A stretch of 41,912 nt of DNA. Source: an uncultured Bacteroidales bacterium (GTDB lineage Bacteria; Bacteroidota; Bacteroidia; Bacteroidales; UBA932). The notes beneath the pieces are model-generated. The model was given only the letters and a program-made list of their open reading frames with translations. It ran no database searches and was not told where the DNA came from. Shown here one piece after another: positions 1 through 41,912 of this stretch (positions within the stretch are counted from its first letter, which is position 1; each line of letters opens with the position of its first letter). A program made the translations under genes and the position numbers. The stretch is taken from assembly GCA_900316955.1 (NCBI GenBank), contig ONEX01000024.1, positions 1-41,912 on the forward strand, written 5' to 3'.

Positions 1-339
1 GCGGCGCATTTCAGGTAAGGCGTCCACGGCAGTCCAAAGGCGAGCCTCCAAAGCGGAACGCTCCTCCGCTTCGTCATCAGAGATGGGACCGTCCAGGTCA
101 CTAGGCAAAGGCTCGGTCTTTCCAGTTTTCCGCAGCGAATCGATACTGCGGTTCCGGACAGCAGAATACAACCATGCCCTGGCGTTGGCCACCGGATTCT
201 CCTGTCGCCAAAGTGCCGTAAAGCTTTCCTGGACCACATCCTCCACCGCATCCGGATCGCCCAGATAGTGGAGCGCATATAGGCACAAGGGGCGATAATA
301 CGTCCGGAAAAGGATCTCTATTTCCTTTGTCTGCAGCAT
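1..339 (-). CDS. ECF-type RNA polymerase sigma factor, N-terminal part (cut by window edge)
   Basis: The reading frame opens at an ATG at 339 and stays open through base 1, giving 113 residues without a stop, so the 3' end lies outside the window. Residues about 8-45 look like sigma region 2: LFRTYYRPLCLYALHYLGD is followed by an acidic stretch (DAVEDVVQESF) and an ALW, the usual ECF core-binding pattern. Residues 50-72 (NPVANARAWLYSAVRNRSID) match the conserved helix that contacts the -10 element, and region 4 begins near the edge. In Bacteroidota such sigma factors usually pair with FecR-type anti-sigma factors and SusC-like receptors, but any partner is off the window. A TAACTTTG promoter element sits six bases before the ATG, so the message may be leaderless. 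Family assignment is firm; the regulon is unknown. Confidence 0.85.
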   Translation of the reverse strand, partial: MLQTKEIEILFRTYYRPLCLYALHYLGDPDAVEDVVQESFTALWRQENPVANARAWLYSAVRNRSIDSLRKTGKTEPLPSDLDGPISDDEAEERSALEARLWTAVDALPEMRR

Positions 340-345
340 CAATTG

Positions 346-353
346 CAAAGTTA
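346..353 (-). promoter_or_regulatory. -7 promoter element for the ECF sigma gene
   Basis: TAACTTTG followed by C on the minus strand is an exact match to the Bacteroidetes TAnnTTTG element. Only six bases (340-345) separate it from the ATG at 339. No clear TTG lies 19-21 bases upstream, so the -33 element is weak. Confidence 0.5.
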
Positions 354-438
354 CGTATTATTTTCATTCCGGAAATCGGGCAATTCTGCAACTGTCTTGT
401 CCTGAAAAAAGTTTACAAATCGTCGGCAAACAGTTTCA

Positions 439-470
439 TTTTGCGATTCTGAAAAAAGTCTTTACCTTTG
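439..470 (+). promoter_or_regulatory. Bacteroidetes-type promoter driving a small + strand transcript
   Basis: TTTTG at 439-443 is followed by 19 bases and then TACCTTTG at 463-470, which fits the Bacteroidetes consensus in both elements and in spacing. It points to the right, away from the sigma gene, and no protein gene of normal size lies downstream on this strand. Confidence 0.75.
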
Positions 471-475
471 CATCG

Positions 476-612
476 AGATCATAATCCGTGATACGGATGG
501 GTAATCGGGTTGTGCAAAAGTCCCCGCCCGCGAGGCCCTCGCTTTTGAAGTAATTCCGCCACGTCGTCTTGGGGCACATCTAGCAGGAGGTCATTCGGCC
601 TCCTGCTTTATT
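476..612 (+). ncRNA. Candidate stand-alone small structured RNA, about 135 nt
   Basis: This interval lies between a strong promoter (439-470) and a hairpin with a T-rich tail (583-615). It contains short perfect hairpins: ATCCGT/ACGGAT at 484-498 and GCGAG/CTCGC at 530-542. GTG plus CCCC (512-514, 522-525) can pair with GGGGCAC at 571-577 to enclose the second hairpin. I do not recognise a family. It lacks the SRP RNA and tmRNA signatures, and a 6S-like elongated structure is possible but not shown. An 18-codon frame (ATG 497 to TAA 551) lies inside, so a leader peptide or small protein is the main alternative. The end positions are estimates. Confidence 0.5.
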
Positions 613-615
613 TTA
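583..615 (+). terminator. Rho-independent terminator of the small RNA unit
   Basis: GCAGGAGG and CCTCCTGC form a strong GC-rich stem around a loop near 592-599, followed on the + strand by TTTATTTT. There is no T tract on the other strand, so it serves the rightward transcript. It overlaps the last codons of the leftward gene at 591-905. Confidence 0.75.
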
Positions 616-905
616 CCCGTATCGATGGCCGTGATGCAATACTGTATTTTCGTCTTATCGCTTCTTCTTACCCCTACCGTCATCTTGACCCGACCGACTC
701 CGGTGCAGACATATTCCATGATCAGCATCCGTTCAAAAGAACGCTGGTTCTTGGTATTCTGTTTGGAAGGGACGGTTTTGACCAACCAGGCATTGGTTAA
801 AATCGCATCAAGCTGGAGCACCGTCAATGTCGACAAATAGGTCAATGAGGCCTGTGCCGCCGTCTCATCGAGCGATACCGCGCGGATATTGATATCATCC
901 CTCAA
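591..905 (-). CDS. Hypothetical protein, about 104 residues, N-terminus uncertain
   Basis: I cannot name the family. The protein looks genuine: it has mixed hydrophobic and charged residues and no low-complexity shadow pattern. It ends in a strand-rich half (MLIMEYVCTGVGRVKMTVGV, then IQYCITAID). No signal peptide or membrane segment is visible. The listed start is a TTG at 905. The frame stays open upstream for 25 more codons to the TAA of the CotH gene at 981-983, and those codons also read like protein (for example FYTGWKRKNPEQKKYN), yet contain no ATG, GTG or TTG. The true start may therefore be a rare codon such as ATT in this stretch, or the gene may have lost its 5' end. Its base composition is less GC-rich than that of its neighbours. 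Confidence 0.5.
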   Translation of the reverse strand: MRDDINIRAVSLDETAAQASLTYLSTLTVLQLDAILTNAWLVKTVPSKQNTKNQRSFERMLIMEYVCTGVGRVKMTVGVRRSDKTKIQYCITAIDTGKIKQEAE

Positions 906-980
906 CGCGATATTGTACTTCTTCTGCTCCGGGTTTTTCCGTTTCCATCCCGTGTAGAACGCATAAATGAGATCTTGAGT

Positions 981-2387
981 TTATTGCATCTTCCCCACCA
1001 CGCCGGCCTTCACTTTGAAGAAATTGTTCGGGGAGTCTTCGAGAAGGCGGTATTCACCGTGGTTGCCCCAGGGGGCGGGGCGGTCGGAGATGGCCATGTC
1101 CTCGCCCGTGTCGTTGGAAACGTAGGGCTTGACGGCGGTTTGCCAGGCACGGATGCGGGAAACTGACTGCCTGTAACTGAAGAGGCCGCCATCCTGGCAG
1201 AGCTGCTGGAGATACTGCTTGTACTTGGTCTTCCAAGCGCTGTTTTTCAGAATCTTCGTCATCAACGGGTTCTTGTCCGAGCCCCATTTGTAGGGGTCCT
1301 GGCGGCCGGCGTCACTCTGAATGCCGCAGGAGAGGGTGGTGCCGAGGGTGTTGTCGTAGTCGTAGGGGATGAACCAGACCTTGTAGTCGTCGCCCGGGCC
1401 GATGTACAGGTAATAGTTGTTGGTGTTGTTCCAGTAGTCGTCCCACATCCCCACGGCCACATTGACGGCGTAGGTCTTGAGGAAAAGGTCCACGTCCATG
1501 TGGGCGCCGATCCAGGTGTCGAAGGCGGCCCCGTCCAGGGTCTTCACGTGGTGGATGAAGTCCTTCAGGCGGGCTTTCGCGGCGGGGAAATCCTCCGCCT
1601 TCCCAGTCTTCAGTTCATAGGTGAAGGAGGAGCGGTTGTCGTCCAGGCCCATGCTGGCGTTCTCATCGGCCAAAGACGCGGACCAGAAGCACTTCCACAG
1701 GTCGCCGTCCTTGCCTCCGAACTGGTCCAGGCGGGCGCGGAGATAGTTCTTGTCGATGTGCTCGAGCATCCCGTACACCCCGTAATAGACCTCCTTTTCG
1801 TCGCCGACCTTGAGCCAGAGACGGGCGTATACGTCATGGACGGCGGTCCAGACGCCGAAGCGGCGGAACAGGTCGTAGCAGTAGATTTCGCGGACGTACG
1901 CGGGGTCGTCCTTGAACCACTTGAGGTCCACCCGGCGGACACCCTTGACCGTATGCTCCGGGTCCTCGTGGTTCCGGTGGAGATTCAGGCCGAAATGGAC
2001 GTGCCGATACTTCCCGCCCTCGTACGGTCGCCGGCGGGACGTGTTGCCTTTCAGGCGCAACCCCGCCTCCCCGATTTTCGTGACCTCGCTCCCTTTCCGG
2101 TATTCCACGTCGCAGACGACGAACTCCCGGGTGTCGTGGTCCTTGTCGTAGGCGGCGAGCAGTGCGTTCCACTGCTCCTTGGTGACGGAAATGTGGATTT
2201 CAGGGATGACCGACGCGTCGAAGACGTAGCCGATGGCCGCGGCCCAGTTCACATCGTCGGGATCATCCTTCACCGGGCCGGTATCGCCCTCCTCCGGATC
2301 CCCCGTATGGATGATGGGGAAAACCTTCTCCTTCCCGCAGGAAAGAATCCCGAGGAAAGCCGTGAGTATGAGCAGGAAGCGTTTCAT
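981..2387 (-). CDS. CotH-kinase-family lipoprotein
   Basis: This 468-residue protein starts at the ATG at 2387, because that Met heads a lipoprotein signal peptide (MKRFLLILTAFLGILSC, Cys17). Upstream in-frame codons lack such a signal. The body carries CotH family marks: GNTSRRRPY near residue 114, DLKWF near 154, YGVYGMLEHIDKNYL near 202-215, and FIPYDYDNTLG near 339-349 with Asp343 and Asp345 as likely metal-binding acids. CotH proteins are atypical kinases first known from spore coats. In Bacteroidota they occur as surface or periplasmic lipoproteins of unknown substrate, often near glycan genes. It is divergent from the DUF1349 gene at 2474 and shares its promoter region. The next leftward frame follows directly in the same reading frame after the TAA. 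Confidence 0.85.
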   Translation of the reverse strand: MKRFLLILTAFLGILSCGKEKVFPIIHTGDPEEGDTGPVKDDPDDVNWAAAIGYVFDASVIPEIHISVTKEQWNALLAAYDKDHDTREFVVCDVEYRKGSEVTKIGEAGLRLKGNTSRRRPYEGGKYRHVHFGLNLHRNHEDPEHTVKGVRRVDLKWFKDDPAYVREIYCYDLFRRFGVWTAVHDVYARLWLKVGDEKEVYYGVYGMLEHIDKNYLRARLDQFGGKDGDLWKCFWSASLADENASMGLDDNRSSFTYELKTGKAEDFPAAKARLKDFIHHVKTLDGAAFDTWIGAHMDVDLFLKTYAVNVAVGMWDDYWNNTNNYYLYIGPGDDYKVWFIPYDYDNTLGTTLSCGIQSDAGRQDPYKWGSDKNPLMTKILKNSAWKTKYKQYLQQLCQDGGLFSYRQSVSRIRAWQTAVKPYVSNDTGEDMAISDRPAPWGNHGEYRLLEDSPNNFFKVKAGVVGKMQ

Positions 2388-2398
2388 GTTCCGGGGGA

Positions 2399-2432
2399 CA
2401 AAGATAAATATTAATTGTTCTTTTCGGCCAAA
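2399..2432 (-). promoter_or_regulatory. Promoter of the CotH gene
   Basis: TATCTTTG at 2399-2406 (minus strand) lies 11 bases before the ATG at 2387. TTTG at 2429-2432 is a candidate -33 element, with a slightly long 22-base spacer. It overlaps the divergent promoter at 2415-2445. Confidence 0.55.
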
Positions 2433-2445
2433 TGACGTATCTTTA
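2415..2445 (+). promoter_or_regulatory. Promoter of the DUF1349 lipoprotein gene
   Basis: TTG at 2415-2417, a 20-base spacer and TATCTTTA at 2438-2445 fit the Bacteroidetes promoter with one mismatch. The ATG follows 28 bases later. It overlaps the leftward CotH promoter, so the two may compete. Confidence 0.6.
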
Positions 2446-2473
2446 CGCTGATAATTCCTAGAACCTATACGAT

Positions 2474-3214
2474 ATGATGAAACGCTCCAACTTCTTCGCA
2501 CTCGCCTGCCTTTGTTTCCTTATGCTGTCCTGCGGCAGCCAGCCCACGACTTCTTCCCCTTCCGATTTTGTCGATGGTGTATCGACGGCCCTCGAAAACG
2601 GCGGAGAGGTGGACCTGACCGCTTTTGAATGGACCCGGGAGCCGGCCGCCTTTTCCATCGACGGCCAGACGCTGACGGTCACCACGGCCCCGCACACGGA
2701 CCTCTGGCAGCGGACCTACTATCATTTCCGCAATGACAACGCCCCGGTCTTCCAGATCCAGACGAAGGAGCAGTATTTCAGTTTCGTCGTGAAAACCGAT
2801 TTCACCCAAAGCCACCAGCGCTTCGACCAGTGCGGCATCGTGATGTACCTGGACAGCGAGAATTGGCTCAAGGGCTCCGTGGAGTTCGAGAACGAAGCGT
2901 TCCAGCACCTGGGCAGCGTCGCCACCAACAACGGCTGGTCCGACTGGGCCACGACGGCCATTCCGGCCGATGTCAAGACGATGTGGTACCGCTTCTCCAG
3001 AAGGGCCGACGACTACTGCATCGAGTGCTCGACCGACGGGGTCGAATTCAGCCAGATGCGCATCTGCCATATGTACGCGGGCGCCGACGCCATCCGCTTC
3101 GGCGTCTATGCCTGCTCCCCGGAAGAGTCCTCCTTCACGGCCATATTCACGGATATGAAGATCACCGAATGTATGTGGAAGGCCCACGACGGCCAGCAAC
3201 CGGATCAGGAATAG
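2474..3214 (+). CDS. DUF1349 (concanavalin-like) lipoprotein
   Basis: The 246-residue product begins MMKRSNFF and has a lipobox ending in Cys20 (CFLMLSC), so it is probably lipid-anchored; the second ATG at 2477 is equally possible. After a short linker the rest is one DUF1349 domain. The recognisable stretch is GIVMYLDSENWLKGSVEFEN near residues 122-141, then a GSVATNNGWSDWAT motif, which are typical of this beta-sandwich family. DUF1349 domains have a concanavalin-A-like fold and often bind or process carbohydrate, but no catalytic residues can be assigned here. The gene is 32 bases upstream of the hydrolase/glycosidase fusion on the same strand and is probably co-transcribed with it, which supports a glycan role. 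Confidence 0.8.
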   Translation: MMKRSNFFALACLCFLMLSCGSQPTTSSPSDFVDGVSTALENGGEVDLTAFEWTREPAAFSIDGQTLTVTTAPHTDLWQRTYYHFRNDNAPVFQIQTKEQYFSFVVKTDFTQSHQRFDQCGIVMYLDSENWLKGSVEFENEAFQHLGSVATNNGWSDWATTAIPADVKTMWYRFSRRADDYCIECSTDGVEFSQMRICHMYAGADAIRFGVYACSPEESSFTAIFTDMKITECMWKAHDGQQPDQE

Positions 3215-3246
3215 GATCGCTGCTTTCTTGACAAAAGAGTAGCCGT

Positions 3247-5274
3247 ATGAAAAAGCTTCTGGCATTGTTGACTCTCGCCCTCAGTGCCTGCCATCCCCGG
3301 GCGGAGCAACTCCGGACGGGCGACCTGCTGTTCGTCGGCTCGTCGCAGGGGGCCGGGTCGATGGACGAGGCCATCGTCGCGGCCACGGGAGACCTGACGC
3401 ACGTCGCCATCATCCAGGTGGCCCCGGACGGAACGCCCTGGGTCATCGACGCGACGCCCCAAAGGGGTGTGGGCCGATCCCCGCTGGACTCCCTGCTTCA
3501 GGCCAATCCGGGCGCGGCCTTTCAGGTCAAGCGCCTCAAGGACACAACCAGCGTGTCCCGATTCGTCGGAAACGCCCTCCGCTGGGTCGGGAAGCCCTAC
3601 GATCTCGCTTTCCTGCCCGACAATGATGCCTACTACTGTTCGGAACTGGTCCGTGACGCCTACCGCCGTCCCGACGGAACCTATCTTTTCGACGCCGCGC
3701 CGATGAACTTTCTCGCTCCCGACGGCTCCCTGCCACCGTATTGGAAAGAGCTCTTCGAGCGCCTTGAAATGCCCGTCCCGCAGGGCGTTCCGGGCACGAA
3801 TCCCCAGGATATGTCCCGGTCTCCGCTTCTTGAAGACGTTCCGCTGGTCCTGGCGGTGTCCGCCCCGCCGGTCCGGCTGGCGGGCGGCCGGCTCTTCCTC
3901 CACGGAGAGCCTTTCCTCATCCTGGGCGGCGAGCTGGCGAATTCCAGCGCCTCCAGCGCGGCCTATATGGACGGCCGCGACACTTGGCAGACCCTCCGGG
4001 AGGCGGGCTTGAATACGGTCCTCGCGCCGGTGTACTGGGAATTGCTGGAACCGACGGAGGGACAGTTCGACTTCTCGACGGTGGATTACCTGCTCGCATC
4101 TGCCCGGGCCCACGACCTGCATCTGGTCCTGCTCTGGTTCGGAACCTGGAAGAACAGTATGTCCTGCTACGTGCCCGCCTGGGTGAAGCAGGACTTCGGA
4201 AACAGGTTCACGCTGGCGGAAAACAGCGACGGAACCCACCCCGAAATCCTGTCCGCCTTCGACCGGGAAGCGCTGAAGGCCGATTGCCGCGCTTTCGCCG
4301 CCCTGATGCGCCACCTCCGGGAAAAGGACGGCGACACGGGGACGGTCCTGATGGTCCAAGTGGAGAACGAGATCGGCTTCCTGGGCGATGCCCGGGAGCA
4401 CGGAACGGAGGCGGAAAAGGCCTGGGAAATGGGGAAGGAGCGGGACGAAGAGCGCTTCCAGGCCGCCGCATACGCCCGCTATGCCGAGGCGGTCGCCCGG
4501 GCGGGCAAGCAGGAATACGCCCTGCCGATGTTTGTCAATGCGGCCTTGAATTCCCGGGGGCGCAAGCCGGGAGAGTATCCCTCCGCCGGTCCGTTGGACC
4601 ACCTGATGGACATCTGGAAGGCGGAGGCCCCGTCCATCGACCTCGTGTGCCCCGACATCTACGACCCGGGGTTCCCGGACTGGGTGGCGCGGTACCATCG
4701 GCCTGAAAACCCGCTTTTCATCCCGGAAATCCGCCAGGAACCCGCCAACGCCGCCCGCGTCTTCTATGTCCTGGGCCGGCACGCCGCCCTGGGCTTCTCT
4801 CCGTTCTCCATCGACAACAGTTGGGAAAGCACGGCCGATGCGTACCGCACGCTGGCCCCCTGGCTGCCTCTCATCGCACAGAAGCAGGCCGAAGGGAAGG
4901 CCTACGGCGTCCTGCTGGATGCCGCCCATCCGGAAGAAGAGGTCACCATCGGCAACACGGTCTTCACCTGCCGGCACGACGGGACCATCTCCTGGTGCCC
5001 CGTACACGGGAATCCTTCCGCCTGGGGCGAAGGGGCTTTCCTCATCCTGGACCTGGGCGAGGACGAATTCCTGTTCCTCGGCACCGGCTGCGTCGCGACC
5101 CTGCGCCCCGCGGACGGAAAAGGCCGCGTGGGCATCCTGTCCATCGACGAATATGACGGGCTCCAGCCCCTGCGCCGGCTCAACGGCGACGAAGACCACC
5201 AAGGCCGCCACCTGCGCATCCCCTACGGCGAAACGGGCGTACAGCGGCTGAAGGTTTACCGGATGGGCGACTGA
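3247..5274 (+). CDS. Fusion of a YiiX/YebB-type cysteine hydrolase with a GH35/42-like glycosidase
   Basis: This 675-residue lipoprotein (lipobox LSAC, Cys15) holds two enzymes in one uninterrupted frame. Residues about 20-198 form a permuted NlpC/P60 (YiiX-like) hydrolase: RTGDLLFVG near 23-31, THVAI with His52, and YYCSELVRDAY with Cys131 as the likely nucleophile. The domain ends in VPGTNPQDMSRSPLL, where such proteins normally stop. From about residue 206 a clan-A glycosidase follows: LGGELANSSASS near 226, APVYWELLEP near 260, WFGTWKNSMSCY near 297, QVENEIG with probable acid/base Glu375, and FIPEIRQ with probable nucleophile Glu494. That half resembles Bacteroidota GH35 beta-galactosidases with a DUF5597 tail. 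The family and the sugar specificity need confirmation. The joining of the two is unusual; each is usually a separate exported protein. Confidence 0.85.
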   Translation: MKKLLALLTLALSACHPRAEQLRTGDLLFVGSSQGAGSMDEAIVAATGDLTHVAIIQVAPDGTPWVIDATPQRGVGRSPLDSLLQANPGAAFQVKRLKDTTSVSRFVGNALRWVGKPYDLAFLPDNDAYYCSELVRDAYRRPDGTYLFDAAPMNFLAPDGSLPPYWKELFERLEMPVPQGVPGTNPQDMSRSPLLEDVPLVLAVSAPPVRLAGGRLFLHGEPFLILGGELANSSASSAAYMDGRDTWQTLREAGLNTVLAPVYWELLEPTEGQFDFSTVDYLLASARAHDLHLVLLWFGTWKNSMSCYVPAWVKQDFGNRFTLAENSDGTHPEILSAFDREALKADCRAFAALMRHLREKDGDTGTVLMVQVENEIGFLGDAREHGTEAEKAWEMGKERDEERFQAAAYARYAEAVARAGKQEYALPMFVNAALNSRGRKPGEYPSAGPLDHLMDIWKAEAPSIDLVCPDIYDPGFPDWVARYHRPENPLFIPEIRQEPANAARVFYVLGRHAALGFSPFSIDNSWESTADAYRTLAPWLPLIAQKQAEGKAYGVLLDAAHPEEEVTIGNTVFTCRHDGTISWCPVHGNPSAWGEGAFLILDLGEDEFLFLGTGCVATLRPADGKGRVGILSIDEYDGLQPLRRLNGDEDHQGRHLRIPYGETGVQRLKVYRMGD

Positions 5275-5313
5275 ACCGGGTCCACCGGGACTTCAAGCGC
5301 CAGACGCGGATTC

Positions 5314-5344
5314 TTGCTGGTGAGCCAAAAGATTGTTATCTTTG
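5314..5344 (+). promoter_or_regulatory. Promoter of the rightward carboxylesterase gene
   Basis: TTG at 5314-5316, a 20-base spacer and TATCTTTG at 5337-5344 form a consensus Bacteroidetes promoter. The ATG at 5348 follows after three bases, so transcription probably starts at or next to the start codon. Confidence 0.75.
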
Positions 5345-5347
5345 AAT

Positions 5348-6910
5348 ATGAAACACTTGTTCTCGATTCTTTGCGCCGTGGCCGCGCTGGCGGCCGGCTG
5401 CGCCAGTGCGCCGTCTGATCCCCTGATTGTCCGGACGAAGGCCGGACTGGTCAAAGGCATTGAAGAGGAAGGCACGCTGGCCTTCAAGGGGATTCCTTAT
5501 GCCACGGTGGAGCGGTTCATGCCGCCGAAGCCCGTTGCGAAATGGGACACCGTGATGGTCTGCGACCATTTCGGTCCGCAGGTGATGCAGGGGAACGGCC
5601 GGCGCGAGATGCCGGAGAGCATGATGTCGGAGAAGAACTCCTGCGTGCTGAATGTATGGACCACGGACACCAAGGCCTCCAAGCCCGTGATGCTGTGGAT
5701 CCACGGGGGCGGGTTCGATTCGGGCTCGGCCGCCGGGAATCCCGGGATGGGCCTGGCCAAGCAGGACGTGGTGGTCGTGAGCCTCAACCATCGGCTGAAC
5801 ATCCTCGGTTTCCTGGACCTGTCCACCTTCGGGGAAAAATACAAGCACTCCGGGATGGTGGGGATGCTGGACATCGTCCAGGCGCTGGAATGGATCCGGG
5901 ACAATATCAAGGCCTTCGGCGGCGACCCGTCCAATGTCACCATCTTCGGCGAGTCCGGCGGGGGCGGCAAGGTGGGCACCCTGATGTGCATGCCGGCCGC
6001 CCGGGGGCTCTTCCACAAGGCCATCATTATGAGCGGCACCATCCTGAATGTCAATACCAAGGCGATGACCGAGGAACTCGGCCGCGCCGTCGTGGCGGAG
6101 CTGGGCATCGGCGCGGCCGAGCTGGACAAGCTGGCCGACGTGCCGTACGGCGAGCTCGTGGCGGCCGGCCAGCGGGCGATGGCCGCCAGCATCGGCACCC
6201 GGACACCGGGTACGCCGATGATGTGGGGCTTCGGCCCCGCGCCGGACGGGGAAGTGCTGCTCCAACAGCCCTTCCAGCCCGGTTTCGCGGACATCTCCTC
6301 GGACATCCCGCTGATGATCGGCACCACCTTCAACGAGCTCCAGCGCCGGGCCTACGGCACGGAGATGACGCTGGAAGAGGCCAAGCAGCGGCTGGTCCCC
6401 ACCTTCGGCGACCGGGTGGAAGAATACGTCGCGGCCTTCGCCGAGGCGTGGCCGGACTACACCCCGCAGGACCTCCTGTCCATCGACATGATGTTCCGTC
6501 CCAAGACCCTGATCACCGTCGATGCCGTCGCAAAGGCCCGCAAGGCCCCCACCTACCTGTATCTGTTCACCTGGAAATCCCCGGCGGACCAGGGTTCGGT
6601 GCACGGATATGAACTGAACTTCTGCTTCAATACGCCCAACCTCCACGGGCGCATCCTTCCCGAGCCGTCCGAGGCCGACTGGAAGCTGGCGGAGAATATG
6701 AGCCGCAGCTGGGCGAACTTCGCCGCGACCGGGGATCCCAATGTCGAGGGCCTGCCGGCCTGGCAGCCCTACACGCCCGAGAACGGCGCGTGCTTCATCT
6801 TCGACTACGACTGCCGCGTCCGCAACAACTTCGACCGGCCGCTGCAGGGCATCCTGAACGACTGCTGCTTCCGGCAGCTGGACGAGTTCAACCGCCGCGC
6901 CGGCCGGTAA
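5348..6910 (+). CDS. Type-B carboxylesterase, lipoprotein
   Basis: The start is the ATG at 5348, which heads a lipoprotein signal (LAALAAGC, Cys18) and gives 520 residues. It is an alpha/beta hydrolase of the carboxylesterase type-B family. The oxyanion-hole motif WIHGGGF lies near 117-123, the nucleophile is Ser203 in GESGGGG, the likely acid is Glu330 in GTTFNELQ, and the likely base is His419 in SVHGYE. The usual EDCLYLNVW motif is altered to KNSCVLNVW. Such esterases in glycan loci often remove acetyl, feruloyl or similar groups from plant polysaccharide, but the substrate cannot be read from the sequence. The gene ends base-to-base against the convergent GH3 gene (6910/6911). A second, different esterase lies on the other side of GH3. 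Confidence 0.88.
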   Translation: MKHLFSILCAVAALAAGCASAPSDPLIVRTKAGLVKGIEEEGTLAFKGIPYATVERFMPPKPVAKWDTVMVCDHFGPQVMQGNGRREMPESMMSEKNSCVLNVWTTDTKASKPVMLWIHGGGFDSGSAAGNPGMGLAKQDVVVVSLNHRLNILGFLDLSTFGEKYKHSGMVGMLDIVQALEWIRDNIKAFGGDPSNVTIFGESGGGGKVGTLMCMPAARGLFHKAIIMSGTILNVNTKAMTEELGRAVVAELGIGAAELDKLADVPYGELVAAGQRAMAASIGTRTPGTPMMWGFGPAPDGEVLLQQPFQPGFADISSDIPLMIGTTFNELQRRAYGTEMTLEEAKQRLVPTFGDRVEEYVAAFAEAWPDYTPQDLLSIDMMFRPKTLITVDAVAKARKAPTYLYLFTWKSPADQGSVHGYELNFCFNTPNLHGRILPEPSEADWKLAENMSRSWANFAATGDPNVEGLPAWQPYTPENGACFIFDYDCRVRNNFDRPLQGILNDCCFRQLDEFNRRAGR

Positions 6911-9238
6911 TCATCGGACCTCCACCTGGGCGAAATAGACGTCGCGGAGGTCCTTGACGACCGGCTTTCCCTTGAGGGTGCAGACGCCCTCAAGCGGAAG
7001 GTCGCGGCAGGAAGAGCCGATGCGGAAGGCGTACTCCCCCGGGGAGACGGTCCAGCCGGCGTCGGAATGCCAGGCCAACTGGTCCGCGCCCACGGTAAAG
7101 GTCACCGTGCGGCGCTCGCCGGGCGCCAGAGACACCCGCTGGAAGCCCTTGAGTTGCAGCGGCTTGAGCGGCTGACCGGCCTTCGGAGAGGCGTAGAGCT
7201 GGACAACCTCGTCGCCCTTCACGCTTCCGGTATTGGTCACTTGGCAGCTCACTTGGATGAGACCATTCTTGGTCTTGGCCTCGGGCTGCACGCGGATGTC
7301 ACTATAGGCGAAGGTCGTGTAGGACAGACCGAAGCCAAAAGGATACAGTTCGCGGCCCGCGTCCGCGCCGGTGTTGTAACAGTACGGCTCCGTGGTCTCG
7401 CTGGCGGGCATCGTCATACAAAGCTTGCCGGAAGGATTGACCGCCCCGATGAGGATGTCGCTCACAGCGTTGCCGCCTTCCTCGCCGGGGTAGAACGCCT
7501 GCAGGATGGCGGCGCAGCCGTCGGCGATGTCGGCGATCATTTCCGGACGGCCGCTGAACATCACGAGCACGACCGGCTTGCCGGTGGCGATGAGGGCCTT
7601 CACGAAGGCCTCCTGGTCGCCGGGCAGCCGGATGCCGGCCCGCCGACGGTTCTCGCCGCACAAGTAGACGTTCTCGCCCATCGCGGCGACGATGACGTCG
7701 CTGCGGGCGGCCACCTTGACTGCGTCATCCCAGTTGGTGTAATCATCTGATTCCAACTTCCTTACATTGAGAGCCCGCACGCGCTGGTCTCCGCCCTCGG
7801 AGAGGCCCATATCGGCCAGGGTGCTCCAGTCGACGCCCCGGGAATACTCGACCTTGCCGTCATATTTCTTCCGGAAACAGTCCAGGAAGGTGGGGATGTA
7901 CAGGTCGCCCGGGTCCACGTCCTTGCGGAAGAAGAACAGCTGCATCGACGGGAAAGTGTAGTCTCCCAGCATACTCCAGACGGAATTGGCATTCGGGCCG
8001 ACGACGGCGACGTTCTTGCCGGAAGCCAGCGGGAGCACGCCGTCGTTCTTGAGCAGGACCACGGACTCCGCAGCCAGGTCGTAGGCCGTCTGGCGGCTTT
8101 CGGCCGGATCCAGGTCCATCGGGCCCTCCTTGAAGTAGACGGGGTCGGGGTCGAGCAGGCCGCAGCGGGCTTTGACCGTCAGGGCGCGCTTGACCGCACG
8201 CTCGAACGCGGCCTCGCTCACGCGGCCTTCCGCCAACAGCTCGGGAAGGTACCGGTAGGAGGTATTGGAATTGAATTCCAGGTCGTTGCCCGTGTTGATG
8301 GCGTCGATGGCGCACTGCTTCAGGAACTCCGGGCTGCGGTCGCGGCTCCCCTGCTGCACGGCGCCGTAGTCGCTGACGACAATGCCGTCGTAACCCAGAT
8401 AATCCCGGAGGATGACGTTGAGGAGGGTGTCGCTGCAGACGGCGTACTGCGTGCGGAACTTGTCGTAGCAGGTCATGATGCTGCGGCTGCCCGCCTCCCG
8501 GATGATGGCTTCGTGCGGGAAGAGGACTTCCTCATAGATTTCCTTCTCCGGCAGGGAAGAGCCGCCGCCGTAGCCCAGGAAGTGCTTGGTGGTGGCGGTC
8601 ACGCCCTCTCGGAAACCCTCGGCTTGAAGGCCCTTGACGAAGGCGGTGCCCATGGTGGCGGTGAGATACCCGTCCTCGCCGTAGGACTCCTCCACGCGGG
8701 ACCAGTGGGCGCTGCGGATGATGTCCACCATCGGCGACAGGGCGAACTGCTCGCCCAGGTCGCGCATCGAGCGGGCGGTCTGCCGCATCTTCACGGACAG
8801 CAGCGCGGGGTCCCAGGTGCAGGCGACGGCCATCTGCTGGGGATAGGCCGTGGCGCCCTTGGCGGTCACGCCCGTGATGCACTCGTCGTGGATGACGGCC
8901 GGGATGCCGGCGGGCGTATGGTTGACCATATAATCCTGGATGTCGGCGATGAGCTTGCGGAGCTCGTCGGCATTCAGGCTCTGGGAGCTGGACAGCTGGC
9001 AGATATGGCCGGCGCCGTAAGGAATCACTTCCTTGCACTTCTCGAGGGAGAAGACGCCGTCCACCATCAGCTCGCTCGGGTAGATTCCGAAGAGCTGCGC
9101 CGCGCGGTCCTCCACGGAGAGACGGTCATACACGGCGTTCACGAGCGCCTCATACTGCTTGTCCGGATTGGGGGCCGGCTTGGTGGAACAGGCCACGGCC
9201 AGCAGGAGCGTCAGCGACAGGAAGAAGAGCTTTTTCAT
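6911..9238 (-). CDS. Glycoside hydrolase family 3, beta-glucosidase/beta-xylosidase type
   Basis: The 775-residue product has a lipoprotein signal (LLLAVAC, Cys17), so it is probably a periplasmic or surface lipoprotein. The N-terminal barrel shows the GH3 pattern: PAVIHDE near 113, a TTKHFLGYG Lys-His motif near 216-224, and VVSDYGAV with nucleophile Asp290. The second domain spans about 385-610 (VVLLKNDGVLPL, then VAVVGPNA and later VVLVMFSGRP). A fibronectin-III-like domain closes the protein (QVTNTGSVKGDEVVQLY, then LKGFQRVSLAPGE). The length is normal for three-domain GH3 enzymes such as BglX. It follows the esterase at 9258-10694 by 19 bases and is probably its operon partner. The exact sugar (glucose, xylose or arabinose) is not determined. 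Confidence 0.92.
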   Translation of the reverse strand: MKKLFFLSLTLLLAVACSTKPAPNPDKQYEALVNAVYDRLSVEDRAAQLFGIYPSELMVDGVFSLEKCKEVIPYGAGHICQLSSSQSLNADELRKLIADIQDYMVNHTPAGIPAVIHDECITGVTAKGATAYPQQMAVACTWDPALLSVKMRQTARSMRDLGEQFALSPMVDIIRSAHWSRVEESYGEDGYLTATMGTAFVKGLQAEGFREGVTATTKHFLGYGGGSSLPEKEIYEEVLFPHEAIIREAGSRSIMTCYDKFRTQYAVCSDTLLNVILRDYLGYDGIVVSDYGAVQQGSRDRSPEFLKQCAIDAINTGNDLEFNSNTSYRYLPELLAEGRVSEAAFERAVKRALTVKARCGLLDPDPVYFKEGPMDLDPAESRQTAYDLAAESVVLLKNDGVLPLASGKNVAVVGPNANSVWSMLGDYTFPSMQLFFFRKDVDPGDLYIPTFLDCFRKKYDGKVEYSRGVDWSTLADMGLSEGGDQRVRALNVRKLESDDYTNWDDAVKVAARSDVIVAAMGENVYLCGENRRRAGIRLPGDQEAFVKALIATGKPVVLVMFSGRPEMIADIADGCAAILQAFYPGEEGGNAVSDILIGAVNPSGKLCMTMPASETTEPYCYNTGADAGRELYPFGFGLSYTTFAYSDIRVQPEAKTKNGLIQVSCQVTNTGSVKGDEVVQLYASPKAGQPLKPLQLKGFQRVSLAPGERRTVTFTVGADQLAWHSDAGWTVSPGEYAFRIGSSCRDLPLEGVCTLKGKPVVKDLRDVYFAQVEVR

Positions 9239-9257
9239 GGATGACAGATTTTAATCG

Positions 9258-10694
9258 TTACTGCCGACGCGGCAGGGGCTTCCCCATCGCGGAGGCGTCC
9301 TGGGCGCCGTCCTCGCTGAGGTCGAAGACCATGAAATCGGGCGATTCCGGCGTATAGGCTTTCCAGCCCAGGCCGGGGTCACCCGTCTTGGCGAAGTTGG
9401 TCCAGCAGGAGACCACGTGCTCGGCGAGGTCATAATCGGCCTGGGTGAAGGGCCGGTCGCTGTGTTCCAGCGACTTGAACATGAACCAGAGTTCGGAGGA
9501 ATGGAATGCGCCCTTCATGTCGTGGGAGCCCGCCTCGTCGTCCGGCAGGGCGTGGGCGAACTGATAGGCGTAGACGGGCTTGCCGGCGGCATTGCGGAGG
9601 TCGCAGAAGCGGCGGATCCCCTCTTCCGGATCGCCCATGTCGTCGCGCGTGTAGCCGATCATGTAGGGAATGTCCTTGATCCGGCCTTCCCGGGCCGCCG
9701 CATCGAAACTTTCCGCGGACACGTAACCGTCCACGACCGGCCTCGCGGCCAGCCGGAACGGAGTGCCGGTCTCGGCGGCATAGCGGTCCGCCAGCGTGAA
9801 GATGGCCTCGGTAGAGGCGGCACGCATCTTCTCCAGGGTATCATAGCCGGCCCAGTCGAACAGTTCCTTCGTGGCATTGCCGATCAAGGCCAGCGAGGCC
9901 GCGGGCTGCGCGGGGGCGGGCGCGCCGGCCGGCGCCGCGTTCACGCCGCCGCCGCTCTGGATGATCGCCTTCTTGACCAGGTTGCCGGTGAGCGGCGAGG
10001 AGACGAGCGCCTTGACGCTGCCGGCGCCGGCGCTCTGGCCCAGGATCGTGATGTTGTCCGGGTCGCCGCCGAACGCGGCGATGTTGGCATGGACCCATTT
10101 GAGCGCGGCGATCTGGTCCAGGAGGCCGTAGTTGCCGGAAACCTGATGGGGGCTCTCCGCCGTCAGCAGGGGATGGACCAGGAAGCCGAAGATGCCGAGC
10201 CGGTAGTTGATGGTGACCAGGACGACGCCCTTCTCGGCCCAGACCTTGCCGTCGAATTCGGGCTCGTAGCCCCAGCCGCCGGTGTAGGCCCCGCCGTGGA
10301 TCCACATCGCCACCGGGAGCTTCTTGTCCGGCTTGCCCGGGGCCGGGGTCCAGACATTCAAGTACAGGCAGTCCTCGCTGAATTCCGGGTCCTCCCAGTA
10401 GAATTCACTGGTCCAGGGGTTGCTGGAATCGTGCTTGGCCTGCACGGCGCCCGGGCCGAAGGTATCGGCCACCTTCACCCCCTCCCAGGGGATGACGGGC
10501 TGCGGCTCCTTCCAGCGCAGGTCCCCGACGGGCGGGGCGGCGAAAGGGATTCCCCGGTAGACATAGACCCCTTTCGCGGAAGATTCGACTCCCTGGATCT
10601 GTCCACCTTCGATTTCAAGGACGGGATTGTCCGGGCTGCAGCACACCAGCGCGAGGGCCGTGAGGACGGCCGGAAGAAGTGATTGAAGGCGCAT
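9258..10694 (-). CDS. Type-B carboxylesterase, lipoprotein
   Basis: Starting at the ATG at 10694, the 478-residue protein has a lipoprotein signal ending LVCC. Canonical type-B carboxylesterase motifs are present: SEDCLYLNVW near 106-115, WIHGGAY near 131, and the nucleophile Ser221 in GQSAGAGS. A GAFHSSELWF motif near the C-terminus contains the catalytic His. A frame extending upstream of 10694 lacks signal-peptide character and crosses the promoter and terminator, so it was discarded. The gene has its own promoter (10725-10755) just after the terminator of the GH43 gene, and it reads into GH3, making an esterase/GH3 unit beside the SusCD locus. The ester substrate is unknown; ferulate or acetate on arabinoxylan-type glycans is a reasonable guess. 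Confidence 0.9.
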   Translation of the reverse strand: MRLQSLLPAVLTALALVCCSPDNPVLEIEGGQIQGVESSAKGVYVYRGIPFAAPPVGDLRWKEPQPVIPWEGVKVADTFGPGAVQAKHDSSNPWTSEFYWEDPEFSEDCLYLNVWTPAPGKPDKKLPVAMWIHGGAYTGGWGYEPEFDGKVWAEKGVVLVTINYRLGIFGFLVHPLLTAESPHQVSGNYGLLDQIAALKWVHANIAAFGGDPDNITILGQSAGAGSVKALVSSPLTGNLVKKAIIQSGGGVNAAPAGAPAPAQPAASLALIGNATKELFDWAGYDTLEKMRAASTEAIFTLADRYAAETGTPFRLAARPVVDGYVSAESFDAAAREGRIKDIPYMIGYTRDDMGDPEEGIRRFCDLRNAAGKPVYAYQFAHALPDDEAGSHDMKGAFHSSELWFMFKSLEHSDRPFTQADYDLAEHVVSCWTNFAKTGDPGLGWKAYTPESPDFMVFDLSEDGAQDASAMGKPLPRRQ

Positions 10695-10724
10695 AATATC
10701 AGGCAATTGACAGGTTATTCCTCG

Positions 10725-10755
10725 TAAAGATAGGAACATTGGCCGATTAAAACAA
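10725..10755 (-). promoter_or_regulatory. Promoter of the esterase-GH3 unit
   Basis: On the minus strand TTG (10753-10755), a 20-base spacer and TATCTTTA (10725-10732) form a near-consensus promoter, giving a leader of roughly 25 bases. The TTG is also the first part of the T-rich tail of the preceding terminator. Confidence 0.7.
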
Positions 10756-10783
10756 CAGGAGGCACCCTCCCGGATGCCTCCTG
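10745..10783 (-). terminator. Terminator after the susCD-GH43 operon
   Basis: CAGGAGGCA and TGCCTCCTG form a 9-bp stem (10756-10764 with 10775-10783) around a 10-base loop. On the minus strand it is followed by TTGTTTTAAT. It ends the transcript coming from GH43. Confidence 0.8.
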
Positions 10784-10821
10784 CCCATTTTAAACCAATA
10801 ATATCTAACCAATCAAAGCGG

Positions 10822-11988
10822 TCAAGGAACGATGATCTGCTTGCCCAGCACCAGCTTGTCGCCGGAGTCGTCGACCGTCCAGTACTGCGGCTTGCGCGGG
10901 CCGTTGCCCTCCACGTGGTGCACCACATACCGGAGTTCGCCCTCGAAGGTGCGGAACAGCATGCCGTGACCGGAGTTGTTCGCGAGGAACGGTTCGGGCT
11001 CCTGGACCCAAGGGCCGGAGATCTTGCCGGACTCGGAGTAGCACACGGCCTGGAGGTAGCGCTCCTTGCCCCAGGTGCTCCAGAGCATGCCCAGCTTGCC
11101 CGTCTGCGTGCGGAACATCTGCGGACCGTCGGTCACCCAGCCGGGCATCTTGAGGCCGAAGGTGGCCTCGCCCAGGCCGTTCATCTCGCCGCAGCAAGGG
11201 AGCTCGCTGGCGCGGAACATCGTGACCGGGTGCTCGGAGATGGTCTTGGTCAGGTCCTTGGACAGCTCGATGTAGTCCATCGTGCCGTCGATGATCTGGG
11301 TCCACTCGTGGACGAAGATCATGTAGATGTGACCGTCCTCTTCGTACAGGGTGCCGTCGATGCAGTCCCAGTCATGCGGCTGGTAGTCGTAGCCGGGCGT
11401 GACGGAGAAGGGCACGAACGGACCCTCGGGATTGTCCGCGCGGAGCAGATAGGTCTGGTTGTGGGGCACGTTGTAGCGGCGCGGGACCTGCTGGATGAGG
11501 TCGCTGTGGTCGCTCCAGGTGCCGGCGTAGTAATAGTAGTCGCCGATCTTGTGGATCTCAGCCGCGGCGGCGAAGCCCGCCTTCTCGCACCAGGTGCCGG
11601 TCAGGTCGATGACATTGTAGGGGCCCTCCCACATCACCAGGTCCTTGCTGCGGTACTGACGGCCGCCGGAGCTCGTGAGGTAGTAGGTCTTGGTGACCGG
11701 ATCCGGATAGATGAACGGGTCGCTCATCGACAGGTCGTTGAAATGGACCGTGCGGATCTTGTTCATCTCTTCCCGCATCCGACGCATGCGCTCGGCCATG
11801 CCGGTGGTGTCGCGGGGGGCGCCGGTGGCCATGCCACCGAAGTTCTTCTGACCGGGATCCGCAAGCGGAGCCTGCTCGCCGGGTTCAATCTTGACCGGTT
11901 CGGCTTCCACCGGAGCCGGGGCGTTGTTGCCGCAGGACGCCAGCGCGAGGGCGGCGAGGGCGATAAGAGATAAATTCTTGATTTTCAT
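10822..11988 (-). CDS. Glycoside hydrolase family 43 lipoprotein
   Basis: The 388-residue protein starts MKIKNLSLIALAALALASC (lipobox Cys19). After a proline-rich linker and a short helical stretch (about 20-80) comes a five-bladed propeller of GH43 type: MSDPFIY with likely base Asp90, CIDGTLY with likely pKa-tuning Asp211, and GLGEATFG with likely acid Glu274. Family members act on arabinose- or xylose-containing glycans, from the outer membrane or periplasm. It is the third gene of the susC-susD-GH43 operon (24 bases after susD) and is followed by a clear terminator, so it is part of the core locus. Arabinosidase, arabinanase and xylosidase activities cannot be told apart here. Confidence 0.85.
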   Translation of the reverse strand: MKIKNLSLIALAALALASCGNNAPAPVEAEPVKIEPGEQAPLADPGQKNFGGMATGAPRDTTGMAERMRRMREEMNKIRTVHFNDLSMSDPFIYPDPVTKTYYLTSSGGRQYRSKDLVMWEGPYNVIDLTGTWCEKAGFAAAAEIHKIGDYYYYAGTWSDHSDLIQQVPRRYNVPHNQTYLLRADNPEGPFVPFSVTPGYDYQPHDWDCIDGTLYEEDGHIYMIFVHEWTQIIDGTMDYIELSKDLTKTISEHPVTMFRASELPCCGEMNGLGEATFGLKMPGWVTDGPQMFRTQTGKLGMLWSTWGKERYLQAVCYSESGKISGPWVQEPEPFLANNSGHGMLFRTFEGELRYVVHHVEGNGPRKPQYWTVDDSGDKLVLGKQIIVP

Positions 11989-12012
11989 ATCGTTAAATTG
12001 TTATGTTCGCTA

Positions 12013-13653
12013 TTACCAGCCGGGATTCTGCTTGAGGTTGGGGTTGGCGGTAATCTGCTCGAACGGGAACGGGAGCAGATTGTACTTGTCCTGCCAGCCC
12101 TTGCCGGGGCCCTCTTCCACGACGACGTTCCACTCCGTGGTGCCCGGCTTGTAGCCGAGGAACTTGTATAGCTTCTTGCCCTTGTTCGCCAGCACCGTAG
12201 GAGCATCGCCCCAGCGGACCAGGTCGAAGAAGCGCTCCTGCTCACAGAAGAGTTCGGCGCGGCGCTCGTCCTTGATGTCCTGATAGGTCATGGAGGCAAG
12301 CTCGGGGATCTGGGCGCGGCGACGCACTTCGTTCAGGGCCTTCAGGCCGCTCTTGTCGGCGTCATTGTCCACGAGGAACTTGGCCTCGGCGTACATCAGC
12401 AGCACTTCCGCATAGCGGAGCATGGGGGTATTGGCCTTATACCACTTCCAGAAGGGCGGGCTCGTGCCCTCGTAAGCCTCGCTGAGCCATCCAAGGCCGC
12501 GGAAGGTGAAATAACCGGCATTGTGGTAGATCACCTGGTTCGGCTTCATGCCCGGCGTTACGCCAGGGGCGTAATCCATGGCCAGCACCTGCTCGTAGGT
12601 ATGGATCGTGGACTTGAAGCGCGGCTTCTCGACACCGCCTTCATGGGCCGCCAGGAATTCGCCGAACTCCTTGGACACGGCGTTCCAGCCCCAGCCGCCG
12701 AAGAAATCCTTCGGGAGAGCGAGACCGCTGGGCCAGCCGGTCCACGTGTGTCGCAGGTCGTTCGACGGGTCGCCGGGGAAACCGTCATTGTCACCGGAAT
12801 TGTGCTCGAAGAGGTATTCCTCACAGAAGTCGCCCGCCTGACGCTCGATGATGAACATGTCGGGGACCAGGCCGTAGAGTCCGGAGTCGATCACGGTCTT
12901 GAGGTCCTTGACCGCCTCGGCCAGCACTTCCTTGTCGTTGAACTTCTGTCCGTACCAGAGGCCCACCTTGCCCCGATAGGCAAGCGCCGCGTGCTTGGAG
13001 ATACGGCCTCCGAAGGCGGCCTGCTGGCCCTTTCCGCCGATGGCGGGGAGCTGCTCGGCGGCTTCCTTCATCTGGGCGAGGATCCACTTGATAGAGTCCT
13101 CGGTCGGGTTGTTGGACTGGTTGTACTCGTCCTGCGAGAGCAGATGGTCGGGAAGCGGCGGGGTACCCCACCAGCGGACCGCGTCGAACATCGCCAGCGC
13201 GCGGAGGAAGTTGGCTTCCGCCTTGACGCGGTTGATGCGGGCGTCGTTCGTCTCCGGAATCTTCTCCAGGATCAGGTTGCAGTGGTACATGACGCTGTAG
13301 ACGCCCTTATAGACAATCTTCGGGGCGAAGTCGGCGGAGGTGACGTTGTAGCTGCCGGCCTCCTGGTACTGGTTCGTGGCATCCGAGAAGGAGCCGCCGC
13401 CCGGATAGTGGTCGTCGTCGAGGCAATTCAGAAAGAGGATCTTTTCGATGCCGTTGACGCAGGTCACGTCACGGCCGCCCCAGTACAGATGGTAAACGCT
13501 GCCGATCAGGGCCTCCGCGTCTTCCGCGGTTGCATTCGTGTAGAAATCCTCGGTGGACAGGACGCTCTTCTGAGGGATGTCGAGGTTCTTCTCACAGGAG
13601 CCGGCCGCCAGGACAAGCGCAGCGATCGAAAGGGCTGTATATATTCTTTTCAT
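12013..13653 (-). CDS. SusD/RagB-family glycan-binding outer-membrane lipoprotein
   Basis: This 546-residue protein has a lipobox (LAAGSC, Cys20) and the SusD layout. It has an N-terminal region with KSVLSTEDFYTNATAEDAE, TPR-like helices (RVKAEANFLRALAMFDAVRW near 142-161) and the C-terminal block PMLRYAEVLLMYAEAK. It then has ERRAELFCEQERFFDLVRWG and the common ending LKQNPGW. It acts as the lid or glycan-binding partner of the SusC channel at the cell surface. It lies 12 bases after susC and 24 before the GH43 gene. The binding site is not conserved enough to name the glycan. Confidence 0.97.
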   Translation of the reverse strand: MKRIYTALSIAALVLAAGSCEKNLDIPQKSVLSTEDFYTNATAEDAEALIGSVYHLYWGGRDVTCVNGIEKILFLNCLDDDHYPGGGSFSDATNQYQEAGSYNVTSADFAPKIVYKGVYSVMYHCNLILEKIPETNDARINRVKAEANFLRALAMFDAVRWWGTPPLPDHLLSQDEYNQSNNPTEDSIKWILAQMKEAAEQLPAIGGKGQQAAFGGRISKHAALAYRGKVGLWYGQKFNDKEVLAEAVKDLKTVIDSGLYGLVPDMFIIERQAGDFCEEYLFEHNSGDNDGFPGDPSNDLRHTWTGWPSGLALPKDFFGGWGWNAVSKEFGEFLAAHEGGVEKPRFKSTIHTYEQVLAMDYAPGVTPGMKPNQVIYHNAGYFTFRGLGWLSEAYEGTSPPFWKWYKANTPMLRYAEVLLMYAEAKFLVDNDADKSGLKALNEVRRRAQIPELASMTYQDIKDERRAELFCEQERFFDLVRWGDAPTVLANKGKKLYKFLGYKPGTTEWNVVVEEGPGKGWQDKYNLLPFPFEQITANPNLKQNPGW

Positions 13654-13665
13654 GACTGTACAGTA

Positions 13666-16600
13666 TTAGAAGGAAACATTGACACCAAAGACCAGTTTCT
13701 TGGAAATCGGGTAAGAACCGTAATCGACGCCCAGACCGGAGGCGGAGGAGCCGGCATGGCTGGTCTCCGGATCGAGGCCCGGATACTTCGTGAACGTGAA
13801 CCAGTCATCCAGGGAGACATAGGCGCGGAGGGAGCTCATCGCGATCTTCTTGACGATCCTGCGCGGCAGGGTGTACCCCAGCTGGATCTGCTTGATCTTG
13901 AAGAAGGAGGCGTCGTAGACACGCATGTTGGAGCAACGGTAGAACTTGTCGCTGCTGTCCGGTTTCGGATACTTGTAACCGGTAGAGGAAGCGTTCTGCC
14001 AGGCGTCCTTATAGAAAATCCGGAGCGTATTCTGCTGCAGCGCGTCGGCGCGGGTCACCGCGTAGAGCAGTTCGGCGCCCTGGGAACCGGCGCCCAGCAC
14101 CAGCAGGTCGAATCCCTTCCAGCCCATGTTTAGCGTAACACCGTACGTGAAATCAGGAATACCGCTGCCGGCGAAATCCCGGTCGTCCGGCGTAATCGCG
14201 TTGTCGTTGTTGAAATCCTTGTACACGGCGGCGCCGGTCTTCGGATCGATATGGTCCACCATGAAGGTGCGCAGGTACCACAGCGGGTAGCCTTCCTCGA
14301 AGTAGGTCACGTCATAGGAGCTCCAGATCTTCTGGCCCGGGACGCGGTCCTTGGAGGTGCCCTTCACGACCTTGTTGTGGACCGTGGAGAGGTTTCCGCT
14401 GATGCCGTAGTTGAAATCGCCGATGGTGTCTTTCCAGCCCAGTTCGAACTCCGTACCGTGGTTGTTCACGAGACCGGCGTTGACATAGACCGTCTCAGCT
14501 CCCGTGTTGGCCGGAGCCGTCGTGCTGGTGAGCAGGTCGTGCGTATTCTTGTTGTACCAGTCCACGGAGAAGGTGAGCCGCTCGCTGAACATGCGCAGGT
14601 CCAGACCCACATCCACCTGGCGGGAGGTTTCCCACTTGATGTTCGGGTTCGGCAGGACCTTGGAAGGACGCACGCCCACGATGAACGTGCCGTTCAGGTT
14701 GTAACCATAGTTTTTATTGGTCTCCAGGGAGGAAGCGTACTGATAGGCGCCCAGGGCATTGACGTTACCGTTCACACCCCAGGAAGCGCGCAGCTTGAGG
14801 AAGGAAAGGTTCATCGCCTCCTTGACGCCCTGCATGAAGGGCTCGTTGCTGACGGTCCAACCGGCGGAGACGGACGGGAAGTAGCCCCAGCGGTGGTTCT
14901 TGTCCAGCTTGGAGCTGTCGTAGGCGTCGGCGCGGAAGTTGGCCTGGACGAAGTACCTGTTCGCATAGGACCAGCCGAGACGGCCGAAGTAGGACATGTT
15001 GGCCCGGACCTCGGGCTGTCCGCCGATCGACATGTTCGCGTTGTTCACGGCATTGTCGAGGTAGCGGAAATTCGGGTCGTCGCTGGAGAGGACGTAGGCG
15101 GTGCCGCGGAGATTGTCCGTGTTGGTCTGCTGGTAGGACATACCCGCCATCGCCGTGAGCTCATGCTTGCCGAACGCCTTGGTGTAGTTGGCGAAGTTCT
15201 CCCACTGATAGTACAGGCGGTCGTTCGTCGAGCCCGAGATGGACATGGCCTGGTTGGTCTTCGAGCTGATGTACACCTCGTGGTTGTAGGTGTTGGTGTG
15301 GCTGTAACCGCCCTGGAAGCCGAAGCGGGAGGTGATGACCAGCCCCGGGACCGGGGTGAAATTCGCATAGGCGGTACCCCGCGTGCGGAAGCTCTGTGTC
15401 TCGGTGTCCGAGCGGTCCAGGATGGCCTGCGGGTGCCACATGTAGCTCGTCTCGTTGAACGCGGAAATACCATAGACATGACCGTTGGGATCGCGAGGGA
15501 TCCTGTCGTTGATCATCGCCTGCACGCGGGTAGGGATGGCGTTGTCGTCATAGATGTACGGCGTGGTAGGATCGTGGACGAACATGGCGCCCATGACGGA
15601 CTCGGAGATGGAAGAGCTCTCGGAAACGGCCCGGCGCAGGCTCCGGTCGATGGTGGCGTTCACGCCGACGGTCAGCCAGTCCTTGACCTTGTATTCCGCA
15701 TTGATCTGGCCGACAAGACGCTGGAAGATATCCTTGTCGCCTTTGACGATACCATTATTATCGGTATAGGACAGGGACGTGTAGAACTTGGCCCGGTCGT
15801 TGCCGCCTTCCACGCCCACGGTGTGACGGTTCTGGTGGCCGGTTTCGAGCATGTAGTCCGTCCACTTGGTGTCGGTCTTGCCGTCGTAGCCGAAACTGTC
15901 CTGGGTCGCAGCGCCGGCGAGCATCATGTAGTCCATGTACTCCTTCGCGTTCATCATCTCGGGCAGATGCGCGACATTCTGGATGGAGTGCTGGAAGTTG
16001 TAGAAGACGCGGCCGGAACCCTTCTGGCCCGACTTCGTCGTCACGAGCACGACACCGTTACCGGCTTCGACACCATAGATGGCGGCGGAGGCGGCGTCCT
16101 TCAGGATTTCGATGGAGGCGATGGACTCCGGATCCAGGTAGCTGATGTCATTGACCTTGAGGCCGTCCACGATCATCAGCGGAGAGGTCCTCGAGTTCGA
16201 GGAATAACCACGGATCTGGATGGAGGAAGCCGCACCCGGAGCACCGGAAGCGTTCACGATCTGGACGCCGGCCGCCTTGCCCTGGAGGGCCTGGGCGACG
16301 TCGGTCGCGGTGCGGTTCTCGAGGTCGGACTCCTTCACGGAAGCGATGGCGCCCGTGACGTCGCTCTTGCGCTGGACGCCGTAACCGATGACGACGGTCT
16401 CTTCCAGGAATTCCGTGTCTTCCGCCAGGACGACGTCGATGACGGAACGTCCGGCACGCGCGACCGTCTGCGTCGCATAACCGACACAGGAGTAGATGAG
16501 GGAGGCGTTGGACGGAACACTGATTGAATAGTTTCCACCCAAATCCGTTTGCGTACCAACAGTCTGGTTACCGCTGAGCATGACCGTGGCACCGATGACA

Positions 16601-16722
16601 GGCTCGCCACGCGAATCTGTGACTTTTCCCTTGACCGTGACGTTCTGGGCGAAGGTTTCCGCCCCGGAAACGATCAACAGCCCCGCGAGGAAAAGGCAGC
16701 GAATGGTGTTGAAGACTTTCAT
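13666..16722 (-). CDS. SusC/RagA-family TonB-dependent outer-membrane transporter
   Basis: With the start at the ATG at 16722 (signal peptide MKVFNTIRCLFLAGLLIVSG, ending near TFAQ) the protein has 1018 residues, normal for SusC. Order: a carboxypeptidase-regulatory-like domain (about 27-110, KGKVTDSRGEPVIGATV). Next come a VVIGYGVQRKSDVTGAIASV segment leading into the plug (QIRGYSSNSR, then PLMIVDGLKVNDI, then EILKDAASAAIYG) and the long beta-barrel, which ends in Phe as outer-membrane proteins do (LVFGVNVSF). It imports oligosaccharide using TonB energy. It is the first gene of the operon and is divergent from the membrane regulator at 16830, the usual arrangement for a polysaccharide utilisation locus. 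No extra N-terminal sigma-regulator domain is visible, which fits control by that regulator rather than by an ECF sigma factor. Confidence 0.97.
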   Translation of the reverse strand: MKVFNTIRCLFLAGLLIVSGAETFAQNVTVKGKVTDSRGEPVIGATVMLSGNQTVGTQTDLGGNYSISVPSNASLIYSCVGYATQTVARAGRSVIDVVLAEDTEFLEETVVIGYGVQRKSDVTGAIASVKESDLENRTATDVAQALQGKAAGVQIVNASGAPGAASSIQIRGYSSNSRTSPLMIVDGLKVNDISYLDPESIASIEILKDAASAAIYGVEAGNGVVLVTTKSGQKGSGRVFYNFQHSIQNVAHLPEMMNAKEYMDYMMLAGAATQDSFGYDGKTDTKWTDYMLETGHQNRHTVGVEGGNDRAKFYTSLSYTDNNGIVKGDKDIFQRLVGQINAEYKVKDWLTVGVNATIDRSLRRAVSESSSISESVMGAMFVHDPTTPYIYDDNAIPTRVQAMINDRIPRDPNGHVYGISAFNETSYMWHPQAILDRSDTETQSFRTRGTAYANFTPVPGLVITSRFGFQGGYSHTNTYNHEVYISSKTNQAMSISGSTNDRLYYQWENFANYTKAFGKHELTAMAGMSYQQTNTDNLRGTAYVLSSDDPNFRYLDNAVNNANMSIGGQPEVRANMSYFGRLGWSYANRYFVQANFRADAYDSSKLDKNHRWGYFPSVSAGWTVSNEPFMQGVKEAMNLSFLKLRASWGVNGNVNALGAYQYASSLETNKNYGYNLNGTFIVGVRPSKVLPNPNIKWETSRQVDVGLDLRMFSERLTFSVDWYNKNTHDLLTSTTAPANTGAETVYVNAGLVNNHGTEFELGWKDTIGDFNYGISGNLSTVHNKVVKGTSKDRVPGQKIWSSYDVTYFEEGYPLWYLRTFMVDHIDPKTGAAVYKDFNNDNAITPDDRDFAGSGIPDFTYGVTLNMGWKGFDLLVLGAGSQGAELLYAVTRADALQQNTLRIFYKDAWQNASSTGYKYPKPDSSDKFYRCSNMRVYDASFFKIKQIQLGYTLPRRIVKKIAMSSLRAYVSLDDWFTFTKYPGLDPETSHAGSSASGLGVDYGSYPISKKLVFGVNVSF

Positions 16723-16769
16723 AAAAGTGAAGTTATTAGAAATGAGTTGTTGTTTTTTTATGGTCAGTA

Positions 16770-16800
16770 TTGCTCGTTTTTGCAAATTTAGCCATCTTTG
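16770..16800 (+). promoter_or_regulatory. Promoter of the membrane regulator gene
   Basis: TTG at 16770-16772, a 20-base spacer and CATCTTTG at 16793-16800 fit the consensus with one mismatch. The ATG follows at 16830. The spacer contains the -7 element of the opposing susC promoter, so the two promoters cannot be fully occupied at once. Confidence 0.55.
16783..16790 (-). promoter_or_regulatory. -7 promoter element of the susCD operon
   Basis: TAAATTTG followed by C on the minus strand matches TAnnTTTG and would give a leader of about 55 bases before susC. The -33 region lacks a clear TTG, as expected for a promoter needing an activator. It overlaps the divergent promoter of the regulator. 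Confidence 0.55.
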
Positions 16801-16829
16801 CCGTGGGTATTGTGGATAAAAAATAATAT

Positions 16830-19763
16830 ATGGTAGATAAATTAATAAAGCAGGTGGATTTTTTAATTGCATTTTTTATCTGCCTGTTCCTGCTCCCCGG
16901 AAGGCTCCTTGCCGAAACGGAGGCGGAAGACTATCTCGTCGTCCGGCAGCTGACCCGGCAGAGCGGGCTTCCGGACCAGGACGTCAACCGGATCTACTTC
17001 GACAGCAAGGGCTACGCCTGGATCAGCACCTTCGGCGGAGGACTGGTCCGGTACGACGGCGACTCCTTCGTCAAGTTCGCGACCAAGACCGATCCGGCGT
17101 TCGTCAACGACTTCGTCAACCAGAGCTGCGAAGACGGCTACGGCCGGTTATGGGTCCCCACGGCGGGCGGCATGAACATCCTGGACCTGAAGACGCTTTC
17201 CTGGGTGGACTCGCTCCCCGGCATGTCCCGCGCGTGGCGGTACTCCCATTCTCCGGGAGACATGAACCGGGACGCCAACGGAGGCCTGTGGTTCGTGTCG
17301 GACGATGTCCTGTACCGCGTGTCCTTCGCCGACGAGGGGAGCCGATGCGTGATCGATTCCCTGCAGTGCAATGTCTCGAACGCCAGCCTCATGTCCCGGA
17401 TCGACGATGTGGACCAGGACGGCTCCGCGTGGATTTCCCTGAACGGCCGCCTCTATAAGGTCCGGCCCATCGCGGACAAGGGGCTGTCCCTGTCGGAGAT
17501 CCTGCCGGGCATCGACATCGGGGAGGACAACAAGGCGACCGCCTACCTGCGCGCCGGGAACGATGTCTGGATCGGGACGCTGAAAGGCCTGTACCGGGTG
17601 AATGTCTCCTCCGGTAGATTTACCCGCTTCCTCCATTCCGAATCGGACCGGCATTCCCTCCCGAACGACGAAATCACCGGACTCTGCCTTTCTCCGGAAG
17701 GGGAAGTCCTCGTCGGCTCCCTGGGCGGCGTCAGCATCTACAATGCCGCCGACCAGCTGTTCGACACCTACGGTTCCCATCCCAATGATTACGGAAACGC
17801 CCTCCTCCCGGGAGAGATGGTGCGAAGCATCGTCACCCGGGACCGGCAGATCTGGGTCGGCCTAGAAGCGGAAGGCCTGGCCATCCTCCAGCGGAAGCCG
17901 CTTCCGGTCACCAATCTTTCCCGCCTGGAGACCACTTCCACCCCCATCCCCTCGACGCCGGTCCGGGCCATGCTGATCGACAGTCAGGGCGGCCTGTGGC
18001 TCGCGGCCACCGGCTATGGCCTGTGCCGGCAGGTCGGGAACCTGGTCTTCCGCAACTACAACACGAACAACTCCGCGCTCTCCGACAACCAGATCACCGC
18101 CTTCTGCGAGGACGGACAGGGCCGGATCTGGATGGGCACCGTCGACGGGCACCTGAACTACATCCACCTATCCGGATCCGATGCCATCCATTCCCCGGAA
18201 GGGCATACGTCGGAAGCGGCCCGGAGCATCGACGTCGTCTTCGGGATGATTTACGACCCCGTCAACGACTATGTCTGGGTTTCCGCCCACAACGGGCTGT
18301 ATATCTATGACCTGAGGAAGTCTTCCTATTCCCGGTATCAGGGAAAGACGGTCTCCTGCTTCGGAATGTGCATCGTCTCGGACCGGTTATGGGTCAGCAG
18401 CATCGACGGCCTGGAAGCCATCGACCTGAAGACGCTGGAATCCCGGCTGGTGGACCGGATGCCGCCCTGCATGTCGCTGGTCGCAGACGGAGACGTCCTC
18501 TGGGCCGGAACTTACGGGAATGGCCTGTACCGGCTGGACAACCTCCTGTCCGAGAAGCCCGGCCTCACGGTCCTTTCGGAAGAGGACGGGCTGGCAGACA
18601 GCCAGATCACGGGCCTCCTGCTGGACGGGACCTACCTGTGGATCACCACGGAGAACGGCCTTTCGCGCCTGGACACACAGCTGGGGGAAATGACCGCTTA
18701 CGGCCTGCAGGACGGACTCAAGTCCATGGCCTTCTGCGAGAACAGCGCGATGAAAGGCGCCGGCGGAACCATCTATTTCGGGCAGAAGGAGGGACTGAGC
18801 ATCCTTCGGTCCAGCCATGTCCAACCGGAATACGGAAACAAGCCGGAAGTCGTCATCTCCGGGTACTGGTCCAACGGAACCTTCCACAGCCTCGCGTTCG
18901 AGGACACCGTCAGCAAGGACGAAATGGATCTCGATTTCACCTTGAAATTCTCCGACCTGTCCTTCTCCCCCCGGGCGGACAACCACTACGAAACCCGGAT
19001 CCTGCCGCTGGACAAGGCGTGGAGGCCCGTCTTCGAGAACGACACCCACATCAAATTCGGACACATCCCGGGCGGGAAATTCAAGATCCAGATCCGGGCC
19101 GTAGACAAGAACGGGAATGTCCTGTCCCAGGACGAGAAGACGCTGGACGTCATCCCCGTCGTGTACAACCGGTGGTGGTTCCGTCTGATCGCCCTGCTGC
19201 TCATCGCCCTCGTCGCATACGGGCTCGTACGCTGGTATACGCGCTCCCTCAAGCGGAAAAAGGACCTGCTGCAGCAGGAGGTGGACCGGCAGACGAAAGA
19301 GCTGAAGGAAAAGAAAGAGGAACTGGAGCGGAAGGCGGACGAGCTCTCGGAACAGAACGCCCTCCTGCAAAAGCAGAACGAGATGATCGCCCGCCACAAC
19401 ACCTTGCTGTCCACGACGATCTCGAGCAAGGAGGCCGATTTCTCCGCCAAGCTGCTGGACGCCATCCAGAAACTGTACAAGGATCCGGACCTCGACGTCC
19501 ATACCCTGGCCGAGGCGATGGACACGAACCGCAGCGTGCTGAACGAGAAGATCCAGAATGCGCTCGGCATGACCACCGCGCAGTTCATCCGGACCTACCG
19601 CCTGAACGTGGCGAAGGAGATGATCTGCAACGGGACGAACAAGGACATGAACATCTCCGAAATCGCCTACGAGGTCGGATTCAACGATCCGAAGTACTTC
19701 ACCCGGTGCTTCACCAAGGAATTCGACGCCACGCCTTCCGACATGTTCAAGGAACACAATTGA
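16830..19763 (+). CDS. Membrane-spanning propeller/AraC one-component regulator of the SusCD locus
   Basis: This 977-residue protein begins with a hydrophobic export segment (FLIAFFICLFLLPG). About 40-690 form a periplasmic beta-propeller made of two-component-regulator repeats (for example SKGYAWISTFGGGLVRYDG and DGQGRIWMGTVDGHLNYI). A Y_Y_Y-like sandwich lies near 690-780 and a single membrane helix near 783-803 (FRLIALLLIALVAYGLV). A charged coiled coil follows to about 865. The last 100 residues are an AraC-type DNA-binding domain (DVHTLAEAMDTNRSVLNEKI, then ISEIAYEVGFNDPKYFTRCF). Hybrid two-component regulators share both ends, but here the histidine-kinase, ATPase and receiver domains between them are absent. 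The protein probably senses an oligosaccharide outside and binds DNA directly. It is divergent from susC, its likely target. Confidence 0.92.
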   Translation: MVDKLIKQVDFLIAFFICLFLLPGRLLAETEAEDYLVVRQLTRQSGLPDQDVNRIYFDSKGYAWISTFGGGLVRYDGDSFVKFATKTDPAFVNDFVNQSCEDGYGRLWVPTAGGMNILDLKTLSWVDSLPGMSRAWRYSHSPGDMNRDANGGLWFVSDDVLYRVSFADEGSRCVIDSLQCNVSNASLMSRIDDVDQDGSAWISLNGRLYKVRPIADKGLSLSEILPGIDIGEDNKATAYLRAGNDVWIGTLKGLYRVNVSSGRFTRFLHSESDRHSLPNDEITGLCLSPEGEVLVGSLGGVSIYNAADQLFDTYGSHPNDYGNALLPGEMVRSIVTRDRQIWVGLEAEGLAILQRKPLPVTNLSRLETTSTPIPSTPVRAMLIDSQGGLWLAATGYGLCRQVGNLVFRNYNTNNSALSDNQITAFCEDGQGRIWMGTVDGHLNYIHLSGSDAIHSPEGHTSEAARSIDVVFGMIYDPVNDYVWVSAHNGLYIYDLRKSSYSRYQGKTVSCFGMCIVSDRLWVSSIDGLEAIDLKTLESRLVDRMPPCMSLVADGDVLWAGTYGNGLYRLDNLLSEKPGLTVLSEEDGLADSQITGLLLDGTYLWITTENGLSRLDTQLGEMTAYGLQDGLKSMAFCENSAMKGAGGTIYFGQKEGLSILRSSHVQPEYGNKPEVVISGYWSNGTFHSLAFEDTVSKDEMDLDFTLKFSDLSFSPRADNHYETRILPLDKAWRPVFENDTHIKFGHIPGGKFKIQIRAVDKNGNVLSQDEKTLDVIPVVYNRWWFRLIALLLIALVAYGLVRWYTRSLKRKKDLLQQEVDRQTKELKEKKEELERKADELSEQNALLQKQNEMIARHNTLLSTTISSKEADFSAKLLDAIQKLYKDPDLDVHTLAEAMDTNRSVLNEKIQNALGMTTAQFIRTYRLNVAKEMICNGTNKDMNISEIAYEVGFNDPKYFTRCFTKEFDATPSDMFKEHN

Positions 19764-19791
19764 GAATCTGTCCGAAAAAAAACTATCTTTG
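19760..19791 (+). promoter_or_regulatory. Promoter of the mgtC-like gene
   Basis: TTG at 19760-19762, a 21-base spacer and TATCTTTG at 19784-19791 match the consensus. The -33 element overlaps the stop codon of the regulator gene (19761-19763). Confidence 0.7.
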
Positions 19792-19821
19792 TACCTGGAA
19801 CGGAAATAAATACGACTCGAT

Positions 19822-20454
19822 ATGTCACCTCTGCTTGATTTGTCTCTCCGCGTGCTCGCGGCCGCCTTCGCGGGCGCAGTCATCGGCTACGAACGGGAAA
19901 TCCGCGCCAAGGGCGCCGGCATGCGCACGCACGTGCTCGTCGCACTGGGCTCCGCGCTGTTCATGATCGTTTCGCAGTTCGGCTTCGATGGAGCCCCCCG
20001 GTTCGATGCGGCCCGTGTCGCGGCCGGCGTGGTGGGCGGCCTCGGTTTCCTCGGCGGCGGCATCATCATGAAGACCAAGAACCACGTATCCGGCCTCACC
20101 ACGGCCGCCGGCCTGTGGGTGACCGGCTCGCTGGGCCTGGCCGTGGGCTGCGGCATGTACGCGCTGAGCGGCATCTGCCTGGTCCTGGTGCTGGTGTGCC
20201 TGGAGGTTCTGAACTCGAACAGCATCAAGTTCGGGGACCGCGAAATCAGCGCCGTATTCTCCTCGCCGGACCAGGAAGCCATCAAGGAAGCCCTCACCAG
20301 CCTGGGACGCCGCGTCAAGGACTACTCGCTCTCCAAGCAGGAGAACGGCTACAAACTCGAAGCCGTCCTGCATGTACCCAAGAAGGAATACGGGGTGAAT
20401 CTCATCAACACACTTTCTTCCATCCCCGGCGTGCAGCTGGAAAGTTTCGACTGA
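19822..20454 (+). CDS. MgtC/SapB-family membrane protein
   Basis: The 210-residue protein has four or five membrane helices in its first 135 residues and a soluble C-terminal domain (about 145-210). Family marks are GAVIGYEREIRAKGAGMRTH near 18-37, GGLGFLGGGIIMK near 71-83 and GLTTAAGLWVTGSLGLAVG near 89-107. MgtC proteins affect survival under low magnesium and, in some pathogens, inhibit the F-type ATPase and influence phosphate uptake; in commensals the role is unclear. It has its own promoter. Its stop codon lies only four bases from the end of the convergent Na/phosphate symporter fusion, an interesting neighbour given reported links of MgtC to phosphate. A named function is not justified. 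Confidence 0.88.
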   Translation: MSPLLDLSLRVLAAAFAGAVIGYEREIRAKGAGMRTHVLVALGSALFMIVSQFGFDGAPRFDAARVAAGVVGGLGFLGGGIIMKTKNHVSGLTTAAGLWVTGSLGLAVGCGMYALSGICLVLVLVCLEVLNSNSIKFGDREISAVFSSPDQEAIKEALTSLGRRVKDYSLSKQENGYKLEAVLHVPKKEYGVNLINTLSSIPGVQLESFD

Positions 20455-20458
20455 TTTC

Positions 20459-22420
20459 CTATTCCTGGAACGAATACCCGAAACCGGGACGGGTCACGAT
20501 GCAGTCCGCGTAGGGGCCGATCTTCTTGCGGATGCGGGTGATGTTCACGTCCACGGTGCGGGCCGTCACGATGACGTCGTCGGGCCAGACCGCCGACAGG
20601 AGTTCCTCGCGGGAGAATACCTTGCCGCGGTTCTCCAGGAACAGTTTCAAGAGTTCATACTCGGTCTTGGTGAAGGAAACGACCGCTCCGTCCACACTGA
20701 TCTCCTTGGCGTCGGTGTCCATCTGGATGCCGCGGTAGCGGATGCCGTTGCGGATGGCGCCCAGGCGGGCCTCCACGACATTAATGATGTAGTCGCCGGT
20801 CTTCTCGCATTCGCTGAAAAGGTCCACGAACACGGTGCCCTTGTCGTAATCGTACTTGCGGGCGTCCAGGTTCTCGATGTTCTGGCGCTTGAGCGTGTTG
20901 CGGCAGGCATTGATCTGGCGTTCCAGGTCCTCGGAAACGCCGATCCCGAAGTCTTCCTTGTGCCCGGACAGGACGGTGTTCATCCGGATGAGCGCCTCTT
21001 CCACGAGCGAGAACATGCGCCGGATGCCTTCGTCCATTTCCGGCGTGAACTCGATCTTCGTCGCCCGCTTGCGGCGCAGGATGCGGGCCAGGTTGAAGCA
21101 GCTGTCGCCCACGGACTCGAGCTCCCCGATCTGGCGGAGCATCGCGCGGATCTTTTCCTTCGTGTCGTCGGACAGATGGGCCTCGCCGACGGCGCTCAGG
21201 TACCGGCCGATCTCGTTCTCCATCCGATCGCTGCCCTCCTCTCCCTTGCGGATGCGCTCGAAGAGCCTGCCGAAGGCCTGCTCGTCCTCCGTCGCGTACA
21301 TTTCCCGCACCTGCTCGAACATCCGCTGCGTGTTCTTGCCGAACACCGCAATCTCCTTCTGCGCCTGCAGGACGGAGATTTCCGGGGTGTTCATGATACC
21401 GACCCGGATGTACTGCAGCCGGAACGCGTCCTCGTCTTCCACCTTCTTGGGCTTGATGAGAAAGCACACCAGCTTCTCGATCTGCGGGATGAACCAGATC
21501 AGGATGGCCGTGTTGATCACGTTGAAGCACGTATGGAACGTCGCCAGGGCGAAGGAAAGCTGGGTGGGACTCTGCTCGGAGGCGTTGGGGTCCAGGCCCA
21601 CGATGCCGCACACCATCCGCACGAACGGGAAGAACAGGATGAGCACCCAGATTACGCCGAACACGTTGAACACCAAGTGCGCCATCGCCGTCCGCCGCGC
21701 CTGCGTGTTCGCGCTCAAGGCGGCCAGGTTCGCGGTCACGGTCGTGCCGATGTTCTCGCCCATCACCAAGGCGATGCCCTGGAAGATGGAAATCGCCCCG
21801 GTCGCGCACAGGACCATCGTGATGGCCATCAGCGCCGCCGAACTCTGCACCAGAGCCGTCAGGATCGTGCCGATGAGCAGGAACAGCAGGATCGTCCCGT
21901 AGTTCGTCTTGAAACTCGCGAAGAAAGCCACCACCTCCGGCTTGCTCGCGAGGTCCATCTCCACACCTGTCTGCTTGAGCATCCCCAGGGCGAACAGCAG
22001 GAAGGAAAGGCCGAAGAGGAAATCGCCGAAATAGCGGTGCTTGCCGATCTGGATCAGGATGATGCCGATGAGGAAGGCCGGCCACACGACATTGACCACG
22101 TTGAAGGAGAAGCCCGCCGACATGATCCACGCGCTCATCGTCGTGCCGATGTTCGCGCCCATGATGATCGAGATGGCCTGGGCCAGGGTGAGCAGCGCCG
22201 CGTTCACGAAGGACACCGTCATCACGGTCGTCGCCGCCGAAGACTGGACCGCGACGGTCACCAGCGCGCCGGTCGCCACGCCGGTGAACCGGTTCGTGGT
22301 CATGGCGCCGAGGAGGTGCCGCAGCTGCGGGCCCGCCATCTTCTGGAGAGCCTCGCTCATCATCTTCATTCCGAATATCAGGAGGGCGATCGAGCCCAGG
22401 AGCTTCAAGACAATCAGCAT
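20459..22420 (-). CDS. Na/phosphate symporter with PhoU domain fused to an OmpR-type DNA-binding domain
   Basis: The ATG at 22420 gives 653 residues; an upstream TTG at 22441 sits inside the -7 element and was rejected. Residues 1-325 form an NptA/PNaS-type symporter with the duplicated core: VAVQSSAATT near 57-65 and ALVQSSAALM near 189-198, each followed by a GANIGTT or GENIGTT motif (88-94, 221-227). About 345-555 are PhoU-like helices (LESVGDSCFNLARI, then ECEKTGDYIINVVEARLG), where related proteins normally end. Residues about 560-653 are instead a PhoB/OmpR winged helix: FTKTEYELLKLFLENRGKVF, then SREELLSAVWP, then TARTVDVNITRIRKKIG, then TRPGFGYSF. No receiver domain is present. It should import phosphate with sodium; the added domain suggests direct gene control from the membrane, as in CadC or ToxR, which is inference. 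Confidence 0.92.
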   Translation of the reverse strand: MLIVLKLLGSIALLIFGMKMMSEALQKMAGPQLRHLLGAMTTNRFTGVATGALVTVAVQSSAATTVMTVSFVNAALLTLAQAISIIMGANIGTTMSAWIMSAGFSFNVVNVVWPAFLIGIILIQIGKHRYFGDFLFGLSFLLFALGMLKQTGVEMDLASKPEVVAFFASFKTNYGTILLFLLIGTILTALVQSSAALMAITMVLCATGAISIFQGIALVMGENIGTTVTANLAALSANTQARRTAMAHLVFNVFGVIWVLILFFPFVRMVCGIVGLDPNASEQSPTQLSFALATFHTCFNVINTAILIWFIPQIEKLVCFLIKPKKVEDEDAFRLQYIRVGIMNTPEISVLQAQKEIAVFGKNTQRMFEQVREMYATEDEQAFGRLFERIRKGEEGSDRMENEIGRYLSAVGEAHLSDDTKEKIRAMLRQIGELESVGDSCFNLARILRRKRATKIEFTPEMDEGIRRMFSLVEEALIRMNTVLSGHKEDFGIGVSEDLERQINACRNTLKRQNIENLDARKYDYDKGTVFVDLFSECEKTGDYIINVVEARLGAIRNGIRYRGIQMDTDAKEISVDGAVVSFTKTEYELLKLFLENRGKVFSREELLSAVWPDDVIVTARTVDVNITRIRKKIGPYADCIVTRPGFGYSFQE

Positions 22421-22438
22421 GTGCGTCGTATTATGGTA

Positions 22439-22469
22439 CAAAGATACACCCGGCGGCCGTTTCCCTCAA
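22439..22469 (-). promoter_or_regulatory. Promoter of the symporter fusion gene
   Basis: On the minus strand TTG (22467-22469), a 20-base spacer and TATCTTTG (22439-22446) match the consensus exactly. The ATG follows 18 bases later at 22420. Confidence 0.75.
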
Positions 22470-22542
22470 GGGAAAAAAGCAATTGTAACAGAATTTTAAT
22501 GCCCTTTCCGGGGTTTGTAACCGCCTGGAAATCTCTTTTTGC

Positions 22543-22550
22543 TATCTTGC
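22543..22550 (+). promoter_or_regulatory. Possible -7 element of the PepSY-like lipoprotein gene
   Basis: TATCTTGC resembles TAnnTTTG with a mismatch and lies 16 bases before the ATG at 22567. The nearest TTTG upstream (22514-22517) is 25 bases away, which is too far, so the call is weak. Confidence 0.3.
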
Positions 22551-22566
22551 GGAAATCCCTGAAAGT

Positions 22567-23004
22567 ATGAAAAAGATGCTTCTCCTCACCTTAGTTTCCC
22601 TCCTTCTGCTGCTCACCGGATGCGCCCTCGGCCTCAATCAGGCGCCGAAAGCGGTCCGCCAGGCCTTCGATTCCCAGTTCCCCGGCGCCAGCCACGTGGA
22701 ATGGGAAAAAGTCCTGTCCACCTATAAGGCGGAGTTCTACCACGACGGACACGAGAAAGAAGCCCAGTTCGACAAGGACGGGACCTGGAAGCGCACCAAG
22801 ACGGAGCTCACCTTCCTCGACATTCCCGCCCCGGTGATGAAGGCCGCCCAGGAATACTGCGACTGGGAAATCGACGACATCCGCCTGTTCGAACAGGCGG
22901 ACGGCGTCCCCGCCTACTACCAGATCGAATACGACCGGGAGCATTCGGACCGCGAGAAGCAGCTCCTCCTGTTCCCGGACGGGACCCTTTTCACCGGAAT
23001 CTGA
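22567..23004 (+). CDS. PepSY-like (DUF2874) lipoprotein
   Basis: The 145-residue protein has a clear lipobox (LLLLLTGC, Cys19). The mature part shows the pattern of Bacteroidota PepSY-like proteins: PKAVRQAFDSQFPGASHVEW near 27-46, then an aromatic strand (YKAEFYHDGHEKEAQFDKDG) and a second half-repeat after IPAPVMKAAQEYCDWEIDD. The two similar halves fit the beta-lactamase-inhibitor-like fold. Function is unknown; such proteins sit in the periplasm or membrane and are often made under stress. It stands alone on the + strand, divergent from the symporter fusion, and its stop is three bases from the end of the convergent acid phosphatase gene. Confidence 0.8.
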   Translation: MKKMLLLTLVSLLLLLTGCALGLNQAPKAVRQAFDSQFPGASHVEWEKVLSTYKAEFYHDGHEKEAQFDKDGTWKRTKTELTFLDIPAPVMKAAQEYCDWEIDDIRLFEQADGVPAYYQIEYDREHSDREKQLLLFPDGTLFTGI

Positions 23005-23007
23005 TTC

Positions 23008-23739
23008 CTAATAGCGGACCGCCCCGGTCAGGCGGCGGAATTCTTCGCGGGCCCGGGCGATCTGGACCCGGTAGCGGAAGCTGGTCTGCAAGCGGGCGTA
23101 GCCGATGCAGGCGGCCGTGGCGCTGGCGTCCACGTCGCTCTGCCAGTGGCAGCCCGCGATGACGCGGCTCTCGCCGGAGACGAAGGCGCGGGCGAACAGC
23201 GCCTCGGCCGCGTCCGGATTGATCTCGGAAAGCACCAGCGCGGCGCTCCAGGCTCGGATCGTGTGGCCGGAAGGATAGGAGCCCTCCGTCGCCAGCCAGG
23301 CGTCATCCTGCGGGAAGATGGACTCTTCCTTGAAACGGGCGTAGGGCCGCATGCGGAAGTAATGGGCCTTGGGCCGGAAGCGGATCTGCTCGATGGTGGA
23401 CACACCGTTGACGAACGCGCGGTAGATCTCCGGCGTCCTTTCCGGGGAGATTTCCATCCCGAAAGGCACGCTGTAGATGGTCCGCAGGGTGTCCAGGTCC
23501 CAGACGGCGTCCAATTTGGCGATAGCGAGCCGCTCCGGATCCAGCCGCTGCGTCTTCCCCCACATATACCGCATGATATCGTGCGTGAAGGCCTCGCCGA
23601 TGGTATCGGGCGGGGCCGGCAGGCATTGGACCAGGTCCGGGAGCTCCTCCTCGGCCAGGTACAGTTCGACAGCCGGCTGGGCCTGGAGGACAAGCGCGCC
23701 GAAAAACAGCGCGGCAAGGGCGGGAATCAACGATTTCAT
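23008..23739 (-). CDS. Class A (PhoN-like) acid phosphatase of the PAP2 superfamily
   Basis: The 243-residue protein has an N-terminal export signal (ALAALFFGALVLQAQ) and all three PAP2 signature blocks: KAHYFRMRP (Lys124, Arg131), GSYPSGHT (156-159 PSGH), and GESRVIAGCHWQSDVDA (Arg192, His198, Asp202). Spacing and the GSYPSGHT and HWQSDVDA forms are those of class A nonspecific acid phosphatases, periplasmic enzymes that release phosphate from nucleotides and sugar phosphates through a phosphohistidine intermediate. No membrane helices are seen beyond the signal, unlike lipid phosphatases of the superfamily. It starts one base after the end of the cation-efflux gene and is probably its operon partner. 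Its phosphate could feed the symporter fusion encoded nearby. Confidence 0.9.
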   Translation of the reverse strand: MKSLIPALAALFFGALVLQAQPAVELYLAEEELPDLVQCLPAPPDTIGEAFTHDIMRYMWGKTQRLDPERLAIAKLDAVWDLDTLRTIYSVPFGMEISPERTPEIYRAFVNGVSTIEQIRFRPKAHYFRMRPYARFKEESIFPQDDAWLATEGSYPSGHTIRAWSAALVLSEINPDAAEALFARAFVSGESRVIAGCHWQSDVDASATAACIGYARLQTSFRYRVQIARAREEFRRLTGAVRY

Positions 23740-23740
23740 C

Positions 23741-24643
23741 TTATGCGTCAGGGTTGTTTTTATGCTTGGGTTCCATATGGACGATGATGTGCGACTGCGC
23801 GCCGAAACGGTCCTTGAAGCGGCGCTCCACCTCCGAGGCCTTCTCGTGGGCCTCCGAGAGCGGCAGGGAGCCGTCCAGGCGGATATGGACCTCGGCGGCG
23901 ATGCGGTTGCCGATGCGGCGGGTGCGCAGGTTGTGGGGGTCCTCCACGCCGGGCACGCTGCGGATGATGGCCAGCATTTCCTGTTCCATATCCGCCGGCA
24001 GCGAACTGTCGGTGAGCTCGCCGAAGCTAGGGCCGAGCAGGTCCCAAGCCACCTTGACCAGCATCGCGCCCACGACGATGGACGCCAGCGGGTCCAGCAC
24101 GGTCCAGCGGCTGCCCAGCAGGATGGCCCCGCCGATGCCGATGGCCGTGCCCACGGAGCTCAGCGCATCCGACCGGTGGTGCCACGCATTGGCCTCCAAT
24201 GCCTTGGAATCCAGATGCTTCCCCTTGATACGGGTATATTGGAACAGGAGCTCTTTCGCGACGATGGAGCCGAGGGCGGCCCAGAGGGCGATCTTGCCGG
24301 GGGCCGGCAGGTCCTCGCCCTGCAGCCAGCGCGCCAGCTTGCCGGCCCCGGACACCACGATGCCCACGGCCGCCGCGGCCAGCGCCAGCCCGATAAACAG
24401 CGTCGCCAGCGTCTCGTACTTGCCGTGCCCGTAATCGTGGTCCTCGTCCTGCGGGCGGGCGCTCACGCGCACGAACACCAGCACGACGATGTCCGTCACG
24501 AAATCCGACAGCGAATGCACGGCATCCGAGATCATCGCCGCCGAATGCCCCACGAGGCCGGCCATGGCCTTCAGCCCGACCAGCAGGAGGTTCACGACGC
24601 TTCCCGTCAGGGTTACCCGCGCTATCTCATCTTCGCGTTTCAT
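23741..24643 (-). CDS. Cation diffusion facilitator family transporter
   Basis: The 300-residue protein has six predicted membrane helices and a C-terminal cytoplasmic domain (about 205-290, with VPGVEDPHNLRTRRIGNRIAA). Metal-site motifs are SDAVHSLSD near 39-47 (His43 and Asp47) and HHRSDALSS near 155-163 (His155 and Asp159), each HxxxD, which is common in zinc-type exporters. A DYGHGKYE motif near 70-77 is also typical. It exports divalent metal such as Zn, Fe or Co by proton exchange across the inner membrane; the preferred ion is not certain. The phosphatase gene follows after one base. A -7 element lies four bases before the ATG. Confidence 0.92.
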   Translation of the reverse strand: MKREDEIARVTLTGSVVNLLLVGLKAMAGLVGHSAAMISDAVHSLSDFVTDIVVLVFVRVSARPQDEDHDYGHGKYETLATLFIGLALAAAAVGIVVSGAGKLARWLQGEDLPAPGKIALWAALGSIVAKELLFQYTRIKGKHLDSKALEANAWHHRSDALSSVGTAIGIGGAILLGSRWTVLDPLASIVVGAMLVKVAWDLLGPSFGELTDSSLPADMEQEMLAIIRSVPGVEDPHNLRTRRIGNRIAAEVHIRLDGSLPLSEAHEKASEVERRFKDRFGAQSHIIVHMEPKHKNNPDA

Positions 24644-24647
24644 AACG

Positions 24648-24655
24648 CAAAGATA
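24648..24655 (-). promoter_or_regulatory. -7 promoter element of the cation-efflux/phosphatase pair
   Basis: TATCTTTG followed by C on the minus strand lies four bases before the ATG at 24643, which suggests a leaderless message. No clear TTG is seen at the expected upstream distance. Confidence 0.5.
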
Positions 24656-24700
24656 CGGAAAACCTGCGGGAAAGTGTCCGCCTGAAACCGATTATTGCGG

Positions 24701-26329
24701 CTACATATAGGAGTGCATCCCGCCCAGCAGGAGGTTCACGCCGAAGTAAGTGACGAGAACGCACACGAAGGCGAAAATCGTGTACCCGTGGAAGAAATTG
24801 GGGTTCCGGAAGGGCTTCAGCGCGCCGCCGTGCAGGGTGAAGGCGTACACCAGCATCGTGATCAGCGCCCAGGTCTCCTTCGGGTCCCAGGCCCAGTAGC
24901 TGCCCCAGGAAATATTGGCCCACACGGCCCCCAGGAAGGTGCCGAAGGTCAGCAGGAACACCGCCGGATACAACACCACCAGGCTCACGTCCCGCAGGCT
25001 TTCCTTCGCCTCGCGGGAAGGAACGGCCAGGCCCATGATGCCGTTGAAGGCGACGAGGCCGAACAGCGTGTAGGACATCATCATCGACACGACGTGGATG
25101 GACAGCAGGGGCGACCGCAGCACCGGCATCAGCGGCATGATTTGCGGGCTCACGCTCTCCCGGCTCGCCAGCAGCATCGTGAAGCCAGCCAGCAGGAAGC
25201 CGAGCGGCTCGATCAGCGGGAACCGCCTGTACAGCAGCAGGATAGCCAGCGTGGAGAACCACGCCATCAGCATCATCACATTGTATCGGCCCACATAAGG
25301 ACCCGTCCCTGAGATATACCACCGCAGGCCGATGACCAGCGTCAGGTACAACCACATCAGGAGCGCGATGACGGCGCTGCCGTGCAGCACCCAGGCCGGG
25401 AACTTCCGCTTCTTGCTGATGAGCACGGCCCCCAGGACGAACAGCACGATGCCCAGCGTCAGGCACAGCATGAACTGCACCTTCGGGCGCGCGATGGCCA
25501 TATACAGCTCATTGGCCTGCACTTTCGCCTTCGACGTGAGCATAAAATCAGGCGTGCTCGCCTCTTTCCGGGGCATACCCATCCCCTCCGGCATGGACTG
25601 GGCCGATGCCGGGGCGGGCGCGAGCGCGAAGAGCGCCACCGCCGCCGTCATCGTCGCGACCCGCCGGAGCGCCTTCCGGAACGCCGTGTCCTTCTCGAAG
25701 AAGAACCCGATCATGGACAGGAGCAGCAGGAGATAGCCTGCGTAGGTGATGCCCACGCCCCAGGGGTCATGGCTCACAGCGAGGATGCTGCCCAGTCCAT
25801 CTTCGTCATAATCAGCCTGATAGAAGCGGTAACCGTGGTACTTGGCGATGTTGTTCATCGAGATCCGGACAGCATTTCCTTCGGGGAGAAAGGTGATGTC
25901 GGACCGGTAGTCGAGCGGACGCCGGGTGCCCTCGTAATAGTCGATGGCGAACGCCTCCAGTCGGATGCTGAAGGGCAGCTTCGCCGGCGTCTCGTCGTCC
26001 AGTTCATAGTCCGCGGTGGTCTCTCCTTCGCGCAGGTGGATGCTGCCGCTCGTGCCGAAGAGGAACGTGACCAACGCCCCGGCCAGGATGACCACCAGGC
26101 CGATGTGAAGGCCCATGGTCCACAACCGCTTGGGCGTCCCCTCCATGACCAGGTAAATCAGCCCGGCAATGGCCGCGACGGCCCACAGGAGGATGAACAG
26201 CGGGCTGTGGTAGAACCACTGGAACGCCACCGGCGTCCCGTGCAGCCGTTCGACGACGGTGGCGGCCATCATCATCGCGATGAGGACCGCCGCCGCCCCG
26301 AAGGCCAAATACTTGCAAGTTCGTTTCAT
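24701..26329 (-). CDS. Cytochrome c maturation protein, short ResB-CcsA fusion
   Basis: The 542-residue inner-membrane protein has an N-terminal part of ResB type (about 1-230). It comprises two or three helices, then a periplasmic stretch with GSIHLREGETTADYEL and MNNIAKYHGYRFYQADYD, then another helix. A C-terminal CcsA part (about 280-540) has eight or so helices and the haem-handling motif GSYWAWDPKETWALI near 475-490. CcsA and ResB together carry haem across the membrane and attach it to CxxCH apocytochromes. Known natural fusions of this pair are much longer, so the ResB half looks trimmed. It lies directly downstream of the dihaem oxidoreductase gene, which needs such a system, although a separate -7 element is present between them. 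Confidence 0.87.
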   Translation of the reverse strand: MKRTCKYLAFGAAAVLIAMMMAATVVERLHGTPVAFQWFYHSPLFILLWAVAAIAGLIYLVMEGTPKRLWTMGLHIGLVVILAGALVTFLFGTSGSIHLREGETTADYELDDETPAKLPFSIRLEAFAIDYYEGTRRPLDYRSDITFLPEGNAVRISMNNIAKYHGYRFYQADYDEDGLGSILAVSHDPWGVGITYAGYLLLLLSMIGFFFEKDTAFRKALRRVATMTAAVALFALAPAPASAQSMPEGMGMPRKEASTPDFMLTSKAKVQANELYMAIARPKVQFMLCLTLGIVLFVLGAVLISKKRKFPAWVLHGSAVIALLMWLYLTLVIGLRWYISGTGPYVGRYNVMMLMAWFSTLAILLLYRRFPLIEPLGFLLAGFTMLLASRESVSPQIMPLMPVLRSPLLSIHVVSMMMSYTLFGLVAFNGIMGLAVPSREAKESLRDVSLVVLYPAVFLLTFGTFLGAVWANISWGSYWAWDPKETWALITMLVYAFTLHGGALKPFRNPNFFHGYTIFAFVCVLVTYFGVNLLLGGMHSYM

Positions 26330-26355
26330 GCAGTCAAAAGTAGTTGATTGAACGG

Positions 26356-26363
26356 CAAATATA
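26356..26363 (-). promoter_or_regulatory. -7 promoter element of the ResB-CcsA gene
   Basis: TATATTTG followed by C on the minus strand lies 26 bases before the ATG at 26329, in the 55-base gap after the dihaem oxidoreductase gene. The -33 element is unclear. Confidence 0.45.
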
Positions 26364-26384
26364 CGAAAAAACCGCGACAGCCCG

Positions 26385-28154
26385 TCAGATGGCGTCGATG
26401 AACTTCACCACCGCCTCGCGGTCTTCCTTGGACAGGTGATAGAACTGTTCGGCGGACTTGTACCCGTCGCTGTTCTTGGAATAGGCGTGCCACATGATGG
26501 CCTCCACGACATTCCGGGCCCGGCAGTCGTGCAGCCGGTCGGAGGCGCCGGTGTTCACGCCGGAGAGCCCGCGGCCCCACAGCGGCGTGGTGCGGCACCA
26601 GGTGCCGTGGATGTCGTTCTTCATATACAGGCGGTGCTGGATGAAGTCGGAGTACGGCCAGATCTTCTGGTTCGCATAGCGCGGCAGCGGCTTCCCTTCG
26701 TTCATCGCCGGAGACCAGTAGTTGTCCTCCTTCGTCTCCCAGGACGGCTTGTGGCAGGCCGCGCAGCCCATCTTGCTGAACAGTTCCTTGCCCCGCTGGA
26801 CATCCTTGTCGTGCAGGTTACGGGCGCGCGGGATGGAAAGGCCGCGGTGCCAGACCATGAAGTCATAGAAGTCGTCTGCCGCCATCTCCGGCTCGAAGTT
26901 GTGGTAGGGGTTGTCGAACTGGTTCGTGGACGGGCTCAGGAGCGCGAGGACCGCCTCGGAGATCTCCGCATCGGTCACGGTGCCGTCCTTGTCCACATCG
27001 ACATAATAGGGAGAGGCCTCCCCCTCTTTCCGGATGGCCTGGATGACGGACGGGGTTTCCGACATCTTCCGCGCCCAGGCGACGGTGGTGTACAGGTACG
27101 GACGGTCCGGACGGGACACGTTGGTGATGTTCCAGATGGCGTTGGCACCGGCGCCGTCCTGCAGGGTGCCGCGGGTCATCGCGTAGGTGAAGCGCTTGAC
27201 GGGTTTGTAATCCCCCCGGGCGACGAAGGTCCCGTCGGCGAGATAGCCGTCGCCCAGGGAACCCTTCTGCCAGTTGCCGTAGAAGGCCGAGGCCGCAAAG
27301 TCGTTGGCGCCCTTGTCCCAGAACGCCGGATTCAGCTCCACATAGGGGGCCTCGGCGCGGTACTGCTCCCGGATAGCGTCCTCCGGAATCGCGTCGATGA
27401 GGCCGACGCCGATGACGCCGATGGTGGATTCCAGGCGGAAGCCCATTGTCAGCCCCTTCTCGGCCGCCGTGTCATACGGGTTCGGGTTGGTGTTGAAAGC
27501 CGACTTGTCGATGGTCAGCTCGGGATACTGGAGCGAATAGGTCTCCCCGTCCGGGAACTGCATCGGCAGGCCGCTCTCCATTGCGGAAACCGGGATCCAG
27601 CTCAGGTGGATGCCCTTTTCGTCGATGGGCGGGAGGAAGGGCTCGGCTGCCATCGTCTGGGGCATGCCGGTCACTTCGGACACGTAGGCGCCGTCGTTGC
27701 TGCCGGGTTCGTTGGCATAATAGACCACCAGCAGGTAGCCGTTGCCGAAGGCGCGGGAGGTATTGGCCTCATACACGCCCTGCCATTTCCCGTGCCCATA
27801 GGCGGGGTGGCAGTCCAGGCAGGATTTCCGCACGGAGGCCGGTCCCAGGCCCCGGAACGGGGCGGTATTGAGCGTCACATTGCGCTCGAAGAACATCTCG
27901 CCGTGGTTGAAGGCGTTCTCCAGGCCCTGCTGGACGACGGCGGGCGCCTCGTCCTCGTAGCAGCCTTCCGTCACATTATCGGTCGTTCCCAGCCGGCCGC
28001 CGGGATACCATTCGTCGGCCGTGAAATTCCCGACCGCCTGGCCTACATATTTCGCATCGGACTCGTGGACGGGCACGTCGTTTCCGTGCACGCAAGCCGT
28101 CACGGAGAAAACCGTGGCGGCCAGCGTCAGAAGAAGTTTCGAAGATGCACACAT
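26385..28154 (-). CDS. Dihaem c-type oxidoreductase (DUF1111/DHOR family) lipoprotein
   Basis: I start it at the ATG at 28154 (589 residues), four bases after the imelysin stop and at the head of a lipoprotein signal (MCASSKLLLTLAATVFSVTAC); an ATG at 28172 is the alternative. Two haem-binding CxxCH motifs are present: CLDCH near 112-116 and CAACH near 464-468. The second lies in the GKELFSKMGCAACH context typical of the family. Conserved DUF1111 features include GLGPASVRKSCLDCH and GLSIPRARN. Residues 386-397 (DVDKDGTVTDAE) fit an EF-hand calcium loop. Family members are found next to imelysin genes and are thought to act in periplasmic redox steps of iron uptake. It needs the adjacent ResB-CcsA system for haem attachment. 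Confidence 0.9.
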   Translation of the reverse strand: MCASSKLLLTLAATVFSVTACVHGNDVPVHESDAKYVGQAVGNFTADEWYPGGRLGTTDNVTEGCYEDEAPAVVQQGLENAFNHGEMFFERNVTLNTAPFRGLGPASVRKSCLDCHPAYGHGKWQGVYEANTSRAFGNGYLLVVYYANEPGSNDGAYVSEVTGMPQTMAAEPFLPPIDEKGIHLSWIPVSAMESGLPMQFPDGETYSLQYPELTIDKSAFNTNPNPYDTAAEKGLTMGFRLESTIGVIGVGLIDAIPEDAIREQYRAEAPYVELNPAFWDKGANDFAASAFYGNWQKGSLGDGYLADGTFVARGDYKPVKRFTYAMTRGTLQDGAGANAIWNITNVSRPDRPYLYTTVAWARKMSETPSVIQAIRKEGEASPYYVDVDKDGTVTDAEISEAVLALLSPSTNQFDNPYHNFEPEMAADDFYDFMVWHRGLSIPRARNLHDKDVQRGKELFSKMGCAACHKPSWETKEDNYWSPAMNEGKPLPRYANQKIWPYSDFIQHRLYMKNDIHGTWCRTTPLWGRGLSGVNTGASDRLHDCRARNVVEAIMWHAYSKNSDGYKSAEQFYHLSKEDREAVVKFIDAI

Positions 28155-28158
28155 AGGC

Positions 28159-29391
28159 CTACAGTTTGGCAATCCAGTCCGCCGCTTCGTTCAGGAGGGC
28201 GTCCAGGGCATTGATCTTCACGATGGCGGTCTCGGCGACAGCGGCCGTCGGATCGTCCACGAAAGCCTTGCCGCTGGCCAGGCAGGCGTCCAGGGAGGCC
28301 ACGGCATCCTTCAGGGCCGACTCCAGGGAAGAAGCCTTCGCCCAGCCGTTGTCCTTCACGAACTGCATGATGGACGCGCTCGCGGCCTTGTCCAGACCCT
28401 GCCCGCCGTACAGGCTGTACTGGATGGACAGGATGTTGTCCTTGAAATCCTGATAGGACTTCTTGGAGTAGGGCGACTCGATATAGTCCGGATCGTAATC
28501 CTTGCTGTTCACATAGTGCGCCGTGCCGATCTTGGTGTTGGCCACCTCGTTGCAGATGTTGGAGCAACCGGCGACCAGGATGCTGGAAACGGCCTCGGGC
28601 CAGCTCCGGTAGGTGCTGCCGGCGTTCCCGGTCCGGAGCAGGTTCTCGCCGTAGGTCAGGCCGCTGTCCATCACGGTGTTCAGTTCCAGTTCATCCTCCA
28701 CCAGCGCGATGCGGTCAGCCGGGCAGTCCGGATCCCACGCGGCCTGGAGCTCGAAGCAATAGTTCCGAAGGTCCTCGGCCACGGCAGTGGCGAAAATCAC
28801 TTCACTTTTGCCGGAGACGCTGCGGCCGGCGAAAGCCTCGTCATCTTCCACTCCGCTGAGCGCAGCGGCCGTCCGGTTCTTGCCGTCCCGGAAGATGATG
28901 AACTCGATGCCGTGGAAGCCCAGGGAAGCCGCGCCCACCTCGTCCACGGCGCCGGCGCCTTCCTCGTCCAGGTCGGCGATCGTTTCCGCATTGGAGAGGC
29001 TCTTCGCGAGCTTGTCCTTGTCCAGCGGCCAGGAGTCGATGTGCGGGTCGATGCCATAGGCCGTCGCCGCGCCGTACAGGAAGGCCTCGCTCTGCTCCCA
29101 CCACTTGCGGGCGGAGAGGAAGGTCGCGCAGATCCGGTCGATGTCGGCCTGGGTGTACGTGTCTTTCTTCTTCAGGTCGGCAAGCTGGTTGTAGAGGGTC
29201 TCCGTCTCGTCGGCCAGGTTGTCATAGATCTTGTAGATGACGCCGGGGACATAGCCCTCGACGGCCGCCTTGAGGGCCTTCTCCTGCGCCGTCAGGCCGG
29301 CGTCCGCCTTCGGGTCCTTGTTGCAGGAGAGGAGCGTCGCGGCCGCAACGGCCAGGACGCCGATCAGTTTGAATGCTTTCATATCGCTCAT
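28159..29391 (-). CDS. Imelysin-family (peptidase M75-like) lipoprotein
   Basis: This 410-residue protein has a lipoprotein signal (VLAVAAATLLSC). The start is the ATG at 29391 or the second ATG at 29382. The imelysin signature GxHxxE appears as LGFHGIEF near 167-174, in a helical fold with two repeats. Other family-like stretches are YGIDPHIDSWPLD and NTVMDSGLTYGENLLR. Imelysins (IrpA, EfeO-like) are iron-regulated periplasmic or surface proteins; the motif is thought to bind metal rather than to cleave peptides. It sits between a beta-barrel gene (11 bases upstream) and the dihaem oxidoreductase gene (4 bases downstream), an arrangement pointing to iron acquisition. Iron regulation itself is not visible. 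Confidence 0.92.
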   Translation of the reverse strand: MSDMKAFKLIGVLAVAAATLLSCNKDPKADAGLTAQEKALKAAVEGYVPGVIYKIYDNLADETETLYNQLADLKKKDTYTQADIDRICATFLSARKWWEQSEAFLYGAATAYGIDPHIDSWPLDKDKLAKSLSNAETIADLDEEGAGAVDEVGAASLGFHGIEFIIFRDGKNRTAAALSGVEDDEAFAGRSVSGKSEVIFATAVAEDLRNYCFELQAAWDPDCPADRIALVEDELELNTVMDSGLTYGENLLRTGNAGSTYRSWPEAVSSILVAGCSNICNEVANTKIGTAHYVNSKDYDPDYIESPYSKKSYQDFKDNILSIQYSLYGGQGLDKAASASIMQFVKDNGWAKASSLESALKDAVASLDACLASGKAFVDDPTAAVAETAIVKINALDALLNEAADWIAKL

Positions 29392-29402
29392 TGTTTAAGT
29401 TG

Positions 29403-30656
29403 TTAACGCTTGAAGAATGCCATATAGCAGATGCCCAGGCTCACCGACGGTTCGGGATTGTACCCCGCCTTCATGAAGCGGTGCGAATACTCCGCCTTCA
29501 CGGCGATCTGCGGAATCGGGAAATAGTTGAAGCCTACGGCAATGCGGTTCTTCACCGTCCATTCGGCCGGTTCCTCGCCCGCATCGGAGATGAAGGGATT
29601 GTAATACTCGTACCGGCCGAAGACGAAGAGCTGCTGCTCCCCCTGGCGGAACCAGGGCAGGATGTCGTAACCCGCCTCGCAGCCAAACGCCATCGCGCCC
29701 TTGCCCACGGCGGATTTCTTGTACGGGGCGTTGTTGGCGGAACGGTTGCGCTTCATGTAGCTGATCATCGCCGCATCGCCCACATAGCCGTAATCGGCAT
29801 TGCCGCGGGCGATGAAGCGGCGGCCCTTGTACTCGAAGTCGAAGGCGCCTACGGCGGTCCGTCCCACAACGCCCGCATAGCGGGACGTCTCGGCGATTAC
29901 CTCGTAGGGATAGGTATTGTTGAACGCGCGTCCGTAGAATCCGCTCAGGGAAAGGCGCAGGTTCTGCACGGAATAGTTGTCGACGCGGGCGACAAAGCCC
30001 AGCTGGTTGGCCGCCTTGAACTCGAAGGGTGAGCCGGCGCCATTCTTGATGAAGTTCTCCGTGTTGAACAGGTAAGCGTCCAGGCCGGCGATGACCTGGG
30101 CCTCGTACCGCCAATGGGCGGTCCGGCCCCACAGGCTGATTCCCGTGTCGTGCCAGGTGGAGGGAAGGATCGTGCTCTCGCCTTCCGGACGATAGACGGT
30201 GAAGAAGTTCAGCGGTTCGTGGGCGTTGTTCAAGCCGCCCACGGGGACGACCATATGGCCGATGCGCACATTGAATTCCGGCCGGAAGCTTTTCTGGATC
30301 CAGAACTGCTCCAGCTCCACTTCCCCGCCTTTCTCCACCTCGGTCTCCCACTCGCCGGCTTCCTCGAATTCCTTCTCGGAAGCGGCGCCGGTCCCGGTGT
30401 GCTCGAACTCGATTTCCGTCTGCATGGACCATCCCTTCCCGAAGTCGTATCCCAGGTAGATGACGGCGTGGGGGACGTCGAAACGGCCGTGCTGCTCGCC
30501 CTGGTGCGATGCCGCGGAAGAATAGCGGTAAACGTTGTCACTATAGAAATTGCGGCTCAGGGCGACTTCGCCGTAGCCGCCTACCGTCAGGCGCTGCGCC
30601 GCGGCCGGAAGAAGCGCCGCGAGGCTGGCGAAAAGGATGATGAAGAATCTTTTCAT
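29403..30656 (-). CDS. Outer-membrane beta-barrel porin, OprO/OprP-like, of the imelysin operon
   Basis: The ATG at 30656 gives 417 residues with a type I signal peptide (MKRFFIILFASLAALLPAAA, cleavage before QRL). The mature protein is built of amphipathic beta strands (GGYGEVALSRNFYS, then GYDFGKGWSMQTEIEFEHTG, then VRIGHMVVPVGGLNNAHEP), which resembles phosphate-selective-porin-like barrels. It lacks the usual terminal Phe, ending YMAFFKR. It has an acidic loop near 115-140 (EKEFEEAGEWETEVEKGG). It is first in the operon with imelysin and the dihaem protein, so it may let iron complexes or another small solute through the outer membrane. Phosphate specificity should not be assumed. Confidence 0.8.
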   Translation of the reverse strand: MKRFFIILFASLAALLPAAAQRLTVGGYGEVALSRNFYSDNVYRYSSAASHQGEQHGRFDVPHAVIYLGYDFGKGWSMQTEIEFEHTGTGAASEKEFEEAGEWETEVEKGGEVELEQFWIQKSFRPEFNVRIGHMVVPVGGLNNAHEPLNFFTVYRPEGESTILPSTWHDTGISLWGRTAHWRYEAQVIAGLDAYLFNTENFIKNGAGSPFEFKAANQLGFVARVDNYSVQNLRLSLSGFYGRAFNNTYPYEVIAETSRYAGVVGRTAVGAFDFEYKGRRFIARGNADYGYVGDAAMISYMKRNRSANNAPYKKSAVGKGAMAFGCEAGYDILPWFRQGEQQLFVFGRYEYYNPFISDAGEEPAEWTVKNRIAVGFNYFPIPQIAVKAEYSHRFMKAGYNPEPSVSLGICYMAFFKR

Positions 30657-30677
30657 GGCATCTCTGTTTTCGGCAGG

Positions 30678-30708
30678 CAAAGTTACGCCCCCGCCGAAAA
30701 CGGCACAA
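30678..30708 (-). promoter_or_regulatory. Promoter of the porin-imelysin-dihaem oxidoreductase operon
   Basis: TTG (30706-30708), a 20-base spacer and TAACTTTG (30678-30685) on the minus strand match the consensus. The leader is about 15-20 bases. I see no recognisable Fur box. Confidence 0.7.
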
Positions 30709-30766
30709 TCCCCATTTTTTGGGATTTTTTCGGCCACGGTTTTTATGGACAACGGATTATAATTCG

Positions 30767-30774
30767 TATATTCG
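30767..30774 (+). promoter_or_regulatory. Possible -7 element of the GH127 gene
   Basis: TATATTCG differs from TAnnTTTG at one base and lies four bases before the ATG at 30779. The -33 element is poor. Confidence 0.35.
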
Positions 30775-30778
30775 CCGT

Positions 30779-33160
30779 ATGATGAAGAAATTAGCGCTCT
30801 TTCTGCTGGCGGCGGCCTGGGCCGTGGCCGGCCAGGCCCAGGACCGGCTGTATGCCGACGAGTTCCCCCTCGGGGATGTGAAACTGCTGGACGGCCCCCT
30901 GCAGCGGGCCCGGGACCTCAACGTCCGGACCTTGCTGCAGTATGACTGCGACCGGCTCCTGGCCCCTTACCGGATCCAGGCCGGGCTGGAGCCCCGGAAG
31001 AAGGCCTATCCCAACTGGGACGGCCTGGACGGCCATGTGGGCGGTCACTACCTGGCCGCGATGGCGATGAACGCCGCGACGGGCAACGAGGAGTGCCGCC
31101 GCCGGATGGAGTACATGCTCGCCGAGCTGCAGGAATGCGCCGATGCCAACGTGAAGAACCACCCGGAATGGGGCAAGGGCTACGTGGGCGGCATGCCCGA
31201 CAGCGAAAACATCTGGAGCAAGTTCAAGAAGGGCGATTTCAGCGTGTATTCCCGCGCCTGGGCCCCGTTCTACAACCTGCACAAGATGTACGCGGGCCTG
31301 CGCGACGCGTGGCTGTACTGCGGCAACGAGCAGGCGAAAAACCTGTTCCTGGGCTTCTGCGACTGGGCCATCGACCTGACGGCCGGCCTCAGCGACGCCC
31401 AGATGGAGCAGATGATGGGCAACGAGCACGGCGGCATGAACGAGGTCCTGGCCGACGGCTACGCGATCTCCGGCGATCCCAAGTACCTCGCCGTCGCCCG
31501 CCGGTTCTCCCACCGGATGCTGCTGAACCCGATGTCGCAGCGGGTGGACAACCTGGACAACCTGCACGCCAACACACAGGTCCCGAAGGCCGTCGGCTTC
31601 GCGCGGATCGCGGAACTCGGCGGGGACGAGACCTACAACGACGCCGCGGAGTTCTTCTGGGACGTCGTCACGGGCGAGCGCTCGCTGGCCTTCGGCGGCA
31701 ACAGCCGGCGCGAGCACTTCCCCAGCAAGGAGGCCTGCACGGACTTCATCAATGACATCGACGGCCCCGAGTCCTGCAACACCTTCAACATGCTGCGGCT
31801 CACGGAAGCGCTCCACCGCCGCAACCCGGACGCCCGCTACGCCGATTTCTACGAGCTGGCGACCTTCAACCACATCCTCTCCACCCAGCATCCCGAGCAT
31901 GGCGGGTACGTGTACTTCACCCCGGCCCGCCCGCGCCACTACCGCAACTATTCCGCCCCGAACGAGGCGATGTGGTGCTGCGTGGGCACCGGCATGGAGA
32001 ACCACGGCAAATACGGCCAGTTCATCTATACGCACAAGGGCAACGCCCTGTTCGTGAACCTCTTCGTATCCTCGGAGCTGAACTGGCGCGAAAAAGGCGT
32101 CACGCTGCGCCAGGAGACCGGTTTCCCGTACGGCGAGACGAGCCGGATCACGGTCGCGGCCGGCAAGGGAACCTTCCCCGTGCTCGTCCGCTACCCGAGC
32201 TGGGTGAAGCCCGGCGCGTTCAAGGTCCAGGTCAACGGCCAGCCTGTCGAGGTCATCACCGGCCCCGGCAGCTACGTCACCATCGACCGGAAATGGAAGA
32301 AGGGCGACGTCATCGACGTCACCTTCCCGATGCACACCAGCGTGAAATACCTCCCGAACGTGCCCAAGTACGTGGCCCTGATGCACGGCCCCATCCTGCT
32401 GGGCATGAAGACCGGCACGGAGGACCTCGCGCACCTGATCGCCGACGACAGCCGCTTCGGCCAGTACGCCAGCGGCGCGAAACTCCCGCTGGACGGCGCT
32501 CCCATCCTCATCGACGACCACATCGACCGGATCGCCGAGCACCTGAAGCCCGTCGCGGGCAAGCCCCTGCACTACACCCTGGACGTGAAGATGGAAAATC
32601 CCATCCGGAACGAGCTCCAGCCCTTCTTCGAGATCCATGACGCCCGCTACATGATGTACTGGCTCACGCTGTCGGAGCAAGGCTACAAGGACTATCTGGA
32701 AGGCCTGGCCCGCGCCGAGAAGGAGCGCCAGGAGCTGGAAGCCCGCACCATCGACAAGGTCCAGCCCGGCGAGCAGCAGCCCGAGACCGACCACAAGATG
32801 GAAACGAACGGCTCCTCCACGGGCAACACCAACGACGTCTTCTTCCGCGACGCCCGCAACGGCCGCTTCTTCAGCTATCTGATGAAGACGGACGGCCGCA
32901 CGGACCTCTCCCTCCGCCTGCAGTTCTGGGGCGTGGGCGAGTGGAAGACGCACGAGTTCGACATCTTTGTGGACGAGGAACTGCTCACCAGCGTGAACAA
33001 CACCGGCAAGTACCGCATCTCAGAGTTCAAGTACGAAACCTTCCCCATTCCCGCGTCCATGCTGGAAGGCAAGGAGCAGGTCCGGGTGAAGTTCGTGGCG
33101 AAGCCGGGCAAGCAGGTCGGCGAGATCTACGGCGTCCGGCTGGTGGCTCCTCAGAAGTGA
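30779..33160 (+). CDS. Glycoside hydrolase family 127 (DUF1680), beta-L-arabinofuranosidase type
   Basis: The 793-residue protein starts at tandem ATGs (30779, 30782) with a type I signal peptide ending near AVAGQA. The catalytic alpha/alpha barrel (about 25-430) keeps the GH127 active site: [12 protein letters not shown] with Glu331 and Cys333, and [12 protein letters not shown] with Cys400 and Cys401. In characterised members the Glu and three Cys bind zinc and one Cys is the nucleophile. The middle is beta-rich, and residues about 680-790 form a C-terminal sandwich ([12 protein letters not shown], then IYGVRLV). It should release beta-L-arabinofuranose or a related sugar in the periplasm. 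It is convergent with GH95, and the two coding regions overlap by ten bases. Confidence 0.92.
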
Positions 33161-35400
33161 GGTGAGCGCACCGGGACGTCGGCCTTGGCGCCGGACAGGG
33201 TGCGGACCTCGTACGAGGTGATGCGGCCGTCGGCCCAGTCGAAGTCCACGACGTAGCCGCCGCGGGCGCGCAGGCCGCGGACGGAGCCTTCCGTCCAGGC
33301 GGCGGGCAGCGCCGGGAGCAGCACGATCGCGTCCTCGTGGCTCTGCAGCAGCATTTCCGCGATGCCGGCCGTCACGCCGAAGTTGCCGTCGATCTGGAAC
33401 GGCGGGTGCGCATCGAAGAGGTTCGGATAGGTATTCCGCTGGAACAGGTTCTTGATGATGAGGAAGGCGTGGTCGCCGTCCTGCATCCGCGCCCAGAAGT
33501 TCGTTTTCCAACCCAGGCTCCAGCCCGTGGCCCGGTCGCCGCGCTGGATCAGCGTGGTGCGCGCGGCCTCGAACAGCTCGGGCGTGCGCGTCGGGGTGAT
33601 CTGATCGGAAGGATACAGGCCGTAGAGGTGCGAGATGTGGCGGTGCTGGTCGTTCGGGTCGTCCCCGTCCTCGATCCACTCCTGCAGCTGGCCGTACTGG
33701 CCCACCGCCATCGGCGGCAGTTTCGCGAGCGTCTCCTGCAGCTTCGCGCGGTAATCGGCCTCATCCAGACCTAAGATCTCGGACGCCTGCAAGGTGCTGG
33801 TGAGGGCGTCGCGGACAATCTGCGTGTCCATCGTGCAGCCGGCCGTGATCGGGGATTTCTTGCCCATGGGCCCGTGCTCCGGGCTCACGGAAGGGACGAC
33901 CACGAGGTAGCCGTTCCGGGGGTCCGTCTGCAGGTAATCCAGATAGAAGTCCGCGGTTCCCTTGATGACCGGGTACCACTCCCGGAGGAAGGCCTCATCC
34001 TTGGAGAAAAGATAATGAGTCCACAGGTGGGTCGCCAGCCAGGCGCCGCCGTTGGGGTACATCCCCCAGAAAGCGCCGTCCACGGGACCCGCAATGCGCC
34101 AAAGGTCCGTGTTGTGGTGCGCCATCCAGCCGTCGCAGCCGTACATCTGCCGCGCCGTGACCGCGCCGGTCTCCGACAGGTCCTTGATCATCCCGAAGAA
34201 GGGAACCAGCGTCTCGTCGAGGCCGCACACGTCGGCGGGCCAGTAGTTCATCTGGGCGTTGATGTTGATCGTGTACTTGCTGTCCCACGGGGCCATCACC
34301 TCGTCGTTCCAGATGCCCTGGAGGTTCGCCGGCTGGCCGCCGGGCTGGGAGGAGCTGATCAGCAGATAGCGGCCGTAATTGAAGATCAGGGCCACCATGC
34401 CCATGTCGTCGCTGTCCTGGAAAGCCTCCTTGCGCTTATTCGTCGGAAGGGCCGCGTTCGCGCCGGAGTGCAGCTTGAGGGAGCAGCGGCCGTACTGCTC
34501 GCCGTAGGCGGCCTCGTGCCGCGCGAGGAGCTTCTTGTAGGAGAGCTTCGCGGCGGCCGCCAGGCCGGCCTTCGCGGCGGCGGATTCGTCGCCGGAAATG
34601 TCGTGGTAATTGACGTAATTCGTCGCGGCGTTCACCAGTAGGGTCACGTGTGTCGCGCCGAAAATGGTCAGCTGCTTGTCCTCCGCGGCCACTTTCCCGT
34701 CACTGATGACCTGCGTGCGGCACTCGGCCGTGAGCCCGCCGGGAATGCCCTCGTGCTCCACGCCCTTGATGCGCGTCACGAGCGTTTTCCCTTCTGTCGC
34801 AACCTCGAAGGGGAATTTGCAATCCTGCGTGAGGGAGAAGGTCAATGCGCCCTTCTTGCTGGCGTCCAGCCGGATGACGAGGACGCGGTCGCGCAGCGAG
34901 GCGAACGCGCTCCGCGTGTAGCGGACGCCGTCCGCCGTGAAGCCGACCCCCGCGACGGCGCGGGTCAGGTCCAGGTCGCGGCAGTAGTCGTCGACCTCCT
35001 CCGGCATGTTCTCGAAATGCATCCGGAGGCTGCCCAGCGTGAGGAACCGCTGGCCGTGCGGGCCGGGAATGAACTCTTTGTTAATCAGCGCTTCCGCTTC
35101 CTCCTCGCGGCCGGCGTAGATGAGCTGGCGGACCTCGTCGAGGTGCTCGAGCGACGTCTTGCTGTTGTTATCGTGCGGGGAACCGCTCCAGAAGGAAGAT
35201 TCGTTCAGCTGGATGGTCTCGTCGGTGATGCCGCCGAACACCATCGCGGCCATCTGGCCGTTGCCCAGGGGCAGGGCTTCCAGCCACCGCCCGGCCGGGG
35301 CGTCATACCACAGGCGTTCCTGGTCTCCGGCCACCTGGGCCGGCTTCGCGCAAGCCATCATCGCGATCGCGATGGAAAAAAGGGAAAAGAGTTTCTTCAT
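33151..35400 (-). CDS. Glycoside hydrolase family 95 (alpha-L-fucosidase/alpha-L-galactosidase type)
   Basis: Starting at the ATG at 35400 it has 749 residues and a lipoprotein signal (IAIAMMAC, Cys16). The N-terminal domain has [19 protein letters not shown] and [13 protein letters not shown], typical of GH95. The barrel contains [11 protein letters not shown] and [14 protein letters not shown] (the Asn residues that activate water in the family). It also contains [20 protein letters not shown] with the probable acid Glu, and [19 protein letters not shown]95 enzymes invert alpha-1,2-linked L-fucose or L-galactose, sugars found on xyloglucan side chains among other glycans; the choice cannot be made here. 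It has its own consensus promoter and converges on GH127. Confidence 0.93.
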
Positions 35401-35427
35401 AACGGGTCCGTTGTTTGTCTCCGGATA

Positions 35428-35458
35428 CAAATGTAATGATTTCCAAAGACATCGGCAA
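35428..35458 (-). promoter_or_regulatory. Promoter of the GH95 gene
   Basis: TTG (35456-35458), a 20-base spacer and TACATTTG (35428-35435) on the minus strand match the consensus, giving a leader of about 25 bases. It sits directly after the TrkH stop codon. Confidence 0.7.
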
Positions 35459-35467
35459 CGACCCGCC

Positions 35468-36916
35468 TCACTTCGTCCGCATCGACCGGATCAGGTACAG
35501 GATGGGGAAGATTTCCAGACGGCCGATGAGCATCTCGGTCATGCCGGTGGCCTTGAGGACGGGCGGGAAAGCCGCGAAGTTGGACATCGACCCCACCTCG
35601 CCGAAACCGGGGCCGACATTGCCGATACAGGCGACCGAGGCCGTGACGCCCGTGGTGAAATCCAGGCCGAAGGACAGGTTGACGGCGGCGAAGACCACGA
35701 CGATGAGCAGGTAGCAGAAGATGTAGCTGTAGGCGTCGTTCACCAGCTCGTCCGAGCGCATCCGCCCATCGACCCGGACCGCCTGGACCCGGTGCGGGCT
35801 CACGGTGAGGCCGACTTTCCGGTAGATGCCCTTGGCGGCCAGGATGGCGCGGTCGATCTTGATGCCGCCCGAGGTGGAGCCGGAACAGCCGCAGATGAGC
35901 GAGCAGATGATGAGGATCGACATGCTGAGCGGGGGCCACAGCGTGGTGTCCTGCGTGGCGAAACCGGTGGTCGTGGAGATGGAGGCGACCTGGAAAGAGG
36001 CGTCCCGGAGCGCCTCCCCGAAGGAATCATAATCGGCGTTGACCATCAGGTCGACCGTCACCAGGACGATGGCCAGGACCACCAGCGACAGGAACACCTT
36101 GATGGTCTCGGACTTCCAGATGTACTTCGGACGACCTTTGAGGAAGGCCAGGAACAGGATGCCGAAATGGATGCCGGCGGCGAGCATCGCGAAGGTCAGG
36201 ACCACCTCGGCGGCCGGATTGGCATAGAAGGCGATGCTGGTGTTCCGGGTGCAGAATCCGCAGGTGCTGCAGGCCGACATCGCGTTGGTGGCCGCGTCGA
36301 ACCAGGGCATGCCCGTCAGTTTCAGCGCGAAGAAAGTCACCAGCGTCAAGGCGATGTAAGTCAGGAACATCCGGTTGGCGAAGCTGGTGCTCCGCTCGCC
36401 GGCGAAGGGCTCGCGGGCCACGGTGGAGATTTCCGCCCCGGACAGGGTCGATTTGTCCGCGCCCGCGGTGATCATCGAGAACAGCGTGACGATGCCCACG
36501 CCGCCCACCCAGGCCGTCGAGATGCGCCAGAACTGCAGGCCGCGCGGGAGGGCCTCGATGTCGTTCAGGATGGAGGCCCCGGTGGTCGTGAAGCCCGAGA
36601 TGCTTTCGAAGAGGGCGTTGATGGGCGTGAACTCGCGGCCGTAGAACAGGAAAGGAAGCATTCCGAACAGGCAGCCCATGAGCCAGGCGCCGACGACGAT
36701 GCTGTTTCCTTCCTGGAACGTCAGGTTGTGGCGGCCTCTCCGGACGAAGAGAATGGGATACCCGCCGACAATGGCCGTCAGGAAGGCGGAAAACAGCAAA
36801 GGGATCCAACTCTGGTCGCCCGGAGTCAGGCACGCGATGACCCCCGACACGGCCATCAGGGCCGCGACGAGGAGCAAGGAAACGCCGATATACCATGTGA
36901 TTACCTTCCAATTCAT
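35468..36916 (-). CDS. trkH: TrkH/KtrB-family potassium uptake channel subunit
   Basis: From the ATG at 36916 the protein has 482 residues and about ten membrane helices. The four pore-loop repeats with selectivity glycines are visible: SGFTTTGAS near 110, STCGFC near 222, STTTGFATQ near 318 and [10 protein letters not shown] near 440. Other family stretches are [25 protein letters not shown] and [14 protein letters not shown]. It moves K+ into the cell, normally gated by a cytoplasmic TrkA/KtrA protein, which is not in this window. An in-frame extension upstream to 37006 crosses the promoter and was rejected. It is divergent from the OxyR-like gene. Confidence 0.95.
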
Positions 36917-36936
36917 TGCCTTTCGGATTCCGGGGA

Positions 36937-36967
36937 CAAAGTTATGGCCCGGCATTGCATTTATCAA
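36937..36967 (-). promoter_or_regulatory. Promoter of the trkH gene
   Basis: TTG (36965-36967), a 20-base spacer and TAACTTTG (36937-36944) on the minus strand match the consensus. The -33 element lies within the ATCAAT repeat at 36963-36968, so the neighbouring LysR-type regulator could affect it. Confidence 0.7.
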
Positions 36968-36987
36968 TACAATTATTTTTATCTTTG
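36955..36987 (+). promoter_or_regulatory. Promoter of the OxyR-like gene
   Basis: TTG at 36955-36957 and TATCTTTG at 36980-36987 (followed by C) are separated by 22 bases, slightly more than usual. The leader to the ATG at 37015 is about 22 bases. Confidence 0.55.
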
Positions 36988-37003
36988 CATTGATAAAATC
37001 AAT
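36960..37003. promoter_or_regulatory. Candidate LysR-type operator between trkH and the OxyR-like gene
   Basis: ATTGAT-AAA-ATCAAT at 36989-37003 is a perfect dyad of the T-N11-A form bound by LysR-type regulators. A third half-site, ATCAAT at 36963-36968, completes a 9-bp inverted repeat (TTTATCAAT at 36960-36968 with ATTGATAAA at 36989-36997) that brackets the -7 element. This fits autoregulation. Confidence 0.6.
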
Positions 37004-37014
37004 CAAGCGGAACG

Positions 37015-37938
37015 ATGACCCTCCAGCAGCTGCGCTATATCATCGCCATCGACGACCACCGGCACTTCGGGAAAGCGGCCGAGGCCTGCGGCCTCACGCA
37101 GTCCACCCTGAGCCTGATGGTCAAGAAACTGGAAGAGGAGTTGGACGTGCGCATCTTCGACCGGGACGCGCACCCGGTGACCCCGACGGCCGTCGGGCGC
37201 AAGATCATCGACCGGGCGAAAGTGGTGCTGTACAATGCGGAACAGCTGGTCGAAATGACCCGGTCGGAGAAAGAGGCGCTCTCCGGACCGCTCAAGATCG
37301 CCCTCATCTCCTCGGTCGCGCCGACGCTGGTCCCCGGTCTGTTCAAGTACATCGGAGAACGGTACCCGGCCATCGACCTGCAGACCGAGGAAATGCTCTC
37401 GGACACCGTCAAGGACAAACTCCGGAAGGCCGAAGTGGACATGGGCATCCTGGTCGGCCCGGTCCGGGAGCCCAACCTGCTGGAAATCCCGCTCTATTAC
37501 GAGCGCTTTCTCGCCTATGTGTCCCCCGACAATCCCGCCTACGCCCAGGAGCAGATCCAAGCCTCGTTCCTGCGCACCCAGCCCATCTGGATCATCCGCG
37601 ACGGTCTGCGGCAATTAGTTCCCCAGGACGTCAAGGAGGGAAGTTTCACTTACGAACGTTTCTTCGAGGGCGGACGCGTGGGCATCTTGATCCAGATCGT
37701 CAACGAGAACGGCGGCATCACGTTCATCCCGGAAACGCACGCCCGTATGATTCTTTACAGCCAGCAGCACTGCATCCGCCCCGTCGTCAACCCCGTCCCG
37801 GGCCGGACCGTCTCCCTGGTCATCCGCAGCGACTACATCCACGAGGCGAAACTGAACGCCGTCGCGGATGCCATCAAGCAGGTCATCCCCGGCGAGATGC
37901 TGGACAACGTTCTCCGGAAAGGACGCCTGACCTTGTAA
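37015..37938 (+). CDS. LysR-family regulator, OxyR-like, without the redox cysteine
   Basis: The 307-residue protein has an N-terminal winged helix (1-65; TLQQLRYIIAIDDHRHFGKA, then CGLTQSTLSLMVKKLEEEL) and a periplasmic-binding-like sensor domain (about 90-300). Overall it resembles Bacteroidota OxyR (PLKIALISSVAPTLVPGL, then EMLSDTVKDKLRKAEVDMGI). In OxyR the peroxide-sensing Cys lies in a GHCLR context; here the matching stretch reads IIRDGLRQLV (residues 193-202) with no Cys. Only Cys25 (in the winged helix) and Cys253 remain, so peroxide sensing by the standard disulfide is unlikely. The start is supported by the promoter and a possible operator just upstream. The GH43 gene follows 19 bases after it and may be in the same transcript. 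Confidence 0.88.
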   Translation: MTLQQLRYIIAIDDHRHFGKAAEACGLTQSTLSLMVKKLEEELDVRIFDRDAHPVTPTAVGRKIIDRAKVVLYNAEQLVEMTRSEKEALSGPLKIALISSVAPTLVPGLFKYIGERYPAIDLQTEEMLSDTVKDKLRKAEVDMGILVGPVREPNLLEIPLYYERFLAYVSPDNPAYAQEQIQASFLRTQPIWIIRDGLRQLVPQDVKEGSFTYERFFEGGRVGILIQIVNENGGITFIPETHARMILYSQQHCIRPVVNPVPGRTVSLVIRSDYIHEAKLNAVADAIKQVIPGEMLDNVLRKGRLTL

Positions 37939-37957
37939 ACACTTAAAAACAAAGGAT

Positions 37958-39298
37958 ATGAGATTACGTTCGATTCTCTTCTCCCTGGCCGTCGCGGCGG
38001 TGACCGCCGCGTGCGCGCCCCAGGCGGCGCCCCTGAAGACTTGCATCTTCCCGGGCGACTACCCCGATCCGACCATCCTGCGGGATGGGAATGACTTCTA
38101 CATGACGCATTCGTCGTTCACCTATTTCCCGGCCCTGCTCGTCTGGCATTCCACGGATCTCGTCCACTGGGAGCCCATTGCCCGGGCCGTGGAGGACGGC
38201 GACTATTCCATCTTCGCCCCGGACATCTGCAAGGTGGACGGGAAGTTCTACATCTACTACCCCACGAGCAAGGGCGAGAACTATGTCGTCACGGCGGACC
38301 GGCCCGAAGGCCCCTGGTCCGCGCCGGTGAAGCTGGACGTGGGCGGTATCGACCCGGGCCATGTCGTGGCGGAGGACGGAAACCGTTACCTGTACACGAA
38401 CAACGGCTTCGTGACGCCCCTGACGCCCGACGGCCTGGCCGCGGCGGGACGCCCGAAGAAGGTCTATGACGGATGGCCCTTCCCTGAGGAGTGGGAAACG
38501 GAAGGCTTCTGGCTGGAATCCCCGAAGCTTTTCAAGCGGGGCGACTGGTTCTACCTCGTGACCGCGGAAGGCGGCACCGCCGGCCCGCCCACGAGCCACA
38601 TGGTCGTCGTCGCCCGCAGCAAATCCGCCCTCGGCCCCTGGGAGAACAGCCCCCACAATCCACTGGTGCACACGTATTCCGCCGATGAATTCTGGTGGTC
38701 CAAGGGCCACGGCACCCTCATCGACGATGCCGCCGGCAACTGGTACGTGGTCTATCACGCCTACCGGAACAACTACCACACGCTGGGCCGGAGCACCATC
38801 ATCGAGAGCGTGGAATGGACGGCCGACGGCTGGCCCGTCCTCGTGGAAAAGGACGGCGCGAAATGGGAGCAGAACGGCCTGCAGGGCGATTATTCCTATC
38901 TGCGCGACTACGACAATCCGCTCCTGTGGGCAAAGTGGCATGCCGGGTTCGACGACGGTACGCTCATGACCACGACGGCCGTGGACGAATCCTATGAAAT
39001 CACCGCCAAGTTCTCCGTCCCTGAAGGCGGAAAGGCGGGCCTGTACCTGTTCTACAATGAAGAGGCGTATTTCGGAGAGGCGGGAGAAAGCCCGGAACTG
39101 GCCGTGCGCATCCGGAACGAACGCAACACGGCCAGCGTCTGGGTCAAGGCCGACGACGGAGACTGGGTCCTTGCGCAGGAAGGCATAGACGTCTCCGGGT
39201 ACCACCACAACAACTTCAAGGGCTTCTTCGCCCTCCGCCCCGCCTACCTGCTGCGCGGCGGCGCAAAACTGCTGGAATTCAAATACAAGCCGTTATGA
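37958..39298 (+). CDS. Glycoside hydrolase family 43 lipoprotein with C-terminal sandwich domain
   Basis: The 446-residue protein has a lipobox (AVAAVTAAC, Cys19) and an AAAGGAT ribosome site before the ATG. Residues about 30-310 are a five-bladed propeller of GH43: GDYPDPTIL with likely base Asp37, GGIDPGH with likely Asp132, and FWLESPKLF with likely acid Glu187. A C-terminal beta-sandwich (about 335-446, WAKWHAGFDDGTLM, then YEITAKFSVPEGGKAGLYLF) resembles the concanavalin-like domain of GH43 xylosidases. The expected activity is beta-xylosidase or alpha-L-arabinofuranosidase; they cannot be separated here. Its stop overlaps the start of the next gene in ATGA, so the two are translationally coupled. 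Confidence 0.92.
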   Translation: MRLRSILFSLAVAAVTAACAPQAAPLKTCIFPGDYPDPTILRDGNDFYMTHSSFTYFPALLVWHSTDLVHWEPIARAVEDGDYSIFAPDICKVDGKFYIYYPTSKGENYVVTADRPEGPWSAPVKLDVGGIDPGHVVAEDGNRYLYTNNGFVTPLTPDGLAAAGRPKKVYDGWPFPEEWETEGFWLESPKLFKRGDWFYLVTAEGGTAGPPTSHMVVVARSKSALGPWENSPHNPLVHTYSADEFWWSKGHGTLIDDAAGNWYVVYHAYRNNYHTLGRSTIIESVEWTADGWPVLVEKDGAKWEQNGLQGDYSYLRDYDNPLLWAKWHAGFDDGTLMTTTAVDESYEITAKFSVPEGGKAGLYLFYNEEAYFGEAGESPELAVRIRNERNTASVWVKADDGDWVLAQEGIDVSGYHHNNFKGFFALRPAYLLRGGAKLLEFKYKPL

Positions 39299-40983
39299 AA
39301 AGACTCGTTTATCTCCTCCTTATGACCCTCGCGGCCTGCGGTCCTGCCAAGGACGTCGAAGTCGGCCCCTACACCGTCTCCGTCATCGGCAAGAACGTGT
39401 ACCACATCCAGGATTACAACCACGAGAACCCGGCTGGCGAGGAATTCGACGCCGAGGGGAAACTCACCCACTTCAACAACTGCTCGGACATCTACCTGAT
39501 CGTGGGCCAGCAGGAAGCGCTCCTGATCGACCTGTCCAATCCCATCGACTGGGCCGACAACGCCGCGGAGTCGCTGCGGGCGCTGGTCGCCGAGCGCGTG
39601 GCGGGCAAGCCGCTCACGATCGCTTTCACCCACAACCACGGCGACCACACGGGCATGCTGCCGGCCTTCCTGGAGGAGGATGTCCGTTTCGCGCTCCCGG
39701 AACGCGACTTCCGGCGCCTGGCGGAACGGTTCCCGGCGGACAAGTATCGCTTCATCAACGAGGGTGAAGTCTTCGACCTGGGCGGTTATCAGGTGGAGGC
39801 CATCGCCGTTCCAGGCCATACGGACGGATCGACGGTCTATCTTCTGAAGGGCCAGGACCTGCTGTTCACGGGCGACGCCATCGGCTCCGGCCACGGGGTC
39901 TGGATCTTCAATGAGAATGGATTCAACCAGTATGTGTCCGCGGTGCCGCACCTGATCGCGGCGCTGGAGGAGCGAGGTGTGAACCCCGATAAACTCAAAG
40001 ACTATGGCGGCCATTATTGGCAGAAAGACTGGCTGAATCTCCCGAAAGGCCGCGAACTGGGCATGGATTACATCTGTGACATGAAGGCGGTGCTGGACGA
40101 GATGGAGGCCGGCAAGGCGGCGACGGAACCGTCGAACCTGGGCCGTCCGAACCTGGACACCTACTTCCGCCACGGACTGGCCATCGTGACCTGGAACGCC
40201 GCCGGCGCGGAGAAATATGCCCATCAGTACGCAGAATCCTTCGTCTACCGCGATGCGGACATCGTTTTCCGCCAGATCGACGAGCATACCTGGGAAGGCA
40301 ACGGCCACCTCGTGTACAACGAGTCCGTCTATGTGGTCGAAGGGAACGACAAGGCCCTGGTGATTGACGCGGGCACGTCGATGCCGCACCTGGACAAGGC
40401 CGTCAAGGCCCTGACCGACAAGCCGGTCATGCTCGCGGTCACGCATGGCCACGGCGACCACGTGGGCGGTGCGGTCTGCTTCCCGGAGGTCTGGATCCAT
40501 CCGGCCGACACGGCCCTGATCAGCGGCGGCCGCCGCGCCTACCTGGGGACGGTCCATTACCTCGCCGACGGCGAGGTCATCGACCTGGGAGGCCGGCAGA
40601 TCGAGGTGCTCCACACGCCGGGCCATACCTCCGGCTCCGTCACGTTCTTCGACAAGGAGCATCACTACGGCTTCAGCGGCGACGCCTTCGGTTCCACGAA
40701 CCTGCTGCTGTTCGCCGGCCCGTTCAGCACGCTCATCGAGACCACTTCCCGCACGGCGGACTACATGCAGAAGAACGGCATCACGAAGCTCTATCCCGGT
40801 CATTATCACGGCGATAACCCGGAGACGCTCCAGCGCGTACTGGACGAGAAGAAGATGTCGGAAGAGGTCCTGAAAGGAAAGCGGAAGGGCACCCAGGACC
40901 CGTCCGCCAGCAACGGCCTCAACAGCTACCTCTACGATTACGGCGTATATATCCGCTATAACGACCCTGAAGCACTCAAATAA
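39295..40983 (+). CDS. Lipoprotein with two complete metallo-beta-lactamase-fold domains
   Basis: This 562-residue protein has a lipoprotein signal (LLLMTLAAC, Cys15) and two full MBL domains in tandem. Domain 1 (about 25-290) has THNHGDH (His113, His115, Asp117, His118), PGHTDGS (His175), FTGDAIG (Asp194) and GGHYW (His240). Domain 2 (about 300-515) has THGHGDH (His384, His386, Asp388, His389), PGHTSGS (His444), SGDAFG (Asp463) and PGHYHGD (His503). All metal ligands are kept in both, so both may be active with two zinc or iron ions each. The substrate is unknown; esters, thioesters or phosphoesters are possible. The overlap with the GH43 gene suggests a joint role, perhaps removal of an ester substituent from the sugar product. 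Confidence 0.88.
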   Translation: MKRLVYLLLMTLAACGPAKDVEVGPYTVSVIGKNVYHIQDYNHENPAGEEFDAEGKLTHFNNCSDIYLIVGQQEALLIDLSNPIDWADNAAESLRALVAERVAGKPLTIAFTHNHGDHTGMLPAFLEEDVRFALPERDFRRLAERFPADKYRFINEGEVFDLGGYQVEAIAVPGHTDGSTVYLLKGQDLLFTGDAIGSGHGVWIFNENGFNQYVSAVPHLIAALEERGVNPDKLKDYGGHYWQKDWLNLPKGRELGMDYICDMKAVLDEMEAGKAATEPSNLGRPNLDTYFRHGLAIVTWNAAGAEKYAHQYAESFVYRDADIVFRQIDEHTWEGNGHLVYNESVYVVEGNDKALVIDAGTSMPHLDKAVKALTDKPVMLAVTHGHGDHVGGAVCFPEVWIHPADTALISGGRRAYLGTVHYLADGEVIDLGGRQIEVLHTPGHTSGSVTFFDKEHHYGFSGDAFGSTNLLLFAGPFSTLIETTSRTADYMQKNGITKLYPGHYHGDNPETLQRVLDEKKMSEEVLKGKRKGTQDPSASNGLNSYLYDYGVYIRYNDPEALK

Positions 40984-40988
40984 CAGCC

Positions 40989-41792
40989 ATGGTCCCTACT
41001 GCAAATCTCATCATCATGGCGGTAAACGCCCTCCTGGGTTTCGCCATCCCCGTGTTCCTGTGTTGGTGGGCGGTGAAAAAGCACCAAGCCAAGCTGTCCA
41101 CAATTCTCATCGGCGCCGGTACCTTCGTCGTCTTCGCGCTGGTGCTGGAGTCGATTGTCCACCAAATCGTCCTCAAGGGCCCGAGCGGGGCGGTCATCCA
41201 GGGGAAAACCCTGTACTACGCCCTCTACGGCGGCCTGATGGCCGGCCTCTTCGAGGAAACGGGGCGCTTCCTGGCCATGAAGTTCCTCCTCAAGAAGGAG
41301 CCCACGGAGACCAAGCCGGGCGTTTCCTACGGCCTCGGCCACGGCGGCGTGGAAATGGCCATCATCTTCGGCCTGTCGATGATTTCCACCCTTACGATGG
41401 CCATCATGGTCAATCTCGGACAGACGGACACCCTGCTCTCCTCGGCACCCGCCGAAGCGAAGGACCAGCTGACGGCCACCTTCGAGCAGCTCCAGACCAC
41501 CGGCGCAGGCACCTACCTCCTCGGCCTCTGGGAGCGGTTCTCCGCGATTACCCTGCACGTGGGCCTGTCCATCCTCGTCTGGGCGGCTGTCCGCAAGGGC
41601 GGGAAATGGCTCTGGCTCTTCCCCGCGGCCATCCTGCTGCACGCCCTGGTGGACGGCCTGGCCGTCATCCTGTCCAAGTCCGCCGGGATGGTCACGGTGG
41701 AACTGATCATCATGGCCCTGGCCATCGCCGTCGCCGCCCTCGCCTGGCTTGTCGCCCGAAGGGCGTTCCCGAAAGAAGAAGTGCTCGTATAG
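40989..41792 (+). CDS. YhfC-family putative intramembrane glutamic protease
   Basis: The 267-residue protein has seven or eight membrane helices. It matches the YhfC family, related to CPBP-type intramembrane proteases: GLFEETGRFLAMKFLL near 85-100 carries the EExxR motif, followed by SYGLGHGGVEMAI near 113-125 and later TLHVGLSILVWA and LLHALVDGLAVI with conserved His residues. These glutamate and histidine residues form the presumed active site. The natural substrate is unknown. It starts six bases after the MBL lipoprotein gene, so it is probably in the same operon, although a functional connection is not obvious. A short hairpin follows its stop. Confidence 0.88.
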   Translation: MVPTANLIIMAVNALLGFAIPVFLCWWAVKKHQAKLSTILIGAGTFVVFALVLESIVHQIVLKGPSGAVIQGKTLYYALYGGLMAGLFEETGRFLAMKFLLKKEPTETKPGVSYGLGHGGVEMAIIFGLSMISTLTMAIMVNLGQTDTLLSSAPAEAKDQLTATFEQLQTTGAGTYLLGLWERFSAITLHVGLSILVWAAVRKGGKWLWLFPAAILLHALVDGLAVILSKSAGMVTVELIIMALAIAVAALAWLVARRAFPKEEVLV

Positions 41793-41820
41793 GTCCACTC
41801 TCTGGACCCATACTGCCTTT
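41792..41820 (+). terminator. Weak possible terminator after the YhfC gene
   Basis: GGTCCA (41792-41797) and TGGACC (41803-41808) form a 6-bp stem with a 5-base loop at the stop codon. A TTTT run comes only eight bases later, so its strength is doubtful. Confidence 0.35.
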
Positions 41821-41850
41821 TCCTGATTTCGGTTGACTCGTTTGATAGAT

Positions 41851-41906
41851 TATTACTGGTATAAGTTGACTTATCGTTGTTATTACTGATATAAGTTTAC
41901 TTTCCG
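41851..41906. repeat. Two AT-rich direct repeats of 30-base period with inner dyads
   Basis: TATTACTGGTATAAGTTGAC and TATTACTGATATAAGTTTAC (starts 41851 and 41881) are near-identical and exactly 30 bases apart; the similarity runs about 26 bases. Each holds a dyad: ATAAGT-TG-ACTTAT at 41861-41874, and the weaker AAGT-TT-ACTT at 41893-41902. A degraded third copy may lie at 41823-41838. No gene is seen from 41793 to the window end. Confidence 0.6.
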
Positions 41907-41912
41907 AGTCTC

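Follow-up and report, generated by a model that had tools for sequence, protein, structure and literature searches.

A Na/phosphate symporter fused to a PhoB-type DNA-binding domain in uncultured Bacteroidales, with a candidate operator in its own promoter

The fused gene and its domains

The window analysed here is a stretch of 41,912 nucleotides from an uncultured Bacteroidales bacterium. Its minus strand carries a single open frame of 653 amino acids that joins a Na/Pi symporter (PF02690), a PhoU domain and a PhoB-type winged helix (wHTH), in that order (Table 1). We place the start at the ATG at 22418-22420; a TTG at 22441, which would make the frame longer and overlaps with the -7 element of the promoter, is an unlikely start. 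The translation shows two QSSA motifs, and Pfam searches with the protein returned Na_Pi_cotrans in two stretches (1.7e-52), PhoU (1.7e-11) and Trans_reg_C at residues 580-651 (5.6e-22). In NCBIfam the last 94 residues were best matched by NF053854, Bacteroides PhoB, over its DNA-binding half (positions 134-225, 1.4e-36), and neither Pfam nor NCBIfam searches found a receiver domain in the frame. The transporter domain consists of two repeats over 325 amino acids, and by sequence the closest solved structures to this part are those of SLC34A2 (2e-14). Our structural evidence comes from one predicted model and one fold search. With the AlphaFold2 model as query, Foldseek placed the E. coli PhoB effector domain on top (1gxq, followed by 1gxp with pho box DNA) and also returned PhoU structures. 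A linker is almost absent from the model, in which the first strand of the wHTH begins about six residues past the last PhoU helix. In the membrane part the model is of low quality (block means of 39-63 for residues 1-110; pTM 0.43), and we therefore made no use of the placement of the wHTH relative to the transporter. The open frame, Pfam, NCBIfam and Foldseek thus confirm the description given in the earlier note, namely an uninterrupted symporter-PhoU-wHTH frame without a receiver.

Table 1. Features of the fused gene and its upstream region (window coordinates).
Feature	Position	Strand	Basis
Fused gene, Na/Pi symporter - PhoU - PhoB-type winged helix, 653 aa	20459..22420	-	open frame; Pfam
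First Na_Pi_cotrans repeat with first QSSA	21974..22384	-	PF02690, 2.7e-42
Second Na_Pi_cotrans repeat with second QSSA	21647..21889	-	PF02690, 3.2e-10
PhoU-like helical domain, about residues 346-553	20762..21385	-	PF01895 at 361-447; model helices; PhoU structures in Foldseek
PhoB-type winged helix, residues 560-653	20462..20743	-	PF00486; NF053854; 1gxq/1gxp
Recognition helix RTVDVNITRIRKKIG, residues 621-635	20516..20560	-	conservation; association with box
Promoter -7 element TATCTTTG	22439..22446	-	32 bp after 22-bp box, 18 bp before ATG
Possible -33 element, TTG	22467..22469	-	sequence; consensus
Pho-box-like candidate operator, two 11-bp direct repeats ATTAAAATTCT GTTACAATTGC	22479..22500	-	sequence comparison
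Divergent PepSY-like gene sharing the intergenic/promoter region with the fused gene	22567..23004	+	PF11396

The protein shares with NptA/SLC34 symporters that bear a PhoU-like C-terminal domain the duplicated PF02690, the QSSA motif in each half and the PhoU domain itself, but differs from them in the PhoB-type DNA-binding domain added after PhoU. Na/Pi symport is accordingly a prediction from domains and motifs. With PhoB of Bacteroides (NF053854) it has in common the C-terminal DNA-binding half and, by sequence, an operator of 11-bp direct repeats, although it lacks a receiver or phosphorylation site and is joined to a membrane transporter. CadC and ToxR have an N-terminal cytoplasmic wHTH, a single membrane helix and a periplasmic sensor. 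They resemble the fusion in placing an OmpR-type winged helix on a membrane protein, whereas the wHTH of the fusion is C-terminal (residues 560-653) and its membrane part is a multi-helix transporter. The fusion is therefore neither a member of the CadC/ToxR type, by its domain order and membrane part, nor a PhoB, since it has no receiver; by analogy it would be expected to function as a tethered form of each. One protein unites membrane segments and a DNA-binding domain, which is the architecture of one-component transmembrane transcription regulators, and we propose that it may regulate transcription from the membrane.

Distribution, selection and origin of the fusion

The closest named records of the fused protein come from uncultured Bacteroidales, many of them from rumen or other ruminant stomach samples. 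Among the best 80 of 573 loci the junction was open (fused) in 38, while 41 were plain, ending at 555-578 amino acids, and one was masked (L083). Our survey for fusions, which used an alignment spanning the junction (A1), identified them in 37 genomes in total, all from one Bacteroidales family and four genera. The genus sample had fusions in 13 of 61 genomes (one of these, G057, being a piece at a contig end) and the family sample in 30 of 299, across the four genera. A 31st match in the family sample, G299, proved not to be a fusion and has a separate PhoB. The sole match in a class-wide draw of 395 genomes was the window's own genome. This genome (G000) contains two fusions, the one in the window and another on contig C17 (about 45900-47850; L001, L097), a fused symporter with a diverged helix, RVVETYISRLRRKIG, and without the upstream box described below. 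The C17 copy may have a different target.

That the window belongs to a draft genome of 38 contigs might raise the suspicion that the fusion is an artefact of assembly or sequencing, but the identical junction is open in those 38 of 80 loci and 37 genomes, and dN/dS in the wHTH is low; the probability we attach to an artefact is negligible. The objection that a sequencing error had removed a stop codon between the domains, which the earlier note had raised against itself, fails for the same reason, since the junction is open in so many related loci.

The wHTH is under purifying selection. Comparing the window with its three nearest relatives gave a dN/dS of 0.015-0.037 for this domain; single close pairs reached 0.14-0.30, on few changes. 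Over usable pairs the medians of wHTH, membrane part and PhoU were 0.073, 0.062 and 0.09, respectively. The recognition helix RTVDVNITRIRKKIG is identical in 25 of the 57 fused loci with readable upstream DNA. Loss of this helix in close homologues had been named beforehand as evidence that would count against a DNA-binding role, and here the outcome is divided: the orthologue keeps the helix, while some of the more distant members and the C17 copy have diverged.

Three relatives retain nptA and phoB as separate neighbours, by gene calls made with a home-made script. In G028 (L130) nptA, phoB and a short kinase gene lie in a row, the first two sharing 4 bp; the order is the same in G004 (L131), with no overlap; and in G299 (L191) nptA and phoB are adjacent, so that a kinase gene follows the pair in two of the three. 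From these separate neighbours we conclude that the fusion probably originated by loss of PhoB's receiver; deletion of the phoB receiver from a neighbouring nptA-phoB(-phoR) pair would have given the fused gene. Full-length PhoB-like regulators, of which we found 26 at a score of at least 238 bits (20 of them exceeding the curated cut-off of 270), were present in 3 of the 37 fusion genomes (G029, G268 and G294) compared with 23 of 48 fusion-free genomes of the genus. Within the 61-genome set alone the figures were 1 of 13 and 23 of 48 (Fisher p 0.0099, a test that ignores kinship). PstB, searched at a threshold of 1e-60 only, reached the cut-off in 5 of the 61 genus genomes, none of them fusion-bearing. 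In the window's genome we found hybrid two-component receivers, a broken RprY-like gene and some weak matches, but nothing that matched PhoB over its full length. The earlier suggestion that the fusion replaces a PhoR/PhoB pair is supported by the 3 of 37 against 23 of 48 and by the persistence of separate nptA and phoB genes in relatives. The RprY-like response regulator lies behind a kinase gene (L090; G000 contig C1:1-3351), and its broken frame is perhaps an assembly error.

Fused and plain genes are interleaved on NptA trees, and the wHTH domain was lost repeatedly, in many relatives. Apparent deletion scars are seen in L085, which ends ARLG-YSFQE, and in L062, which ends ARLG-LGYSIDE, both resembling the final residues of the lost domain; in L080 there is a match past the stop codon, with no readable wHTH remnant. 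On whether fusion happened once or several times the evidence is divided: a single clade of fused wHTHs was not rejected (p-AU 0.299), yet L169 (G268), which has a shorter junction, groups with a separate PhoB at 99/83. Elsewhere in the genus phoBR often adjoins a PiT-like gene of about 730-750 amino acids (L134, L135, L136, L149, L177 and L182) or another NptA, and such phoBR and PiT-like loci may represent a comparable transporter-PhoU-PhoB link in separate genes. Our PiT inventory at 1e-20 missed PiT-like genes visible in L134, L135 and L149, and its blanks, that for G000 included, are therefore no proof of absence.

A candidate operator upstream of the fused gene

We take TATCTTTG to be the -7 element of the fused gene by the Bacteroidetes consensus TAnnTTTG, and the TTG upstream is possibly its -33 element, likewise by consensus. 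Further upstream lie the two 11-bp direct repeats, within which ATTAAAATTCTGTTACAATT is the 20-mer at 22481-22500 (minus strand) used for our comparisons. A 2015 review describes the PHO box unit as 11 nucleotides, with 7 conserved and 4 less conserved bases, arranged in direct repeats (PMC4415409), and the repeat at 22479-22500 fits this layout by its sequence. A box matching at 15 or more of the 20 positions was found upstream of 29 of 57 fused genes versus 1 of 41 unfused genes (Fisher 7.6e-8, which ignores kinship), the fused rows being non-redundant by their last 100 upstream bases only. Among the 'unfused' rows are L083, in which the tail is masked; L002, from a different NptA subfamily; L131, a plain NptA next to phoB; and L140, a fragment from G043, in which the gene is fused. 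Shuffled upstream DNA reached 15 of 20 in 2 of 1960 cases. The box is thus absent from 28 of the 57 fused genes, and its presence follows the recognition helix: 26 of 29 fused genes with the canonical helix have it, compared with 3 of 28 with a diverged helix. The canonical helix occurs with no box in L011, L034 and L044, and the upstream region of L011 differs from those of its near-identical relatives.

A footprint test in which promoters were anchored on the -7 element alone, thereby avoiding selection by the box, gave a similar picture. In the canonical-helix genes (n=29) the two 7-bp cores were 0.64 and 0.65 identical versus 0.34 for the flank; the values were 0.32 and 0.33 versus 0.25 for the 21 of 28 diverged-helix genes that have a -7 element, and 0.29 and 0.27 versus 0.25 for 34 of the 41 plain genes. 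These associations of the box partly reflect shared descent. Over independent pairs (96 of 98 rows used, 81 after removal of near-copies) helix and box agreed in 2.9 of 5 and were opposed in 0.1 on average, and presence of the wHTH agreed with the box in 0.7 of 6, numbers of pairs that cannot reach significance.

Two further elements were noted in these upstream regions. An extra half-site, GGTTACAA, lies at about 22515-22523 of the window (minus strand), roughly 32 bp upstream of the second repeat, and TTACAA or TTACTA stretches at the corresponding place in relatives resemble it. In L144, L145, L146 and L208, whose recognition helices read K(V/A/I)VD, an altered box, GTTGATAA, stands before the gene; its distance to the -7 element is always 47 bp, except that L146 has two copies, the first of them at 57 bp. 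It is possibly an altered operator, but we treat it merely as a lead since the four promoters look related.

The association of box and helix bears on the explanation that the box is read by another regulator and that the fused wHTH is decaying or merely a structural passenger. Repeated loss of the domain, the fused copies with diverged helices and no box, and the co-occurrence of PhoB-like regulators in 3 of 37 fusion genomes would all agree with a passenger; the low dN/dS of the wHTH, the company that the box keeps with the canonical helix, and the lack of a full-length PhoB match in the window's own genome speak against one, and we judge it quite unlikely.

The distance from the end of the box to the -7 element is exactly 32 bp in 27 of the 29 box promoters and 31 and 33 bp in the other two. 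It is kept in L141, even though only 4 bp, not 18, separate the -7 element from the start codon there, and is also 32 bp in the nptA-phoB promoter of L131 and the phoBR promoter of L134; other phoBR loci either have their closest -7 match 37-51 bp away from the box or lack one nearby. This geometry is relevant to the idea that the fused wHTH represses its own gene, a tethered negative feedback that would limit transporter synthesis. The box does sit in the gene's own promoter, and PhoB activates or represses according to the position of its site, as stated in PMC10294691. However, the box is upstream of the core promoter at the spacing shared with L131 and L134, which fits contact with the polymerase better than blocking, and we consider repression unlikely.

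In the 3.13-Mb genome of the window, the single site matching the 20-mer at up to three mismatches is the fused gene's own promoter, although a control with the reversed pattern also gave one. The PhoN-like (PAP2) phosphatase gene nearby, which the earlier note had put forward as a target, is left unsupported by this result; of 114 redundant fused ORFs 10 have a PAP2 gene no more than 6 kb away, almost all of them from the nearest relatives, and of 71 unfused ORFs none does. The divergent PepSY-like gene is a possible second target, and such a gene is near 21 of the 114 redundant fused ORFs versus 0 of the 71 unfused ones. In 16 fusion genomes we counted 9 exact 18-mer sites, 8 of which were own promoters of fused genes. 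At one mismatch or fewer there were 38 sites, 11 of them own promoters (in 11 of the 16 genomes), versus 34 in the reversed control, and on these numbers a wide regulon was rejected. Inspection by eye of five sites other than own promoters (L222, L224, L229, L236 and L237) recognised no phosphate gene; that in L222 (G001) stands directly before a frame of 158 amino acids. Regulated proteolysis of membrane factors is known, and the wHTH might be freed in this way to act as a soluble factor, perhaps on genes beyond its own. The wHTH follows the last PhoU helix with hardly any linker, and sites at one mismatch or fewer outside own promoters are no commoner than in the control (27 versus 34), so that we regard release by proteolysis as very improbable.

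Of 27 loci scanned in relatives, 17 had a 15/20 match between genes beside phoBR or its phosphate transporter (a scan run with no shuffle control). L185 has its match immediately ahead of phoB, in a predicted frame that is doubtful; the match in L175 precedes a fused gene, and 8 loci were without a match. Exact 18-mer sites numbered 9, in 8 of 20 PhoB-holding genomes (1 in the control; 12 genomes had none), and 6 of the 9 were at phoBR or an adjoining PiT gene. With sites at phoBR in relatives that have PhoB and at the fused gene's own promoter in fusion genomes, where that site stands out, the repeat appears to behave like the PhoB operator of this Bacteroidales family.

A proposed tethered activator of its own gene

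We propose that the protein is probably a Na/Pi symporter with a captured PhoB DNA-binding half, a one-component regulator that stays tethered to the membrane while it activates its own gene. What computation supports is the domain architecture and how widely it occurs, the selection acting on the wHTH, the gene pairs of relatives, and an operator-like repeat that keeps a fixed distance to the -7 element and is associated with the helix; that the protein binds DNA, that it activates and does not repress, and that phosphate controls it through PhoU are what we infer. The wHTH would bind the pair of 11-bp direct repeats in its own promoter, 32 bp from the -7 element, and would then help to recruit RNA polymerase in the manner of PhoB. 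Uptake or phosphate status would reach the DNA-binding domain through PhoU, which adjoins the wHTH and would take over the role of kinase and receiver: with plentiful phosphate the PhoU domain would hold the wHTH in a non-binding state, and a drop in uptake or cytoplasmic phosphate would release it, so that more transporter is made. PMC4415409 describes DNA binding by the isolated PhoB effector domain as constitutive, and restraint of the wHTH by PhoU or by the state of transport is for this reason the step to prove. We also lean, with somewhat less assurance, towards a more general statement: that a secondary transporter has become the dedicated transcription factor of its own gene, with carrier, sensor and activator in one polypeptide and one strong operator in the genome, having arisen by collapse of nptA-phoB-phoR, with helix and operator kept or lost together.

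A precedent for collapse only is Rsp of Neisseria gonorrhoeae, which PMC10269533 presents as a chimera of the PilS receptor and the DNA-binding part of PilR. Here too a two-component pair is collapsed into one membrane-bound DNA-binding protein, but its membrane part is the receptor of a sensor kinase and not a transporter. In the open-access PMC literature, judged mostly from search listings, we recognised no paper describing the fusion of a PhoB-type domain to a transporter.

The way in which phosphate transporters and PhoU signal to PhoB is a long-standing question, and the 2015 review gives the sensor component for phosphate scarcity as unknown (PMC4415409). With transporter, PhoU and the PhoB DNA-binding domain in one chain and no kinase or receiver between them, the effect of PhoU becomes testable in a single protein. 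If our proposal is true, a two-component pathway would here be reduced to one protein and one promoter, in a single bacterial family in which the separate-gene, fused and secondarily lost states are all extant.
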